DNA from: Hoeflea sp.
Lineage (GTDB): Bacteria > Pseudomonadota > Alphaproteobacteria > Rhizobiales > Rhizobiaceae
Length of the DNA: 64,000 nucleotides
Assembly (NCBI RefSeq): GCF_002733955.1
Contig: NZ_NVXQ01000001.1
Span: forward strand, 186,001 to 250,000
Direction of reading: 5' to 3'
Shown here one piece after another: positions 1 to 64,000 of the stretch. The notes beneath the pieces are model-generated. The model was not told the origin of the DNA. It ran no database searches and worked only from the letters and a program-made list of their open reading frames with translations. The first letter of the stretch is position 1. Every line of letters begins with the position of its first letter. The position numbers and the translations under genes were made by a program.

Positions 1-2542
1 TGTAGTGATCGTTCTCTTTCGCGATCGCCGTCAAATAGGCCTTCGTGTCTTCCGGCGCGTGCGACGCCATAAGAAGCGCCATGGTTCGAAGATCCTCGAT
101 CAACGTCGTGCGCGACTGGCGTTCTAACCGTGGCGCATCCGCGGCACCCGGGATCGTGATGTTGGTGTCACGCAAGTCGAGTTGCATCAGCCAGCCGAAG
201 AGCATCTTCGCCGTTACCCGTCCGAGTTCGCGGACGCTCATAATCGTGAGGAACTGGATTTCAGCGAGCCTCACGATGGCAGCGATCGCCTGGATTGGGA
301 TATCGTCGGCATTCACAGCGCACCACACGAGAACCGTCGGCGCCGATAGCGTCGTGGCGATGCGCAAAGAGCCCGGTGCCTCGACAGGAAGCTCGGCGCC
401 CGTCGCGGCGATCTCCTTGAAGGCGGATGCGGCTGAGATCGTTTCGGTCGCGACGATGGCGGTACAGATCTCGACGAGCAACGCGCCCCGATCGGCAAGC
501 AATGCAGCGCGGCAGCGGCTCAGAAGCCGCGACGACAGCTCGGATCGCACGATCGCCATGAGCGCTTGGCGGCGCCAAGCATCATGGGCGCCTGGTCGCG
601 AGAGGGCGCCAAGGAGGGCCGTCCAGTTCGAGCCATCCTGTCCCTGTTCGAGCGCGAAGCGACCGGCAAATTCGATACCACGCGCTACCCGCGGGGATGG
701 AGGGACGGAAAGATCGACGCCGTCGAGCAACGTCAAATCTTCGTTGAGGCGCGCGCCGATCGCCCAGTCGCGCAACACGTCATGATAGAAGCTGAGACGG
801 TCGCGCCTCGGTTCGGACAACGTCAGGCGACGCAGTAGATGAGCTCGTGCCGGTGTGTCGGTCGACCCCTCGACCAGGTCCTGTCCTGCCAGTGCCGCTT
901 CTGCTAACTCGGCCAAGAGCCGTTGCGACGGGCGGACATCGTCTGGCTTTGCGCCGTCGGCACTCTTCCACCAACGGTCGGCGAGTGCCGCTTCAGTTTG
1001 AATGTCGGCCGAGCTCGGGACCTTGAGCAATTGGGCCAACCGATAGAGATTGCGCGCAATGCTCGCGGCCGGATGATCCCGCGACAGCAGAGCGCGCAGT
1101 TCCGGGGCTGCAGTGCTCAGGGCTGCAACCTCGTCGTCGTTCAGTTCGCCCACGACCACTTGGCAGGGCGTACCCAACTTCGCGAGTGCGTCTTCGGCGA
1201 CCCAGCCAGTGTCTTCGACGCCAACATCGGGCCGTTTGGACACGACTACGGAGAAGCCTGGGACCTCTGTAATCTCGCGCAGCAAGTCATTCACTGTGCG
1301 GCGGCGCTCGACGGACGTGAACATCTCGAGGCCGTCAATGAACAAGACCCCGCCACCTCCGGCCGCTAGGTCCCACAAGAAATTCTTGGCGGTCCCGGGC
1401 ATTTCGAGACGTTGCGCGAGCGCCGACCATCCCCCGTCGGGCGTGCCTACGGGATCAAGGACGATGACATGGCCCTCACGGCCTATCCGCTCAGCAAGAT
1501 GTCTCAAGACCCAGGACTTGCCCACGCCCGGTTTACCAGTGATCTCGATGAAGCGATGCCCGTCGCGCGCTTTCTCGAGATCGGCAAGCGCGCCGAGGCG
1601 GGGGAGATTGACGCCGCCGACAGTGGTCCCGATCTCCATGAGTGCGTGGCGCGACATCTCCGCCAGCTTGGCGCGGGCGAGCGAGAAATTCTGATCGCCG
1701 ACTAGGTGGAAGCCACGCGTCGTCAGCCTCTCAATGAGCGATTGGCGCGTGACCGAGCCACCGGCCTTACCCGTTTCGATGACGATTTCGATGAGATTGC
1801 TCCAAAGTGCCTCGGCACGTATCGCATCCTCCGGCGCGAGGACCTGACGGGCCAGTGTCAGAGCATGGGCCTTCGCCTCCGGTGCTGCAGACTCGAAATC
1901 GAACTCGAGGATCATGAACCTGCGGATAATGGCCCAGATGGCTTCGTCCTCGTCCGCCACTCCGTGAGCCACAAGATTGCTGCGGAACGATTTGGCGAAA
2001 CTGCGCATCTCCTCGCTGGCAACACCTGGGAGGGCTAACCGCGCGAAGAATTGAACGCCACTTTCCGCTCTGTGCGCCCATTCGAGCACGTCCTGATAGG
2101 GGCCAGAGATCGAATAGCTGGTCCGCTGGGTCGCAACCGCGAGTAAATGGCGGTCCGTCGGCTTCTGAGCGGGATTGCTGCGCACGATCTGTTCGCAGAC
2201 GCCTTCAAAGATAGGGTCTTTGGGCGAAAAGCGGATTGTGCGTTTCGACTGGATCTCGAGAAGCGCGGTGCCTTTGTCCGAAACACCGTGCACGATCAGG
2301 TCATCGAGGGCATAGCCTTCATTCTCGCCCTGAAGCTGCACTCGCTCGATCCTGGCATTGGGGAGGCCGCGCGCGTCGCTGCCAGCGAGCATCTGGAGGA
2401 GATAATAGGCGCCAAGCTGGCCCTCAATATAGGTGCCGGCGCCCCCGCGCCCGACCGGACTGGAGCCGCTCTTTACTGGCCTCGAATTCTTTTCGGGGTT
2501 TTCATTCACTGTCCGCGTCCGTATCTGCAGCTTCCCTACCAT
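1..2542 (-). CDS. Cap4-like nuclease / STAND-type NTPase, C-terminus off the left edge
   Basis: An uninterrupted minus-strand frame runs from an ATG at 2542 to the window edge (about 847 codons, no stop seen). The N-terminal part (about residues 28-120) has LDDLIVHG followed by LEIQSKR, the D...(E)xQxK pattern of Cap4/DUF4297-type dsDNA nucleases. A Walker A motif, GKPGVGKS, lies near residue 340, followed by a Walker B-like VLFIDGLE. Further on is FYHDVLRDWA, a motif common in STAND-type ATPases. The remaining roughly 300 residues look helical and could be a sensor domain. Nuclease plus NTPase plus helical sensor is the layout of Avs-like antiphage proteins; the defence role is inference. 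The ribosome site is weak (GCAGAG). An in-frame alternative start further down is possible. Confidence 0.75.
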   Translation of the reverse strand, partial: MVGKLQIRTRTVNENPEKNSRPVKSGSSPVGRGGAGTYIEGQLGAYYLLQMLAGSDARGLPNARIERVQLQGENEGYALDDLIVHGVSDKGTALLEIQSKRTIRFSPKDPIFEGVCEQIVRSNPAQKPTDRHLLAVATQRTSYSISGPYQDVLEWAHRAESGVQFFARLALPGVASEEMRSFAKSFRSNLVAHGVADEDEAIWAIIRRFMILEFDFESAAPEAKAHALTLARQVLAPEDAIRAEALWSNLIEIVIETGKAGGSVTRQSLIERLTTRGFHLVGDQNFSLARAKLAEMSRHALMEIGTTVGGVNLPRLGALADLEKARDGHRFIEITGKPGVGKSWVLRHLAERIGREGHVIVLDPVGTPDGGWSALAQRLEMPGTAKNFLWDLAAGGGGVLFIDGLEMFTSVERRRTVNDLLREITEVPGFSVVVSKRPDVGVEDTGWVAEDALAKLGTPCQVVVGELNDDEVAALSTAAPELRALLSRDHPAASIARNLYRLAQLLKVPSSADIQTEAALADRWWKSADGAKPDDVRPSQRLLAELAEAALAGQDLVEGSTDTPARAHLLRRLTLSEPRRDRLSFYHDVLRDWAIGARLNEDLTLLDGVDLSVPPSPRVARGIEFAGRFALEQGQDGSNWTALLGALSRPGAHDAWRRQALMAIVRSELSSRLLSRCRAALLADRGALLVEICTAIVATETISAASAFKEIAATGAELPVEAPGSLRIATTLSAPTVLVWCAVNADDIPIQAIAAIVRLAEIQFLTIMSVRELGRVTAKMLFGWLMQLDLRDTNITIPGAADAPRLERQSRTTLIEDLRTMALLMASHAPEDTKAYLTAIAKENDHY

Positions 2543-2992
2543 TTGTTCTCTGCGATGCCGGGCTCGCGAATGTAGATCAACTTTTTCTGGACCATCTTTA
2601 GATCGGCTCGCAGATCAAACCACCGCCGTGCTTGTTTTTGAAGCGCTTTCGCCGCTTTCCGCCCTCACGACCGATACGGAAATCATTTCGCTGATCCCAG
2701 CGCGAATAGCTACTTATCATGATCTTTGTATTTGCACAGCCGTACCCCCGTTTGTGCGCTTCGCGCTGACCCCGGACCTCGAACCCTTTAAGTTCAACGG
2801 CTGCTTTCAGAAACCCCAAGTTTGGTCTCGAACGACCCAATTGAGGGCGCATTTCCGTCCGGCTCGTTGGGGCGGCGGCGGACTGCCTAGTTTCAGGTGC
2901 CAATTTGGCATTAATAAACCGGGCTCCAGCATCCGTTTCTATTTGTATTCCGCACATCTTAACTAGGTGAAATCAGGCGGTCGACTCCAAGC
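2543..2992. other. Intergenic region with degenerate repeat copy R1
   Basis: This 450-base gap holds no convincing gene. A minus-strand frame at 2598-2957 has a low-complexity translation and no recognisable domain. Bases 2797-2880 carry a copy of a degenerate intergenic repeat also seen near 44.95 and 46.95 kb, with the shared core GGGCGCATTTCCGTCCGGCT. Confidence 0.5.
2797..2880 (+). repeat. Degenerate intergenic repeat, copy R1
   Basis: It shares GGCNGCTTTC..GAAACC, then GGGCGCATTNCCGTCCGGCT, then GTTGGGGC with the copy at 46922-47025. It lies outside any convincing gene. Its function is unknown; it resembles decayed mobile or REP-like DNA. Confidence 0.5.
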
Positions 2993-5900
2993 CTATCGCC
3001 CACCACGTGCCTTACATTGGTTGTATCGTTTCATGAGCTGATTGTATTCGGCCCTGCATTGCCTTTCTCGTACCTGACCTGCCTGCGTCATGGACAAATC
3101 CACGTGACACGGCGGAGGAAGGTAACAGCGCTCGGCTTGTTGCCTGGGTGCCGGCTTGCGCACCTGTTGCTGGCGGGCATGGCAACGGCCCTTGGAGTAA
3201 TAGAAACCGCGTTCGCACCAGCGGCATCGGTAGGAGCCATCACGGCTGAATTCAGTCATCGCGTAGACCTTGCCCTGGCTGCGGGCAACCCCCTTGCAAT
3301 ACTGCACCGCCTCGCGACGAGCCGTTCGAGGGTCTTGTCTGCAATCATAGGTGCCGTTGCTTCTCAGATGCGCCGTCCATCCGGCCCCCTTGTTGTTGTC
3401 GTTGCACCAGCGATTGGCCGCTTCCTGGGTCAGCCGGCACGAGTATTTGCCGTTGGGCTTGAAATCGAACGCTTCGTAACCGCTGCCGGGATTGTTGTCG
3501 TTGCACCACTGTTGGGCGAGGGTTTCGGGCCTATAGCACTTGCCGTTCTTGGGCAGCCTTCCTTCTTCGCAATACCGGCAACTGTAGCTGCCGGTCGAAC
3601 CGCCAACATGGGAGAAGCGGGCTCCGTATTTGCGCATGCAACGTTGCTCGGCTTCTTCGTACGTCTCGTTCTTGCGGTCCAGCTGCTCTGCCTGCTGCGC
3701 AGACCAACGGGACGCTTCAGAGAGACTTTCGCGCAGCCAGCCGCAATCGATCTCACCCGGTACGTCCGCCAGCGCGCGGCGGGCTGTACTCACCAGTTGC
3801 GAGATCCCTTCGAGTTCCTCCGACCTTCTTGCGCCGGTGATTTGCTCATTGACCGTCCCGAGTGTCTGGTTGGCGGTCTTCACCCGGTCGCGGATCGTTT
3901 CCAGTCTCGCCACGAGGCCGTCACCGCGGGGATTCTTCTCGAGGCCTGCTTCCCGGATCGCGGAGATCCGCTCCTGTATTGCGGCTGTGCTGCAACTCAG
4001 GCCGGAGAGATCGGCAAGTTCATTAAGCGTTGCATCAGGGTCGGAAATGCCGTTCTCAGCGTTTTCGAAGCACAACCGTGCCCGATCGGCTGCGTCAGCG
4101 GCATCCTTCATTGCCTGTTGCAGCGTGGCGGTTGCGGCAGCATGGTGCTCGATGGCTGCCGCTTTGGCAGCCTGTGCAGCGCCGTGAGCCGCGGCATAGG
4201 CATCCAGTTTTGCCTGCAGATCGCGCCCCTGTGCTCCGTTGGCGCCGGTGCATTGCGCGGAAATCTCCAGAAAACGTGCGGCGCAAGCCTCGAAGTCGAC
4301 CCCCGATGCGGCAAGCGCTTCCGTCCGTTGCTGAAACGAAGCGTAACGCAACGTGTAATCGACCTTGTCCGGCAGATTGTCGTGACGGAGCAAGCCGAAA
4401 GCTACCGCAAGCTGGCTTGTTGCCTTTTTCACTGCTCCGGGGAGAGGGTTGACCATGAACCGGTCGCCTGCGATCCCCGCCGCCATTTCGCAAATGGCCA
4501 GGCCATCACTCTCTGGCGGCGCTGCGCGTCTCACGAAGTCAGCCGGGTCAGGAAGCTCACTTTCCAGGGCTGCTTGAGAAGCGCCGATCCGTTTGATTGA
4601 TTCTTGTCCCACTTGAGAAGCAAGAACCGCATGATTGCGGGCATTGAGCGCCGCGTTCTTGATATCTTCCAAACGCGGTTCAGGAGCACCCGCCAGCCGA
4701 CAAGCGTTATCGCTTTCCTCGCGTGCTCGCATTGCGGAGCGGGAAACCGCGGCGAGCATCACATCGGCGATCTCTCCGCCTTGTTCGATGCGTGACTGCG
4801 CCTGTCTTGCCGCGGAAATCGCTGCGTCGAGATCTGAATGGATCCCTGCGACGTCACCGTCGCTCTCCCGGCCCGATGAGGTGAGGATGGGAGCTTCCAT
4901 CAAGGGTGTACAGATTGCAGTGATTTCCTGTTGATCTGCTTCGCCTGACGCGATGATCGCCTCGATTGCCGCGAACAGATTGTCGATCTGCGCGCGTACC
5001 GTTTCTGCGGCGGCATCGGGCGCGATTTCTTCTTCGCTGCCTTCCGCCACATCCGCCGGCGGGGCATTCGGATCGACGCGATCGAACATGTGATCGATCG
5101 TGTTGCCGTAGCGGATGAACTGGCAGGCCTCGAGAACCGTCCAGTCATCCTTCATCCGGGCGCGGCCTTGCTTTACCGCATCGCGGAATTTCTCGCATAG
5201 TTGTTCGCGGTTTTGCTTGCGCGCTTCTTCTTCTCCGGTCAGCCAGTCCGAAAACCGGTCCATGGCCGCCACATGCCGATCCAGACAGGACCCGGTCGCC
5301 GCGGTGCCTTCTCCGAGTTCGCCGGCAGCGACGCCGGGAGATATCAGTTCCCCCGTCAGGCAACCGACGAACAGGCCACCATAGATTCCGGCCACAATCG
5401 GAAAGCGCTCCATGATCGCCCCGAGGATGGCGGAATCGCGAAGTTCGCCGGCGCGCAGCCGGATGTCCTCCAGAAGCTGCTGGGCGACATCGGGCGGTGT
5501 GGCCAGATCGAGCGCCTGATCAAGTTCGGCCAGCAGTCCGGCAAGCTGCGAGGTCACGGCAACCATTTCTGCCGCATTGGCGGCCCGCCCGATCGCATCC
5601 AGCAGGCCGATCGCCGGGCGGATTGCCCGTCTGCCCCCACCTGCATCCCTGAGCGCGTCGAGCTTGCGCGCCAGATCGTTTGCGTCATCTAGCTTGCTTC
5701 CGGCCCTGGCTGCATCGTCGAGCAGGCTCGATCCCGGCGGCATCCGGCCGGCTCTGCGACTCGCATCGACAATCTGATCCACTAGGCCGGGACGTCCTGA
5801 TGCCTGGATCCGCGCCAGCGCCGCGACCCGCCGGTTTGGCGGCAGTTTCTCGATTACATTGGCGATACTGTCGGCGGCATGGCGGTCGAAACTGGGATTG

Positions 5901-6943
5901 TTGCGTGAAACCTGCGCCATCGTGTCCGCAAGATCTTCCAGCGCATCGGCCCGTGCTGCCTCGGCAAGCGCGCTTCCCGCGCGCGTGTTAGCCGCATTGC
6001 CGGGTGAGCGGTTGGAGCCGAGTTTGGAACTGGTCACTCCCCGGTTGCGCGGCGGCAGCCCTTCCTGCGCGCGCAGGTAATCATCAAGTGACTCCAGCCG
6101 CGAAACATATTTCTGTTCCTGGGCCATGATACGGTAAAGTTCGGCCCTGTTCGCCGGATTGTTGAAGTGGGATGGAGGCTTCTTCAGAAGCTCTTCGATC
6201 TTGCCGCGCTTCTTGGAAGCGAAACGCTCCATCTCGGACAAGTAGCCGTTGACGTGCTGCGGGCCGATCTTGCCTCCGCCTTTCTGTCGTGAAATCTTCT
6301 CGTATTGGGCGGCAAACCTGCTCTTGTAGGCGTCGTTATTGACTTCTGCGATCCGGCGAAACTCGGCCGGATCGCGAATGTATTCTGGGTCGGCCATGAA
6401 ATCGACGTCGAGCTTGTTGTGCCAGGTGGAGCTTCGGGGCGGCGCCTTGTCTTCCAATCCATCCTTGAGAAAGTCATTAACCCGCCGGTTATAGCTCTCC
6501 TGCATCTGTTCGATCTGAGCCTTGCTGCGCACCTCGGTGATGTAGTCGGAATCGGTGCCGGGGCTGTATTCCGGAGAGGTGCGGATCTGAACGTCAAACC
6601 TTGCGCCGGCTTCCTCGGCAGCGGCCGCGGCGATGTTCTGGCTGACGCGGTCATAGTCTCCCTGGGCAGCTTGGTAATATGCGTCCGAGATTTCGTTGTT
6701 GAGCCGGGCAGCGTTGATGGCGTCATTGTTGGCAAACAAGAGCGCCTGATCTGCGTGCGAGAATTTCGATGTGTTGATGCGACTGAGTGCGTCACGTACA
6801 TCCGGAACAAGTGTTTGCTGAGCAAGCGCTGCATAAAGCGAGACAAAAACGAATATCAGCGCCGCGGCGACCGTAAGTATTGCTGCGCGCAGAAGATTAA
6901 CCCAATGCGGCGTTTCCCGTAATACAGGTGATGCGGATGTCAT
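2993..6943 (-). CDS. Large exported or membrane-anchored protein with Cys-rich C-terminal repeats
   Basis: A 1316-residue protein of unknown function. The ATG at 6943 is chosen over one seven codons upstream because AGGGGG sits just before it. Residues 14-40 form a hydrophobic segment ending ALAQQ, either a signal peptide or an anchor. A second hydrophobic stretch (IVAGIYGGLFVGCLTGEL) lies near residue 530. Between them the chain is rich in Ala, Glu and Arg and probably helical. The last 250 residues hold about four Cys/Trp-rich units (YSCRYCEEG, WCNDNNPGSGY, WCNDNNKGAGW, YRCRWCERGFY) that look disulfide-bonded or metal-binding. Nothing marks it as an enzyme. It is probably co-transcribed behind the PDZ/Sel1 gene 118 bases upstream. 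Confidence 0.8.
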   Translation of the reverse strand: MTSASPVLRETPHWVNLLRAAILTVAAALIFVFVSLYAALAQQTLVPDVRDALSRINTSKFSHADQALLFANNDAINAARLNNEISDAYYQAAQGDYDRVSQNIAAAAAEEAGARFDVQIRTSPEYSPGTDSDYITEVRSKAQIEQMQESYNRRVNDFLKDGLEDKAPPRSSTWHNKLDVDFMADPEYIRDPAEFRRIAEVNNDAYKSRFAAQYEKISRQKGGGKIGPQHVNGYLSEMERFASKKRGKIEELLKKPPSHFNNPANRAELYRIMAQEQKYVSRLESLDDYLRAQEGLPPRNRGVTSSKLGSNRSPGNAANTRAGSALAEAARADALEDLADTMAQVSRNNPSFDRHAADSIANVIEKLPPNRRVAALARIQASGRPGLVDQIVDASRRAGRMPPGSSLLDDAARAGSKLDDANDLARKLDALRDAGGGRRAIRPAIGLLDAIGRAANAAEMVAVTSQLAGLLAELDQALDLATPPDVAQQLLEDIRLRAGELRDSAILGAIMERFPIVAGIYGGLFVGCLTGELISPGVAAGELGEGTAATGSCLDRHVAAMDRFSDWLTGEEEARKQNREQLCEKFRDAVKQGRARMKDDWTVLEACQFIRYGNTIDHMFDRVDPNAPPADVAEGSEEEIAPDAAAETVRAQIDNLFAAIEAIIASGEADQQEITAICTPLMEAPILTSSGRESDGDVAGIHSDLDAAISAARQAQSRIEQGGEIADVMLAAVSRSAMRAREESDNACRLAGAPEPRLEDIKNAALNARNHAVLASQVGQESIKRIGASQAALESELPDPADFVRRAAPPESDGLAICEMAAGIAGDRFMVNPLPGAVKKATSQLAVAFGLLRHDNLPDKVDYTLRYASFQQRTEALAASGVDFEACAARFLEISAQCTGANGAQGRDLQAKLDAYAAAHGAAQAAKAAAIEHHAAATATLQQAMKDAADAADRARLCFENAENGISDPDATLNELADLSGLSCSTAAIQERISAIREAGLEKNPRGDGLVARLETIRDRVKTANQTLGTVNEQITGARRSEELEGISQLVSTARRALADVPGEIDCGWLRESLSEASRWSAQQAEQLDRKNETYEEAEQRCMRKYGARFSHVGGSTGSYSCRYCEEGRLPKNGKCYRPETLAQQWCNDNNPGSGYEAFDFKPNGKYSCRLTQEAANRWCNDNNKGAGWTAHLRSNGTYDCRQDPRTARREAVQYCKGVARSQGKVYAMTEFSRDGSYRCRWCERGFYYSKGRCHARQQQVRKPAPRQQAERCYLPPPCHVDLSMTQAGQVRERQCRAEYNQLMKRYNQCKARGGR

Positions 6944-7061
6944 GATCCTGCCCCCTGTTCCCAATCAGCCATTCAACACTACTATTGTAATGCTTTTTGT
7001 ACAAACCAATGTCGGAAGACCCAAGCGCTGCTGGCTCAATCTGCACTATCCAAGCGCAACA

Positions 7062-8597
7062 TCATTCTCCGCCCGCCCTGGATTCAACGCGTTTGCGCAG
7101 CGCGAGCACCATCTCGAGTGATGGTACGCCATCGACCTTTAATCCCGCTACTTTCTGGAAATTCTGCAGAGCGCTGCGTGTCTTTCTGCCTGGTTTCCCA
7201 TCGAGCGGGCCGGGATCGAAACCGGCTTTGGCGAGCAATTGCTGCAGCTCCAGCGGGTCGTATGCAGTGACGCCAACTTCGTCGAGCTCGCGCAGCGCCG
7301 TCCGGTCTCCCTCGGCGGCGGCCCGGCGCAGCAGTCTGATGCCACGTGGGCGATCGCGCCTGACCTGGTCGCCTTCGACATAGAGCTGGCCGAGCACCAC
7401 CATTGACCTTGTATGACCGAGCTCGACCGCCTTGCTCAGCAACTCGACGGCCCTGTCGGCGTTCTTGGGGCCGCCGAGTCCACGCAAATGCATCCGCGCC
7501 AGGGCCAGGTGAGCGCTGCGCTGATTGCGGGCGACAGCCTCGCCATAGAGCCTTCGAGCCTTCACGTAGTCTTTTGGAGCGCCTTCTCCAATGCGGTATA
7601 GATAGGCAAGTCCGGTGAGTGCGCGCGGCTCCCCGGCGTCGATGGCCCGGCGATACCATGCGGCCGCCAGGGCCGGGTTCTTGACGGTGCCTTCGCCGCG
7701 ACGATGCATCAGTCCAACCCGATACATGCCGCGACCGTCGCCTGCCTCTCCGGCTTTCTCGAAGAGCGACAGGGCCCGGGACAGATCCTTCTCGACGCCG
7801 CGACCGAGCTGGTAGCGCCGCGCCAGCGAGTAGTGGGCGCGCGCATGTCCCGCTTCCGAAGCCCGGTGTAACCAGTCCAGCGCAGCATCTAGATCCTTGT
7901 TCGGACCATTTCCGTCCCGAAATGCAAAGTACAGCGAATACATCGATGATGGCTTGCCCAAATGGGCTTCGCGCCAAAGCAGCTCGAAACGATCTCCGAG
8001 CGGCAACGAAACCTGTTCGCGACGCCGGTCGCGCAGAAGCTCTATGGATATGATGTCGCCCGGCACGATGCGGGAGGAAACATCAACCAGATCGCGAGGT
8101 TCACTGATGATGAGGCCGTTCGCCCGGACGACAATGTCTCCGACCTCGAGCCCGGCTTCCGCCGCTGAGCCCATTTGCGAGACTTCAGTGATCAAAGCGC
8201 CTTTCTGTCGGATCTGGTCGGTTTCGCCGCTTGCAGCTGCGGTCAGTTCAACACCCAGGAAGCCTTGGCGTCGATGTGGCGGAGGCTTCGGGATTGATGC
8301 TTTGGCAGATTTCTGGCTATCCTCCGTTTCCAGAGTTCGGATTTCGTCCGTCGGTTTGGCTTCGGTGGCTTGCAGCCGTTCTCTCGCCTCGTCAGCAAAT
8401 TGCCCGTCGGGATAGATATCCAGATATGAATGGAAAGCTTCGGGAGTACCGCTGTCACTTAACACATCCCAGAGCGCCTTGTCTGCGGGATCGAATTTGT
8501 ATTCGCGTGCTTGTGCGAGAGCGACCGATGCTTCGCCGGCAAGACATGCGGCGAGGGTGAGTGTCAGTGTCGCCTTATGGACCTTCTGCATTCTCAT
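7062..8597 (-). CDS. Periplasmic PDZ, Sel1-repeat and peptidoglycan-binding protein
   Basis: A 511-residue protein with a signal peptide (MRMQKVHKATL ... ASVALAQA). The ATG at 8597 follows AAAGGTGAGT and is preferred to an upstream in-frame ATG at 8645. After the signal comes a short SYLDIYPDGQFADEARERL segment of the kind found beside caspase-like proteins. A PDZ domain follows (about residues 100-190; FLGVELTAA, AAEAGLEVGDIVVRANG). Then come about six Sel1-type repeats (residues 215-415; ARAHYSLARRYQLGRGVEKD). The C-terminus is a PG_binding_1 domain (AGFDPGPLDGKPGRKTRSAL). The domains suggest an envelope scaffold that binds peptidoglycan and partner proteins, perhaps the cysteine-rich protein encoded downstream; that pairing is inference. 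Confidence 0.85.
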   Translation of the reverse strand: MRMQKVHKATLTLTLAACLAGEASVALAQAREYKFDPADKALWDVLSDSGTPEAFHSYLDIYPDGQFADEARERLQATEAKPTDEIRTLETEDSQKSAKASIPKPPPHRRQGFLGVELTAAASGETDQIRQKGALITEVSQMGSAAEAGLEVGDIVVRANGLIISEPRDLVDVSSRIVPGDIISIELLRDRRREQVSLPLGDRFELLWREAHLGKPSSMYSLYFAFRDGNGPNKDLDAALDWLHRASEAGHARAHYSLARRYQLGRGVEKDLSRALSLFEKAGEAGDGRGMYRVGLMHRRGEGTVKNPALAAAWYRRAIDAGEPRALTGLAYLYRIGEGAPKDYVKARRLYGEAVARNQRSAHLALARMHLRGLGGPKNADRAVELLSKAVELGHTRSMVVLGQLYVEGDQVRRDRPRGIRLLRRAAAEGDRTALRELDEVGVTAYDPLELQQLLAKAGFDPGPLDGKPGRKTRSALQNFQKVAGLKVDGVPSLEMVLALRKRVESRAGGE

Positions 8598-8645
8598 ACT
8601 CACCTTTCGGTTGATACCGAGGGAAGCAGTGATTGTCGGTGACAA

Positions 8646-8974
8646 TATTAGATCAATTTAGGCGAAACAGGAAATCACGGCACGATTTGTCTCCTGAAAC
8701 GTCTCATCAACCGAACGGCTGCTTTGGATAAGAGTCAGCTTGATCACTTACGACCGCCTTGGAGGCGCATAGCGGTCGCTTTTGGACTGATGGCTAGCCT
8801 CTGTAGTGTACGCTCTGCAACGTCTCCGAACTCCCGCTGGACTTCCACGTGAAAGCAAGCATTCCTAATGTCGGCTCAGCGGAATAAGTGTCGCTGCTGA
8901 CCCCGCCCGCAGTGCGGGCTTCACTCAGTACGGGGCCGGATGTTCCAGCCCTTGGAACCTGAGTGGAGATCAAG
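8646..8974. other. Leader region of recombinase cassette 1
   Basis: No gene is seen in this gap. Its right part (about 8830-8974) resembles the sequence ahead of cassette 2 (51590-51725): both have CCCGCTGGACTT, a GACCCCGCCCGCA hairpin, CTCAGT and GGCCGGAT, then GAGTGGAGAT. Confidence 0.6.
8906..8920. promoter_or_regulatory. Conserved hairpin upstream of cassette 1
   Basis: GCCCGCAGTGCGGGC is a perfect 7-bp inverted repeat around one base. An equivalent hairpin, GCCCGCAACGCGGGC, lies the same way ahead of cassette 2 although the flanks have diverged. It may be an operator, an mRNA leader element or a recombinase-binding site. Confidence 0.5.
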
Positions 8975-9331
8975 GTGAATACACAGAAGATCGACAATGA
9001 TACCGACCAGAATGCGCTCCCGGGCGCCGCGACGGCGATTGCGTCGAAAAGGAAGCGCGGGGCCACTTCAGCGAAGTCGGGCAACACGGGCACCAAGAGC
9101 AAGCAAGATCAGTTGGTGGCCCTGCTGTCGAAGCCGAATGGTGTCCGGGTTTCGGTGATCTCGGACCGGCTTGGATGGCAGGCCCATACGGTGCGGGCCG
9201 CGATTTCAGGCCTTCGCAAGCGTGGGTATGAGATCGTGACTTCAAAGTCCCAAAAAACCGGCGAAATGGTCTATGCGATCAATGCCGCAGTTGGGGAGAG
9301 TGAAGCCGAAGCTGCCGAGGCATCGTCATGA
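8975..9331 (+). CDS. DUF3489 family protein, cassette 1
   Basis: A 118-residue protein. The GTG at 8975 is chosen because GGAG lies seven bases before it and it aligns with the ATG of the paralogue at 51726. The N-terminal 45 residues are polar and Ala/Lys-rich. The C-terminal half has LLSKPNGVRVSVISDRLGW, QAHTVRAAISGLRKRGY and TGEMVYAI, a winged-helix-like DUF3489 fold that probably binds DNA. Its stop overlaps the next ATG as ATGA, so it is translationally coupled to the DUF2924 gene. The set DUF3489, DUF2924 and serine recombinase is repeated at 51.7-54.3 kb. A role as regulator or directionality factor for the recombinase is inference. Confidence 0.85.
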   Translation: MNTQKIDNDTDQNALPGAATAIASKRKRGATSAKSGNTGTKSKQDQLVALLSKPNGVRVSVISDRLGWQAHTVRAAISGLRKRGYEIVTSKSQKTGEMVYAINAAVGESEAEAAEASS

Positions 9332-9777
9332 ACCGGATGGTGAGGGCAGGGGAGGTCCTGGATGTCGCTCGCTTTGAAGCGATGTCCCGCGAAGACTGTA
9401 TCGTTGAATGGCGACGGACGATGGGAGGTCAGTCGCTCAAGTATGTCTCGGTGCAGTTCATGCGAAGTGCTCTGGGTTATGAAACACAGATCAAAACCCA
9501 TGGCGGCCATTCGAGTGTGGTTCGAAAGGCTCTCAAAGCCGCTTTAAAGACCGATCAAAGATCATCTGAACCAGGAGGTCGACCGAAAGCAGCTCTTCAG
9601 TCTTCTCTCCGAGCCGGAACGCATCTGGTCCGGGAGTGGAACGGCAGGACCTACCAAATCGAGGTCTTGGATGATGGCTTCCAGATGGATGGCAAACGAT
9701 ATCGCTCTCTGAGCGCCATTGCGCGGAAGATCACCGGCGCCCACTGGTCCGGGCCACGGTTCTTCGGATTGGGGTAG
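9328..9777 (+). CDS. DUF2924 family protein, cassette 1
   Basis: A 149-residue basic protein. Its centre (HLVREWNGRTYQIEVLDDGF) and end (GKRYRSLSAIARKITGAHWS) are the hallmark of the DUF2924 family, which is usually encoded next to serine recombinases in Alphaproteobacteria. The start overlaps the DUF3489 stop by four bases, and the recombinase starts three bases after this stop, so the three genes form a tight operon. The paralogue at 52079 is nearly identical over the C-terminal half and more divergent at the N-terminus. The function is unknown; the short beta-rich C-terminal part resembles a DNA-associated domain. Confidence 0.85.
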   Translation: MNRMVRAGEVLDVARFEAMSREDCIVEWRRTMGGQSLKYVSVQFMRSALGYETQIKTHGGHSSVVRKALKAALKTDQRSSEPGGRPKAALQSSLRAGTHLVREWNGRTYQIEVLDDGFQMDGKRYRSLSAIARKITGAHWSGPRFFGLG

Positions 9778-9780
9778 ACC

Positions 9781-11499
9781 ATGAAGAAGATCCGCTGTGC
9801 CATCTACACACGGAAATCATCGGAGGAGGGGTTGGACCAGGAGTTCAACTCCCTCCATGCCCAGCGGGAAGCCTGTGCCGCCTACATCGCCAGCCAGAAG
9901 CATGAGGGCTGGGTGGCATTACCCGAGCACTATGATGATGGCGGCATCTCCGGTGGCACGTTGGAAAGGGCCGAGCTAAAGAAACTGCTACAGCATGTCG
10001 ATGAGGGATTGGTTGACCAGATCGTTGTCTACAAGATCGACCGGCTTACTCGTTCCCTTGCTGACTTCGCCAAGCTGGTCGATCGGCTGGATGCAGCCGA
10101 TGCTTCCTTCGTGTCTGTGACCCAATCCTTCAATACCGCGACCAGCATGGGGCGGTTGACGCTCAACGTGCTTCTCTCCTTCGCCCAGTTCGAACGCGAA
10201 GTGACGGCGGAGCGCATCAGGGACAAGATCGCGGCTTCCAAGAAGAAGGGGTTGTGGATGGGGGGCACCATCCCCTTGGGCTATGAGCCGGATGGGCGGA
10301 CATTGAAGATTGTACCGGAGGAAGCTGAGACAGTCAGAACGCTCTATGATCTCTACCTTAAGCATCGTTCGATCCTCGCGGTGGTGGATCACGCCAACAG
10401 GCTGGGGTTGCGTGGCAAGGCAAAGGCTAGGAAACGGAAAGAGGTCAACAAGCGGTCTGACGAAGATGGGGCCGACGCCGCAACGCATTCTATCAATCCG
10501 GGTGCTTGTGGTGTCACCTTCGAACGCGCAGCACTTCACTACCTGCTGACCAACCCGGTCTATGCCGGTCGCATCCGGCATAAGGAGACAATCCACGAGG
10601 GGCAGCATCCGCCAATCATCGATCCGGATGTTTGGGTTCGGGTCCAGGAGCATATGAAGGAAAGTGCCGGCCGAAAGCGTGGTGAGGGGAAGGATGGGTC
10701 AATCATCAGTCCTCTTGCCGGCACGCTTGTTGATGAGACCGGTGACAAGCTTACACCGAGCCACGCCAGCAAGAAGGGCAAGCGCTACCGCTATTACGTC
10801 TCAAATCGGCTGCTCAACACTGCCGGGAAAAACGAAAGCAACACAAAAACCGGCGGCTGGCGGCTGCCTGCCAAGGCGCTTGAAGATCAGATCGCCAAGG
10901 CAACCTTGTCCCACCTTCGCAATCGGCTTCCTGTCGATCTGCTGATCAATCCCGCGGCTGAGGCAATGTCCAACATTAGTAGCCACCTCGATCTGCTGGA
11001 TGCGCAGTCGTCCACAAAAGGTCCGAAAAGCATCCTGTCCTGCATCGAAAAGGGAACCGTCAGGCCAGGTGCAATCGAGATCAGCCTCAATCCCGAGGCG
11101 ATCGCCGACACAATAGCGATCTCGGAAGACGAGCTGAACCAGGATGGTCTGGTGCTCAGACTGCCGTTCCAGTTCAGAAAGCGTGGAGTTGAAACGAAAC
11201 TCACGATCGGGTCGGACACTTCGAAACCAGCCGACACCACCCTGATCCGCAGCATCGCCAAGGCGCATCAGTACTACGATGCAATCAAGAACGGTCGGAC
11301 ATTTGAGGAGATCGCGGAAAGCGAAAACCTCTCCAAGCGACGGATCATGCAGGTGATCGACCTGGCCTTCCTCGCCCCGGACATCGTCAAGCTCATCGTC
11401 CAGGGTGACCAGCCCGATGGCCTTACCGCGAAATGGCTTGGCATCAATCCGCTGCCCTCGGACTGGCAGGCCCAACGGCGCATCCTTGCGACTCTCTGA
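9781..11499 (+). CDS. Large serine recombinase, cassette 1
   Basis: A 572-residue site-specific recombinase. The resolvase/invertase catalytic domain covers about residues 1-150: YTRKSSEEG holds the nucleophile (Ser13 expected), with YKIDRLTRSL and the FAQFEREVTAERIRDKI helix. A recombinase (PF07508) domain follows (about 165-300; GIPLGYEP-like GTIPLGYEP, then LLTNPVYAGRIRHKE). The usual Cys-rich zinc ribbon of large serine integrases is not obvious. The C-terminal third ends in a helix-turn-helix-like FEEIAESENLSKRRIMQVI. It is about 90% identical in the catalytic domain to the cassette 2 copy. It probably mobilises the surrounding island or its own cassette. Confidence 0.93.
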   Translation: MKKIRCAIYTRKSSEEGLDQEFNSLHAQREACAAYIASQKHEGWVALPEHYDDGGISGGTLERAELKKLLQHVDEGLVDQIVVYKIDRLTRSLADFAKLVDRLDAADASFVSVTQSFNTATSMGRLTLNVLLSFAQFEREVTAERIRDKIAASKKKGLWMGGTIPLGYEPDGRTLKIVPEEAETVRTLYDLYLKHRSILAVVDHANRLGLRGKAKARKRKEVNKRSDEDGADAATHSINPGACGVTFERAALHYLLTNPVYAGRIRHKETIHEGQHPPIIDPDVWVRVQEHMKESAGRKRGEGKDGSIISPLAGTLVDETGDKLTPSHASKKGKRYRYYVSNRLLNTAGKNESNTKTGGWRLPAKALEDQIAKATLSHLRNRLPVDLLINPAAEAMSNISSHLDLLDAQSSTKGPKSILSCIEKGTVRPGAIEISLNPEAIADTIAISEDELNQDGLVLRLPFQFRKRGVETKLTIGSDTSKPADTTLIRSIAKAHQYYDAIKNGRTFEEIAESENLSKRRIMQVIDLAFLAPDIVKLIVQGDQPDGLTAKWLGINPLPSDWQAQRRILATL

Positions 11500-11582
11500 T
11501 TGAACACCAAACCCCAAATACCCCAAGAACCCCGATGACCTGATGATGCTCTTTCGGCAAACTGTCAGCCCCAAATTGGCCG

Positions 11583-11636
11583 ACTGAGACTTTCGGCGTT
11601 TCAGGGGCCGGGAAAAGACTAATATCCGGTCTCAGT
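11583..11636. repeat. Inverted repeat downstream of recombinase 1
   Basis: ACTGAGAC (11583-11590) pairs with GTCTCAGT (11629-11636), outer span 54 bases. The same 8-bp arms with the same 54-base span lie after recombinase 2 (54405-54458). Both are preceded by CAAACTGTCAG. It is a candidate recombinase-binding or attachment site, or a transcript-end structure. Confidence 0.6.
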
Positions 11637-11915
11637 CACACGAGTGCGCTTGTAAGCCATTGAAATATAGCCGCAATCCGAGCGAGAAAGTAAATCAGAT
11701 CAAAAACTTAAAAAGAGTGGCTGTGCAAATTTTCCTGCGCGAACCAGTCTCTTGGTTTGAGTGGCGAAAAGCGGGAGAAAACGCTAACCGTCGCTCAGGC
11801 GATTACCTAGATTAAGTTGCAATTTCAAAGGGATAAATGGTTTCGACCCGACGATGCCCGGTCAGTGGAAGCGACCAAAGGGCGAAGTCGGTGCGATCCT
11901 AGCACGGTGTATGTA

Positions 11916-12041
11916 GGCGATTTCATTGCCGAACGGTGGGATACGATTGCAGTTGCGTGGGATTCGATTGTCGTTTCGCGGGAACTGATTGCAGTTATGT
12001 GGGATTGCTTGGCGCGTTGTTGGGATTGGCTTGATGTCTCA
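11916..12041 (+). repeat. Six degenerate 21-bp tandem repeats
   Basis: Five clear units begin at 11937, 11958, 11979, 12000 and 12021, with a weaker sixth at 11916. The unit is like TGGGATTCGATTGCAGTTNCG. The period is exactly 21, two helical turns, which fits an iteron-like protein-binding array; it also encodes a heptad (WDSIVVS-like) if read as protein. It lies 440 bases before a gene with a ParB-like domain. Confidence 0.7.
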
Positions 12042-12488
12042 CGAAATCCTGCCGGCATTCAGTGTGCTTCAGCTTGCGTTTTGACGAAGCAAGATTGCGC
12101 CCGCGCGGGATGGGGTCGCGTTTGAGCTAATGCTCGGCGTTTGATTCGCGGAATACGTTTCCGAACTCTGGTCGCTGATGAGCTAGAAGGCTCCATGATT
12201 CAGAAAAAGACTGCTTCTTGTTGGGATAATATTCTAAGAGCCTGGAAATAAGCCTTTCTCGCGCCTCTCAAAAATAACGCTGAATTTCTCGAGACGACTT
12301 CAAAGCCCGTAGGCAGTTGAAGTCCATAAATACACAAAACTAACCCACGAACGTGGGAGTACAGTTTTGCTTTCTGCTGATCACCGGTTGCGGCGACTGA
12401 TTTTGGTCCGGTATTGTTCGGCCAGTTAAGCGTTCGAAGTCCCTGGAAAACCTGACGCGCTCTGGTGGCGCAAAACTGGAGTATGCAG

Positions 12489-13904
12489 ATGCATCCGCCA
12501 AGCGACGACGCATGCCTTGAACAAACCTGCGCGATCGAAGACCTCGCGCCTTATGCCAACAATGCCAGAACCCATTCGAAGAAGCAGGTAAGGCAGATCG
12601 CCGACAGCATCAGACGGTTTGGCTTCTGCAATCCGGTCCTGATCGCCGACGACAACACGATCATTGCTGGTCACGGACGCGTGGAGGCCGCAAAACTAAT
12701 CGAGATGACGGAAGTCCCGGTCCGGAGACTATCGCATCTGTCGAAGGACGAGGTGCGCGCCTACATCCTCGCAGACAATAAACTCGCGCAGAACGCAGGC
12801 TGGGATCGGGACCTGCTCGCAATCGAGATGCAGGGCCTGATCGAACTCGACTTCGATATCGAGGGGTTGGGCTTCTCGATGGTGGAGATTGATCTCACCA
12901 TCGGCGACAAGCAGGCAAGCTTTTGGGAAGCGGATGATGCTGTGGATCGGGTGGAACCTGTCGCGCAGGGACCTGCGGTGACGCGGGCAGGGGAGCTATG
13001 GCTGTTAGGCCCGCATCGCCTTCTGTGTGGAGATGCACGGTCGAAACTGGATGTTGCGCGCTTGTGTGACGGGAAGCCGGCCACGCTCCTGTTCACCGAT
13101 CCGCCCTACAACGTGCCGATCGATGGTCATGTCACTGGCCTGGGCCGGATCCGGCATCGCGAGTTCGCGCTGGCCTCAGGCGAGATGGACGAAGCCGCTT
13201 TCACCGCATTCCTCACGGATAGCCTCGAGGCTGCGGCGTCTCAGCTCGCGGATGGAGCGATTGCCTATGTCTGCATGGACTGGCGCCATATGCGCGAGGT
13301 GCTGGCAGCCGGCCATGCCGTCTTCTCGGAACTGAAGAACCTGTGTGTCTGGAACAAGACCAATGGCGGCATGGGCTCGTTCTATCGTTCCAAGCATGAG
13401 CTGGTCTTTGTCTTCAAGAAGGGTACTGCCCCGCACATCAACACCTTCGGCCTCGGGGACACGGGGAGGTACCGAACCAATGTCTGGGACTATCCGGGGA
13501 TCAGCTCGCTCGGGGCCAGCCGCAATGAAGAGCTCGCCATGCATCCCACAGTCAAACCGGTGGCGCTGATCGCGGACGCCATCAAGGATTGCTCCAGGCG
13601 TGGGGATGTCATTCTCGATGTCTTCGGAGGATCCGGCTCGACCATGATCGCAGCCGACCAATGCGGTCGTGTCGCCCGGTTGATCGAGATCGATCCACTC
13701 TACTGCGACACCATCATTCGACGGTTTGAGCGGCTGACCGGAGAGCAGGCTCGATTGGCAGAGACCGGCAGAACCTTTGCTGACGTGACGGCGGATCGGC
13801 ATGGCTCAGGAGGGGACGGCAATCAGGATGAGAGTCTGATCAGCACCTGCCGTTCAATCGACCGTGGCTCTTCCATTCCAGCTTCTATCGCGGGAGATCG
13901 GTGA
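12489..13904 (+). CDS. ParB-like nuclease domain / beta-class DNA methyltransferase fusion
   Basis: A 471-residue protein. The ATG at 12489 follows GGAG by seven bases; ATG 12483 is an alternative. Residues 12-100 form a ParB/sulfiredoxin-like domain (NNARTHSKKQVRQIADSI, IIAGHGRVEAAKL). A methyltransferase domain follows, with motif IV TDPPYN near residue 203 and motif I DVFGGSGSTMIAA near residue 385. That order marks the beta class (N6-adenine or N4-cytosine). Such fusions are common in prophages and integrative elements and usually lack a restriction partner; no endonuclease gene lies beside it. It is coupled to the next gene by a TGATG overlap. Confidence 0.9.
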   Translation: MHPPSDDACLEQTCAIEDLAPYANNARTHSKKQVRQIADSIRRFGFCNPVLIADDNTIIAGHGRVEAAKLIEMTEVPVRRLSHLSKDEVRAYILADNKLAQNAGWDRDLLAIEMQGLIELDFDIEGLGFSMVEIDLTIGDKQASFWEADDAVDRVEPVAQGPAVTRAGELWLLGPHRLLCGDARSKLDVARLCDGKPATLLFTDPPYNVPIDGHVTGLGRIRHREFALASGEMDEAAFTAFLTDSLEAAASQLADGAIAYVCMDWRHMREVLAAGHAVFSELKNLCVWNKTNGGMGSFYRSKHELVFVFKKGTAPHINTFGLGDTGRYRTNVWDYPGISSLGASRNEELAMHPTVKPVALIADAIKDCSRRGDVILDVFGGSGSTMIAADQCGRVARLIEIDPLYCDTIIRRFERLTGEQARLAETGRTFADVTADRHGSGGDGNQDESLISTCRSIDRGSSIPASIAGDR

Positions 13905-14782
13905 TGGCGGTCAAGCGAAACAAGTCGCGCAAGGCGACGCCGAAAGTCACTCCTCCCGGCCTTACCCCGCTGCAGAAGATCCTGCTCGATGAGGCAGGCC
14001 GCAAGGTCACGATCACCAGTGAGGGCCGTCAGCAGGAAGTCTCGATCGAACAGGTGGTTACCCGCAAGCTTCTGCAGGTGGCCGCCAGCGGGTCTGTCCA
14101 TGCGCTCAGCAATGCGGTCAACGAGATTATCCTGGCACAACGGATCATGCAGCAGGAGATCGAGGAGGATATCGAGTTCGCTCGCCGCGTGAAGGCACAC
14201 CAACAGGTCTTTCTCGACAAGGCCAGGAAAGAAGGCCAGGACCTCAACACCGTCCTGCCCCATCCCGATGACATCGAGATCATTCCAGGGGTCGGTTACA
14301 AGGTACACGGGCCATGGGACGAGGCGGAGTTGAAGGTCGTCCTCGGCAATTGTGCCAGACGAGATCTCTACATCCTTCAGGCAGCCCTTGAGGAGCGGCT
14401 TCTTGGTCCTGAGGTGGATTTGGAGACACATAAGGACGGATCGACGGATGGAGGATCAGCCCTTCTGTTGGCTCAGTTCCTAAACCAGGGTATGCCCGAG
14501 CGGTTTGCCAAGTCGAACCTTCAGATCACATTGGATATGTTCAAGCTCAGACGATTGACCAAGCGCGAATTGCTGAAGTCAGCCCGTACCGCATGGGCGT
14601 CGTTCGGGCATCCCAAACCACGCGGATGGGTTACGCCGTCGTTCAACCAAACACTGGCGATGTTGGAAGTCGTCACCGGCGGCTGCGCAGAGCTGTTGCA
14701 GGATGCATATGAAGGGAAGGTCAGGACCGACCGCGATATCGCGAACCGGTTAGAGCGCCTGTTGCGCCAGTTGAGAGAATGA
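13904..14782 (+). CDS. DUF5681-like protein
   Basis: A 292-residue protein starting at the ATG that overlaps the methyltransferase stop. Residues 15-110 (LTPLQKILLDEAGRKVTI ... VTRKLLQVAASGSVHALSNA) match the core of DUF5681 proteins, but the glycine-rich GNPKGRPKG-type N-terminus of that family is missing. The middle is helical and charged. The C-terminus (ELLKSARTAWASFGHPKPRG) has no known domain. DUF5681 genes often accompany ParB-methyltransferase genes in alphaproteobacterial phage-like regions, which fits this operon. The function is unknown. Confidence 0.75.
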   Translation: MAVKRNKSRKATPKVTPPGLTPLQKILLDEAGRKVTITSEGRQQEVSIEQVVTRKLLQVAASGSVHALSNAVNEIILAQRIMQQEIEEDIEFARRVKAHQQVFLDKARKEGQDLNTVLPHPDDIEIIPGVGYKVHGPWDEAELKVVLGNCARRDLYILQAALEERLLGPEVDLETHKDGSTDGGSALLLAQFLNQGMPERFAKSNLQITLDMFKLRRLTKRELLKSARTAWASFGHPKPRGWVTPSFNQTLAMLEVVTGGCAELLQDAYEGKVRTDRDIANRLERLLRQLRE

Positions 14783-14990
14783 ACCGCGAGCGATGATCAG
14801 CCCCGCATGGAGGGTCCGGTTACGTTCCATTGTCTCATGGGAAAGGGGCGCATTAGCCCGAGGCCCTCAAAGACCCCATGCACTTCCGCTCCCTATCTCA
14901 AGCAGGACGCAATGACGACGCATTGCCACGCAAATGCTCCGTCCATTGCGGCGCGTTCTGGGCGCCCGCGTAGACAGGCATAGGTGCGCC

Positions 14991-15452
14991 ATGACAAGCA
15001 TTCCCCCGTTTTTCCGTGGCTACAGAATGGCCTTGCGCGATGTTCAGCGCGCCACGGAACGTTACCCCAAGGCACTGACACGTGACGAAGCTCCGATCCT
15101 GGCGCTCTTCATGGTGGCTGACTGCATCGCCACCGAACTATGGGAGCTCCGCAGCGCGAAAGGCAAAGCCAGCAAAATACTCAGCGACAATGATTGGCGG
15201 TTTCGGGGGCATGTGCTCGACACCAAGGATCTCAAACTCTCGCTTACGCCCGTGATATTCGGGCGTGGCTACAAAGCCGGATTTGATCGGGCGCTTCAGA
15301 TTATGACCGGCCACGCCTGGGCGATGAACGATCCTGCCGCCCGCGTCGGCATCCTCGAAATGGTACTGCGGTTCGAGCGGGTCAGGTTCGAGATCGCCTC
15401 GGATGACGACGGCAAGATTCGGACGCTCAGGGCGAGGAAGTTTGTGGTGTAG
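14991..15452 (+). CDS. Hypothetical protein, 153 aa
   Basis: I do not recognise this protein. The ATG at 14991 (MTSIPPFFRGY) is preferred to a frame extension from 14934 whose translation is Arg-rich and shadow-like. It is soluble and basic, with a helical core (APILALFMVADCIATELWEL) and a C-terminal RVRFEIASDDDGKIRTLRAR. No RNA- or DNA-binding motif is evident. It is alone, 208 bases after the DUF5681-like gene, and is probably the last gene of the recombinase/methyltransferase segment before the catabolic island. Confidence 0.6.
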   Translation: MTSIPPFFRGYRMALRDVQRATERYPKALTRDEAPILALFMVADCIATELWELRSAKGKASKILSDNDWRFRGHVLDTKDLKLSLTPVIFGRGYKAGFDRALQIMTGHAWAMNDPAARVGILEMVLRFERVRFEIASDDDGKIRTLRARKFVV

Positions 15453-15999
15453 GTCAAGACCGTTGAAGCGTCTACATCCGAACGGTCTTCAATCGCTGGA
15501 ACGCCGTGCGCAGGTTCAACTAGCCGTCGGGTAGATTCTCCATTCCCTTCGGCAGCAATTTTCTGTGAATTCATTGACGTTTTCTATGATCGGACGAATT
15601 CTATGCTCTAGACGATGCTCGGAATGTCTGCGGGTACAGATGGAGTCCAAATAGCGCTAAATGCTGTTGGTTAGCCAAAATTGCATTGTGCTGCATTGCC
15701 GGGTCGTATTGTAACCCTAATCCGCGGTTCTACTGCTCGAAATCAGCAAGTTCCGTTTGCGTAAGACGGGTAGATCCCAGGGCTGGTGGCACGTCCTGAC
15801 GAGAGGCATCTTCCAATGCCGGTCGTTAATTGGAGGGCATCCATGTGCTGGTTCTCGGGCGCCTAATCCCAAAAACAAGAATGCGAAATATCGCGTCAGT
15901 CGGCGCAAATCGGGAATCTTTCATTTTCCATCTTGTGTCTTCCGGGAAGATTGATATTGTTTGGTCGTCCGTTCAATTAAGCGTGGGAGGCGCCAGATA
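15453..15999. other. Boundary region before the catabolic island
   Basis: This 547-base gap shows no gene. It includes AT-richer sequence at 15540-15720. Its right end holds a plausible promoter (TTGTGT 15933-15938, TATTGT 15955-15960) and operator A, serving the ABC importer operon. Confidence 0.55.
15961..15976. promoter_or_regulatory. TetR-type operator, site A
   Basis: TTGGTCGTCCGTTCAA is an imperfect palindrome just after a likely promoter (-35 TTGTGT, -10 TATTGT, spacing 16) and 24 bases before the first ABC permease start. It matches the reverse complement of site E at 14 of 16 positions. It belongs to the five-site set described in the findings. Confidence 0.6.
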
Positions 16000-16764
16000 A
16001 TGAATGTGCCGCTTCCTGTCCGGCAAATCGCTGTCGTGTTGGGTATTCTGCTCCTATGGGCGGCGGGAGACGCACTGCACTGGTTCAATCCGGACGTGAT
16101 CCCTCCAATTGCCGAAGTCGGTCAGGCCGCGGTTTTATTGTTTGACCGGCCCGAATTGTGGCCGGCGATCTGGTACACGCTGCGAGACTCTCTTGCCGGC
16201 GTGGCGATCGCCGCAAGCATCGGCGTGCCGTTGGGGCTCTGGATCGGAATGTTCCCGCGGGTCGAGAAGTCGACGCGGATTATTCTGGATTTCGGCAGGG
16301 CATTTCCGGTGGTCGCGCTTGTGCCAATCTTCATTCTGATTATCGGAACCAACCATACGACCAAGATCGCAATGATTTCGATCGCCTGCTTTTTTCCGAT
16401 CCTCGTCCAGACGATCTATGGGGCGCGGCGCCTGGATCCGACCGTGGTCGACACCGTCACCAGCTTTCGCATTCCGGCCACGCTGCGCTTTCGCAAGGTG
16501 ATACTGCCGGCGTCCCTGCCTTTCATCGCAACCGGCATGAGGCTTTCCCTGAGCATCTCGATTCTGGTTGCCGTGGCAGCCGAAATCCTGACCCAGGTTC
16601 CGGGGTTGGGAACCCAGGTCAGCTTGGCCCGCACCTTCAACGAAGTCGCCGTGGCGTTTGTCTACACGATCTATGCCGGTCTGCTCGGCGTCGTGTTGAG
16701 CAGCGCCTGGGATTTCGTCGAGCGACGGCTTCTCAACTGGCATCATCGGGAGGCAAAACCGTGA
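16000..16764 (+). CDS. ABC transporter permease, SsuC/TauC type
   Basis: A 254-residue inner-membrane permease of the nitrate/sulfonate/taurine family. The ATG at 16000 follows GGGAGG by nine bases; an upstream TTG is less likely. It has about six membrane helices and the cytoplasmic coupling loop (TSFRIPATLRFRKVILPASLPF) of BPD_transp_1 proteins. Its stop overlaps the next permease start as GTGA. With the second permease, the ATPase and the NMT1-like binding protein it forms a complete importer operon under operator A, probably taking up the substrate of the island. Confidence 0.92.
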   Translation: MNVPLPVRQIAVVLGILLLWAAGDALHWFNPDVIPPIAEVGQAAVLLFDRPELWPAIWYTLRDSLAGVAIAASIGVPLGLWIGMFPRVEKSTRIILDFGRAFPVVALVPIFILIIGTNHTTKIAMISIACFFPILVQTIYGARRLDPTVVDTVTSFRIPATLRFRKVILPASLPFIATGMRLSLSISILVAVAAEILTQVPGLGTQVSLARTFNEVAVAFVYTIYAGLLGVVLSSAWDFVERRLLNWHHREAKP

Positions 16765-17555
16765 AGCGTTCGACATTTCGAAAGCGCCTTGCTTCCTGGA
16801 TCTGGATGTGGTGGCTGCCATTCCTGCTGGTTGCGCTGTGGTGGTTTGTATCCGCATCCTCGACCTCGTTCTTCTTTCCGCCGCTAAGCCGAATTCTCGA
16901 AGTCACGATCCGCGACATCACGTCCGGAATCCTGTTGATGCACTTGATGGCCAGTCTCGGCAACATGGTGATGGGGCTGGCTTTTGCCATCATCATCGGG
17001 GTGGCCAGTGGCCTCGTGATCGGCGAAACCCGGCCTTTGCGCGAGGCATCGGGCCCCTTCCTGAATTTCGTCCGCGCGATCCCGCCGGCAGCGATCGTTC
17101 CGATCGTTATCGTCGCGATGGGAACCGGACCGGCTCCCAAGATCTTCATCATCGCCTTCGCCTGCGTCTGGCCGATCATGTTGAACACGATAGACGGCGT
17201 GCGCGGGATGAACCCGCAACTGATGGAGACGGCGCGGGCTTTCCGCATCCCGTTCTGGCTTCGCAACCGGCGGGTTTTGGTCATGGCGGCGCTGCCGCAG
17301 ATCATGGCTGGAATCAGGATTGCCCTGGCGGTGGCACTGGTGCTGATGGTCATCGGCGAGTTTGTCGGCGCCAGCAAGGGGCTCGGCTTCTACATCCGCG
17401 AGAAGAAGGAGTCCTTTGCCATGGCCGAAGCATGGGGCGGAACCATCCTGACGGGCATTCTCGGCTATTTGCTCAGCGCCGCCTTCCTGCACTTCGAACG
17501 CTGGACTCTGGCCTGGCATTTTCAGGGCGGCGACGATGCGACGTCCAGTTCGTAA
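16761..17555 (+). CDS. ABC transporter permease, SsuC/TauC type
   Basis: A 264-residue permease. The GTG at 16761 overlaps the previous stop by four bases; the open frame extends upstream but there it is out of frame with the real first permease. The N-terminal membrane helix is WMWWLPFLLVALWWFV. The coupling loop is ARAFRIPFWLRNRRVLVMAALPQI, and IREKKESFAMAEAWG lies near the end. Two different permeases suggest a heterodimeric channel, less usual than the SsuC homodimer. It is co-transcribed with the ATPase 13 bases downstream. Confidence 0.9.
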   Translation: MKRSTFRKRLASWIWMWWLPFLLVALWWFVSASSTSFFFPPLSRILEVTIRDITSGILLMHLMASLGNMVMGLAFAIIIGVASGLVIGETRPLREASGPFLNFVRAIPPAAIVPIVIVAMGTGPAPKIFIIAFACVWPIMLNTIDGVRGMNPQLMETARAFRIPFWLRNRRVLVMAALPQIMAGIRIALAVALVLMVIGEFVGASKGLGFYIREKKESFAMAEAWGGTILTGILGYLLSAAFLHFERWTLAWHFQGGDDATSSS

Positions 17556-17568
17556 TGGTTGAGGTACG

Positions 17569-18348
17569 ATGAACGCAATGAACACAATATCCAAGGCACC
17601 GCGCATGCAGGTCAGGAACCTGTCGAAAAGCTATGGTGCGATGGAAATTCTCAAGGGCATCAATCTGGAGGTCGCTCCGGGTGAGATCGTCTCCATCGTA
17701 GGCCCTTCCGGGGTAGGCAAGACCACTCTTTTGCGCAGTCTTTCCGGCTTGACCACCCTGACCGGGGGAGAGATCACGATTGGCTCCGATGTCGTCAGCG
17801 GCCCGGTAAGTGAAATCGGACTGGTCTTTCAGGATTATCGCGGTTCGCTCATGCCCTGGATGCGAACGCTTGAGAATGTCGCCTTTCCGCTGCAAGGCAA
17901 GGGGATGCCCCGCGCCAGACGCGAGGAGATAGCACGCAGCTGCCTGGCTGATGTGGGACTTGAGCATGCCGCGCGCCAGTATCCGTGGGAATTGTCCGGC
18001 GGCATGCAGCAGCGCGTCTCGATCGCACGCGCCTTGGCCTATGACGCGCACATCCTTCTGATGGATGAACCGTTCGGTTCGCTCGACGCGCAGACCAAAC
18101 TGGTGCTGGAAGATCTGGTGATCGCGCTGCAGCGCCGCCTCGGCATCAGCGTGATTCTGGTGACCCACGACATCGACGAAGCCGTCTACATGTCCGACCG
18201 GGTTGTCGTCCTGAACGGCAAGCCGGCCAATGTCATCGACGTTGTCGATGTCGATCTGGGACGCGAACGCGACCAGATCGAAACCAAGTCAGACCCGAAA
18301 TTCGTGCAAGCCCGAAATCGCGTCATGCGCGAGATCATGGGGAAATAG
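17569..18348 (+). CDS. ABC transporter ATPase, SsuB/TauB type
   Basis: A 259-residue ATP-binding subunit. Walker A is GPSGVGKTT (about residue 45), the signature is LSGGMQQR, Walker B is ILLMDEPFGSLD, and the switch histidine is in VTHDIDEAVYMSDR. The Q-loop VFQDYRGSLMPWMRTLENV is typical of the nitrate/taurine group. It energises the two permeases encoded just upstream. The start follows TTGAGG. No C-terminal regulatory domain is present. Confidence 0.94.
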   Translation: MNAMNTISKAPRMQVRNLSKSYGAMEILKGINLEVAPGEIVSIVGPSGVGKTTLLRSLSGLTTLTGGEITIGSDVVSGPVSEIGLVFQDYRGSLMPWMRTLENVAFPLQGKGMPRARREEIARSCLADVGLEHAARQYPWELSGGMQQRVSIARALAYDAHILLMDEPFGSLDAQTKLVLEDLVIALQRRLGISVILVTHDIDEAVYMSDRVVVLNGKPANVIDVVDVDLGRERDQIETKSDPKFVQARNRVMREIMGK

Positions 18349-18380
18349 AACGAATACAACCTTGATAATGGGAGGAAGAC

Positions 18381-19325
18381 ATGACTTCACTTTGGATTAG
18401 AATGGGCGTCGCCGCTGCGGTGATGCTGTCGACGGGGGCCGCGGCCGCCGAAGAGATGACGAAACTCAGAATCAACCGCTCGCCGGTCAGCACGTTCCAA
18501 GGCCTGATTATCGCGCAGGAAAAGGGCTGGTTCAAGGAAAACGGAATTGAGGTTGAACTGGCGATCGGCACGTCGCCGGACGCCGCTATCGCCGAACTGG
18601 TCGCGGGCCAGTCTCAGATTGCCATGACCGGCGGCGTTACGCTGGTGGCGGCAGTTGCAACTGGCGTTCCGGTCACTGCCGTGATCAACGGTCAAGACGA
18701 CGGCAACGTTCCGACCCATGGCCTGCTGGTCAAAGCGGACAGCGGTCTCCAAAAGATCACCGACCTGAAGGGAAAGAAGATCGGCCTGCCAGGTATTGCC
18801 AGCCCCCAGGGCCTCTATCTGCTTGAAGCATTGGAGAAGGCCGGCATGAGCCGGGATGATGTGGAACTCGTCAACCTGCCGTTTCCCGGTGTAACCCAGG
18901 CCATCGAATCCGGTGCTGTCGACGCCGGGATCCCGATCGGGCTTTTCTTTGATTTCGGCAAGGCCGCCGGCCTTACCGAGCTTCCCGAGTATGCCGAGCA
19001 GGTGATGGTCGGTGTGCCTGCGGTGTTCTTCGCGGCGAACAAGAACTGGGCCGAGGAGAATGCGGAGGTCCTGACAAAGTTCGTGGCGGTTATGCAAAAG
19101 GCCCACGACTGGGCCAATGAAAATCCCGATGAGGTCCGCCGTATTGACATGGAGAACACCAAGCTTCCGCCGGAGTATCTGAAGACGCGCCCCTATGCCG
19201 GTCTGCAGTCCGCGTTCAACACGGAGCTCTGGTCCAAGCAGGTCGAAGGGCTTTCAAAACACGGGTTCATCAGTCGGGCACCGGCGACGGACGAATACGT
19301 CTGGAGCGGCGCTCCCCGCAAGTAG
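18381..19325 (+). CDS. ABC transporter substrate-binding protein, NMT1/SsuA-like
   Basis: A 314-residue periplasmic binding protein. The signal peptide (MTSLWIRMGVAAAVMLSTGAAAA) is cleaved near AAA-EE. The mature part opens with KLRINRSPVSTFQGLIIAQE and has EVELAIGTSPDAAIAELVAG, the pattern of NMT1/THI5 and sulfonate/pyrimidine-precursor binding proteins. GGGAGGAAG precedes the ATG. It is the last gene of the importer operon; a strong terminator follows. The ligand cannot be read from the sequence, but the flanking enzymes suggest a small aromatic or related acid. Confidence 0.9.
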   Translation: MTSLWIRMGVAAAVMLSTGAAAAEEMTKLRINRSPVSTFQGLIIAQEKGWFKENGIEVELAIGTSPDAAIAELVAGQSQIAMTGGVTLVAAVATGVPVTAVINGQDDGNVPTHGLLVKADSGLQKITDLKGKKIGLPGIASPQGLYLLEALEKAGMSRDDVELVNLPFPGVTQAIESGAVDAGIPIGLFFDFGKAAGLTELPEYAEQVMVGVPAVFFAANKNWAEENAEVLTKFVAVMQKAHDWANENPDEVRRIDMENTKLPPEYLKTRPYAGLQSAFNTELWSKQVEGLSKHGFISRAPATDEYVWSGAPRK

Positions 19326-19346
19326 AGCAGGACGAACAATGAAGAG

Positions 19347-19370
19347 GGGGACCGGTTGGTCCCCTTTTTT
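19347..19370 (+). terminator. Rho-independent terminator after the importer operon
   Basis: GGGGACC pairs with GGTCCCC around a GGTT loop, followed by six T. It lies 21 bases after the binding-protein stop and separates it from the convergent GST gene. Confidence 0.9.
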
Positions 19371-19403
19371 GTTGTTGTTACCCGTGTTCGTGGACGCGAA
19401 CTT

Positions 19404-20201
19404 TCAGTGTCGAACCAACAGCCTGGCCGCGATCTGCGGCCAGGCTTCGCTGCCCGCCGCCAGGTATTTGGTCTCGGTCTCGTCATCGTAATAGGCCTGG
19501 ATGGCCGAACCGTAACTCGGACGGGCGCGCGACCTTTCCAGCCAGTAGGCGATGGAACCGAACCTGCCTTCGTACAGTCCGCCAAGGCCCAGACGTCGCA
19601 CACGGTCGACATATGCCAACAAGGCGCAGTCGGCGAGACTGTAGTCGTCGCCCATCAGCCATGGCCCGTTCCTGAGCGCCGTGTCCATATCCCGGAAAAC
19701 GCCATCGAGAGTGGCGACGGCCCCGTCAACATGAGGCGATTGAGCCCCCCTGTTCATGAGGTCGCGCCGCTTCTCTGTGATGTCGGGTCCTGGTGCGCGC
19801 GCGAGCCAATCTTCCAATTGCTCGGCAGTCATCGAACCGAGCACCATCTTGCGAATGACGGTGGCAAAGGTCAGCGAGTTGATCGCGGCATGGATCTCGA
19901 TGCAGCGGATCAGCCAGAGCCGTGTCTGCCAGACCGCGCTGCCGCGGACTGGCATCAACAAGGGTGCGGCGAGAGCATCGACATATTCGATGATAACACT
20001 GCTTTCGCGGATGACATCGCCGGTATCCGTGACAAGTGTCGGCACGACCCCGTTGGGATTGAGCTTCAGATAGTCGGGGGTTTGATGTTCCCCTTTCGTC
20101 ATGTCCAGATTGCGGCTCGTCCAGGGGATGCCCTTTTCGGCAAGTGCCAGGCGCACTTTCTGCGAGCAGACGCTCGAACCGGAATGATAGAGGGTCAGCA
20201 T
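19404..20201 (-). CDS. Glutathione S-transferase family protein, possibly LigF/beta-etherase-like
   Basis: A 265-residue protein. The start at 20201 (MLTLYHSGSS) fits the GST N-terminus; the longer frame upstream overlaps the preceding gene. The thioredoxin-like domain has SSVCSQKVRLALAEKG, the glutathione-site NPNGVVPTLV and the Ser motif of RESSVIIEYV. The helical C-terminal domain (residues 90-250) includes IHAAINSLTFATVIRK and a DYSLADCALLAYV N-capping box. The overall pattern recalls lignin beta-etherases and related dehalogenating GSTs; that is inference. It lies one base after the NmrA-like gene in the same operon, downstream of operator B. Confidence 0.85.
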   Translation of the reverse strand: MLTLYHSGSSVCSQKVRLALAEKGIPWTSRNLDMTKGEHQTPDYLKLNPNGVVPTLVTDTGDVIRESSVIIEYVDALAAPLLMPVRGSAVWQTRLWLIRCIEIHAAINSLTFATVIRKMVLGSMTAEQLEDWLARAPGPDITEKRRDLMNRGAQSPHVDGAVATLDGVFRDMDTALRNGPWLMGDDYSLADCALLAYVDRVRRLGLGGLYEGRFGSIAYWLERSRARPSYGSAIQAYYDDETETKYLAAGSEAWPQIAARLLVRH

Positions 20202-20202
20202 A

Positions 20203-20811
20203 TCAGTAGCCGATCGTGAAGCGTTGCCCGACATATTTGGGGGCTTCCAGTTCATCGGCAACCGCAATCGCAAAGTCCTCGAAGGATATCCGGCTGTCGC
20301 CCGCCTCGTTGAACAGCAGGTGGTCCTTTCCGTAGCGGAATGTTCCGGTACGTTCGCCGGCAACAAACATGCGCGACGGTGAGATATAGGTCCAGTCAAG
20401 CCCCTCGGTCTGCTTCAGAAGATCGAGCATATAGGCTCCGCGCGCCGAATTCGGGCGGAAAGCTGGCGGGAAGTTCGGGTCATCGACTTCGGGCACGCCG
20501 CTCGGACCGATCAGGCTGCCGGCGCCGCCGACGATGACATAGCGCTTGACGCCGCTGTCGATGACGGCCGGGACAAGGATGTCCGGGTCGAGATCGAGAA
20601 ATCTCACCGAGGTCACCACCGCGTCATGGCCCTTGATGGCATTCGCGAGCGATGCCCGGCTGCTGTCGGTGCCAACGGCGGTGACCAGCTCGCCCGTTGG
20701 GACCTTGTCAGGATTGCGAACGATGCCGGTGACGTTATGCCCGCGGTCGGTCAACTCCTTCAATATCCGGGATCCCGCCTGTCCTGTTGCCCCTACCAGT
20801 GCAATCCGCAT
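20203..20811 (-). CDS. NAD(P)H-binding protein, NmrA/atypical SDR type
   Basis: A 202-residue single-domain protein. The ATG at 20811 follows GAGGAG; an upstream in-frame ATG reads through the operator region and is rejected. The Rossmann motif is ALVGATGQAGSRILKEL. The rest (YVIVGGAGSL ... DWTYISPSRMF) matches atypical SDRs of the NAD(P)-binding_10 family, typically quinone or flavin reductases. It leads the operon whose second gene is the GST, and is divergent from the SDR at 20882 with operator B between them. Confidence 0.85.
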   Translation of the reverse strand: MRIALVGATGQAGSRILKELTDRGHNVTGIVRNPDKVPTGELVTAVGTDSSRASLANAIKGHDAVVTSVRFLDLDPDILVPAVIDSGVKRYVIVGGAGSLIGPSGVPEVDDPNFPPAFRPNSARGAYMLDLLKQTEGLDWTYISPSRMFVAGERTGTFRYGKDHLLFNEAGDSRISFEDFAIAVADELEAPKYVGQRFTIGY

Positions 20812-20842
20812 GATCAACTCCTCATTGTTTTGTGGATAAAAA

Positions 20843-20858
20843 TTGTTTATACAACCAA
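20843..20858. promoter_or_regulatory. TetR-type operator, site B
   Basis: TTGTTTATACAACCAA; its reverse complement matches site D at 15 of 16 positions and is itself palindromic at 12 of 16. It sits in the 70-base divergent region between the NmrA-like gene and the SDR at 20882. The extended reverse complement CCATTAATTGGTTGG also matches site C. Confidence 0.65.
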
Positions 20859-20881
20859 CCAATTAATGGAGCAAGCATGAC

Positions 20882-21607
20882 ATGAGGCTGAAGGGCAAAA
20901 CTGTAGTCGTAACCGGAGCCGGCCGCGGGATAGGGCGGCAGATCGCGAAAATGATGGCGGCTGAGGGCGCGCGGGTGCTGGCCGTGGATCGGGATACGGA
21001 GGCACTCGGCACCCTCGAGGGTATAGCAACCTTTGCCGCCGACCTCACCAATGAGAAGGCGGTGGCCGACATGGCAGCGCATGCCACGGAACTCGGCCCA
21101 CTCCATATCCTCGTCAATGCCGCCGCGGTTGTCAGGTTCGGATGGATTGACGAATTGAGTTATTCGGACTGGCAGCTGACGCTGCGCAGTGAGGTCGACA
21201 GCGTGTTTCTGGTCACCCGTGCGCTCTGGCCGCAGCTGAAGATGAAGGGCGGCTCGATTATCAATTTTTCCTCGGCAAGCGCCCATGTCGCGTTGCAAGG
21301 TCTGCCCGCAGTGGCCCACACGGCCGGCAAGGGCGCGGTTCTGGCCATGACCCGGCAGTTGGCAATGGAAGGCGGCCCCTGGGGCATACGCGCCAACAGC
21401 ATCGCGCCGGGCTTCACCGTGACCGAAGAAACCGAACAGCACCTCGACAATCCGGAAATGATGGCCTCGGTCAGGTCCAAGCTGATGATCGACCGCCTTG
21501 GGCGCACCGAGGATATCGGCTATCTCGCGATCTATCTCGGCTCCGACGAAAGCGGTTTTGTAACTGGAGCGGATTTTTCAATCGATGGCGGAGCGACAGC
21601 CTGGTGA
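20882..21607 (+). CDS. SDR family protein with His in place of the catalytic Tyr
   Basis: A 241-residue short-chain dehydrogenase. The cofactor motif is [13 protein letters not shown], with an NAAAV motif and a C-terminal SGFVTGADFSIDGG. The catalytic YxxxK motif reads HTAGK (within VAHTAGKGAVL), so the Tyr is replaced by His while Ser (NFSSASAH) and Lys remain. It may have altered activity or act on an unusual substrate. GGAG lies 11 bases before the start, and a two-codon frame ATGACATGA overlaps the start codon, which could dampen initiation. It is controlled from the divergent region with operator B. Confidence 0.88.
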   Translation: MRLKGKTVVVTGAGRGIGRQIAKMMAAEGARVLAVDRDTEALGTLEGIATFAADLTNEKAVADMAAHATELGPLHILVNAAAVVRFGWIDELSYSDWQLTLRSEVDSVFLVTRALWPQLKMKGGSIINFSSASAHVALQGLPAVAHTAGKGAVLAMTRQLAMEGGPWGIRANSIAPGFTVTEETEQHLDNPEMMASVRSKLMIDRLGRTEDIGYLAIYLGSDESGFVTGADFSIDGGATAW

Positions 21608-21617
21608 GACCCCAGAT

Positions 21618-22391
21618 CTAGCTGCCGTCGGAAATGATCGTGCCGCCATCCACGACAATCGCCTGGCCGGTGACGAATGCGCCACCCGGTGAGGCGAGAT
21701 AGACCGCAGTTGCTGCGATCTCCGATGGCTGGCCGACCCGGCGCAACGGCGTGGCCTGCATCCGCCGTTTCATGAAGTCCGAATTGGCCATCAGACCCTT
21801 GGCGAAAGGTGTCTCGATCAGTCCCGGCACGATGGCATTGGCGCGTACATTCGATGGGCCCCATTCGACGGCCAGCGTGCGGGCCAGCTGGATCAGCGCG
21901 GCCTTGGTCAGCGAATAGACCCCGATGGCGCCGTTGCCACGCAGTGCCGACAGGCTCGACATCAGGATGATCGATCCGCCGCCCAGCGACTTCATGTGTG
22001 GCGCGGCACGCGAAGACAGCCAGACGCCGGCATCAAGATTGACCTGAAACGTCTTGCGGTACAGCTCGTCGTCGACCGCGCCGATCGGGCCGACATGCCC
22101 CTCCATACCCGCATTGGAAACAAGGATGTCGAGTTGTCCCAGCGTGCCGATGGCGTCACCGATCAGGGCCTCTGCCGCCGTCCTTTCCGCCAGGTCCACA
22201 ACCCGTGAGCACGCAGAACCTTGCTGGCGCGCATTGAGACCAGCTTCCGCCTCGGCCAATGCCTCCGGCTGGTCACCCGCAAGCATGACCTTCGCACCGT
22301 GATCGACAAAGGCCATGGCAATGGCCAGCCCGATTCCGCTCGAGCCACCGGTGATGAGCGCCGTTTTTCCTGACAGATCGAACAAGTGCAT
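21618..22391 (-). CDS. SDR family oxidoreductase
   Basis: A 257-residue classical SDR. The ATG at 22391 follows GGGAGG. It has ITGGSSGIGLAIA (cofactor), SNAGM, SSLSAL with the catalytic Ser, YSLTK (YxxxK) and a C-terminal GAFVTGQAIVVDGG. It probably oxidises a secondary alcohol or reduces a ketone in the pathway. It is convergent with the SDR at 20882 and divergent from the NodD-like LysR gene, which is the natural candidate for its regulator. Confidence 0.9.
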   Translation of the reverse strand: MHLFDLSGKTALITGGSSGIGLAIAMAFVDHGAKVMLAGDQPEALAEAEAGLNARQQGSACSRVVDLAERTAAEALIGDAIGTLGQLDILVSNAGMEGHVGPIGAVDDELYRKTFQVNLDAGVWLSSRAAPHMKSLGGGSIILMSSLSALRGNGAIGVYSLTKAALIQLARTLAVEWGPSNVRANAIVPGLIETPFAKGLMANSDFMKRRMQATPLRRVGQPSEIAATAVYLASPGGAFVTGQAIVVDGGTIISDGS

Positions 22392-22464
22392 GATTCCTCC
22401 CGAGATTTCGGTCAGGGTAGGGGGTGCACCGGCATCTGTAAAATGGATAGTATGGATAAAGCAA

Positions 22465-22479
22465 ATCGACACATCGGAT
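22465..22479 (+). promoter_or_regulatory. Possible NodD-type LysR half-box, ATC-N9-GAT
   Basis: ATC-N9-GAT, the core of nod-box half sites, lies between the SDR (22391) and the LysR gene (22485). The regulator is NodD-like, which supports it, but a 15-base pattern can occur by chance. Confidence 0.3.
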
Positions 22480-22484
22480 ATCAA

Positions 22485-23408
22485 ATGCGATTCAAGGGCC
22501 TCGATCTCAATCTTCTGGTGGTGCTTGATGCGCTCCTGACGACGCGCAATGTCAGCCGGGCGGGCGAGGTTCTGAATCTGAGCCAGTCAGCCACCAGCGG
22601 GGCCTTGGCCCGGCTGCGGGACTATTTCGGTGATACGCTGCTGGTGCAGCAGGGAAGGGGCATGGTGCCCACGCCTCTCGGGGCGGCTCTGGCACCGCAG
22701 ATCCGCAATGCGTTGACCCAGATAGAGGGGACGATCATTGCCCGTCCCGGCTTCGAACCCGCAATTGCCGATCGGGAAATCCGGATCATTGCGTCCGACT
22801 ACGTGATGGTCGTCTGGCTCGCTCCGGTGATTTCGGCCATCGCCATGGAGGCTCCCGGCCTGCGGTTTCGCATTGACCCGCCGACGGTCGATCCGGAAGG
22901 ACAACTGGACAGCGGGTCGGCGGATCTCCTGCTGATGCCGGGAAAATATCTGGCCGAGCAGCATCCATCGGCTCATTGCTTTGACGACGAGTATTGCGTC
23001 ATCGCCTGCGAGCGCAATCCGGAGATCGGCTCTTCGATAAGCGTTGAGGAATTCTACGCCGCCTCGCATGTCGATGCGGCATTCCCCACAGTCGTCCCTG
23101 GTTACACGGACTGGTTCACGCGCCAAAGCGGGCAGGAGCGGCAGGTCGGTGTCCTGGCCGGTGGCTTCGCGGCGCTTCCCTATTTCGTCCTCGGATCCCG
23201 GCGGATCGCGCTGGTCCACAAGCGTCTGGCCCGCATCTATGCGGAGCATTTGCCGATCCGCATGTTGCCCGCGCCTTTCGACATTCCGAAGATCGAGGAG
23301 CGGCTGCAATGGCACCGCTTTGCAGATGAGGACGAATGTCTTCGATGGGTGCGCGAACGCATCCTCGGCCACGATGCTATCGATGGTATCGATAATACCG
23401 ATCCATAA
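22485..23408 (+). CDS. LysR-family regulator, NodD-like
   Basis: A 307-residue regulator. The start at 22485 (MRFKGLDLNLLVVLDALL) matches the conserved NodD-family N-terminus exactly in pattern, so upstream Met codons are rejected although the ribosome site is weak. The helix-turn-helix covers about residues 20-60 (RNVSRAGEVLNLSQSATSGALARLR). The effector domain follows (residues 90-300; EIRIIASDYVMVVWLAP). NodD-like proteins respond to aromatic or flavonoid-like ligands, so it probably senses the pathway substrate. It is divergent from one SDR and upstream of the FAH-like/VOC/monooxygenase operon. Confidence 0.9.
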   Translation: MRFKGLDLNLLVVLDALLTTRNVSRAGEVLNLSQSATSGALARLRDYFGDTLLVQQGRGMVPTPLGAALAPQIRNALTQIEGTIIARPGFEPAIADREIRIIASDYVMVVWLAPVISAIAMEAPGLRFRIDPPTVDPEGQLDSGSADLLLMPGKYLAEQHPSAHCFDDEYCVIACERNPEIGSSISVEEFYAASHVDAAFPTVVPGYTDWFTRQSGQERQVGVLAGGFAALPYFVLGSRRIALVHKRLARIYAEHLPIRMLPAPFDIPKIEERLQWHRFADEDECLRWVRERILGHDAIDGIDNTDP

Positions 23409-23461
23409 AAACCGTTTTCCGCGATACCAATCTTTGGCTAACAGGAACACGGGAGGAAGAT

Positions 23462-24316
23462 ATGGTAAACGAGCAGATACCTTTTGTCATGGCCATGGCG
23501 ACGATCAGCGGCAGCCCGCCGTTTCCGATCCTTGTGCTTGATGACGACGCGGCGGTTTCGGTCGCCGCCGTGGCGCCGCTGGCCGCCCGGCTTGGCGCCG
23601 GGTTGACCGGTGCAGAAAGCATTCATGGATTGCTGCAGGACTGGTCGCGCAATTTTGAGGCGCTGTGCCGCGTCGTCTCCGCGCTGGATGATGCGGAACT
23701 GGGAAAATACACCAGGTCGGCGTTTGCCGCGCTTGAGTTTTTTGATCTGGTGGCGCCGATCTCCGTTCCGCGCCAGATCTTTGAGGTTGAGGGTGCGGTC
23801 ACCTGTCGTCCGGTCTCGTCGCTGGCGGGCCCCCGTGCGAAGGTTCCGATGCCTCCCGACAGCACCCATCTGACTGCCGGCACGTCATTGGCCGCAGTCG
23901 TCGGTGCCCCGAGCTACCGGGCGACGCACGACGAGGCAGCGCAGTCCGTTGCGGGCCTGATGGTCGCGACACGATACCGTGACAGTGCCGGAGGCGTGGT
24001 CGCGCCCGCGCTGTTGCCGACAGGCCCCTATTTTGTCCCGATGCAGTTCTGCCCGCCTGAATTGACCGCCCGCATCGCCTTCAATGGCGAAACCGGCGTG
24101 GATTCAGCCGGCACTTCCGCGGCTGCAATTTCGGCTCTGCAGAAGGTGTCCAGGGAGTGCCACCTGTTTCCCGGCGACCTGGTCCTGATGCCTCTCGGAG
24201 ATCAGGGCAATGTTGCCCTGGGCGATGGCGATATCATTGAGACTGCAATCGCGGGCCTAGGGCAGCAAACGACAAATATCATGAAGGAGAGCACGCATGC
24301 CAATTCTCGGGATTGA
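23462..24316 (+). CDS. FAH-fold protein lacking the usual metal ligands
   Basis: A 284-residue protein after GGGAGGAAG. The C-terminal part (CHLFPGDLVLMPLGDQG, then GDGDIIETAIAGLG) and the N-terminal VAPISVPRQIFEVEG segment follow the fumarylacetoacetate hydrolase fold. At the position where FAH proteins have the E-x-E metal ligands, it reads LTAGTSLAAVVG. It is therefore either a non-metal or inactive relative, perhaps a partner of another enzyme. Its last 20 bases overlap the extradiol-type VOC gene, so the two are made together. The assignment is by pattern only. Confidence 0.6.
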   Translation: MVNEQIPFVMAMATISGSPPFPILVLDDDAAVSVAAVAPLAARLGAGLTGAESIHGLLQDWSRNFEALCRVVSALDDAELGKYTRSAFAALEFFDLVAPISVPRQIFEVEGAVTCRPVSSLAGPRAKVPMPPDSTHLTAGTSLAAVVGAPSYRATHDEAAQSVAGLMVATRYRDSAGGVVAPALLPTGPYFVPMQFCPPELTARIAFNGETGVDSAGTSAAAISALQKVSRECHLFPGDLVLMPLGDQGNVALGDGDIIETAIAGLGQQTTNIMKESTHANSRD

Positions 24317-25286
24317 GACCCTACTCTATGGCGTGGAGGACCTCGACGAATGCACCCGTTTCTTCGACGATTTCGGTCTGCCGCAGCATGCGCGTACCGA
24401 CGGGATGACCCATTACCGGCTTGAGGAAGGGTCGAATGTGGTCTTGCGCCTCCTCGACGATCCGGCTCTTCCCAAGGGGTTCAAGGACAAGGGTGTGAAG
24501 GAAATCACCTGGGGCGTGGACACCCAGGAATCGCTGGATGCGCTGGCTGATCGGCTCGAGGCGCACCAGGAAGTCACAAGGGGCGATGATGGTGTTGTGC
24601 GCACCAAGGCGCCGTCCGGGATGAACGTTGCGCTGAAGCTCTGGAGCCGCAAGAAGGTCACCTATGCGCCCGATCCGGTCAACGCGCCGGGGCACGTCAA
24701 GCGCTTGAACGTTCAGCGCAAGTGGAAGACCCGTGCGCGACCCAAGATCATCACCCATACGGTATATACGGTTCCCTCGCCGAAGGAAGAGTTCGAGTGG
24801 TACCGCGACATGCTGAATTTCCGCATGTCCGAGGAGCAGATCGGCATGGGCTTCTATCTGCGCTGTGATGGCGCCAACGAGCACCACAATCTGTTCCTGA
24901 TCAACATGAATTTCGGGCCATTGCCTGGCTATCCGGTGTTCCACCACACCAATTTCGGCGTCGAGGACATCGACGAACTGATGGTCGGCACCAACTACAT
25001 GACCCGGCGCGGCTGGGAAACCGGAGCGCTTGGGTCCGGCCGGCACCGGATCGCGTCAGCGCTGTTTTCCTACATCGAAAGCCCCGCGGGTGGCGAAGCG
25101 GAGTATGGAGCTGACAGCGACTATATCGATGACAACTGGATTCCACGGGAATGGAACCAGGTGTTCGCCACCTACAGCTGGATGCACAAGATCCCCCAGT
25201 TTCTCGGAACGGATCAGAAATGGCAGTACCGGCTGCATCCGAGCTACGTGCCGAATGGCGCCGGCGACAGCGAGTGGGAGGAATGA
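24297..25286 (+). CDS. VOC-family protein, probable extradiol-type dioxygenase
   Basis: A 329-residue protein with two VOC modules (about 3-125 and 148-290). The C-terminal module has the likely metal ligands His153 (THTVYTV), His215/216 (FHHTNFGVED) and Glu260 (YIESPAGG), the His-His-Glu set of type I extradiol dioxygenases. The C-terminal tail is rich in aromatic residues (WNQVFATYSWMH). It probably opens an aromatic ring made available by the coupled FAD monooxygenase, whose ATG overlaps this stop. Substrate unknown. Confidence 0.8.
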   Translation: MPILGIETLLYGVEDLDECTRFFDDFGLPQHARTDGMTHYRLEEGSNVVLRLLDDPALPKGFKDKGVKEITWGVDTQESLDALADRLEAHQEVTRGDDGVVRTKAPSGMNVALKLWSRKKVTYAPDPVNAPGHVKRLNVQRKWKTRARPKIITHTVYTVPSPKEEFEWYRDMLNFRMSEEQIGMGFYLRCDGANEHHNLFLINMNFGPLPGYPVFHHTNFGVEDIDELMVGTNYMTRRGWETGALGSGRHRIASALFSYIESPAGGEAEYGADSDYIDDNWIPREWNQVFATYSWMHKIPQFLGTDQKWQYRLHPSYVPNGAGDSEWEE

Positions 25287-26416
25287 GCGCGCTACCGGAC
25301 ACCGCACTCGTTGTCGGCGGCGGCATCGCGGGCATGTCGGCTGCCATGCGCCTGATGGATGCAGGCGCGGCCGTTACCCTGATTGACAAGGATCCGGAGT
25401 GGTCGGTTTACGGTGCGGGCATCACCTGCTCGGCCCTGACCTTCCGGGCGCTCTGCGATCTGGGACTGGCGAACGAACTGCTTTCGATGGGCGCGCCTCA
25501 CAATGTGGTCGCCCTGCACGATCTTGCGGGTGGCTCGCTGCTCAGAACCATTCCTCTGCCGCGGCTTCAGGGCGAGACCATGGATGCGGGCGGCGGCATC
25601 ATGCGCCCGGACCTGCACGCGATAATGTCGGCAAGGGTTCGCTCGCTGGGCGCCGAGGTTCGCCTTGGCCTGACCGTGGACGCCGTATCCCAGGATGCCG
25701 ACGGCGTCGATGTGACCTTCCGGGATGGCACGACAGGCCGTTTCGATCTTGTCGTTGGAGCGGATGGCCTGTTTTCCACGATGCGGGACATGGTGCTGCC
25801 TAATGCGCCCAAGCCGAAATTTACCGGCCAGGCTTGCTGGCGCGTGATGTTCGACCTGCCGCAGGAATGGCAAGGTGTTGGGGCGATGTTCCTCAGCCCG
25901 ACGCTCAAGGTCGGATTCACACCCTGTGCGCCGGGGCGGATGTACATGTACTTGCTGGAACACGTACCCGACAATCCGTGGCGTGATGCCAGCGAGATGC
26001 CCGGGATTTTGCGGAACCTGCTGAAGGATGCCGGCGGCAAGGTGGCGGAGTTTCGTGACGTGATCGGTGCGGACACGCCGATCAATTATCGACCGGTTGA
26101 AAGCGTGCTGGTCGATGGCGACTGGTACAATGGCCGTGTTGTCCTGATCGGCGACACAGTGCATGCCACGACACCTCACCTCGCCAGCGGCGCAGGCATG
26201 GCGGTCGAGGATGCCATCGTCCTGGTCGAGGAACTCGGCCGTCATGACACGCAGCCGGACGCCTTCCGCGCGTTCATGGACCGCAGGCTGGAGCGCGCCA
26301 AGATGGTTGTCGGCAACTCGCTGAAGCTGGGCGAGCTCGAGATGGCGGGCGCGCCGATGCAGCAACAGGCAGCGCTCATGCAGGCCTCCACCGAGGCAAG
26401 CTGCGCTCTCTACTAA
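25283..26416 (+). CDS. FAD-dependent aromatic monooxygenase
   Basis: A 377-residue class A flavoprotein monooxygenase. The ATG at 25283 overlaps the VOC stop as ATGA; the open frame extends upstream but only as a shadow of the VOC gene. Motifs are VVGGGIAGMSAAMRLMDAG (FAD ADP part), DLVVGADGLFSTMRD (DG motif) and VLIGDTVHATTPHLASGAG (GD motif). It resembles salicylate- and hydroxybenzoate-type hydroxylases. It probably hydroxylates the ring before cleavage by the dioxygenase of the same operon. Confidence 0.9.
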   Translation: MSALPDTALVVGGGIAGMSAAMRLMDAGAAVTLIDKDPEWSVYGAGITCSALTFRALCDLGLANELLSMGAPHNVVALHDLAGGSLLRTIPLPRLQGETMDAGGGIMRPDLHAIMSARVRSLGAEVRLGLTVDAVSQDADGVDVTFRDGTTGRFDLVVGADGLFSTMRDMVLPNAPKPKFTGQACWRVMFDLPQEWQGVGAMFLSPTLKVGFTPCAPGRMYMYLLEHVPDNPWRDASEMPGILRNLLKDAGGKVAEFRDVIGADTPINYRPVESVLVDGDWYNGRVVLIGDTVHATTPHLASGAGMAVEDAIVLVEELGRHDTQPDAFRAFMDRRLERAKMVVGNSLKLGELEMAGAPMQQQAALMQASTEASCALY

Positions 26417-26521
26417 AGCGGCAGCACCCACACGGACGGGCTGCGCGGGCTCCGGCCGTGTGGGTGGCGGCTTATGAACCGCGCGTCAAACGGCGGCATC
26501 CCGGGAAAGCCCTGGGCTTCG

Positions 26522-26827
26522 TTAGAAATCGATGCGGGGGATTGCGATTTCGTGGTGCCTGACCTGCGGCGGGCCATCGAAGTGCGGCCCGACGAGCTCG
26601 CGCCATTGCTGGAACAATTCGCTTTGGCGAAAGCCGACGGTATGGTCTTCCAGCGTCTCCCACCTGATAACAGCTTCATACTCGGCCGGAGCCTCGATGC
26701 AGCGCTGCAGATGCAGTCCCTTGCAGCCCTTGGCCTTTCGGAACACGGCGCTCGCCGTTTGCACGGCCGCTTCGAACTCGGCCTCATGGCCCGGCTTCAC
26801 CTTGATGTGGGCAACTTCGATGATCAT
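26522..26827 (-). CDS. Antibiotic biosynthesis monooxygenase (ABM) domain protein
   Basis: A 101-residue ABM/dimeric alpha-beta barrel protein: IEVAHIKVKPGHEAEFEAAV, GCKGLHLQRCIE and WETLEDHTVGFRQS. Family members are cofactor-free oxygenases or small isomerases and detoxifiers of quinones. It starts inside the SDR stop (ATGA overlap) and ends the cupin-VOC-SDR-ABM operon. It is convergent with the FAD monooxygenase. Confidence 0.88.
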   Translation of the reverse strand: MIIEVAHIKVKPGHEAEFEAAVQTASAVFRKAKGCKGLHLQRCIEAPAEYEAVIRWETLEDHTVGFRQSELFQQWRELVGPHFDGPPQVRHHEIAIPRIDF

Positions 26828-27633
26828 CCCTGGAAAAACCTCTGCAATCTGGCATAGCCCGGAATGTGAGTGGAAGTGCCGCCATCCGCTGCCATCGCCT
26901 GGCCGGTGATGTAGCGGGCTTCGTCCGAGATCAGGAATGCCACCAGATGGGCAATGTCGGCCGGTGCGCCAAGGAACGGCGTCAGGGTCTCCTCCTCCAC
27001 GGTTTCCCGCAATTCCTGCGGCAGGTGAGCGAGCGCCGAAGGCGTTCCGGTCAGCCCGGGCAGCACCGCATTGCAGCGGATTCCGCGCTTCCCGTGGCTA
27101 GTCGCGATCGACCGGGTCATCTGGATGATCGCTGCTTTGGAGGCGGAATAGGCTGCCTGGATGACGTTGCCCTGAAGTGCCAGGTTGGAGGCGGTGTTGA
27201 CGATTGCGCCGGCGCCCTGCGGTGTCATGATCTTCAAGGCTTCGCGGCAGGCGATCATGGTGCCGCGCGTGTTGATGCGGAATGTGTCGTCCCAGTCTTC
27301 GGTTGCCATGTGCTCTATGTCGAGATCGCGTTGCGCCATCTCGGGTGTGAGCAATGCGGCATTGTTGTTGATGGCATCCAGCCGTCCATAGCGTGCGAGA
27401 GTGGTCGAGAACATCGCCTTGACGCTGCTCTCGTCGCCAAGGTCGACGTGAATCGCTTCGGCTTCGGCACCGGTATCGCGCAGTTCGGTTGCGAGCGTCT
27501 CGGCCCTGCCCAGGTCAATATCCGCCACCATCAGCCGGGCTCCGTGGGATGCCAGGATACGACAGACGGCGCTGCCTATGCCACCGGCTCCACCGGTAAC
27601 GATGGAAACCTTGCCGTCGAGTGTGTAACTCAT
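26824..27633 (-). CDS. SDR family oxidoreductase
   Basis: A 269-residue classical SDR: VTGGAGGIGSAVCRILA (cofactor), INNNAAL, catalytic Ser in NTASNLALQ, YSASK and the end GQAMAADGG. A DIDLG segment after the second strand favours NAD over NADP. It lies three bases after the VOC gene stop in the operon that starts at the cupin gene. Substrate unknown. Confidence 0.9.
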   Translation of the reverse strand: MSYTLDGKVSIVTGGAGGIGSAVCRILASHGARLMVADIDLGRAETLATELRDTGAEAEAIHVDLGDESSVKAMFSTTLARYGRLDAINNNAALLTPEMAQRDLDIEHMATEDWDDTFRINTRGTMIACREALKIMTPQGAGAIVNTASNLALQGNVIQAAYSASKAAIIQMTRSIATSHGKRGIRCNAVLPGLTGTPSALAHLPQELRETVEEETLTPFLGAPADIAHLVAFLISDEARYITGQAMAADGGTSTHIPGYARLQRFFQG

Positions 27634-27636
27634 GCC

Positions 27637-28119
27637 TTACTCCGGAAAATCGTTTGCAATGAGGATTTCCACCAGCAGTCCGCATGGATCGCGGAAGAAA
27701 AAGGCCTTTGCCGGCAGCCGGTCCGGGGTGAGGGCGGGGTCGTCCTCGGTCACCATCGGCTTGCCTACTTCTCGGATGATGCCAACGATCTCGACATCGT
27801 CACGGGCATGAAGCAACTCCAGCGCCGCCTGGCAATCCTCAACCGAGAAGCAGGCGTGCTTGATACCTTGCACGGTCAGATCGGTGTTGGGTGCATGGGC
27901 ATGATCCGGAACCGGAGCGGATCCGGCCCTTTCAAACAGTTCGAAGCGGAAATTGTCGCGGCGCAGAAAGGCAACCTTGGTCTGGATCGCCTCGATGTTC
28001 AAGCGCCGTTCAAGCGTCATCCCGAAGACCTCGCCATAAAAGGCGATGGCGCGGTCGATGTCGTTGACGCTGAAACCGGCATGGTGCCACTTGAGATCTG
28101 GAAACAATCCGTCAGACAT
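27637..28119 (-). CDS. VOC-family protein (glyoxalase fold)
   Basis: A 160-residue protein. The ATG at 28119 follows GGAGAAAGG; it overlaps the cupin stop by eight bases. It begins LKWHHAGFSVNDIDRAIAFY and has VQGIKHACFSVEDC and FFFRDPCGLLVEILIAN, giving one complete VOC fold with likely ligands His, His and Glu (GLLVEIL). It resembles methylmalonyl-CoA epimerase and glyoxalase I-type lyases. Its role in the pathway is unknown. Confidence 0.85.
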   Translation of the reverse strand: MSDGLFPDLKWHHAGFSVNDIDRAIAFYGEVFGMTLERRLNIEAIQTKVAFLRRDNFRFELFERAGSAPVPDHAHAPNTDLTVQGIKHACFSVEDCQAALELLHARDDVEIVGIIREVGKPMVTEDDPALTPDRLPAKAFFFRDPCGLLVEILIANDFPE

Positions 28120-28723
28120 GGCCTTTCTCCTTGACGCGCGTGTCATGTTCGGCCTGCCGGGCGGCCAGGTCCGCATCGAAAGTGCCGTCGGTCAGTACGA
28201 ACAGCATGCGGGTAATCCGGTCTGTGCGATTGGTCCAGGCGTGGATGGTGCCGCGTTGCACCACCATGTCGCCTTGCTCCAGCACAACCTCGTCCTCGTC
28301 CAAGAGCAGCACGATTTGACCTTCAAGAACAACGCCGTAATCGATGCTTTCTGTCCGGTGCATCAGGGGATGGCGACCGGGGATGGTGTGTTCCGCGTTC
28401 TCCGCAAGGCCGACCTTTTCGAACAGGGCACGCGCGGTTTCCTTGTCGAATTCCGGGCCGTTCGGTCCCTCCGGCGGTATGTCGACGATTCGGATAACCG
28501 TTCCGCCCTTTGGCGGCGCGGTATCGTGGTGCAGGTCGGTCGGCTCAGCCTCTTGTGCAGTAACGAGCGACGGTGTCGCCCGCGTATTCCAAAGTTCGTG
28601 AAACGCCAGCCCGGGTTGATGCTCGGGTCGGGTCACGTGTGGGGGTTCACCGTCTGACAAGACCACGGCCTTCCCCGAGGGGTCGTGGCCGGTGACCACC
28701 CTGCGAACATTTTTGGATATCAT
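28112..28723 (-). CDS. Cupin-domain protein
   Basis: A 203-residue protein starting at 28723 (MISKNVRRVV). The cupin barrel is in the C-terminal half: HRTESIDYGVVLEGQIVLLLD (motif 1, with His and Glu ligands) and GDMVVQRGTIHAWTNRTD (motif 2). It resembles small cupin proteins found with aromatic catabolic genes. It leads the minus-strand operon of four genes; operator C lies 24 bases before its start. Confidence 0.88.
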   Translation of the reverse strand: MISKNVRRVVTGHDPSGKAVVLSDGEPPHVTRPEHQPGLAFHELWNTRATPSLVTAQEAEPTDLHHDTAPPKGGTVIRIVDIPPEGPNGPEFDKETARALFEKVGLAENAEHTIPGRHPLMHRTESIDYGVVLEGQIVLLLDEDEVVLEQGDMVVQRGTIHAWTNRTDRITRMLFVLTDGTFDADLAARQAEHDTRVKEKGHV

Positions 28724-28746
28724 TTTGACCCGGACTCCATTATTGG

Positions 28747-28762
28747 TTGGTCGTTTAAATAA
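28747..28762. promoter_or_regulatory. TetR-type operator, site C
   Basis: TTGGTCGTTTAAATAA, preceded by CCATTATTGG; this extended sequence aligns closely with the reverse complement of site B. It lies between the cupin operon and the CrtI-like gene, so it could control both. Confidence 0.6.
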
Positions 28763-28883
28763 GTACGATCCGCCCAAAGATGCAAGCCAAGAGATCAAGA
28801 AAAGTAGGAAACAAAAATGTGCCTTCTGTTCAGGCGCGGGGCGCTGGCCTTATGAGTTGGCGTACAGACATAGGGAGAGAGAC

Positions 28884-30467
28884 ATGCCGGACTACGATGT
28901 CGTCGTGATGGGTGCGGGCCACAATGGCCTGGTTGCAGCCTGTTACCTTGCCAAGGCTGGCAAGAAGGTTCTGATCCTAGAGCGCCAGGCTTTTCCCGGA
29001 GGGGGAGTGGTTACGCTCGAGCTGAACAGCCCTGGCTATCGCCACGACCTGCACAGCTCGTGTCATATCATGATTCAGGGCAATCCGATGCTGACCGAGG
29101 ACGAACTCGGGTTGAAGGCCAGGTATGGTCTCAATTACCGCTATTCGGACGTTCCCTATGGGTCGATCTTTCCTGACGGCAAGACGCTGATCACCTACAA
29201 GGATCTCGACAAGGCCTGCGCCGAAATCGCCAAGTTCAACGCCCGGGATGCGGAAACCTATCGCGCCTTTGCCAAGCGCTCGATGGAAATGCTGCCGATG
29301 TTTGCCAGCGGCCTCTATTCACCGCCGTTGCCTCTTGGGCCGGCGATGGCGATGTTCGACAGTTCTGACGAGGGGCGACTGATCCTGGATGCCATGAGCC
29401 GGTCGTCGCTGGATCTCGTGAACCAGTATTTTGAGGGTGATCACATCAAGATCCACCTGCTCAAGCTGGTGACCGAGAACCTGCAACTGCCTGACGAACT
29501 CGGAACCGGCATGGGCATTTTCCTGATGCCGGGGATCATCCACAAATGGGGCGTTAGCCAGCCGGTTGGCGGCTCGGGCGGTCTGACGGATGCGCTGGTG
29601 AGGTGTTTCGAGGATCTGGGTGGCGAATTGCGGCTCGAGGCCGAAGTTTCCAGGGTGATCGTCGAGGCGGGTGAGGCGAAGGGCCTGCAATTGACTACTG
29701 GTGAAGTGTTCCGCGCGAAAGATGGCGTCGTAGCCGCGCTGCATCCGCGAGTCCTGTCGAAATTCGTCGAGGGAATCGATCCTGAGGTCGAACGGCGCAA
29801 TCAGGCTGTGAACCCCTCGCCGCAGTCGCTCTTCGTCTCCCATTACGACCTTCGGGAGCAGACGAAGTACACCGCCGGCAAGGAAATCACCACAGCCACG
29901 ATGCTGGAGTACTTCCCGTATGAGGACGTCGGAAGTTTGCTCGACGACTTTGACTATCTTCGGCGCAAGCGGATCTCCCCGCGGCGCCTTCTGGGCGGCG
30001 GTGACGAAACCCACGGCGACCCGTCCCGCGCGCCCGAAGGAGCGGGGATCTTTCATTCGATCACCATGGCGCCCTACTGTATCGAAGGCAAAACGCCCGA
30101 ATACTGGGACGAGTACAAGGAGCAGTATGCTGCTGAAACCCTGCGCCAATACGACCCCTTCATTTCCAACCTGGGCTACGACAACATCATCGCCGCTTCG
30201 CACTGGTCGCCGCTTGATATGGAGCGGTCCTCGCCCAACTCGTTCGTGCTCGGCGACATGCATGGCTGCGCACCTTACGTCTATCAGATGATGGGTCATC
30301 GCCCCACGTCCGACCTTGGCCAGTACACCGTTCCCGGAGTCGAAGGCCTGTATCTCGTGGGACCGTTCATGCATCCGGGCGGCGGCGTTTATGGTGCCGG
30401 GCGAGCAACCGCAATTCGCATGTTTGATGATCTCGATATTGATTTTGAAAGCGTGGTGGCACGATGA
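28884..30467 (+). CDS. NAD(P)/FAD-dependent oxidoreductase, CrtI/PYROXD2-like
   Basis: A 527-residue flavoprotein. The ATG at 28884 follows GGGAGAGAG; the upstream part of the open frame crosses the operator and is rejected. The FAD dinucleotide motif is VVVMGAGHNGLVAACYLAKAG, then LERQAFPGGGV. The C-terminal FAD motif is GLYLVGPFMHPGGGVYGAG. It belongs to the phytoene desaturase-like/PYROXD2 group. It is probably a dehydrogenase for an unknown substrate, and its stop overlaps the 77-residue gene. Confidence 0.9.
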   Translation: MPDYDVVVMGAGHNGLVAACYLAKAGKKVLILERQAFPGGGVVTLELNSPGYRHDLHSSCHIMIQGNPMLTEDELGLKARYGLNYRYSDVPYGSIFPDGKTLITYKDLDKACAEIAKFNARDAETYRAFAKRSMEMLPMFASGLYSPPLPLGPAMAMFDSSDEGRLILDAMSRSSLDLVNQYFEGDHIKIHLLKLVTENLQLPDELGTGMGIFLMPGIIHKWGVSQPVGGSGGLTDALVRCFEDLGGELRLEAEVSRVIVEAGEAKGLQLTTGEVFRAKDGVVAALHPRVLSKFVEGIDPEVERRNQAVNPSPQSLFVSHYDLREQTKYTAGKEITTATMLEYFPYEDVGSLLDDFDYLRRKRISPRRLLGGGDETHGDPSRAPEGAGIFHSITMAPYCIEGKTPEYWDEYKEQYAAETLRQYDPFISNLGYDNIIAASHWSPLDMERSSPNSFVLGDMHGCAPYVYQMMGHRPTSDLGQYTVPGVEGLYLVGPFMHPGGGVYGAGRATAIRMFDDLDIDFESVVAR

Positions 30468-30697
30468 AACTCCTCGATACGACTGGCAAAGAGCTGATGA
30501 CCGTCTCCAAGATCTCGGCGGACGAGCGAAACTTCCTGGTGATCAAGGGCAAGATTTTCGGAGCCATGCCTATGACGGCGAAGCTCAGCCCGGAAGAGGC
30601 GCGCGCAGCGCTCAAGCTGCTGGACGCCAGAACTATCTGGTTCCTGATCACTCTGTTGTTTCGGAAGTCTGTTCCCTCGGAGAAAAGGAAGGGCTAG
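30464..30697 (+). CDS. Small protein of unknown function, coupled to the CrtI-like gene
   Basis: A 77-residue protein whose ATG overlaps the oxidoreductase stop (ATGA). The sequence has a beta-rich start (MKLLDTTGKELMTVSKI, NFLVIKGKIFG) and a hydrophobic end (TIWFLITLLFRKS). I do not recognise the family. The tight coupling suggests it is a partner of the flavoprotein, perhaps tethering it to the membrane. Confidence 0.65.
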   Translation: MKLLDTTGKELMTVSKISADERNFLVIKGKIFGAMPMTAKLSPEEARAALKLLDARTIWFLITLLFRKSVPSEKRKG

Positions 30698-30748
30698 CTC
30701 CTTTCTTGCGGTTCTCGTAAACTCCTCTGCTCGAATACGGAGGTGAGG

Positions 30749-31219
30749 GTGCGCGACGACAAGATCAGGAGGTTGCTGCGGGTTGGAGAGGCAAAGTCGG
30801 GTATGGAGGATGATCCCCGCGTGGCCGCCCTTTCGAGGCTGGTGCGCGCGATGGGAGATCCACCGCCCGACCGCGAAGCTCCGGTTCGCGAAGTCATCGC
30901 AAGGCTTGGAGACAACTGGTCGCCCTTGATCCTCAAGATCCTGTCGACCGGCGCCTATCGCCACACCACCCTTAAACGGGTGATCGGAGAGGTGTCGGCC
31001 GAAGCAGGCATTTCCCAGCGGATGCTGACACTGAGGCTCCGCGCATTGGAGCGGGACGGTTTTGTGGCGCGGGAGTTTCATGACACCGTGCCGCCGCGCG
31101 TGATTTACAGTCTCACACCACTCGGTGCCGGACTCGCGGACGAGCTTGATCGCCTGCTGGGCTGGGTTGAACGAAACTCGAAAGAAATAGAACGCGCACG
31201 GCTTGCATTCAGGGATTGA
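30749..31219 (+). CDS. HxlR-type winged-helix regulator
   Basis: A 156-residue protein. The core (LGDNWSPLILKILSTGAYRHTTLKRVI, then GISQRMLTLRLRALERDGFV, then YSLTPLGAGLADEL) is an HxlR domain. The GTG at 30749 follows GGAGG by five bases; GTG 30743 and ATG 30803 are alternatives. HxlR regulators commonly sense aldehydes, phenols or other reactive pathway products. It may be autoregulated. Its 3' end overlaps the convergent TetR gene by 11 bases. Confidence 0.85.
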   Translation: MRDDKIRRLLRVGEAKSGMEDDPRVAALSRLVRAMGDPPPDREAPVREVIARLGDNWSPLILKILSTGAYRHTTLKRVIGEVSAEAGISQRMLTLRLRALERDGFVAREFHDTVPPRVIYSLTPLGAGLADELDRLLGWVERNSKEIERARLAFRD

Positions 31220-31856
31220 TGCTTTTCATGCCTGCGACAACGAACTTCAGCAAGGGTTTGTAGGCAGAGGTAAGATCGGCCGCCTTGAGCTCGCCGTCCG
31301 TCAGCCGGTCGATGCGGGCATGCTGCGAAACCGTGGCCAGCATCAGGTTCAGCATCATCGTGAATGCGCGCACCACATCGCCCGGTTTCGCATTCGGCAT
31401 GGCTTCGATCAGCACCGCTATGTACCGCTTGGCGGTTGCGTCGAAATGGCGGGTCAGCACGTCAAGCCACTGGTTTCCGTCTCCTAGTCTGGACAGCAGC
31501 TTGAAGTAATCGTTCCAACCCGGTTCCCCGCTTGTTGCCATTTCGAACATCGGGCTCATGAAGGAATCGATGATGGTCTCGACATCCGGGTCGGCCAGCG
31601 CTTCAAGCCGTTCGATCCGCTGTCCGCACAAGATTGCGGCGCGGCGGGCTATCACGTCCTCAAACAGTTGCTCCTTGGTGCCGAAATGATAGCTGGCGAG
31701 CGCAAGTGTGACTTCCGCACGCTCCGTGATCTCCCGAAGGGAAACCGCGTCAAAGCCCCGGGTTCCAAACAGGGTTTCCGCTGCATCCAGGATCTTGGAG
31801 CGCGTGATTTCACCATTTATGCGGGTCTGCCGTTGTGATTTGGCCAATACTTCCAC
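31209..31856 (-). CDS. TetR-family regulator, candidate master regulator of the island
   Basis: A 215-residue TetR protein: N-terminal helix-turn-helix at residues 18-62 (ILDAAETLFGTRGFDAVSLREI, then VTLALASYHFGTKEQLFEDV) and a large helical ligand domain. Operator D lies 20 bases before its start, so autoregulation is likely, and four more copies of the same operator lie before other island operons. The ligand is unknown. Confidence 0.92.
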   Translation of the reverse strand: MEVLAKSQRQTRINGEITRSKILDAAETLFGTRGFDAVSLREITERAEVTLALASYHFGTKEQLFEDVIARRAAILCGQRIERLEALADPDVETIIDSFMSPMFEMATSGEPGWNDYFKLLSRLGDGNQWLDVLTRHFDATAKRYIAVLIEAMPNAKPGDVVRAFTMMLNLMLATVSQHARIDRLTDGELKAADLTSAYKPLLKFVVAGMKSINP

Positions 31857-31875
31857 TCATTTCTCAGCTTCTTGA

Positions 31876-31891
31876 TTGGTTGTATAATCAA
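31876..31891. promoter_or_regulatory. TetR-type operator, site D
   Basis: TTGGTTGTATAATCAA, palindromic at 12 of 16 positions. It lies between the TetR gene start (31856) and the end of the lactonase gene (31913). It is the best match to site B. Confidence 0.65.
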
Positions 31892-31912
31892 AACATCAGA
31901 AAATCCAGCGGA

Positions 31913-32923
31913 TTACCACCCCAACAACGCTTGGCCCGGTACCGGACTGCGAAAGAACGGAATGCGCTTGCCCAGCAGGGAGCCGAGATAGACTGTGCGC
32001 AAATCCGGTCCGCCGAATGTCAGCGAGGCCATCCACGGGCAGACAAGCCCGCCCGTTGCCTGCATCAGTTCCGGTGTCACACGGCCTTCATCCCAAGCCG
32101 CATCCAGCTCCGCCAGGGGTGCGGGATCGCCGCCAAGATCCAGGATAGTGAGAAGGTCGCCGGAAGGCGTGATCGCTACCAAGCGGTCCGCCATGATCAG
32201 CGTTGTCCACAGATTGCCATGGGCATCAAACGCGATTCCGTCGCAGAAGCCGCCAACATTGGCCGGACCGTAAACTTCACGATTGGTCAGTTCGTCTCTG
32301 ACCACCCGGAATCGCGTGATGCGCCGTGCCGTGGTCTCGGCCACATAAAGCCACTCCTCCTCGGGATCGAATCGCAACTCGTTGGTGCCGCAAAGACCAT
32401 CCGCGACGATGCGGGCTCCACGGTCATCGATCAATGCGATATAGCCGTCATGGGACATGGTCTTTACATGATCCGTCCACGGTACCATCCGGGTGGTCAC
32501 GGTCAGCCAGAGCCGACCCTTGCGGTCCCGGGTCACGAAATTCGCCTTACCGATCGGGCGCCCGTCAATTTCATCCAGCAACACTTCCGTTTCGCCATCG
32601 CGCGTCATGCGCTCGAGACGGTCGGTGCCGAAATTGGCGATCAGGATCGCGCCATTCTCATCAAATGCCAGCCCGTTGGGCAGACTGCCCTTGGTCATGA
32701 CCAGGCGGTCCTCGAAGCCCTGCGCGGTGTTGGTGGTCTGACCTTTTTGCAGGACCAGTTGCTGTTCGCCATCCGCAGCGATCCGCATGACCCCGCCGCG
32801 CGCATCGGCAACCCACAACGTGCCGTCACGCTCGGCCAGAATGCATTCGGGCCGCTCCAGCCCCTCTCCGACAAAGCGCAAGTCGCCCGGGTCGACCTGA
32901 AAACCTGTTAATGGATTGCTCAA
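31913..32923 (-). CDS. SMP-30/gluconolactonase-like protein
   Basis: A 336-residue beta-propeller of the SMP-30/lactonase family: CILAERDGTLWVADARGG, SLPNGLAFDENGAILIANFG, NFVTRDRKGRLWLTVTT, NELRFDPEEEWLYVAET and CDGIAFDAHGNLWTTL. The TTG at 32923 overlaps the SDR stop (TTGA), and a frame extension upstream only reads the SDR gene out of frame. It probably opens a lactone formed in the pathway. It is the last gene of the HisD-SDR-lactonase operon. Confidence 0.85.
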   Translation of the reverse strand: MSNPLTGFQVDPGDLRFVGEGLERPECILAERDGTLWVADARGGVMRIAADGEQQLVLQKGQTTNTAQGFEDRLVMTKGSLPNGLAFDENGAILIANFGTDRLERMTRDGETEVLLDEIDGRPIGKANFVTRDRKGRLWLTVTTRMVPWTDHVKTMSHDGYIALIDDRGARIVADGLCGTNELRFDPEEEWLYVAETTARRITRFRVVRDELTNREVYGPANVGGFCDGIAFDAHGNLWTTLIMADRLVAITPSGDLLTILDLGGDPAPLAELDAAWDEGRVTPELMQATGGLVCPWMASLTFGGPDLRTVYLGSLLGKRIPFFRSPVPGQALLGW

Positions 32924-33678
32924 TCTGCCGTCCACCCGCCATCCACGGTCAGCGTACTGCCCGTCATCATTGCAGAAGCCGGCGACGCCAGAAACACAAC
33001 CGCACCCATCAGGTCCTCGATCCGGCCCAGGCGGCCCAGCTTGATCTTGCCCAGAACCGCATCCAGGAAGGCCTTGTCCTCGAAGAACGGTCGCGTCATC
33101 GGGGTTTCGATAAAGGTCGGTGCAATCGTATTGCTTCGGATGCCATGCGGAGCCAGATCGAGCGCGAGCGCCTTGTTCAACCCCTCGAGCCCCCATTTCG
33201 ATGCGCAATAGAGCGTCCGGTTCGGTCCGCCGACCTGACCCATCTGGCTGGACATATGGATCAGTGAACCAGGTCTTCCGGCGGCGATCAGACCCTTGGC
33301 CACCGCCTGCGCCACGAAGAATGCGGATTTCAGATTGAGGTCAAGCACCGCATCGAAATCCTCTTCGCGGACGTCCCAGACAGGCTTGGGCCGATTGGTG
33401 CCGGCATTGTTCACCAGAATGTCGAACGGACCCTCCCGGGCGATGGCATCCGACGTGGCAGCTAGGTCGGATACGTCAATCTGCAGGGCGCGCGCATTCG
33501 CGCCAATCGCGCTGGCCGCGAACTGGATTTCGTCGCGGCTGCGCGCGGCGAGAGTGACTTCCGCGCCTGCCGATGCCAGTGCGACGGCGCACCCCAGACC
33601 TATTCCCCGGCCAGCGCCGGTAACGAGCGCCCTTTGTCCGGTGAGATCAAAGGACGGTATTTGCGGCAGGTCCATCAT
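32920..33678 (-). CDS. SDR family oxidoreductase
   Basis: A 252-residue classical [33 protein letters not shown], catalytic Ser in [15 protein letters not shown] and the end [12 protein letters not shown]. The ATG at 33678 overlaps the HisD-like stop (ATGA). Such SDRs often oxidise sugar-acid or polyol alcohols; this fits its place between a HisD-like dehydrogenase and a lactonase. Confidence 0.88.
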
Positions 33679-35012
33679 TGGTCGGCCAGATCGACGCCGG
33701 CAACGGGCGTCGCGCCTTCGGCATAGGGCACGTTCTGGCCGCCGAAACGCCGCACCCGAACATTCGCCTGTTCGGCATGTCCCTGAAACCCTTCGAGCAT
33801 GCACAATCGCGAGCAGTAGCGGCCAACCAGCGCGGATGCCTCGTTCGTGAGGACCTTCTGGTAGGTGTGAGTCTTGAGGAACTTGCCGACCCAGAGCCCG
33901 CCAGTGTAACGGCCTGCGCGCTTTGTCGGCAGCGTGTGATTGGTGCCGATCGCCTTGTCTCCGTAGGCGACATTGGTGCGCACGCCGAGAAACAGCGCCC
34001 CGTAATTCACCATGTTCTCCAGATACCAGTCATCGCGATCGGTCATGATCTGCACATGCTCGGAGGCAATTTCGTTGGCGATCTTCAGCATCTCGTCGTG
34101 GTCGTCGGCAACGATGACCTGGCCATAGGTGTCCCAGGAAATGCGGGCATGGGCCCTGGTTGGTAGGATCTCCAGCAGTCTCTCGATTTCCGCCAGGGTC
34201 TTGCGGGCGAGCGCCTCGGAAGTGGTCAGCAGGATCGCCGGGCTGTCGGGGCCGTGTTCCGCCTGGCCGAGAAGATCCGTCGCGCAGATTTCGGCATCGA
34301 CAGTCTCGTCCGCGATCACCATCGTTTCGGTCGGGCCGGCGAACAGATCGATGCCGACACGGCCATAGAGCTGCCGTTTCGCCTCGGCGACGAAGGCGTT
34401 GCCGGGACCTACCAGCATGTCGACCGGCTGGATGGATTGCGTTCCGAGCGCCATCGCGCCCACCGCCTGGATCCCGCCAAGCGCATAGATCTCGTCCGCG
34501 CCGGCCATGTGCTGGGCAGCCACGATCACCGCGGCAGGCTTGCCATGAAATGGCGGCGCGCAGGTGACAATCCGCGGCACACCCGCGACCTTTGCGGTCA
34601 GCACCGACATGTGCGCGGAGGCAAGCATGGGATACTTGCCGCCCGGCACGTAACAGCCGGCGTTCTGGACCGGGATGTTCTTGTGTCCGAGAATCACGCC
34701 GGGCATGGTCTCGACTTCCACGTCAGTCAGCGTTGCACGCTGAATCTGGGCAAAGTTCCGGACCTGGGTCTGAGCGAACTCAATGTCCTTGATGTCCTGT
34801 CGGGACAACTCGGCAAGACATGCGTTGATCTCGCTCTGGCTCAGCCGGTAGTCCTGACGATCCCAACTGTCGAACTTGATGGACAACTCGCGAACCGCCG
34901 CATCGCCGCGTGCCTCGATATCGGCGAGCGTTTGCTCGACGATGCTCCGGACTGTTGCATCTGCTGCCCTGACCACTCCGGAATCTGCGCCATTCTTCAG
35001 GTATTTTGCCAT
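33675..35012 (-). CDS. Histidinol dehydrogenase family enzyme, HpsN-like
   Basis: A 445-residue protein starting at [10 protein letters not shown] (35012). Zinc and catalytic elements of HisD are present: [12 protein letters not shown] (Gln, His), ASEHVQ (Glu-His pair), GTNHTLPT and GFQGHAEQ. The pattern ([35 protein letters not shown]) looks closer to sulfopropanediol dehydrogenase HpsN than to biosynthetic HisD, from memory of that family. No histidine biosynthesis genes lie nearby, which supports a catabolic role: oxidation of an alcohol to an acid. It begins the operon downstream of operator E. Confidence 0.88.
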
Positions 35013-35065
35013 TTCAATCCATCCGTGCCTTGCTGCTTGCCAATGTTGGTGATGTTGGATATTAA

Positions 35066-35081
35066 TTGGACGAACGACCAA
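35066..35081. promoter_or_regulatory. TetR-type operator, site E
   Basis: TTGGACGAACGACCAA, palindromic at 12 of 16 positions; its reverse complement matches site A at 14 of 16. It lies in the 90-base divergent region between the HpsN-like operon and the epimerase operon. Confidence 0.65.
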
Positions 35082-35102
35082 CTAATTTCAAGACGGAATA
35101 TC

Positions 35103-36011
35103 ATGCACGTCAGTATTATTGGGGCAGGAGGCTTTGTCGGCCAGCGGATCATGCGGTTTTTGGCCGGCGATCCAGCGGTTTCAAAGCTGACCTTGTCGGA
35201 TGCGGCGCCCTTCGAGGCCGTGGCCGGTGCAACGGTGGTCACCGGCGATTTCGGTGATTCGCTGGTTCGCGAACGAGCGACTGAGCGAGCGGATGCAGTC
35301 ATTGTGCTGGCCGCAATCCTGGGGGGAGGCGCCGAGACCGACTACCCGCTGGCGCGCCGTGTCAATGTGGATGCGACGCTGGATCTCTTTGAACATTTGC
35401 GCATTCAGAACCGAGCAACCCGCGTGGTGTTTGCTTCCACGATCGCAGTGTTCGCCAAGCCCCTGCCAGACCCTGTCACCGACGCGACGCCGACCGGACC
35501 GACGATGGTCTACGGCGCCCAGAAGCTGATGATGGAAGTCGCCCTTGCCAATTTCTCTGCGAAGGGCTGGCTTGATGGCGTGTCGCTGCGGCCGTCCGGG
35601 GTCATGGCGCGTGATGGGGCGGATGCGGCGCTGAGAACAGCTTTCATGTCGCGCCTGTTCTGGTGCGTCAAGCGTGGCGAAGACATCACCTTGCCCGTCG
35701 CCGAGGACAGCCGCACCTGGCTGACATCGATCGACACCGTGGCCCGCAATTTCATTCATGCGGTGAAGTTGCCTGAGATCGGAGACAACCGCGCGTTCAC
35801 CTTGCCCGCCCTCTCGTTGACCTTCGGGGAGCTGGTGGCGGCCTTGCGCCGCAAGTTTCCCGACAGTCCCTCGCAGGTCGTCTTTGCACCCGACGCCGAA
35901 CTGGTGAGCCTGTTCGGCAGTTACCCGCACCTAGAAACCGAAACAGCTGACCGGCTTGGCTTTATTCGCGACGCGAGCGCCGATGAGCTGGTCCGCAACG
36001 CCTTGAACTGA
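35103..36011 (+). CDS. NAD-dependent epimerase/dehydratase, DenD-like
   Basis: A 302-residue extended SDR. The ATG at 35103 is chosen because the upstream open frame only shadows the HpsN-like gene. It has SIIGAGGFVGQRIM (cofactor), FASTIAVF, VYGAQK (YxxxK) and a DAAPF/GDFGD pattern typical of D-erythronate dehydrogenases and their relatives. It probably oxidises a hydroxyacid. It is followed by FAH and hydrolase genes nine and ten bases apart. Confidence 0.85.
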   Translation: MHVSIIGAGGFVGQRIMRFLAGDPAVSKLTLSDAAPFEAVAGATVVTGDFGDSLVRERATERADAVIVLAAILGGGAETDYPLARRVNVDATLDLFEHLRIQNRATRVVFASTIAVFAKPLPDPVTDATPTGPTMVYGAQKLMMEVALANFSAKGWLDGVSLRPSGVMARDGADAALRTAFMSRLFWCVKRGEDITLPVAEDSRTWLTSIDTVARNFIHAVKLPEIGDNRAFTLPALSLTFGELVAALRRKFPDSPSQVVFAPDAELVSLFGSYPHLETETADRLGFIRDASADELVRNALN

Positions 36012-36020
36012 GGAAACACG

Positions 36021-36986
36021 ATGAAACTTGCCACTTTACCCGATGGTTCCCGGGACGGCCGCCTGCATGTGGTCAGCCGTGACCTGACACGCGCGGCACC
36101 CGCCGAGGCTGCCACCACGATGCTTAAGGCGCTTGAACGCTGGGACGAAATCGTCTCCGGGCTCGCAGCCCAGTATGACACCGTGAACGCCGGTGCCGGC
36201 GAGCCATTCGACGCCATGGCAGCCATGGCGCCGCTGCCGCGCGCCTGGCAGTGGATGGATGCGTCGGCCTATATGTCTCATTCGAAACTGATGGATGCAG
36301 CTTTCGGTTTTGAGGAGAAGAAACACCCGGACTTTCCGTTGATGTATCAAGGCATGTCGAACCAATTCTATGGTTCGGCCGCGGACATGCCGATGACCAG
36401 CGAAGACGACGGCATCGACTTCGAAGCCGAATTTGGCGTCATAACATCCGAAGTGCCGTTTGGCGCGACGCCTGAGGTTGCGGCCAAGTGCATCCGACTC
36501 GTCGTGCAGATCAATGACTGGTCACTCAGAAGACTGGCGCCTGTCGAAATGAAGACCGGTTTTGGCTGGATTCGCGCCAAGCCTGCCTGCGCCATGGCGC
36601 CGGTGGCGGTAACACCCGACGAACTGGGCTCGAACTGGAGGGATTGCCGGGTCGATATGACTTTGAACGTCTTCCGTAACGGTGAAAGGTTTGGTGCCGC
36701 ATCGGGATATGAAATGAACTACGGCTTCCATGAACTCGTCGCGCACACCGCCTATTCCCGTATCCTGCCGGCTGGCACGGTCATCGGCGGCGGCACGGTG
36801 TCGAACGCCAATTTTCGTGAAGTCGGATCGTCCTGCATTGCCGAGCGCCGAGGCATCGAGATGATCGACCATGGCGAAGCCAGGACCCACTTCATGCGCT
36901 TTGGTGAAAGCGTGAAGATGGAAGTCTTCGGAGCCGATGGCGCGCCGGTGTTCGGCACGCTGAACCAAAAAGTCGTAAAAGCGTGA
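36021..36986 (+). CDS. Fumarylacetoacetate hydrolase family protein
   Basis: A 321-residue FAH protein with an intact metal site: the E-x-E ligands in IDFEAEFGVITSEV (Glu135, Glu137), and the QINDWSLRRL and GWIRAKPACA segments. N-terminal residues 1-80 form the helical entry domain. It probably cleaves a C-C bond or isomerises a ring-fission acid. It contrasts with the ligand-poor relative at 23462. It lies between the DenD-like and C-C hydrolase genes. Confidence 0.88.
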   Translation: MKLATLPDGSRDGRLHVVSRDLTRAAPAEAATTMLKALERWDEIVSGLAAQYDTVNAGAGEPFDAMAAMAPLPRAWQWMDASAYMSHSKLMDAAFGFEEKKHPDFPLMYQGMSNQFYGSAADMPMTSEDDGIDFEAEFGVITSEVPFGATPEVAAKCIRLVVQINDWSLRRLAPVEMKTGFGWIRAKPACAMAPVAVTPDELGSNWRDCRVDMTLNVFRNGERFGAASGYEMNYGFHELVAHTAYSRILPAGTVIGGGTVSNANFREVGSSCIAERRGIEMIDHGEARTHFMRFGESVKMEVFGADGAPVFGTLNQKVVKA

Positions 36987-36996
36987 GGACTTGACC

Positions 36997-38160
36997 ATGG
37001 CACTTTTTGAATTTTTCCCGAACTATGTCTGGAACCTCTCGCTTTCCATCGCAATTCAGTCGGGAGCGGAATTGGGCGAGATTATCGACATGTCCAAGCC
37101 GCTGCTCGCCAAGGCCGAAGCCGGCGAGGATGCCGGTACCGGCGAGTTCTTGAAGGAATGGGTCAGGCAGGCCGACACACTGTGTGAGCTCGCCGCAGAA
37201 GACGAGGCGAAGGGACATTTGTTCTCGGCTTCGGACAAGTTGCGCCGTGCCTCGCTCTATCTGTTGACTGCGGAGCGCATGCAGGGCCACGGCCATCCCG
37301 GGCGCGAGGAGACCTTTGCCCGCGCATTGGACTGTTTCGCCAGGTACATCGACTATGGCAGGGAGAATTGCGAGCGGGTCGAAATCCCCTATGGTGACAA
37401 GGTTCTTCCGGCCTACTTCACCCGCGCCGAAGGTGTCGATGGTCCGGCACCGTGCGTGGTTTTCCTCAATGGCCTCGATAGCTGCAAGGAGCTGCTCTAT
37501 TGGACCTGGCTGCCGCAGGCGCTGGCCAAACGGGGAATATCCTGCCTTTGCGTCGATCAGCCCGGCACGGGCGAGGCGATCCGCCTGCAGGGCCTGCACG
37601 GCCGCTTTGACAGCGAACATTATGGCACACCGCTATACGACTACGCGGCCTCGCGCGACGATGTGGATGCGAGCCGTGTCGGTATTTCCGGCATTTCGCT
37701 TGGCGGGTACTACGTGCCGCGCATTGCAGCCTATGAGCCGCGGTTTGCCTCGGGATCGGTCTGGGGCGCCAATCACAACTGGGCCGAAGTGCAGCTTAAA
37801 CGGATGAAGCGCGAAGGCGAGAACCCCGTGCCCCATTACTGGAAACATGTCTGGTGGGTGTTTGGCGCAACCGACCAGGATGATTTCCTCGCAAAGACCA
37901 AGGGCATGGACCTGACCGGCCACATGGAGAAGATCAGGATGCCGTTCCTGATCACCCATGGTGAGGCCGACCGGCAGATCAGCGTGGAGTATGCGCACCA
38001 ATCCTATGCTGGCCTCACCGGCAGCGCGCGCCGCGAACTGAAAATCTTCACCGCACGCGAGGGCGGAGTTGAACATTGCGGCGCCGACAACATGGCCTTT
38101 GGACGCAACTACAATTCCGACTGGTTTGCGGAAACGCTTGGCGGTTGCACGCAGGGATAA
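36997..38160 (+). CDS. Alpha/beta hydrolase, 2,6-dihydroxypseudooxynicotine hydrolase-like
   Basis: A 387-residue hydrolase. The ATG at 36997 is preferred to a TTG two codons upstream. Residues 1-125 are a helical lid domain; the alpha/beta fold follows. The nucleophile motif is GISLGG (Ser), the acid is probably in THGEADRQIS, and the His is in GGVEHCGADN. This layout is that of C-C bond hydrolases such as the nicotine-pathway enzyme; the substrate here is unknown. It ends the epimerase-FAH-hydrolase operon. Confidence 0.85.
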   Translation: MALFEFFPNYVWNLSLSIAIQSGAELGEIIDMSKPLLAKAEAGEDAGTGEFLKEWVRQADTLCELAAEDEAKGHLFSASDKLRRASLYLLTAERMQGHGHPGREETFARALDCFARYIDYGRENCERVEIPYGDKVLPAYFTRAEGVDGPAPCVVFLNGLDSCKELLYWTWLPQALAKRGISCLCVDQPGTGEAIRLQGLHGRFDSEHYGTPLYDYAASRDDVDASRVGISGISLGGYYVPRIAAYEPRFASGSVWGANHNWAEVQLKRMKREGENPVPHYWKHVWWVFGATDQDDFLAKTKGMDLTGHMEKIRMPFLITHGEADRQISVEYAHQSYAGLTGSARRELKIFTAREGGVEHCGADNMAFGRNYNSDWFAETLGGCTQG

Positions 38161-38403
38161 CTTACTCGAACTGCATTGCCCGGAGTTTTCTCGACGTTTT
38201 CGATCTGCGTCGTTTATTGCCGATCGAGCTCGAAATCCATTGAATTGCCATCGCTATTCCGGAACGCCCGCTATGGGACCTCCAACCGTGACATCGTCGA
38301 TTGTTTTCCAAGGTCTGAAATGGGCCCGCTTGTTGCCGGCCCGGTTACGGCCGGGAGATGAGCCAACGCTGCTTCGTCTCGCGAATCGGCGGTCGGACCG
38401 CTA

Positions 38404-39051
38404 TCATCGGCTGCAATGAGGAAGCAGTTTGCAGGCCAGCGCCTGTGCTGCCTCGATCAGGTTGCCGGTGGTTTTGACAAGCGACGTTTCGTCCCTCGTC
38501 GCCAGCCACTGGTTCAGGATCCCCACGAAACAGGCATAGATGAAATCGGTCAGTTCCTCGATCTGGGCTTCGTCGTCCGGACCGACGTCGACACAGTGCC
38601 CCATCGACGCGCTGTACAGTGACTTGATCTCGCGCTCTTTCTGCGCGGCGAGGTGCTCGGCATGCGAGACCCGCAACACATAGAGCGTCATTTCCTGCAG
38701 CACGAGTTGCTCGCCCGGCGCCTGTTTGATCTCTCCCCAGATGAACCAGAGGAGGTATTCTATCCTGTCACGAAGGCTCTGGGGCTGGGAGAAATGCGCC
38801 GACAAGGTGTCCCGGTAGCGTGACGCCAGTTCCTCCATGGCGCTGAAGATAATCTCTTCCTTGTTGTGGAAGTGGTAGTGCAGGGTCGCGACATTGACTC
38901 CGGCCGCTTCGGCGATCCGCCGGGTGGTCGTGTTGTGCACGCCATGGGAAATCATGGCCGTCAGCGCAGCGTCGACGATCTGCTTGCGCCGGCCGGTGCT
39001 CTGCGGCCGGGCGGGGCTCATCGGTACTTTCGGTGCTTTCGTGCCTGACAT
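38404..39051 (-). CDS. TetR-family regulator of the second importer operon
   Basis: A 215-residue TetR protein starting at MSGTKAPKVP (39051); a longer frame to 39234 crosses the palindrome at 39229 and lacks sense. The helix-turn-helix is IVDAALTAMISHGVHNTTTRRI, then VNVATLHYHFHNKEEIIFSA. It is divergent from the sugar-type ABC operon. A perfect 12-bp palindrome over that operon's -10 element is its likely operator. Ligand unknown. Confidence 0.9.
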   Translation of the reverse strand: MSGTKAPKVPMSPARPQSTGRRKQIVDAALTAMISHGVHNTTTRRIAEAAGVNVATLHYHFHNKEEIIFSAMEELASRYRDTLSAHFSQPQSLRDRIEYLLWFIWGEIKQAPGEQLVLQEMTLYVLRVSHAEHLAAQKEREIKSLYSASMGHCVDVGPDDEAQIEELTDFIYACFVGILNQWLATRDETSLVKTTGNLIEAAQALACKLLPHCSR

Positions 39052-39209
39052 CGTGAATGCTTCTCCTGGCGACCCCGCACCAAACGTTTGAACTTGTATC
39101 CGATCCCGCCTTTGTACGCACGCCGGGCGACGATTGATATTCCCAGTTTGACCCAAATGCCTTCTGTTCGGGAGGGCGGTGGATTTTCTGGTTCTTGACT
39201 CCAGACCCG

Positions 39210-39239
39210 TTGACGAACCGCTCGATCTAATCATATGAT
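39210..39239 (+). promoter_or_regulatory. Promoter of the sugar-type ABC operon
   Basis: TTGACG (39210-39215) and TATGAT (39234-39239), 18 bases apart, lie 115 bases before the binding-protein ATG. The perfect palindrome AATCATATGATT (39229-39240) covers the -10 box and is the likely binding site of the divergent TetR protein. Confidence 0.6.
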
Positions 39240-39354
39240 TTAGTCACTTGATTGGATCACCTTGTCGGATTCAGGTCAAGTGAGGGAGGTGCAGTGAGGA
39301 TCTGCGCTTGTTTTCGGGGCCGCACTCGTAAGGCCCTTGTACCGGGAGGATCAA

Positions 39355-40437
39355 ATGACCAATCAGTTGCGAAAAAGCATCGCACTTATGTGCTTCGGCC
39401 TCGCCACCGCCACCGCTACCGCGGTGCCGGCGATGGCCCAGGACGAAGTACAACTGTTACCGCCGAACCTGATCGAGGCGACATCGCCCAACATGACCCC
39501 GGAGGGCAAGTTCAAGAAGGATCCGCCCTGGAAGATCGGCGTGTCGTTTGTCGGAGTCGGCAACACCTGGATCGTCCAGATGATCGAGGAAATGAAGCTG
39601 GAGGCGGCCAACAACCCCGACATCGGCGAGTTCGTCTTCACCGAGGCAAATTGGCAGCCGGCCAAGCAGGTCGCCGACCTGGAAGACCTGCTTGCGCAGA
39701 AAGTTGACGCATTGATCGTCGCTCCGCTTGCTCCGCCGCTGGTCAAGGACCAGGTGGAGAAGGCGCTGGCAGCCGGGATCCCCGTGGTCAATTTCGGCAC
39801 CGGCGGGGATGTTCTGACCACCACAGTTGAGGTCATGGGCGGCGGCGTGCGCTTCGGTGAAGTCGGGGGCGGGTTCCTGAGGGAAAAGCTCGGCGGCAAG
39901 GGCACGATCTGGGCCTTCCGCGGCATCGCCGGCGTGGAGGAAGAGCAGCAGCGTTATGACGGCTTCCGCAAGGCAATTGAAGGCAGCGATATCGAGATCG
40001 GCACCGAGGTCTACGGCGACTGGAACTACGCCAAGGGCAAGCAGCTTTGTGAAAACCTCGTGCTTTCCGGTCAACCGGTCGACGGAATATGGTTTTCGGG
40101 CGCTGACATGACGCGCGCTTGCATCGACGTGTTCACTGAGGCCGGCAAACCGCTGGTGCCGATGACCGGCGAATCCAACAACGGGTTCCTCCGGGCGTGG
40201 AAGGATGCCGGCGTCGACGGTGCCGCGCCGATCTTCACGCCGGGTCTCGGGCCGGCGACCGTTCGTGCGGCAGTCGCCTTGCTCGAAGGCAAGTCACTGC
40301 ACACCCACTATTATTCCTCGCCGGAACCGATCACCAACGCGAACCTCGACGATTACTACCGTCCCGATCTCAACGATGCCTTCTGGGTGACATCGACGTT
40401 GCCGGACGACAAGATAAAGGAAATGTACGCGCAGTAA
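39355..40437 (+). CDS. Sugar-type ABC transporter substrate-binding protein
   Basis: A 360-residue periplasmic binding protein. The ATG at 39355 follows GGGAGG. The signal peptide (MTNQLRKSIALMCFGLATAT ... PAMAQ) is followed by two Rossmann lobes: WKIGVSFVGVGNTWIVQMIE, DLLAQKVDALIVAPLAPPLV and IPVVNFGTGG (periplasmic_binding_4 type). It is the first gene of an RbsB-RbsA-RbsC-RbsC-like operon. The ligand is not readable; a terminal esterase gene suggests an acylated or ester-bearing substrate. Confidence 0.9.
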   Translation: MTNQLRKSIALMCFGLATATATAVPAMAQDEVQLLPPNLIEATSPNMTPEGKFKKDPPWKIGVSFVGVGNTWIVQMIEEMKLEAANNPDIGEFVFTEANWQPAKQVADLEDLLAQKVDALIVAPLAPPLVKDQVEKALAAGIPVVNFGTGGDVLTTTVEVMGGGVRFGEVGGGFLREKLGGKGTIWAFRGIAGVEEEQQRYDGFRKAIEGSDIEIGTEVYGDWNYAKGKQLCENLVLSGQPVDGIWFSGADMTRACIDVFTEAGKPLVPMTGESNNGFLRAWKDAGVDGAAPIFTPGLGPATVRAAVALLEGKSLHTHYYSSPEPITNANLDDYYRPDLNDAFWVTSTLPDDKIKEMYAQ

Positions 40438-40456
40438 CCCGCAATTTCCCCGAAAC

Positions 40457-40484
40457 CCCTCCGCCCGTTCCGGCGGGCGGAGGG
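40457..40484 (+). promoter_or_regulatory. 11-bp hairpin hiding the ATPase ribosome site
   Basis: CCCTCCGCCCG pairs perfectly with CGGGCGGAGGG around six bases. The right arm holds the GGAGGG ribosome site of the ATPase gene, whose ATG is four bases further on. No T-run follows. It probably protects the binding-protein mRNA end and lowers ATPase translation. Confidence 0.7.
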
Positions 40485-40488
40485 ATCA

Positions 40489-42027
40489 ATGTCAGCGTTG
40501 GTCTGTGCAGCCATGATGATTTCCTTCGACAAGGTCTCGAAGCGCTTCGGTTCGAACTTCGCGCTCCGGGACGTCTCCTTCGATTGCGAGGCCGGAAGCG
40601 TTCACGCGATTACCGGCGAAAACGGCGCCGGCAAGTCGACTTTGATGAACCTCCTGGCGGGGCTGTTTCCGGTGGACGGCGGGGAGATACGGCTGCACGG
40701 AAAGCAGCTGTCGCCAAAGAGCCCCGCAGATGCGCGCAGCCTGGGGATCTCGACGATCTACCAGGAACTGACCCTTCTGCCCAATCTGACGATCGCGGAG
40801 AACCTGTTCCTGGGTCGTGAACCTGTCCGTCTTGGCAGGATCGACCGGTCCGGGATGCGCGAGCAGGCGCGGTCGATGATGGCGCGGCTGGGAAGTGGCA
40901 TGGACATCGACACCTACTGCGGAAACCTGTCCGTCGCCGACCAGCATCTGGTCGAGATCGCCAAGGGTGTCTCCGCCGACGCCGACATCTTCATCTTCGA
41001 CGAACCGACGGCCGCGCTGAATGCGCCCGAGGTCGAAAAGCTCGGCGAGCTTCTGGCCAGCCTGAAGGCTCAAGGAAAGCTCGTGTTCTACGTCAGTCAC
41101 CGCCTTGATGAGATCTTCCGGTTCTGCGACCGGGTGACCGTTCTCAAGGACGGCCGGCACGTCGAAACCCGGGAGACGAGGGCGCTGACCCGCGACGGCC
41201 TGGTATCGTTGATGGTCGGGCGCGTGCTGTCGAAGTTCTTTCCGGCCCGGCCGGCGCGCTCCGAGGCGGCTCCGGTGGCGCTTTCGGTCCGGGACTTGCA
41301 GGTTCAAGAAGGCGGCCCGGCCGTGTCTTTCGATGTTGAACGGGGCGAGATCGTCGGTCTTGCCGGGCTGGAAGGCCAGGGGCAGCGCGACATCATTCGC
41401 GCCCTGTCGGGGTTGGAGCCTTCGGCTTCGGGCATGGTTATAAAATCTGGCGAGGCAGGTTCTGCACCGCTCGCATTCGATGTGACGAAGACCGTTCGGT
41501 CGGGAGTCGGCTTCGTTCCGGAGGATCGGAAAACCGAGGGGCTCTACCTGTCGCTGTCGATCGACCGCAACATCACGCTTGGAATGCTGCGCCGCTTGAA
41601 CGTCTGGCAGCTGGTGCCACGACGGCATGATGTGATCGCCGAACTCATGCGGCGTCTGAATATCCGCTCTGCCGGCGCGCGCCAGGAAGTGGGAGAACTT
41701 TCCGGCGGCAACCAGCAGAAGGTGATGATCGGCCGATGGCTCGCGGCAGGGATCGATGTGCTCCTGCTTGAGGAGCCGACCAGGGGCGTCGATGTCGGCG
41801 CCAAGGCGGAAATCTACGAGTTGTTGCGCGAATTCACCAAGGGAGGGGGCGCGGTGCTGACGCTCTCCAGTGAGTTGCTGGAGTTGCTGGGTCTTTGCGA
41901 CCGCATTCTCGTCGTCCGCCAGAACGAGATAGTGGCCGAGCTCGATGGAGCGCAGGCCACCGAGGAGGAAGTCATGCGCCATGCTCTGGTGGGTCGCGCA
42001 GATAATGGTGTGCATGTCGATGCTTGA
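40489..42027 (+). CDS. Sugar-type ABC transporter ATPase (RbsA-like, two domains)
   Basis: A 512-residue twin-domain ATPase. The first domain has Walker A GENGAGKST, a degenerate signature (NLSVADQHL) and Walker B IFIFDEPTAAL. The second has a changed Walker A (GLEGQGQRD), signature ELSGGNQQK and LLLEEPTRGVDVG, as is normal for RbsA/XylG-type proteins. It energises the two permeases that follow. Its ribosome site lies in a hairpin. Confidence 0.93.
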   Translation: MSALVCAAMMISFDKVSKRFGSNFALRDVSFDCEAGSVHAITGENGAGKSTLMNLLAGLFPVDGGEIRLHGKQLSPKSPADARSLGISTIYQELTLLPNLTIAENLFLGREPVRLGRIDRSGMREQARSMMARLGSGMDIDTYCGNLSVADQHLVEIAKGVSADADIFIFDEPTAALNAPEVEKLGELLASLKAQGKLVFYVSHRLDEIFRFCDRVTVLKDGRHVETRETRALTRDGLVSLMVGRVLSKFFPARPARSEAAPVALSVRDLQVQEGGPAVSFDVERGEIVGLAGLEGQGQRDIIRALSGLEPSASGMVIKSGEAGSAPLAFDVTKTVRSGVGFVPEDRKTEGLYLSLSIDRNITLGMLRRLNVWQLVPRRHDVIAELMRRLNIRSAGARQEVGELSGGNQQKVMIGRWLAAGIDVLLLEEPTRGVDVGAKAEIYELLREFTKGGGAVLTLSSELLELLGLCDRILVVRQNEIVAELDGAQATEEEVMRHALVGRADNGVHVDA

Positions 42028-42949
42028 ACTTGCCCGAAAATCCCGGCGCACAGGGTTGTCGCCGATCGTCCTGGCGCTCCCGGTCGCCCTGTTTGTGCTG
42101 CTGTGCCTGTCTTCCGACACGTTTCGGAGCCTGGAAAACCTGGCCAATGTAAACAGCCAGATCACGGCGTTGATGATCGCGTCGCTCGGCCAGGGAATCG
42201 TGGCGATTTCCGGTGGCATCGACCTTTCCGTCGGATCGGTGATGAGCCTGACGAGCGCAATCCTCGTGACCGCGGATCCGGCCTGGGGGATACCTCTCGC
42301 GCTGGCGATGGGAGTGTGCGTCGGGCTTATAAACGGTTTTGGCGTTACCCTGTTCAGGGTCCATCCGCTGGTCATGACGCTGGCGACCATGACGTTCGTG
42401 CAGGGTGTTGCCTTGTTGTTGCACCCGGTGCCGGGCGGCGTCGTGCCCGGCTACCTTCGAACCCTCGCGGTATCGCAGGTCGCGGGCATGCCGGCCGCAT
42501 TCTTCTGGTGCACCGCGGCCATCCTTCTGGCCTGGTTCCTGCTTACCCGTTCGCCCCTCGGACCGAGGATCTACGCGGTAGGCGCCAACCCGGTCAGCGC
42601 GGGACGCAACGGCATTGCCGTGATGCGGCTGAAGGTGGCCTGTTTTGTCCTTTGTTCCCTGTCAGCGGTGATCGCCGGGATCTTCCTGACCGCGCGTGTC
42701 GGCGCGGGTGATGCAACGATGGGTGCTCCCTATTCGCTGGACACGGTCACGGCCATGGCGCTCGGCGGCATCCAGCTCGCCGGCGGCACCGGCAGCGTGC
42801 TCGGCGTCGTCGCGGGCGTGATCACCCTCGGGTTGATCTCAAACGGCATGAACCTTCTGGGCGTTTCTCCCTTCCTGCGCGCTGCGCTGACTGGTGTGCT
42901 CCTTCTGATGGCGATCGGGCTGCAACGGCGGGAGGCCATAGGCGCATGA
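42014..42949 (+). CDS. Sugar-type ABC transporter permease
   Basis: A 311-residue BPD_transp_2-type permease with about nine membrane helices; GISGGIDLS-like AISGGIDLSVGSVMSL and ALGGIQLAGGTGSVLG are hallmark segments. The start is uncertain: ATG 42005, 42014 and 42020 are all possible, and all overlap the ATPase end. It pairs with the different permease that follows, coupled by ATGA. Confidence 0.88.
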   Translation: MSMLELARKSRRTGLSPIVLALPVALFVLLCLSSDTFRSLENLANVNSQITALMIASLGQGIVAISGGIDLSVGSVMSLTSAILVTADPAWGIPLALAMGVCVGLINGFGVTLFRVHPLVMTLATMTFVQGVALLLHPVPGGVVPGYLRTLAVSQVAGMPAAFFWCTAAILLAWFLLTRSPLGPRIYAVGANPVSAGRNGIAVMRLKVACFVLCSLSAVIAGIFLTARVGAGDATMGAPYSLDTVTAMALGGIQLAGGTGSVLGVVAGVITLGLISNGMNLLGVSPFLRAALTGVLLLMAIGLQRREAIGA

Positions 42950-43923
42950 CGGGGGACACGGTATCGCTATCCAACACGACGGGGCAGTGGTTGCGGAAGG
43001 CCAGCAGGACACTGATCTCGCTTCCTTTTGCCTACACGGCCATGGTCATCCTGCTGATCGTCGCCTATTTCATGCGCCCGTCGCTGCTCACTCCGATGCT
43101 GCTGCTGCTGATTGCCCGGCAGGCGGCTCCGCTCGGCATCGCGGTTCTGGGCCAGTCCCTGTGCATGCGCGTGCTGTCGCTCGATCTCTCCGCGGGCGGC
43201 GTGGTTGTCGGCGTCAGCTACATTCTGACCAGCGGTCTTCTGCCCTATCCAGAACCCGTGCTGATGCTGATCGCCGTCGCATTCGGTATCGCGGTGGGCT
43301 TGCTCAATGCCTTCTTCATCACCCGGCTTCGGGCATCGTCGGTCATCGTGACACTCGCCGTTACCATGGTGATTACCGGTGTTGCGGTGGCATTCAGCCA
43401 GCTTCGCTCACCCGGCGATGCTCCCGAAATCCTGACCGAGCTCGTGCGCTTCAAAATCGGCATCGTGCCCGTTGTGCTGGTTATCTGGGCCGCACTGCTG
43501 ATCGCAGTTGCAGTGTTCATCCGCAAATCGGTGTTCGGACGCTACGTCGACGCCATCGGCGCCAATCCGCGCGCCGCCTGGGTTTCGGGAATACCCTACG
43601 TTCGTGTCGTCACGATCGTGCATGTCATGTCGAGCCTGTTCGCAGTGTTCGCCGGATTCCTGCTGATCGGCTTCGTCGGCGTCGGCAGCATGGATCTTGG
43701 CCGGGATCTGGCGCTCAATTCACTGGCGGCGGTGATCCTTGGCGGCGTCACCTTCGGTTCGGGCAAGGGCGGGGTCCTTGGCCCGACTGTCGCCGCCCTC
43801 ATGCTGACATTCACCTTCAATCTCCTCACAAGCCTCGGCCTCGGCGAGCCGGCCAAGCTGATGCTGCAGGGGATCATCATCGGAGCAGCCGCGGCGGCGT
43901 ACTCCGTGCAGCGCAAGAACTGA
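42946..43923 (+). CDS. Sugar-type ABC transporter permease
   Basis: A 325-residue BPD_transp_2-type permease. Hallmarks are VLGQSLCMRVLSLDLSAGG and NSLAAVILGGVTFGSGKGG. About nine membrane helices are seen. It starts in the previous stop (ATGA). Two unlike permeases suggest a heterodimer, as in some ribose/simple-sugar and nucleoside-type systems. Confidence 0.9.
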   Translation: MTGDTVSLSNTTGQWLRKASRTLISLPFAYTAMVILLIVAYFMRPSLLTPMLLLLIARQAAPLGIAVLGQSLCMRVLSLDLSAGGVVVGVSYILTSGLLPYPEPVLMLIAVAFGIAVGLLNAFFITRLRASSVIVTLAVTMVITGVAVAFSQLRSPGDAPEILTELVRFKIGIVPVVLVIWAALLIAVAVFIRKSVFGRYVDAIGANPRAAWVSGIPYVRVVTIVHVMSSLFAVFAGFLLIGFVGVGSMDLGRDLALNSLAAVILGGVTFGSGKGGVLGPTVAALMLTFTFNLLTSLGLGEPAKLMLQGIIIGAAAAAYSVQRKN

Positions 43924-43952
43924 CCATTCAGGCATTCAGGAGGGAGAGACGA

Positions 43953-44723
43953 ATGACGAAAATCATGGAAGGCGCGGAAGCGTTTCGCTTCGAAGCCGAA
44001 GGCCGACCCGCGGTGCTGGTGTTGCACGGCTTTACAGGCTCGACGCAGAGCATGCGCTACCTTGGCGAGGAGCTTCATCGCAGGTTTGGGTTCCATGTCT
44101 GTGGACCGCGGCTTGCCGGGCACGGAACGTCGCCCGACGACATGGCGACCACAGGCTTCCTCGACTGGCTGGGAACGGCGGAAGCGGCGCTCAGGGAAAT
44201 GGCCGCTACGCATCGGAAGGTCTTCGTCACCGGACTATCAATGGGGGGCACGCTCAGCCTCAATCTGGCGGCCAGGTTTCCAGACCTGGTTGCCGGAATC
44301 ATTCCGATCAACGGATGCGGCGGCAGGCTGAGCGCCGAGATGTCGGAGCTGGTACTGGCCAACGATGCTCCAGAGCGCGTGCCGGGTATCGGCTCCGACA
44401 TCAAGGCGGCGGGCGTCGCCGAACTCGCCTATTCGGAAGTTCCGGTCAGCTGCGTACGGGAGGCAAACGCGCTGATGGGAGCTACGGGCAACCTGCTCGG
44501 CAAGATCTTGTGCCCGACGCTGGTCATCCAGTCTCGCGAGGACCATGTCCTGCCGCCCTCGAACGGTTCCCTGATCCTGCAAAGCATCGGGTCGCGCGAC
44601 GCCAGAATCCTGTGGCTCGAAGACTCCTATCACGTCGCGACACTGGACAACGACAAGGACCTCATCGTCGAGCGGACAGGCAGGTTCATTTCGGAAATCG
44701 CAAGCGATGGCGGAGATTCATAA
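43953..44723 (+). CDS. Alpha/beta hydrolase, Est30-like carboxylesterase
   Basis: A 256-residue esterase. The ATG at 43953 follows AGGAGGGAG; the open frame upstream is a shadow of the permease. It has LVLHGFTGS (oxyanion region), nucleophile GLSMGG, acid in QSREDHVLPP and His in DSYHVATLDND, the Est30/monoacylglycerol-lipase pattern. As the last gene of the importer operon it probably acts on the imported compound in the cytoplasm; there is no signal peptide. Confidence 0.88.
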   Translation: MTKIMEGAEAFRFEAEGRPAVLVLHGFTGSTQSMRYLGEELHRRFGFHVCGPRLAGHGTSPDDMATTGFLDWLGTAEAALREMAATHRKVFVTGLSMGGTLSLNLAARFPDLVAGIIPINGCGGRLSAEMSELVLANDAPERVPGIGSDIKAAGVAELAYSEVPVSCVREANALMGATGNLLGKILCPTLVIQSREDHVLPPSNGSLILQSIGSRDARILWLEDSYHVATLDNDKDLIVERTGRFISEIASDGGDS

Positions 44724-45180
44724 TACGGACGCCAGAGTTCAAGGGTAACCTGAAAGTCACGATCCGCCGATAGTTGGCTGTCGTGTCGGCGTTTTGGAGA
44801 TCCACCAGGTCAGTGGTGGTGACCAATAGAGGGGGCGCAATGCTGCTGTTCCCCAAGAAGAGCCGAACTTCCGCTTCTGGCTAAATGCAGGGTTTGCCTG
44901 AACATTCGAAATTGGGGCGCAATGCGGACTGACTGTTCGTACCGAAGGCTGCCAGTCAGCTTAGGGGCCGGGAGCGGAATGGCAGGTTTTGGAACTGGAG
45001 GAGGAAATAGTTGCCATAAAGCACGGGCAGCCACCTTCATGACTGCTTCGCGAGCTCATTGCGGTCACTCGTGACCTATCGACTTCTCCCAATTAGCTGT
45101 CATTGGACAGAGGCGGTGACTAGGTTCTGCAATATGATGGAATCAAGGGACTAACGAAGCAGCAAGAGGTTCTGAGGGTC
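44724..45180. other. Intergenic region before the defence block, repeat copy R2
   Basis: No gene is seen in this 457-base gap. It holds a small hairpin (CCACCA/TGGTGG, 44802-44819) without a T-run and repeat copy R2 at about 44908-44995. It marks the change from catabolic to defence genes. Confidence 0.5.
44908..44995 (+). repeat. Degenerate intergenic repeat, copy R2
   Basis: It shares GGGGCGCAAT and TTAGGGGCCGGGAGCGG with the copies at 2797 and 46922; the best match is to 46922-47025 (TTTGGGGCCGGGAGCGG). Confidence 0.45.
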
Positions 45181-46032
45181 ATGGTATCGATTGGCGTTGC
45201 AAAGGGTGCGGATACTGTTGAGATAGCCGGGCTTGGCGTTACGATTGCTGAGCCATTTGAGCTTCGACCAGGCGTGACGCTGATCCCCGGAAGCCCAGTC
45301 GCTGACCTCGATGAAGCTGCGAAGCACTCTATAGACTTCATTGACTACGCCGCTGTTGTGCGAAACCGGCCCTACGCCACTGTCACCATCCGAGTACAGG
45401 AAAACGAAGGCGGCAAGAAGTTGGTCGAGAGCGCTTGGAATGCACTCTGGAGCTTCCATCTGCTGTCGCTGGCTGCGCGGCGCCCATGCTGTTCACTGTA
45501 TGCGGTTTGCCGGGGCTGGGAAGATGTCGCCATATCGGCGGCAAATCGGAACATCATCTTCAATCCGTTCGGCCCGGCCGAGATTGGAGCAGCAAGCTTG
45601 CAATGGATGAAGGATAACGACGCTCGCTTCCATACCCTTATTGCCAATGGGCCCTTCAACACTGCCATGCGCTGCTACGGCAATTCTCACTACCTGTTTG
45701 ACCATGACATGCGGGTCATGTTGCTGTGGTCAGGTATCGAAGGGTTGCTGTCAGTCGACGCAGAACTGACCCGTCGTATCGCACTTTATGCGGCGATCAT
45801 GCTCGCGGGCACACCCGAGGAAAAGGTGGCCCACTTCGGCCGGGTAAAGAAAGCTTACGCCATTCGGTCCAAGGCCGTGCATGGCGGCGGCGCTACACAG
45901 GCTCAACTTGAGCGCGGATATGCAGAAGCCAGCGATATACTGCTCATCCTCTTAAGCAGGTGTGTGGAGCTGGGCCGAGTGCCGACAGCCAAGGAGCTCG
46001 ATTCCTTGGCTGCCAGCGGGAGTGTCGTTTAG
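45181..46032 (+). CDS. ApeA-like HEPN-domain protein
   Basis: A 283-residue protein; GAGGGTC precedes the ATG. The C-terminal 130 residues (MLLWSGIEGLLSVDAELTRR, then KKAYAIRSKAVHGGG) form an ApeA-like HEPN domain with the Rx4H motif RSKAVH, the RNase signature of the superfamily. The N-terminal half is beta-rich and unassigned. HEPN RNases of this kind act in phage defence and toxin systems. It lies 87 bases before a second HEPN-like gene and near a Hachiman pair. Confidence 0.75.
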   Translation: MVSIGVAKGADTVEIAGLGVTIAEPFELRPGVTLIPGSPVADLDEAAKHSIDFIDYAAVVRNRPYATVTIRVQENEGGKKLVESAWNALWSFHLLSLAARRPCCSLYAVCRGWEDVAISAANRNIIFNPFGPAEIGAASLQWMKDNDARFHTLIANGPFNTAMRCYGNSHYLFDHDMRVMLLWSGIEGLLSVDAELTRRIALYAAIMLAGTPEEKVAHFGRVKKAYAIRSKAVHGGGATQAQLERGYAEASDILLILLSRCVELGRVPTAKELDSLAASGSVV

Positions 46033-46119
46033 TTCAGAAGCAGCGCGACGAGGACGCTGGCGGCTATGGTGCCGAGCATGCGATAAAACTTAGGATAGGA
46101 GGGCGGAGCGAGGTTCAAG

Positions 46120-46818
46120 ATGACTCAGTACGATTTTGCGAAGGTGACGGCCGAGCTGCCCATCCTGCGGGACTTCATCGACTTCGTGAACAAGCAGTCC
46201 GCCGTTTACATGGATAGTTTGGCGGGATTCGAAGGCAATACTGTGCGCATCGGGCGGCAGGTCCATCGGGTCACCCGCCCAGACCATATCGAGGTGAAAG
46301 ACGGCAAAAACGTCGTGGTATGGTCCAGCGCAGAGGACCCGAGCCAACCAGACGTCATCCTCTCCACGATCCGCCGAGCGCCCGATTATCTAACGGACAA
46401 TTCCCACGGCGGCTTTAATGAGCAGCAGTTGTGCGCGTCCATCATCGTTTTCATGTTTGCCTATTGGGATGAGGAGGTCCGTCCCGCCATTGCCCGAGTC
46501 CGGGGTGTTGAGCCGAACTCCATCCAACTCGATGCCCTAGGGGACCTGCGCATCCTACGGAAGGCCGCTATCCATGCCGGTGGCACCGTCACCGCGACGG
46601 AGCACGCCAAGCTAAAAAAGATGGCAGACTTGGCGAAGCCTGGATCGCGATTAGTCCTGACTCATGACCAAATGCACCGCATTTTCGTCTTGGTAAAGCA
46701 GGCTATCGGCGAAATCATCCTGCACTACACTGGGGAACTTCCCGGCGCCCCATCGGCTGATGAGATTGTGGGGATCGCCATCCAGGACGCGGGATCGCGC
46801 AAGGGGAGAGCGTTTTGA
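46120..46818 (+). CDS. Second HEPN-like protein with an Rx4H motif
   Basis: A 232-residue protein of no clear family. GDLRILRKAAIHAGG carries the Rx4H motif RKAAIH inside a helical stretch (IVFMFAYWDEEVRPAIARVRG), as in HEPN proteins. The N-terminal 80 residues are unassigned. GGAGCGAGG precedes the ATG. It may be the partner of the HEPN protein encoded upstream; the two could form one system, perhaps linked with Hachiman. Confidence 0.6.
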   Translation: MTQYDFAKVTAELPILRDFIDFVNKQSAVYMDSLAGFEGNTVRIGRQVHRVTRPDHIEVKDGKNVVVWSSAEDPSQPDVILSTIRRAPDYLTDNSHGGFNEQQLCASIIVFMFAYWDEEVRPAIARVRGVEPNSIQLDALGDLRILRKAAIHAGGTVTATEHAKLKKMADLAKPGSRLVLTHDQMHRIFVLVKQAIGEIILHYTGELPGAPSADEIVGIAIQDAGSRKGRAF

Positions 46819-47324
46819 GCGGGCGAGCCATGCTGTGCCTATGTTAGCTTGAGCGAAAAGCTTGACACAAGCGGACAGTCCACAAACCATCCCGTCAGGG
46901 CCATCGCAGTTCTTACGCAGAACGGCAGCTTTCGAGAAACCGGCGGACTGACTTAAATGGCCGACATGGGGGCGCATTCCCGTCCGGCTTGTTTGGGGCC
47001 GGGAGCGGTTGGGCAGCTCTGGGCACCGAATGATATAAAACAGACATTCGGCGCTCCGCCATGCCAAAATCTCACCTTGGCCTTGAGCAGTCTGCATGCT
47101 CTTACCGCCAAATTTCGACGAGCTCAAATTCATGCTGTCGCTAATCGCTAGCTCGTGCCTGCACGACAGAATGCCTTGATAGATTTTATCCGCCTGTCGA
47201 GTGATCGTTACAGCTAAACTGGATTATTGTTTGGATTCGGCATTCTTAAATGTCGAGAGGCTAGTTATTAAAGTTTTCGGCACGTAATAGTAACGTTAAA
47301 CACTTGTGGCACAGAGGATTAGGC
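46819..47324. other. Gap upstream of hamA with repeat copy R3
   Basis: No gene is seen. Repeat copy R3 occupies 46922-47025. From about 47160 the sequence turns AT-rich, probably the hamA promoter region; no convincing -35/-10 pair stands out. Confidence 0.5.
46922..47025 (+). repeat. Degenerate intergenic repeat, copy R3
   Basis: It shares GGGCGCATTCCCGTCCGGCT and the GGC-GCTTTC-GAAACC lead with copy R1, and GGGGCCGGGAGCGG with copy R2. It links the two other copies as one family. Confidence 0.5.
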
Positions 47325-48290
47325 TTGACCGAAACGAACGCATTGTCGCCGCTTTCCTTAGCAGACTTTAAGCAGGCGATCGGGTCCAAGCCCAACACCC
47401 TCGAGGTTCACCTCGACTTGGTGGAGCGTGACGTCGAGATCGCGGGTTGCAAGGTCCGCATTCACTGCCATTGCCTTAAGGTGGACGCTGACGGACGCGT
47501 GAGCGCCGCGCGGCTCGCGGAGTTCATCCGAACTGCGGTGATCGACTATGCGATCCCGCATGAGTCCCGTCAGCGCGCGAAGGAGCGGGACGACCGAGAA
47601 GGTGGTTTCGCCGCCACGATCGAACTCTATCATCGCGCGCTTGGTATGTTCACCGATCTGAAAACGTCCGGCGAGGGTGGCGAACTCCTCCTTTATCTGC
47701 TTGCCGAGCGTTATCTGGGTTTGCCGCAGATCCTTTGTAAGATGTCGCTCAAGACTAGCGCGCAAGTGCATTATCACGGCGCCGACGGCGTATATGCCAA
47801 CGTCGACGAAGATGGCGTGCTGAATCTGTACTGGGGCGAGTCGAAGATCCATTCGGATCCAACCAAGGCGATCCGCGAGTGCCTCAGCTCATTGAAGCCG
47901 TTTCTCGACGAGGAAGATGGGGAGGCGGCAAAGCGCGAACGTGATCTCGTGCTGCTCAGCGAGCGAGCCGATCTCGGCAAGCCCGAACTCAACTCTTCGT
48001 TGCGCCGCTTCTTTGACCAGACGGACCCGCTCGTGAAGAGGAAGCGGTATCGCGCGGTCGCCCTGGTCGGCTTCGATAGCGGCGATTATCCCGCCGCGGG
48101 CGGGAAGTGTGGCGCAAACGACATCGTGGACGCTTCGAGGGAGGCGCTCAACAAGTGGTCCAAAAATGTTGGGAGCCGGCTGACCATCGAGAAGCTGACA
48201 GATTGCCAGATAGAATTCCTCTGCCTGCCGCTTCCTGACGCCGAGGCCTTCCGCAGTGCTGTGCTGGCCTCTCTGGGATTGGCCAAATGA
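47325..48290 (+). CDS. hamA: Hachiman antiphage nuclease HamA (DUF1837)
   Basis: A 321-residue protein. The TTG at 47325 follows GAGG by seven bases; a TTG at 47304 is less likely. The nuclease core reads GEGGELLLYLLAERYLGL, then QVHYHGADGVYANVDEDG, then LNLYWGESKIH: the Glu, Asp and E-x-K of a PD-(D/E)xK site as in DUF1837/HamA. Its stop overlaps the HamB start (ATGA), the usual Hachiman order. Known Hachiman systems use HamB to sense damaged or foreign DNA and release HamA nuclease. All key residues seem present, so it is probably active. Confidence 0.93.
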   Translation: MTETNALSPLSLADFKQAIGSKPNTLEVHLDLVERDVEIAGCKVRIHCHCLKVDADGRVSAARLAEFIRTAVIDYAIPHESRQRAKERDDREGGFAATIELYHRALGMFTDLKTSGEGGELLLYLLAERYLGLPQILCKMSLKTSAQVHYHGADGVYANVDEDGVLNLYWGESKIHSDPTKAIRECLSSLKPFLDEEDGEAAKRERDLVLLSERADLGKPELNSSLRRFFDQTDPLVKRKRYRAVALVGFDSGDYPAAGGKCGANDIVDASREALNKWSKNVGSRLTIEKLTDCQIEFLCLPLPDAEAFRSAVLASLGLAK

Positions 48291-50914
48291 GCGAGGAAGA
48301 ACTCATCGCTTGGCTAATGGCAGAAGGCGTGGCCGCCGATCTCGGCCTGCTATCGCGGGTCAATGCGCTCCAAGAGCTCGAAAACGTGGAACCGGTGGAG
48401 TCCATTGGCAAGGCGTTGATTGCCATCGATTGGAAACGGCTGCTGTTCGCCGGCAGCATCCTGGCCCGCTCCGAAAGCCGACGTCCTCGCGAAGCGGCGC
48501 TGTTGATTGCGACCTCCGCAATGACGTTGGCGGAGCGTGGTCCGACGCGGGATGCGGCGGCATTGCTGTTCGAGCAGTTGTCGAACAGGCTGGCGGTCCT
48601 GCTCGCGCAGCGTAGGAACGAGGTGGGGCCGGGTCTAGATGCACGCCTAGGTGTCGGTGCCCTGCTGGAATTGACTCGAAACCGCCTCAAGAACTCGGTG
48701 GTACTCGAGGCAGACGGGGCGCTCATGGAGGTCAACGCCTTCCAGCGGTCCTTCTGGACCGGCGCGCAGGACGATGGGAGCTGGGTGTCCGCATCGGCAC
48801 CGACCGCATGCGGAAAGACATATCTGGTGCTGCAGTGGCTGTTGGACCAAGTGCGTGCGGAGCGGGCCCGGATGGTGGTGTACCTCGCTCCTACGCGGGC
48901 GCTGGTGAGCGAGACTGAAACGAACCTCCGGAACATTTTGTCAAGTGCAGGCATCGGCACGGATCAAATGCGGGTCAGTTCGCTGCCACTGATCGACGAG
49001 TATTTGGCCATGCGGGACGGTGGTCCCTCGCTGATCGCTGTCTTCACCCAAGAGCGGCTGCACCTCTTTGCAAATGCGCTGTCCGACGAGATGGAAATCG
49101 ACCTCATGGTCGTAGACGAAGCTCATAAGATCGGTGACACCAAACGAGGGGTGATCTTGCAAGACGCGATTGAGCGCGTGGTTCGGGCCAGCCCAAAGGT
49201 TCGGGCAGTATTCATCAGTCCAGCGACGCAGAATCCGCAGACCTTGCTGGAAGATGCTCCGACATTCGCCGATCGCCGCGTTGTCGAAAGCGATGCACCG
49301 ACGGTGTTGCAGAACGTTTTGTTTGTCCGGCAGGTTAAGCGCCAAACGACCAAGTACAAACTGGCCGTGCGGCGCGGCGACGAGCCTGACGACGTCGGCA
49401 TCCTGAGCCTGCCGGACCGGCCGATAGGCCTTCGGAAGAGGGTGGGGTTTATTGCGGAAGCACTGACAGGTCAGCGGTCAGGTACCCTGATTTACGCCAA
49501 CGGTGCTGACGAGGCGGAAAAGATCGCATTTTTACTGAACCAAGGTTCGCCAAAAGGGGCTGTCGACCCAGAGTTGGCGGCCCTCGCCGATCTTTCGCGA
49601 AAGGGTGTGCATCAAGACTACCTGCTCGCGCCGCTCGTTGAACGTGGCGTCGCGTTTCACTACGGTAACATGCCGTCCCTATTGCGTTCGGAGATCGAGC
49701 GGCTTTTCAAATCAGGAAAGATTCGCTTCCTGGTGTGTACATCGACCCTAATCGAGGGTGTTAACCTCTCGTGCCGAATGATCGTGCTCCGCGGCCCGAG
49801 GAAGGGAAGCGGCAAGCATATGTTGGCGCACGACTTCTGGAATTTGGCGGGTCGTGCAGGTCGATGGGGTGACGAGTTCCAAGGCAAGATCGTTTGCATC
49901 GATCCGCACGACGACAAAGCGTGGCCAATAGGAGTGCCCAAGCGTGCGCGTTACGAAATCAAGCGCGAGACAGACGCGGTGATGGAGGAGCCGGAGGCGA
50001 TTCTCCGCTTTTTGAGAGAGCGCGCGAGCCTGTCCATGGAGGAGGTAGGCCGCGCTTCCAAGCTCGAACAGGTCTCGTCATATCTCATCTCGACATTTTT
50101 GCGTTCCGGCTCTGTCTCCGACGCCGCGTTCGCAAAGAGACATGATGCCAGTTTCGTCGCAGAACTGGAGGTGGTGCTCGCTAAGCTGTGTGAGGCTATT
50201 CGACTGCCTGCGACACTGGTTGCACGGCATCCGGGAGTCAGCGCCGTCGGAATGCAATCCCTTTTCGAGTTTTTCGGCCGGCATTCAGGCGAACCCGAGA
50301 ACTTGATCCTCGCGGCCACCGAGGACGACGAGGCTATCGATTCCATGATGTTCGTCATGAAGGCGATTAACGACCACCTATACCCGGCCTTTAAGCCGGA
50401 TGAACTGTTGTACGGTCATGCGGTGACCGTTCAACGGTGGCTCCGCGGTTGGTCCCTTGCCCGCATGATCAAGGCACGGATCGAGAACCTTCGGCGAAGC
50501 GAGAAGGCTATCAATGTGCCGAAAGTATGCCGCCAGACGATGGAGATGGTTGAGCAAACTGCACGGTTTGCCGCTCCGAAGTACATTGCCGCTTACATGG
50601 ATGTCTTGAAGATCCACCTGAATGGAGTCGGACGAGCCGATCTCCTCCGGGAAAACTTCGACATCGGACTGGCTCTCGAGTTCGGCATCTCGACCACGAC
50701 GCTGCTATCGCTGATGGAGCTAGGGCTTTCGAGGATGAGCGCCGTCGCGTTGTACGAGGTGATCGCAATGGACGACTTGGACCAGGACGCGTGTCGCGAC
50801 TGGATGCGTGCCAACGCGGACGCTCTGGAAGGTGCCGGAATCCCTTCAATCATCGGGCGTGAGTTGCGGGAGAAGCTACTCGGCGAGACACCGCCAGTTC
50901 GCCCGCTGCAGTAA
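48287..50914 (+). CDS. hamB: Hachiman antiphage helicase HamB
   Basis: An 875-residue SF2 helicase. The N-terminal 165 residues are helical. The helicase core follows: Walker A SAPTACGKTY (near residue 185), motif Ia YLAPTRALV, motif II VVDEAHKIGD (DEAH), motif III ISPATQNP, and motifs V-VI TSTLIEGVNL and NLAGRAGRWGDEF. The C-terminal 300 residues are helical and specific to HamB. It is coupled to hamA. It is expected to hold HamA in check and load on DNA ends. Confidence 0.93.
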   Translation: MSEEELIAWLMAEGVAADLGLLSRVNALQELENVEPVESIGKALIAIDWKRLLFAGSILARSESRRPREAALLIATSAMTLAERGPTRDAAALLFEQLSNRLAVLLAQRRNEVGPGLDARLGVGALLELTRNRLKNSVVLEADGALMEVNAFQRSFWTGAQDDGSWVSASAPTACGKTYLVLQWLLDQVRAERARMVVYLAPTRALVSETETNLRNILSSAGIGTDQMRVSSLPLIDEYLAMRDGGPSLIAVFTQERLHLFANALSDEMEIDLMVVDEAHKIGDTKRGVILQDAIERVVRASPKVRAVFISPATQNPQTLLEDAPTFADRRVVESDAPTVLQNVLFVRQVKRQTTKYKLAVRRGDEPDDVGILSLPDRPIGLRKRVGFIAEALTGQRSGTLIYANGADEAEKIAFLLNQGSPKGAVDPELAALADLSRKGVHQDYLLAPLVERGVAFHYGNMPSLLRSEIERLFKSGKIRFLVCTSTLIEGVNLSCRMIVLRGPRKGSGKHMLAHDFWNLAGRAGRWGDEFQGKIVCIDPHDDKAWPIGVPKRARYEIKRETDAVMEEPEAILRFLRERASLSMEEVGRASKLEQVSSYLISTFLRSGSVSDAAFAKRHDASFVAELEVVLAKLCEAIRLPATLVARHPGVSAVGMQSLFEFFGRHSGEPENLILAATEDDEAIDSMMFVMKAINDHLYPAFKPDELLYGHAVTVQRWLRGWSLARMIKARIENLRRSEKAINVPKVCRQTMEMVEQTARFAAPKYIAAYMDVLKIHLNGVGRADLLRENFDIGLALEFGISTTTLLSLMELGLSRMSAVALYEVIAMDDLDQDACRDWMRANADALEGAGIPSIIGRELREKLLGETPPVRPLQ

Positions 50915-51006
50915 AACAGTTAGATATCGACCCCTTACGAGCACCGGGCGGGCGTTGAGTTTTCGAACGACAAGTGTGGTACGCTTTTGGGCAAGAGGAT
51001 TGGCTT

Positions 51007-51330
51007 ATGGGTAAGGCACGGCGGATTACGCTCGCCACGCGATCGTTTGATAAGGTTGGAGATGGTACGGCGTTCTTTGCAGCCATACTAAAGCGCTATG
51101 AAATCGGCGAACGAGTCAGCAGCGAAGACGCAGCTGATTTGTCTGCGCTACTTGATCGCCACGATGAGCTTGAAGAAAAGGTTGGGACTGGCATAGTGGG
51201 CTTTGAGGTAAACATCCCGCCAAAAGATGTCCCACAATTTTCAAAGAGATGCTTCTGGGTAATTAGAAGCGATGGCAGCAAAATCGACTTTTCGATCGGT
51301 CACTGCCTCAAGCCAAAACCGTATGACTGA
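51007..51330 (+). CDS. DUF3223 family protein
   Basis: A 107-residue protein. The ATG at 51007 follows GAGGAT; a longer frame to 50974 is not supported. It reads SFDKVGDGTAFFAAILKRY, LLDRHDELEEKVGTGI and VIRSDGSKIDFSIGHCLKP, the DUF3223 (plant DCL-like) pattern. DUF3223 proteins occur in phages and near mobile elements and nucleases. It lies 92 bases after hamB. Whether it is part of the defence system is not known. Confidence 0.75.
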   Translation: MGKARRITLATRSFDKVGDGTAFFAAILKRYEIGERVSSEDAADLSALLDRHDELEEKVGTGIVGFEVNIPPKDVPQFSKRCFWVIRSDGSKIDFSIGHCLKPKPYD

Positions 51331-51416
51331 TCCGTCGCCGCAGGGCACTTGATGATCCGTCTAAATGAACGGGTGGTTCGGTGGCGGAGAAAACAGCCTG
51401 CCATTGTGAACCTTTG

Positions 51417-51444
51417 CTTGCTGCAGTTTGCTTGCTGCAGTTTG
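51417..51444 (+). repeat. Perfect 14-bp tandem duplication
   Basis: CTTGCTGCAGTTTG occurs twice in a row. It lies between the defence genes and cassette 2 and may be a slippage product. Confidence 0.8.
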
Positions 51445-51657
51445 CATGTCTGCTTTTGGACAATAGTCGGATACGCCTGCACGGCGGAAATGGTGGCGCG
51501 AAGCGGTCACTGTCTATGAGATGACCATCGGCCGCCAACCGACGGACCAATAAATCGAAGCTGGTGCCCACAGACGGCGCAAAGCCCGCTGGACTTCTCC
51601 GGCAAAGGAAGCAGTACTTGTTTCAGGTCGAGCCGTGGACAACGGCGGCTGACCCCG

Positions 51658-51672
51658 CCCGCAACGCGGGCT
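51658..51672. promoter_or_regulatory. Conserved hairpin upstream of cassette 2
   Basis: GCCCGCAACGCGGGC, a 6-bp inverted repeat around three bases. It corresponds to GCCCGCAGTGCGGGC ahead of cassette 1; the loop bases differ but pairing is kept. Confidence 0.5.
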
Positions 51673-51725
51673 TCCCTCAGTGCGAGGCCGGATAGTCCGG
51701 TCTCTGAAGCTGAGTGGAGATTATG

Positions 51726-52082
51726 ATGAACACCCAAATGACGAAAAGTGACGCCAACCAGAATAGGGGCGTGCAATCGGCTGCAACGAGTAGACCTGGG
51801 CAGGCCACGGGAGCATCCCGTGCCGGAGCGAGCAAGTCGGGTGCGAAAAGCAAGCAGGACCAATTGATCGCTTTGCTTTTAAAACCAAACGGTGCGCGGA
51901 TCTCAGTGATCATCGAACGTCTGGGCTGGCAGGCCCATACTGTTCGGGCGGCGGTGTCAGGACTACGCAAGCGCGGCTTTGATGTTGCGACTTCGAAGTC
52001 AGCGAAGACCGGCGAGATTGTCTATGCCATCAAGATACGGCCCGGAACGGAAAGCGGCGAAGCTAGCGAGGCATCGTCATGA
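51726..52082 (+). CDS. DUF3489 family protein, cassette 2
   Basis: A 118-residue paralogue of the protein at 8975. The ATG at 51726 follows GGAG by six bases and aligns with the GTG of cassette 1. The C-terminal fold is well kept (LLLKPNGARISVIIERLGWQ, then GLRKRGFDVATSKSAKTGEI), while the N-terminal tail differs. It is coupled to the DUF2924 gene by an ATGA overlap, exactly as in cassette 1. Confidence 0.85.
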   Translation: MNTQMTKSDANQNRGVQSAATSRPGQATGASRAGASKSGAKSKQDQLIALLLKPNGARISVIIERLGWQAHTVRAAVSGLRKRGFDVATSKSAKTGEIVYAIKIRPGTESGEASEASS

Positions 52083-52528
52083 AGCGGGAGGTCATTGATC
52101 TGCCATCCTCCTGCGCCGCCGCATTCGAAACGTTGGATCGCGAAGCATGCATCGATCAGTGGAGGCGGACGATTGGCGGGCAATCGCTCAGATATGTCTC
52201 GGTGCAGTTCATGCGGAGAGCGCTGGCCTATGAAGCGCAAGTGAAAGTCCATGGTGGTCATTCAGCCGCGGTTCGAAAGGCTCTCAAAGCGGCTTTGAAA
52301 CAGGATCAAAAGCCTGTCGGGAAGAACGGGAAGTGGAAGCCACCTTCGCAATCTGTTCAGCGCCCCGGTACTCATCTGGTGCGCGAATGGAACGGTCGTA
52401 CCTATCAGGTCGAAGTGTTGGATGATGGGTTCCAGCTTGACGGAAAGCGGTACCGCTCGCTCAGCGCCATCGCCCGGAAGATCACTGGCGCCCATTGGTC
52501 CGGCCCCCGGTTCTTCGGATTAGGATAA
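52079..52528 (+). CDS. DUF2924 family protein, cassette 2
   Basis: A 149-residue paralogue of the protein at 9328, the same length. HLVREWNGRTYQVEVLDDGF and GKRYRSLSAIARKITGAHWS are almost unchanged between the copies, whereas residues 1-25 differ. It starts in the DUF3489 stop and is followed three bases later by the recombinase. Its strong C-terminal conservation hints at a binding surface shared by both systems. Confidence 0.85.
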   Translation: MKREVIDLPSSCAAAFETLDREACIDQWRRTIGGQSLRYVSVQFMRRALAYEAQVKVHGGHSAAVRKALKAALKQDQKPVGKNGKWKPPSQSVQRPGTHLVREWNGRTYQVEVLDDGFQLDGKRYRSLSAIARKITGAHWSGPRFFGLG

Positions 52529-52531
52529 GCC

Positions 52532-54304
52532 ATGAAGAAGATCCGCTGCGCCATCTATACACGAAAATCCTCGGAGGAGGGCTTGGATCAGGAGTTCAAC
52601 TCGCTCCATGCCCAGCGGGAAGCCTGTGCCGCCTACATCGCCAGCCAGAAGCATGAAGGCTGGGTTCCTCTGCCCCAGCACTATGATGATGGCGGCATAT
52701 CCGGTGGCACGCTGGAGAGGGCAGGGCTGAAACGGTTGCTGCAGGATGTCGATGAGGGACTGGTGGACCAGATCGTCGTCTACAAGATCGACCGGCTGAC
52801 CCGGTCACTTTCCGACTTCGCTAAACTGGTCGACCGGCTGGATGCAGCCGACGCTTCTTTCGTTTCGGTCACGCAGTCGTTCAACACAGCCACCAGCATG
52901 GGGCGGCTGACGCTCAATGTGCTTCTGTCCTTTGCCCAATTCGAACGCGAGGTCACCGCCGAGCGTATCCGCGACAAGATCGCGGCATCGAAGAAGAAGG
53001 GGCTCTGGATGGGTGGGACTATCCCGTTGGGATATGAGCCGGATGGACGGTCTCTGAAGATCGTGCCGGAGGAAGCCGAAACCGTCAGGACGTTGTTTGA
53101 TCTATATTTGCGGCACGGGTCCATCAAGGCGGTCCTGGAGCATGCTGATCGATTGGGCCTGCGCAGCAAGGCGAGGATCAAGAAGCCGACGAGGATGCGA
53201 ACCGGAAACGTCGAGCAGGCTAGCGTAAAAGGTGAAGCTGAGATCGATGAACGTCGGGCGGATGCTGTCACGAACCCGGATGCGATCAACGTTGAAGGGC
53301 ATCACCGGAATGGCGGCAATGTTCCGTTCGAACGGGCGGGCCTCCACTATCTGCTGACCAATCCTGTCTATGCCGGCCGCATTCGCCATCGTGCCCTCAT
53401 CCACGAGGGTCAGCATCAGGCAATCATTGATCCGGAAACCTGGGAAAGAGTGCAGTTACATCTCAAGGACGGTGCTGGTCGCAAACGGGGCAAGGTCGGT
53501 GGCAGCGCGAACGCCTCCTTGCTGGCGGGCAAGCTGGTGGATGAGTCCGGCAATCGAATGACCCCAAGCCACGCCAACAAGAAGGGCAGGCGCTATCGCT
53601 ACTATGTCTCCAATCGGATGATCAACGGTGGGGGCATGGATGCAGGCTCGAACACCAGCGGCTGGCGCTTGCCTGCCAAGCCCCTGGAGGAGCAGATCGC
53701 CGGTGCGGTGCTGGCGCATTTGCGCGATAGGCTCCCGGTCGATTTGCTGGTCAGTCACTCCACGGATGCCATAGCAAGGCTCGGAAACGTTTTGGATATC
53801 CTCACTGCCCAAGCACGCATGAAAGGTCCGAAAGTGATCCTGTCTTGCATGGAGCGTGCGACCATAAAGCCTGGTGCTGTGAACATCGTTCTCGATCCGG
53901 AAAGGATCGCCGATTGCATGGAAATCTCAAAGGGTGAACTGTACCCTGAAGTTCTCTCGTTCATCACCCCGTTCCAGTTCAGGAAGCGTGGTGTCGAAAC
54001 CAGGTTGGTGATCGGTACCGCATCACCGAAAGCCGTTGATGCCACGCTGATCCGAAGCATCGCCAAGGCGCATCAATACTACGAAGCGATCAAGCAGGGT
54101 CAGACGTTCGAGGAAGTAGCCGCGACGGAAAACCTCTCCAAGCGCCGCATCCTGCAGGTGATCGATCTGGCGTTCCTGGCGCCAGACATAGTCAGGTCGA
54201 TGATACATGGCGACCAGCCTATTGGTCTGACCGCAAAGTGGCTCGGGCTCAATCCGATGCCATCTGACTGGCAGGCCCAGCGGCGCATTGCCGCCGCTGT
54301 CTGA
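52532..54304 (+). CDS. Large serine recombinase, cassette 2
   Basis: A 590-residue recombinase, 18 residues longer than copy 1. The catalytic domain (YTRKSSEEG with Ser13; YKIDRLTRSL) is nearly identical to copy 1, while residues 200-250 (KARIKKPTRMRTGNVEQAS) are divergent and longer. The recombinase domain and the C-terminal FEEVAATENLSKRRILQVI helix-turn-helix are kept. No Cys-rich zinc ribbon is obvious. It ends 236 bases from the tRNA-Gln gene. It may recognise different sites from copy 1. Confidence 0.93.
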   Translation: MKKIRCAIYTRKSSEEGLDQEFNSLHAQREACAAYIASQKHEGWVPLPQHYDDGGISGGTLERAGLKRLLQDVDEGLVDQIVVYKIDRLTRSLSDFAKLVDRLDAADASFVSVTQSFNTATSMGRLTLNVLLSFAQFEREVTAERIRDKIAASKKKGLWMGGTIPLGYEPDGRSLKIVPEEAETVRTLFDLYLRHGSIKAVLEHADRLGLRSKARIKKPTRMRTGNVEQASVKGEAEIDERRADAVTNPDAINVEGHHRNGGNVPFERAGLHYLLTNPVYAGRIRHRALIHEGQHQAIIDPETWERVQLHLKDGAGRKRGKVGGSANASLLAGKLVDESGNRMTPSHANKKGRRYRYYVSNRMINGGGMDAGSNTSGWRLPAKPLEEQIAGAVLAHLRDRLPVDLLVSHSTDAIARLGNVLDILTAQARMKGPKVILSCMERATIKPGAVNIVLDPERIADCMEISKGELYPEVLSFITPFQFRKRGVETRLVIGTASPKAVDATLIRSIAKAHQYYEAIKQGQTFEEVAATENLSKRRILQVIDLAFLAPDIVRSMIHGDQPIGLTAKWLGLNPMPSDWQAQRRIAAAV

Positions 54305-54404
54305 AAGCGAACATCTTTGATTCCCGCAAACAGCGAGACCTCATGATCGACGGCCGATGGTCTGCCGATGCGGTTTCAGCAAACTGTCAGTCCGAAAATG
54401 GCAA

Positions 54405-54458
54405 ACTGAGACGAAGCAGGAATTGCCGCCTTATATGGGGCATATTTGCCGTCTCAGT
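54405..54458. repeat. Inverted repeat downstream of recombinase 2
   Basis: AACTGAGACG (54404-54413) and CGTCTCAGTT (54450-54459) are perfect 10-bp inverted arms. The inner 8-bp arms have the same 54-base outer span as those after recombinase 1. CAAACTGTCAG precedes both. Confidence 0.65.
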
Positions 54459-54539
54459 TCACCAAGCGCTCTGCTAACGTGCGGAAAGAACTCAGATATT
54501 GGCGACGGAAATCGACAGACCGGAAATGCGGAAGGTGAT

Positions 54540-54613
54540 TGGCTGGGGAACCTGGATTCGAACCAGGACTAACGGAGTCAGAGTCCGTGGGTCTACCGTT
54601 AACCTATTCCCCA
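54540..54613 (-). tRNA. tRNA-Gln(CTG)
   Basis: The minus strand folds as a cloverleaf: acceptor TGGGGAA/TTCCCCA, D arm GGTTAACGGTAGACC, anticodon loop CTCTGAC with anticodon CTG, T arm CCTGGTTCGAATCCAGG, discriminator G and encoded CCA. It lies between the recombinase cassette and the conserved chromosome, so it may mark the island edge. The gene itself looks intact. Confidence 0.95.
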
Positions 54614-54875
54614 GCAGGGGCGAGCCCTGAAAAATCGGGCCAGCGGGGCGGCTTATAACCAATAACGGACGCAGATGCAAACCCGACAATACAGTTTTTT
54701 TCGGTGGCCCCGAAAGCCCGGTTTGCGGGTTTGCTGCGGCCGCGGGGCAAGCGCAAGGGGTTGTGGCTGAAAAAGAGTTTTGCGTTCTGTTCACCGCTTT
54801 GCTAATCTTTGCCCAACGACAAACCGTGACGCGCAGCGCGGGCCCACCGGCTCGCCGCGCACGACAGGACAGACC

Positions 54876-56423
54876 GTGAAAGACCTTCGGGATGGCGACA
54901 GGCCAAACGCAGGTGCATCACTGGCAGGTGACAAGCCGTCTGAACGCGCCTCCCAGGCAGCGACGGATGGCGTGAAGCAGGGGCGCGGAATTTCCGTGGC
55001 CCCGGGCTCGTCTTCTGATGAAACGCCATCAGTGCGCGCTTCAGCCAGTGACTCCACCACCGACAAGGGCGGCTCCGAGCCGTCCGGACGGCGCAGGCGG
55101 CGGCGGAGAAAATCTGCGCGCAAGGCCGAGGCCAAGGGCCCGGCCAGCACAGCAACCAGTGCAAGTTCGCCAACGGTCGCCGTTCCTGCTGCGCCCGGCC
55201 AGAAGAAGGGTCGCCGCAGGCGCCGCAAGTCCGGACGTGAAATTCAGGGTCGTCCGCTGGCGCCACAAAAGGCCCCTTGCCAGTCGCAACCAAAGCCTCA
55301 GGGAAACCTGTCCGGACACAGGGAAGCCGCCAGCCATGCTGCACCAGGCACCGCAGCATCGGCGCCGGTCGCGCGCAGGCATGCAGACGATCTCTATGCA
55401 GCGCTTGATCTCGGCACCAACAACTGCCGTCTTCTGATCGCGCAACCGACGCGGCCGGGCCAGTTCCGGGTGGTTGATGCATTTTCCCGCATTGTCCGGC
55501 TCGGCGAAGGGCTCGATGCCACCGGCGAATTGTCTGTCGACGCCATGGACCGCGCCGTCGAGGCCTTGAAGGTCTGCGCCGGAAAGCTGAAAAACCGCCC
55601 CGTCCGGCGTCATCGCCTGATCGCCACGGAAGCCTGTCGGTCGGCGCGCAATGGGGAAGAGTTCCTTGCCCGCGTGCTCAGGGAAACCGGGCTCGAACTG
55701 GAAATCGTCACCCGCGAAACCGAAGCCCGGCTGGCTGTTGCCGGCTGCTCGTCGCTCGTGGGCCGGGAGACCGATGGTCTGGTGTTGTTCGATATCGGTG
55801 GTGGCTCCTCGGAGATCGCCATGATCGACCTGACCGAGAACCGCTCGAACCGGCTGGCAAATCACATCAAGGCATGGACCTCGCTGCCGGTTGGCGTGGT
55901 GACGCTCTCGGAACGCCACGGCGGCTGCCTGGTCACACCGGAGGTGTTTCATGCCATGGTCGCGGAAGTCGACGTCTTGCTTGCCGATTTCAATCCTCCC
56001 GTATTGCCCGCCTTTTCCGGCCTGGGCGAGGGACGGATTCATCTGCTGGGCACATCCGGGACGGTTACCACGCTGGCTGGCCTGCATCTCGATCTGCCGC
56101 GCTATGACCGCCGCAAGGTGGATGGTCTGTGGCTGTCGAACGCAGATGTAGACCTGATGCTCGACCGGCTTCTGTCCTGGGATTTCGAGGCCCGCGCCGC
56201 CAACCCCTGCATCGGCGCCGACCGGGCAGACCTTGTCCTCGCCGGTTGCGCCATCCTGCAGTCGATTCGCAAGCGCTGGCCGTCAGAGCGCATGCGTGTC
56301 GCCGACCGCGGCTTGCGTGAAGGCCTTCTCAACGAAATGATGGCGTCCGATGGCGCCTGGCGGCGCAGCGGCCGCAATTATCGCTATCGCCACCAGCGCT
56401 CGGCCCAAGGGGAAAAATCATGA
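54876..56423 (+). CDS. Ppx/GppA phosphatase family protein
   Basis: A 515-residue protein. The GTG at 54876 follows AGGACAG; the frame is open back to 54780. Residues 1-165 are a long disordered tail rich in Arg, Lys, Pro and Ser ([11 protein letters not shown]). The actin-like Ppx/GppA domain begins at [20 protein letters not shown] and includes [17 protein letters not shown] and [13 protein letters not shown] (phosphate loops), then [13 protein letters not shown]. It probably hydrolyses polyphosphate or pppGpp. It is coupled to rlmE by an ATGA overlap, an arrangement usual in rhizobia. Confidence 0.9.
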
Positions 56424-57136
56424 CCCGTCCTCCCTCAGGCCCGACCGGGCGCAAGCTCGGGCAGAAGGTCAAGCGCAAGAGCAAGCTCAAGGCGTCTTCC
56501 CGGCGCTGGATCGAACGGCATCTCAACGATCCCTATGTCCAGCAGGCCAAGCAGGAAGGCTATCGCTCGCGCGCGGTCTACAAGCTTCTGGAAATCGACG
56601 AGAAGCACAAGATCCTCGACAAGGCAAAGCGCATCATCGATCTTGGCGCGGCTCCTGGTGGCTGGTCGCAGATCTCGGCGCAGGTCACCGATTCCACCGA
56701 TGCGGATCCGAAGGTCGTGGCCATCGATTTTCTCGAGATGGATGGCCTGGCCGGCGTCAAGTTCCTGCAGATGGACTTTCTCGACGATGCCGCGCCACAG
56801 GCCTTGAAAGATGCGCTTGGCGGCGCGCCGGACGTGGTCTTGTCAGACATGGCAGCGCCGACCACCGGTCACCAGCGCACGGACCACCTCAGAACCATGC
56901 ATCTGTGCGAAGTGGCGGCGCATTTTGCCATCGAAACTCTTACGCCGGGCGGGCATTTTCTTGCCAAGACGTTTCAGGGCGGAACCGAAAATGATCTGCT
57001 GACCCTGCTCAAGCAGAATTTCAAATCCGTCATCCACATCAAGCCGCCGTCGTCGCGTGCGGAATCGGTCGAGATGTTTGTTCTTGCCAAGGGCTTCAAA
57101 GGCCGCAGCGATCCCGACTCAACTGCGGACGGGTGA
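56420..57136 (+). CDS. rlmE: 23S rRNA (uridine-2'-O) methyltransferase
   Basis: A 238-residue RlmE/FtsJ enzyme, which methylates U2552 of 23S rRNA. SAM motif I is [13 protein letters not shown]; the K-D-K-E catalytic set is represented by [37 protein letters not shown] and SRAESVEMF. It has a basic N-terminal extension typical of alphaproteobacteria. It is coupled to the Ppx/GppA gene and its last 18 bases overlap the convergent MFS gene. Confidence 0.95.
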
Positions 57137-58534
57137 GGCGGCGCGTGACCCCGCCCGCTTGAGCGTGTGCCCCGAGACGGCATTTCCGGCACTGGGCGGC
57201 AGCACCAGGAACGGGATGATGGCGAAAGCGGTGATCGCCGCCACCACGAAAAACGCCGTGTGAAACGCGCTGAGATCCAGCACACCGCCATTCATGGTGC
57301 TGACCACTTCGACAATCCCGCCGGCAACGGCCACTCCGATGGCGATCGAGACCTGCTGGAAAGCCGATGTGAAAGAGCTCGCCTGGGCTGCGGTTTCAGG
57401 CGCGATCTCGGAGAAGGTCAGCGCATTGACCGAGGTGAAGAACATCGAGCGGACAAGGCCGCCGAGAAACAGGATCACCAGGATCAGCGCAATCGGCGTC
57501 GCCGGACTGAACAGGCCGTTGACAGCGATCGACAGGGCCGCGCATCCGGCCGAGAGCAGCAGCGTCGTGCGAAACCCGATCGAGCTGAGAATGCGCTTGA
57601 TGACGAACTTCATCATGATGGCGCCGGCTGCGGAGATGAAAGTGATCATCCCCGACTGGAACGGGCTCATGCCAAAACCGAGTTGCAGCATCAGCGGCAG
57701 CAGAAACGGCACCGCACCGGCACCGACGCGAAACAGGTTCGCGCCGAGCAGGGACAAGGCAAAGGTCCGGTTCCGGAACAGTTTCGGGTCAAGCAAAGGC
57801 TTCGGGTGGGACCGGGCGTGAAACAGATAGGCGATCAGGCACAAAATGCCGCCGAGGGTGGCGGCGATGCCCCAGAGAGGCGGCAGCACCGGCAGGCTGA
57901 TCACCGACAGGCCGAACACGATCCCTGAGGCCGCGCCGCCCGAGAGCCCGAACCCCAGCCAGTCGACCTTTTCGCGAACACGGATGCCGTCATCAGGCAG
58001 GATCTTCAGCGCAAAGACAATGCCTGCCAGCCCGATCGGAATGTTGATCAGGAAGATCCAGTGCCAGCTCAGGAATGTGGTCAGAAAGCCGCCCACTGGC
58101 GGGCCAACCATCGGGCCGACAAGCGCCGGGATGGTCAGCCACGCCATGGCGCTTACCAGTTGTGACTTTTCGACGGATCGCAACAGGACCAGCCGGCCAA
58201 CCGGCGTCATCATTGCCCCGCCCATGCCTTGCAGAAATCGGGAGATCACGAATTCCGCCAGGCTGCCCGAGACCGCACAGGCGACGGATCCGACCATGAA
58301 AACCCCGATGGCGATGGCAAAGATCCGTCGCGCGCCGAACCGGTCGGCCATCCAGCCGGAAATCGGAATGAAAACCGCAAGCGACACCAGATAGGCCGTC
58401 AGCGCCAGCTTGAGCGAAATCGGGCTGGTGTCGATATCGGCTGCAATCGCCGGCAAGGCGGTGGCAATGACGGTGGAATCCATCTGTTCCATGAAAAGGG
58501 CGACAGCCAGGACGAGCGGTATTGAGCGGTTCAC
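57119..58534 (-). CDS. MFS transporter, DHA2 (EmrB/QacA) family
   Basis: A 471-residue membrane protein with 14 likely helices. Motif C-like [19 protein letters not shown] in helix 1, [13 protein letters not shown] (motif A) and [19 protein letters not shown] are typical of DHA2 drug exporters. Its role would be proton-driven efflux of drugs or toxic compounds. It overlaps rlmE at its 3' end by 18 bases, so the two transcripts may interfere. Confidence 0.9.
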
Positions 58535-58726
58535 AATGGGTACCCGTTGGGAAAGCGGAGGCCAGGCAGCGTCGTCCGCTCTTGAATCAGAAACCTGTTT
58601 CTACAGCAAAATACGGTCGCCGAAAGGCCGCTGCGATGCCAGATGCCGTTCGTTACTGCTTGCTGGCCGCTGGGTGCGAGATAGTACGAGATATGCCGGA
58701 ATGCATCGCCCAGACCTGTCAGGCGT

Positions 58727-59623
58727 TCAGGATGCGCCCGCGCCCTGAAGCCGCAAGGCCAGTTGCTCGGCCAGCGCCCGCACGCGTCTTGGTTGAGCCC
58801 GGCTTGGCGGAAACAGCATCTGGATCGGCGTCGCCGGCGGGGCGTGGTCCGCCAGAAGCTCGACCAGGCGGCCGGCCTCGATATCCGAGCCCACATCCAG
58901 TTCCGACCGGTACATCACGCCGTGCCCGTCCAGGGCCCATTGCCGCACCAGCGCGCTGTCATTGGCAACCCGGTCCCCTCGTACGGTCACGATCTGCCTG
59001 GCCGGGTCGGAGCCAAAGCGCCAGACATTGTCGAGGTTGATGCCGAACCGCATGACCAGGCAATTGTGGTCTTTCAGGTCGGTGGGCGTGCCTGGCTCGC
59101 CGTGCTTCTCGACATAGCCGGGCGAGGCACATACCAGCCGCCGCTTCAAGCCGAGACTTCGGATCCGCAGCGAGCTGTCGGTCACCGCGCCAAACCGGAC
59201 GGCGATGTCAAACCCCTGTCCGACAATGTCGATATAGCCGTCCGACAGCATCAGCTCGACGGAGATGGACGGGTGTTGGGCCAGAAACCGGTTGATTTCG
59301 TCGGTTACGATCGTGCGGCCAAGATCGCTCGGTGCGCTGATCCGGATCAGCCCCGACAGGGTTTGCGCACCCTGTTTTATGCGGGTCTCGAGATCCTCGA
59401 TCTCGCCCAATACATGCTTGGCGCCTTCGATCAGCGTCCGGCCTTCTTCGGTCAGACTGATCGAGCGGGTGGTGCGGTTGAGCAGCACAACGCCGTAATG
59501 GGTTTCGAGCGCCGCAAGCCGCTCTGAAACCGTGGTCGGAGACAGGCCGAGTTCGCGCGCAGCGCCTGACAGGCTGCCCTTTTCGACGATGGTCCGGAAC
59601 AGGGCGATATTGTCTAACAGCAT
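58727..59623 (-). CDS. LysR-family regulator
   Basis: A 298-residue regulator starting at MLLDNIALF (59623). The helix-turn-helix is FRTIVEKGSLSGAARELGLSPTTVSERLAALE, and the effector domain (ISAPSDLGRTIV ... AVRFGAVTDSSL) is of the CrgA/DmlR type. It is divergent from the SDR gene at 59771, which with the zinc-type reductase at 60595 is its probable target. Confidence 0.92.
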   Translation of the reverse strand: MLLDNIALFRTIVEKGSLSGAARELGLSPTTVSERLAALETHYGVVLLNRTTRSISLTEEGRTLIEGAKHVLGEIEDLETRIKQGAQTLSGLIRISAPSDLGRTIVTDEINRFLAQHPSISVELMLSDGYIDIVGQGFDIAVRFGAVTDSSLRIRSLGLKRRLVCASPGYVEKHGEPGTPTDLKDHNCLVMRFGINLDNVWRFGSDPARQIVTVRGDRVANDSALVRQWALDGHGVMYRSELDVGSDIEAGRLVELLADHAPPATPIQMLFPPSRAQPRRVRALAEQLALRLQGAGAS

Positions 59624-59770
59624 TTTGCGGAATTTCCGTATTATCAATTTGCTTTGCGGCAGTTTATCCGGCTTTGCAGGAGAGATACATAGGCCTCATC
59701 GCAGTCGAGGAACAACCCGGGCTTTTCCAGCCAAGGGCCCCCGCTAGCAGCAGAGTGAAGGAACACGATC

Positions 59771-60589
59771 ATGCCGAAAACCATCCTCATCACCGGTTCG
59801 ACTGACGGGATCGGCCTGGAAACGGCCAAGCTCCTGGCTACTGCGGGGCACAATGTGCTGCTGCACGGGCGCAATCCGCACAAGCTCGCTGAGGCAGCCA
59901 GGATTCTCTCTGCAATGAGGGATGGCGGCAGCGCGGAAACCTATACCGCCGATCTGTCGCGCATCGCGGATGTCGAAGCCTTGGCCAGTGAGGTGACCGG
60001 GCGGCATTCGGGGCTTGATGTGCTGATCAACAATGCCGGTGTCTATCGTGCGTCCGAGCCAGTGACAGAAGACGGGCTTGATATCCGTTTTGCGGTCAAC
60101 ACTATCGCTCCGTATTTGCTCACCCAGCAGCTCTTGCCGCTGATGCAGCCAACGGGTCGTGTGATCAACCTGTCTTCGGCCGCCCAGGCACCTGTCGATC
60201 TGCAGGCCCTGGCAGGGAAAACCGTTCTTTCCGACGGTGCTGCCTACGCGCAAAGCAAACTGGCTCTGACCATGTGGTCGCGCAGTCTGGGGCGGCAACT
60301 CAAGGGCAAGGGCCCGCTCGTTGTTTCGGTCAATCCCGGCTCCCTGCTTGGCAGCAAGATGGTCAAAGAGGCCTTCGGTGTCGCAGGCGCCGACCTGGCC
60401 ATAGGCGCAGACATCCTCCGCCGCGCGGCGCTTGAGGAAGAATTCGCCGCGGCTCACGGGTTATATTTCGACAATGATGCCGGCCGCTTTGCCGATCCCC
60501 ATCCCGACGCCCTCGATCCTCGCAAGTCTCAGGAAATCCTCAGCCTTGTTGAAACCATCATCTCCAGACTCACACAGGAACAGGAATAA
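59771..60589 (+). CDS. SDR family oxidoreductase
   Basis: A 272-residue SDR: ILITGSTDGIGLETAKLLA, INNAGVYRA, catalytic Ser in NLSSAAQAPV and YAQSK. It resembles retinol-dehydrogenase or WWOX-like SDRs, which often use NADP (here HGRNPHK after strand 2). It is co-transcribed with the quinone-reductase-like gene five bases downstream, and the LysR gene is divergent. Confidence 0.9.
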   Translation: MPKTILITGSTDGIGLETAKLLATAGHNVLLHGRNPHKLAEAARILSAMRDGGSAETYTADLSRIADVEALASEVTGRHSGLDVLINNAGVYRASEPVTEDGLDIRFAVNTIAPYLLTQQLLPLMQPTGRVINLSSAAQAPVDLQALAGKTVLSDGAAYAQSKLALTMWSRSLGRQLKGKGPLVVSVNPGSLLGSKMVKEAFGVAGADLAIGADILRRAALEEEFAAAHGLYFDNDAGRFADPHPDALDPRKSQEILSLVETIISRLTQEQE

Positions 60590-60594
60590 ATCCG

Positions 60595-61605
60595 ATGAAA
60601 GCCGTTGCTCTTACCCACTACCTTCCGGTCACCGATCCAAATGCGTTTCTCGACGTGGATCTGCCCAGGCCCACGCCTTCCGGCCGCGATATCCTGGTCG
60701 CGGTCAAAGCCGTGTCCGTCAACCCGGTCGACACAAAGGTCCGTGCGCCCAAGGACCAGGTCGAAGAGAGCCCGCGCGTTCTTGGCTGGGATGCCAGTGG
60801 CGTTGTCGAGGCCGTTGGCCCCGACGTCACGCTGTTCAAGACCGGCGACGAGGTTTATTACGCCGGAGACATCACGCGGCCCGGCTCCAACCAGGAATTC
60901 CAGCTGGTTGATGAGCGCATCGTCGGGTTCAAGCCCGAGCGCCTGAGCTTCGCCGAAGCCGCCGCCTTGCCGTTGACGACGATCACCGCCTATGAGGCAT
61001 TCTTCGACCGTCTCCGGATCGATCGCGATGGCGCCGACAAGGGACAATCCATCCTCATCATTGGCGGCGGCGGCGGCGTTGGTTCGATCGGCATTCAGCT
61101 TGCGAAGGCTGCAGGGCTGGTGGTCATCGCCACGGCGTCACGACCTGAAACGAGCACCTGGGTCATACAGCTCGGAGCCGATCACGTCGTCAATCACCAC
61201 CAAGACATGGTTGCAGAGGTTCGTGCGCTGGGTTTCGAACATGTCGACCACATCGCCATTTTCAACGACATGCGCCACTGGGACGCCGCCGTCGAGCTGA
61301 TCCGGGCAGAGGGTGGTATCGTCACCATCGATGACACCGATCAGCCGATGCCGATGGCCGGCATGAAGATGAAGGCGGCAAGCCTGCATTGGGAATTCAT
61401 GTTCGCCCGCGCCATGCACCAGACACCGGACATGATCGAGCAGCACAAACTGCTCACCTATGTAGCCGCTGAAATCGATGCCGGCCGCATTCGCACAACG
61501 CTCGACACGGTGCTGAGCCCGATCAACGCGCAGACCATGCGCGAAGCCCATGCGCTTATCGAGACCGGCAAGGCGAAGGGCAAGATCGTCATCGAGGGGT
61601 TCTGA
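60595..61605 (+). CDS. Zinc-type alcohol dehydrogenase-like quinone reductase
   Basis: A 336-residue MDR-superfamily protein. N-terminal GroES-like fold (SVNPVDTKVRAP, LGWDASGVVEAVG), cofactor loop IIGGGGGVGSIGIQLAKAAG. It lacks the zinc-binding Cys residues, as in quinone oxidoreductases of the ZADH/YhdH kind; the closest pattern is the zinc-binding alcohol dehydrogenase family (FIG: ZADH). It probably reduces quinones or enones with NADPH. It is in an operon with the SDR. Confidence 0.88.
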   Translation: MKAVALTHYLPVTDPNAFLDVDLPRPTPSGRDILVAVKAVSVNPVDTKVRAPKDQVEESPRVLGWDASGVVEAVGPDVTLFKTGDEVYYAGDITRPGSNQEFQLVDERIVGFKPERLSFAEAAALPLTTITAYEAFFDRLRIDRDGADKGQSILIIGGGGGVGSIGIQLAKAAGLVVIATASRPETSTWVIQLGADHVVNHHQDMVAEVRALGFEHVDHIAIFNDMRHWDAAVELIRAEGGIVTIDDTDQPMPMAGMKMKAASLHWEFMFARAMHQTPDMIEQHKLLTYVAAEIDAGRIRTTLDTVLSPINAQTMREAHALIETGKAKGKIVIEGF

Positions 61606-61691
61606 CCATCGCGATATGTTCGCTAACTAGGCGCAACGACCACCCGGTGTTCTTCGGCAAGGAGCCGGGTGGATTTCGTCACAAACGCGGC

Positions 61692-62711
61692 TCAGAACAG
61701 TTTTGCCAGCAGCTCGATGTAGTCGTAACCGCCATTGCGGCCGCCGAGCTGCCGGGCCAGGAATGTTTCCGTCAGCCGCGCCACTTGCACGCGGGTTTGC
61801 CATCGCGAATAGATCCGACCTCCACCGCTAAAACGGAAGATCTGAACACCATTCCTTCTCAATGCCTTGAGGGCACGGATCTCGGCCGGATCGAAGGGCA
61901 GGGCGGCCTCACCGCCGTGGGTGAGGACCAATGCGCCCTGCAGACTTTCTATGAGCTCGATCGGTGATTTGTCCGGGAGGACGGCTGAGGGCTCAAGCGG
62001 CTCGGCGGATCCAATGCTCGCGGCTACCTTGGTATTGATCAGCTGCTCCGGGACGGCGCCGGTGTAGAGATGATCAGTCTGATATAGCGTCGGGGAATGT
62101 ATGACTGCAGCCTTGAACAGGCCAGGTTCAGTCGACATTGCCGATAAGGCGAGCGTTCCACCGGTTCCAGATCCGAGCACCGCCAGCGCTGCAGGGTCCG
62201 CGATCCCCTGCCTGATAAGCTCGTGGGCTTCATGCAAGACAGTGGTCTCGGTGCAGCTGCCGTAGGTGCCGAATATTCCATCCCCTGCAGCCTCTACGGT
62301 CGTGTTGATGTCGCGGCAATCGATCTGCAGCACGACGTATCCGCGGTTGACCAGAAACCGGACAGTCTCGGCGATGTCAGGTCCATAGGTGCCCGAAGCC
62401 CCGCACTCGATCAGCACAACTGTTGGCAGTGGTCCCGGGATCGAATGGTCAAGCGGAATGGTCAGGCGTGGTCTGAAGCTGCTCTCCGCAGCTTTGCCCG
62501 GTTGCCAGGCGACTGTCGTTGCCGGGCCGAGCAGTGCTGAGTGGTCCGGAAAGCTGTCCGAAGCGGCAAACATCTCATGCAGCGGGATCAGTTCCGGCAA
62601 GACCGCTGTTTTCAAGCCTGAATGTCGGGCTTGCTGGTCTCTGCTCACAAGGACATAGAGGATCAGGAAAGATGCGAGAGATGCAACTGTCAGCACGAGT
62701 AGCTTCTTCAC
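61692..62711 (-). CDS. Alpha/beta hydrolase-fold protein lacking the nucleophile Ser
   Basis: A 339-residue protein with an N-terminal anchor or signal (LLVLTVASLASFLILYVLVS). The fold resembles S9/prolyl oligopeptidase-type hydrolases (PTVVLIECGASGTYG, GYVVLQIDCRD, HEAHELIRQG). The elbow reads LGSGTGG, so the position of the nucleophile in GxSxGG is Gly, not Ser. It is probably inactive as a hydrolase or uses a shifted residue. It sits alone and faces away from guaB. Confidence 0.75.
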   Translation of the reverse strand: MKKLLVLTVASLASFLILYVLVSRDQQARHSGLKTAVLPELIPLHEMFAASDSFPDHSALLGPATTVAWQPGKAAESSFRPRLTIPLDHSIPGPLPTVVLIECGASGTYGPDIAETVRFLVNRGYVVLQIDCRDINTTVEAAGDGIFGTYGSCTETTVLHEAHELIRQGIADPAALAVLGSGTGGTLALSAMSTEPGLFKAAVIHSPTLYQTDHLYTGAVPEQLINTKVAASIGSAEPLEPSAVLPDKSPIELIESLQGALVLTHGGEAALPFDPAEIRALKALRRNGVQIFRFSGGGRIYSRWQTRVQVARLTETFLARQLGGRNGGYDYIELLAKLF

Positions 62712-63251
62712 GACCGGCTCCCTTGTTGCTTGTTCTATGCCGCGTATAACGGGTATTTTGCAACCCTAAATTTATATGGAGACGCCAAAATACTGTTTCG
62801 TCCCGGTAAAAATTCATAGGTTGGGTTAATTGTTCATCACAGAAAGACGGTCTGTCACCGCGGTCGAAACGACACTGCGCTTGCCGGTAAGGCCTACTGC
62901 ACCATTTTCTCGAGAGAGCAGGAGAATCGCTTTCGGGGACACGACGTTGACCGGCCACGACCACGCGTCCAATCCGTTCGATCCCTAGACAGAGACCAAT
63001 CCCGGTGTGAGAGCCAGGGCCCGGGCAGCAATGCCCGGGTTTTTTGTTTGCGTGGTCTGGCCTTCTGTCGTCCGGCCAGTTCACGCCTGGTGCCGGAACG
63101 GGTGCGGCGCAGCGAATTATGGTGATCAAACGCGTGCGGGCTCTTTCATAACCCCGGGAAGCGTGGTACTTGCCGCTGCCAACGCAAGATACCCGAAACA
63201 GCACCGGGCAGCCCGGTTTGGGTGGCCCCGAACAGACGGAACCGACAGGCG
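62712..63251. other. Region upstream of guaB with an orphan terminator
   Basis: No protein gene is seen in this 540-base gap. A perfect terminator lies at 63020-63045 with no gene upstream on that strand, suggesting a small RNA within about 62760-63045. The 200 bases after it are the guaB leader. Confidence 0.5.
63020..63045 (+). terminator. Strong rho-independent terminator
   Basis: CCCGGGCA pairs with TGCCCGGG around a GCAA loop, followed by six T. The nearest gene upstream is on the minus strand, so it ends an unannotated plus-strand transcript or guards guaB from read-through. Confidence 0.85.
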
Positions 63252-64000
63252 ATGGCAACCATAATCCAATCCATTACCGGCGCTGAAGCGCTGACTTTTG
63301 ATGATGTACTGCTGCAGCCAGGCCATTCCGAAGTCATGCCGGGACAGGTCAATATCGCAACCCGCATCGCGCGTGATTTCGACCTCAATCTTCCGATCAT
63401 TTCCTCGGCAATGGATACGGTCACCGAGGCTCGGCTTGCGATCGCCATGGCACAGGCCGGCGGCATCGGTGTCATCCACCGCAACCTGACCCCGGAAGAA
63501 CAGGCCGAGCAGGTTCACCAGGTCAAGAAGTTCGAAAGCGGCATGGTCGTCAACCCGGTGACCATCAGCCCCGATGCGCCGCTGGCCGAAGCGCTGGCGC
63601 TGATGAAGGCGCACGGCATTTCCGGCATTCCGGTTGTCGAGCACCGCGGCGCAACCGGTGACCCGGGACACCTGGTCGGCATCCTGACCAACCGCGACGT
63701 GCGGTTTGCGACAGATCCGAACCAGAAGATCCGTGAGCTGATGACCCACGAAAACCTGGTCACGGTCAAGGAAAGCGTCGAACAGACCGAGGCCAAGCGG
63801 CTGCTGCACAGCCACCGCATCGAGAAACTGGTGGTTGTCGATGGCGACGGCCGTTGCGTCGGCTTGATTACCGTCAAGGACATCGAGAAATCACAACTCA
63901 ACCCGCATGCCTCCAAGGACGAGCAGGGGCGCCTGCGCGCCGCAGCCGCAACCTCCGTCGGCGAGGATGGGTTCGAGCGTGCCGAGCGCCTGATCGCGGC
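63252..64000 (+). CDS. guaB: IMP dehydrogenase, N-terminal part
   Basis: The ATG at 63252 opens a frame that runs off the right edge (249 codons seen). It begins with LTFDDVLLQPGHSEVMPGQV and has LPIISSAMDTVTEARLAIAM and GGIGVIHRNL, hallmarks of IMP dehydrogenase. A CBS pair (Bateman domain) covers about residues 95-210 (VNPVTISPDAPLAEALALM, LVGILTNRDVRF, LVVVDGDGRCVGLITVKDIE). It makes XMP from IMP in guanine nucleotide synthesis. AGGCG precedes the start. Confidence 0.97.
   Translation, partial: MATIIQSITGAEALTFDDVLLQPGHSEVMPGQVNIATRIARDFDLNLPIISSAMDTVTEARLAIAMAQAGGIGVIHRNLTPEEQAEQVHQVKKFESGMVVNPVTISPDAPLAEALALMKAHGISGIPVVEHRGATGDPGHLVGILTNRDVRFATDPNQKIRELMTHENLVTVKESVEQTEAKRLLHSHRIEKLVVVDGDGRCVGLITVKDIEKSQLNPHASKDEQGRLRAAAATSVGEDGFERAERLIA

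Follow-up and report, generated by a model that had tools for sequence, protein, structure and literature searches.

Two adjacent genes lie upstream of a Hachiman locus in Hoeflea sp., and the question they raise is whether they form one system or two. Both are found in a window of 64,000 nucleotides, the whole stretch of DNA that was analysed, where they are read from the plus strand with a gap of 87 bases between them. A sequence-only reading had noticed an R-x4-H motif in each of the predicted proteins and had suggested that the pair might act as a two-component RNase module. Both open reading frames and their motifs (RSKAVH, residues 229-234 of gene 1; RKAAIH, residues 147-152 of gene 2) were recovered, and PADLOC places HamA, HamB and HamC behind the pair, as had been proposed (Table 1). 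The explanation that we favor is that genes 1 and 2 are two cargo genes unrelated by descent, each probably a single-gene HEPN RNase effector of the abortive-infection type, gathered on a serine-recombinase defence island beside tRNA-Gln together with a type II Hachiman. Directly observed are both reading frames, the conservation of Arg-x4-His, the island context and the absence of joint occurrence in the other loci and genomes examined; confidence in the whole explanation is moderate, mainly because HEPN fold and function are predicted.

Table 1. Features of the two-gene locus and of the neighbouring mobile island (positions in the window).
Feature	Position	Strand	Description and evidence
Gene 1	45181..46032	+	283 aa; N-terminal half unassigned, C-terminal half of predicted HEPN type; ORF list
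Codons R229-SKAV-H234	45865..45882	+	Predicted RNase motif of gene 1; R/S/H identical in 8/8 relatives
Gene 2	46120..46818	+	232 aa; helical with insert, predicted HEPN type; 10 close and 3 distant enterobacterial plasmid relatives
Codons D117-x3-R121	46468..46482	+	Putative counterpart in gene 2 of the HEPN Ex3[KR] motif; conservation across relatives
Codons R147-KAAI-H152	46558..46575	+	Predicted RNase motif of gene 2; R/H identical in 11/11 and in 3 enterobacterial plasmid proteins
HamA (Hachiman nuclease)	47304..48290	+	Neighbour; PADLOC E 1.8e-129; Pfam HamA E 2.8e-53
HamB (Hachiman helicase)	48287..50914	+	Neighbour; PADLOC HamB2, 1228 bits
HamC (DUF3223)	50974..51330	+	Neighbour, marks Hachiman type II; PADLOC HamC2 E 5e-35; Pfam DUF3223 E 4e-19
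DUF3489 protein	51714..52082	+	Mobile island; Pfam E 4.5e-19
DUF2924 protein	52079..52528	+	Mobile island; Pfam E 3.8e-37
Large serine recombinase	52532..54304	+	Mobile island; Pfam Resolvase E 5.2e-36, Recombinase E 2.4e-12
tRNA-Gln (ctg)	54540..54613	-	Right edge of variable region; ARAGORN

According to PMC3710099 (section 6), HEPN domains are marked by Rx4-6H, in which the Arg is followed by a polar residue, and by an acidic-x3-basic motif (Ex3[KR]). The mere presence of Rx4H is close to chance, as at least one such string occurs in 36.8% (gene 1) and 43.2% (gene 2) of composition-preserving shuffles (20,000 for each protein), and gene 2 contains three additional R-x(4-6)-H strings besides R147-H152. 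It is the invariance of the Arg and the His across relatives, not the occurrence of the string, that lifts the motif above chance in both families. Judged by these residues, genes 1 and 2 are best read as predicted HEPN domains.

The conservation of gene 2 was followed in an alignment of 11 sequences, 10 of them full length and one a fragment, comprising the window protein and its 10 close relatives (G105, G139, G112, L007-L010, G434, the viral contig L031 and G646). R147, H152 and R121 are identical in all 11, and at position 117 ten sequences have Asp and one has Glu. Residue 148, which follows R147, is Lys in seven sequences, His in two, Asn in one and Val in one, so that the form R-[KNH]-x3-H is present in 10/11. 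Among the full-length proteins H152 represents the sole invariant His of eight, and R147 is one of five invariant Arg of 16. Conservation extends beyond R147, H152 and R121, as 34 positions are invariant across the 10 full-length proteins. In addition, three distant relatives on enterobacterial plasmids, with 18-20% identity overall, keep W116, R121, G141-D-L-R144, R147 and H152, with a His immediately after R147; this distant form was absent from the E. coli genomes and phages searched. Relatives of gene 2 are spread over Alphaproteobacteria, a planctomycete and enterobacterial plasmids.

A structure predicted from five gene 2 sequences (mean pLDDT 65.4, pTM 0.61) contains four long helices (residues 6-37, 101-128, 138-151 and 182-204). 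The model places D117 and R121 on the second of these and the Rx4H motif at the end of the third, with an insert, poor in pLDDT at 38-55 and 63-98, between the first and the second. The N-terminal parts of both proteins had been described as unassigned; this applies to gene 1, but not to gene 2, in which the badly modelled stretches (38-55, 63-98 and 208-232) fall mainly in the insert. The HEPN-like character claimed for the pair is supported by residue conservation and not by fold: searches with the gene 2 model at this mean pLDDT (Foldseek against PDB, VIA and BFVD) returned no HEPN structure among the matches listed, an outcome that is compatible with an HEPN fold. The gene 2 profile gave a single, irrelevant match in PDB (E 0.53). 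For two gene 2 relatives the top Pfam matches belong to different HEPN families, both below threshold (HEPN_RiboL-PSP, E 0.22; HEPN_Swt1, E 0.19). At threshold, no Pfam, PADLOC or NCBIfam model matches genes 1 and 2 or their relatives, and none named HEPN lies above the cut-off. Across Pfam, PADLOC, NCBIfam and PHROGs, gene 2 exceeds the threshold of no named model, and its family is nameless in these libraries.

One full-length relative of gene 1, about 47-48% identical, lies on an Agrobacterium plasmid (L011); a second, in G108 (L018), is broken over two frames, and several further relatives share just the C-terminal half. Across eight aligned C-terminal halves the Tyr, R229, S230 and H234 of the YxxRSxxxH stretch are identical in all, and Ex3[KR] can be read by eye from the alignment in five; a weak HEPN-only fragment from G154 (L027) was kept out of this alignment. 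Two gene 1 relatives carry the annotation 'HEPN domain-containing protein'. Three of the four plasmid records matching gene 1 were fetched, the Novosphingobium record being left out. The structure model, built on a single sequence, is unusable (pLDDT 37.7). No PDB match was obtained with the first gene 1 profile; with a profile of the HEPN half, two ApeA chains were returned (E 0.19 and 0.38), aligned co-linearly at IEALL-like and YxxRxxxxHG stretches and below significance. ApeA, as described in PMC3710099, joins a beta-rich N-terminal part to a C-terminal HEPN domain. Since 20 apolipoprotein E chains score alike, none of them significantly, the ApeA match is a lead only, and gene 1 differs in having some 140 aa before its HEPN half, compared with about 300 aa of ApeA-NTD1, and in matching no Pfam model. 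Another family close to gene 1 is phrog_28161, a phage family with no function assigned, which matches residues 134-273 of gene 1 (E 5e-25) and, more weakly, the relatives in L011, L014, L029, L013 and L030. Only the HEPN half of gene 1 is covered by this family, to which the window's own genome alone gave a match in a search of 249 genomes, and none of 14 control genomes did. Neither protein has a match in phage records, where the HEPN half of gene 1 retrieves just three matches of E 8 or worse, and gene 1 was not found in viral contigs. On a Nostoc plasmid (L013:4407-8241), a protein sharing the HEPN half of gene 1 has behind it a helicase that carries a Zn-binding domain of MrfA type (MZB). 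The broken relative of G108 (L018:7970-9598) lies just after a fragment resembling the window's recombinase.

The setting of the two genes is that of a mobile region whose right edge is tRNA-Gln, as indicated by the island genes, the base composition and a break in similarity at the tRNA. G+C is 0.54-0.62 across 44.5-54.7 kb, as compared with 0.62-0.66 outside. The window shares a gppA-like gene with 17 other genomes of the genus; in all four of these that were fetched, similarity extends across the gene and ends at 54531-54539, where the 3′ end of the tRNA-Gln lies. On the left side, an esterase at 43956-44723 has no close counterpart in any of these 17 genomes, so that it does not fix the left edge. 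No close copy of the whole island was found on plasmids, to which matches are short. Directly downstream of gene 2, HamA, HamB and a DUF3223 HamC make up a complete Hachiman type II as delimited by the authors of PADLOC, a type for which phage protection has been shown with another member (PMC8565338). In PADLOC neither gene 1 nor gene 2 is matched by a Ham family; they are neighbours of this system, not components. Near the Agrobacterium relative of gene 1, GajA and GajB (Gabija) and SduA (Shedu) are found within about 8 kb. Taken from these neighbourhoods, Hachiman here and Gabija with Shedu there, a defence role of genes 1 and 2 is plausible.

The surroundings of gene 2 relatives differ from locus to locus, and include an IclR regulator (L015), LepA (L017) and a TRAP transporter (L025). 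In Pantoea the gene next to the relative carries the annotation of a retron HNH endonuclease, and in Stakelama (L010) the relative has a HamB-like helicase on its downstream side. On the viral contig L031, the relative lies between an NlpC/P60 tail gene and a DUF1833 gene, both on the opposite strand, and the tail operon to which it is antisense includes tape-measure and tip proteins. A neighbour scan covered 82 proteins from eight loci, picked from 160 ORFs with some frames changed by hand and with L031 left out. Against PADLOC at 1e-10, mad3 was hit in two and SspA, DndA, PDC-M72A, mad2 and LmuA in one each, the hits not being assigned to single proteins; no Ham family appeared among the 82. 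Because the neighbours differ and PADLOC matches among them are few, gene 2 is for the most part a single gene that roams and is not tied to defence islands. The Stakelama locus (L010:4270-10154) also holds, five bases before the gene 2 relative, a protein of 275 aa whose N-terminus is hydrophobic; the relative is followed by a 282 aa protein without family match and the HamB-like helicase of 1078 aa; these genes are possibly an undescribed helicase-based system.

Against these data three other explanations have to be weighed. According to the one proposed at the outset, genes 1 and 2 would form a single two-component RNase module, for instance as the two unlike subunits of an HEPN hetero-dimer, or as toxin and controller. 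Their common strand and short spacing favor it, and no terminator-like site is found on the plus strand between them (shuffled sequences give similar counts of such sites), so that they may be co-transcribed here. The sequence-only reading had itself proposed a search for conserved co-occurrence, with genes that never recur together as an outcome against a module, and this is the outcome that was obtained. Among 21 loci of 8.5-20 kb each (13 fetched for a gene 2 relative and eight for a gene 1 relative) and checked by tblastn with both proteins, none has relatives of both; for L027, L029 and L030 tblastn detects neither gene, a weak likeness to gene 1 having been seen only in the 397-genome search with that gene. 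Since loci of this length cover short distances, co-occurrence over longer ones was judged from genome searches. Within 151 genomes of the family gene 2 occurs in four and gene 1 in two, and within 397 genomes of the order gene 1 occurs in five and gene 2 in three, one of which (G190, E 5.3e-5) was dropped as a chance match, judged by eye, within the long frame of an unrelated-looking protein. In both samples, which genome handles suggest to be the same for the two genes, only the window's own genome (G000) has both. Moreover, gene 2 relatives persist without gene 1 from Alphaproteobacteria to the planctomycete and the enterobacterial plasmids, and the two families lack mutual similarity: common descent was rejected, as profile comparisons gave a probability of 0.1 to 0.24%, and the two of three alignments that put the motifs in register are not significant. 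A single module is therefore quite improbable. A rare or young pairing is possible, because the full-length relatives of gene 1 number only two, the plasmid copy and the broken one; a hetero-HEPN enzyme confined to this lineage is much less likely than gene 2 belonging to a family that works alone. The case shows that adjacency in a defence island need not mean one system.

It is likewise improbable that gene 2, or both genes, serve Hachiman as an accessory, for example as an extra effector unleashed by HamAB. This would account for gene 2 lying next to HamABC here and for the Stakelama relative, which precedes, at a distance of some 0.3 kb, two paired genes, the second of them coding for the HamB-like helicase (PADLOC E 4.3e-34, with PDC-M23B almost equal at E 8.9e-33). 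Against it, tblastn with HamA and HamB matches none of the other gene 2 loci among the 21, the neighbour scan is devoid of Ham families, and the Agrobacterium relative of gene 1 is found near Gabija and Shedu, not Hachiman. Somewhat less remote, yet still unlikely, is a gene 2 family of non-RNases, in which the Arg and the His would serve structure or binding and the gene would be a phage or plasmid regulator or an exclusion factor. Such a role agrees with the lack of confirmation of HEPN from library and fold searches of gene 2, with conservation that is not confined to the catalytic motif, the 34 residues being equally invariant, and with the one relative inside a phage tail operon. What argues against a non-RNase role is that the only invariant His of the family sits, in all but one sequence, in a motif of the form described for HEPN (PMC3710099, section 6).

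The reading preferred here, that of two independent HEPN effectors, has its closest working parallel in Tha, which is a single prophage gene of Staphylococcus phage 80alpha coding for 301 aa, with a C-terminal HEPN domain, R-x4-H and an N-terminal part without known domain (PMC11087260). In the experiments described there, the catalytic His is required for protection, Tha is activated by tail proteins, RNA is cleaved, and growth of the infected cell ceases or the cell dies (PMC11087260). The likeness concerns a single gene of similar size with R-x4-H in a domain of HEPN type, predicted for genes 1 and 2; Tha is borne by a prophage, and gene 2 too has a relative in a viral contig. Membership of genes 1 and 2 in the Tha family was rejected, the best BLASTP E values being 6.3 and 11 and the profile-comparison probabilities 0.14% and 0.07%. 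By analogy, each protein would fold as a helical HEPN domain and dimerise, and the two Arg/His pairs of the dimer would form a metal-independent RNase site. The enzyme may stay silent until the part outside the HEPN domain, i.e., the N-terminal half of gene 1 or the conserved insert of gene 2 (about 38-100), senses a phage cue; RNA would then be cut and the infected cell would stop growing or die, as with Tha. As systems, genes 1 and 2 would be of a kind already known, that of the HEPN single-gene effectors.

For gene 2 a more specific proposal can be made, which we regard as a realistic but tentative possibility: it may represent a family of anti-phage RNases that is as yet undescribed, in which a single gene encodes an HEPN enzyme and the conserved insert (R46-Q-V-x-R50 and D73-P-x2-P77) is the putative sensor; prophages, plasmids and defence islands would carry it in hosts ranging from Alphaproteobacteria to Planctomycetes and Enterobacterales. 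No paper on the pair or on the gene 2 family was found by title or abstract, which is no proof that the family is undescribed. The family keeps an HEPN-like core over wide distances and moves on phages and plasmids and, as no named model exceeds threshold, it would escape current defence finders. If gene 2 defends, it adds a small and easily tested single-gene system.

Further observations concern the DNA around the island. The pair is flanked by two copies of a degenerate intergenic repeat (44961-45002 and 46992-47033; 74% over 42 bases), which may be a dispersed repeat; additional degenerate copies are located at 2796-2872 and, with 77% over 92 bases, on another contig of this genome, C39. 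In L061, the tRNA-Gln is immediately followed by another recombinase-like match, and 102 bases of this locus are 96% identical to 11622-11723 of the window. Together with the break in similarity at the tRNA-Gln 3′ end, these matches suggest that 54531-54613 is a hotspot of integration and that the window has a second, related element. Window positions 10518-11723, which are similar (80-96%) to the DNA beside tRNA-Gln in L061, may be part of another recombinase element of the same kind.
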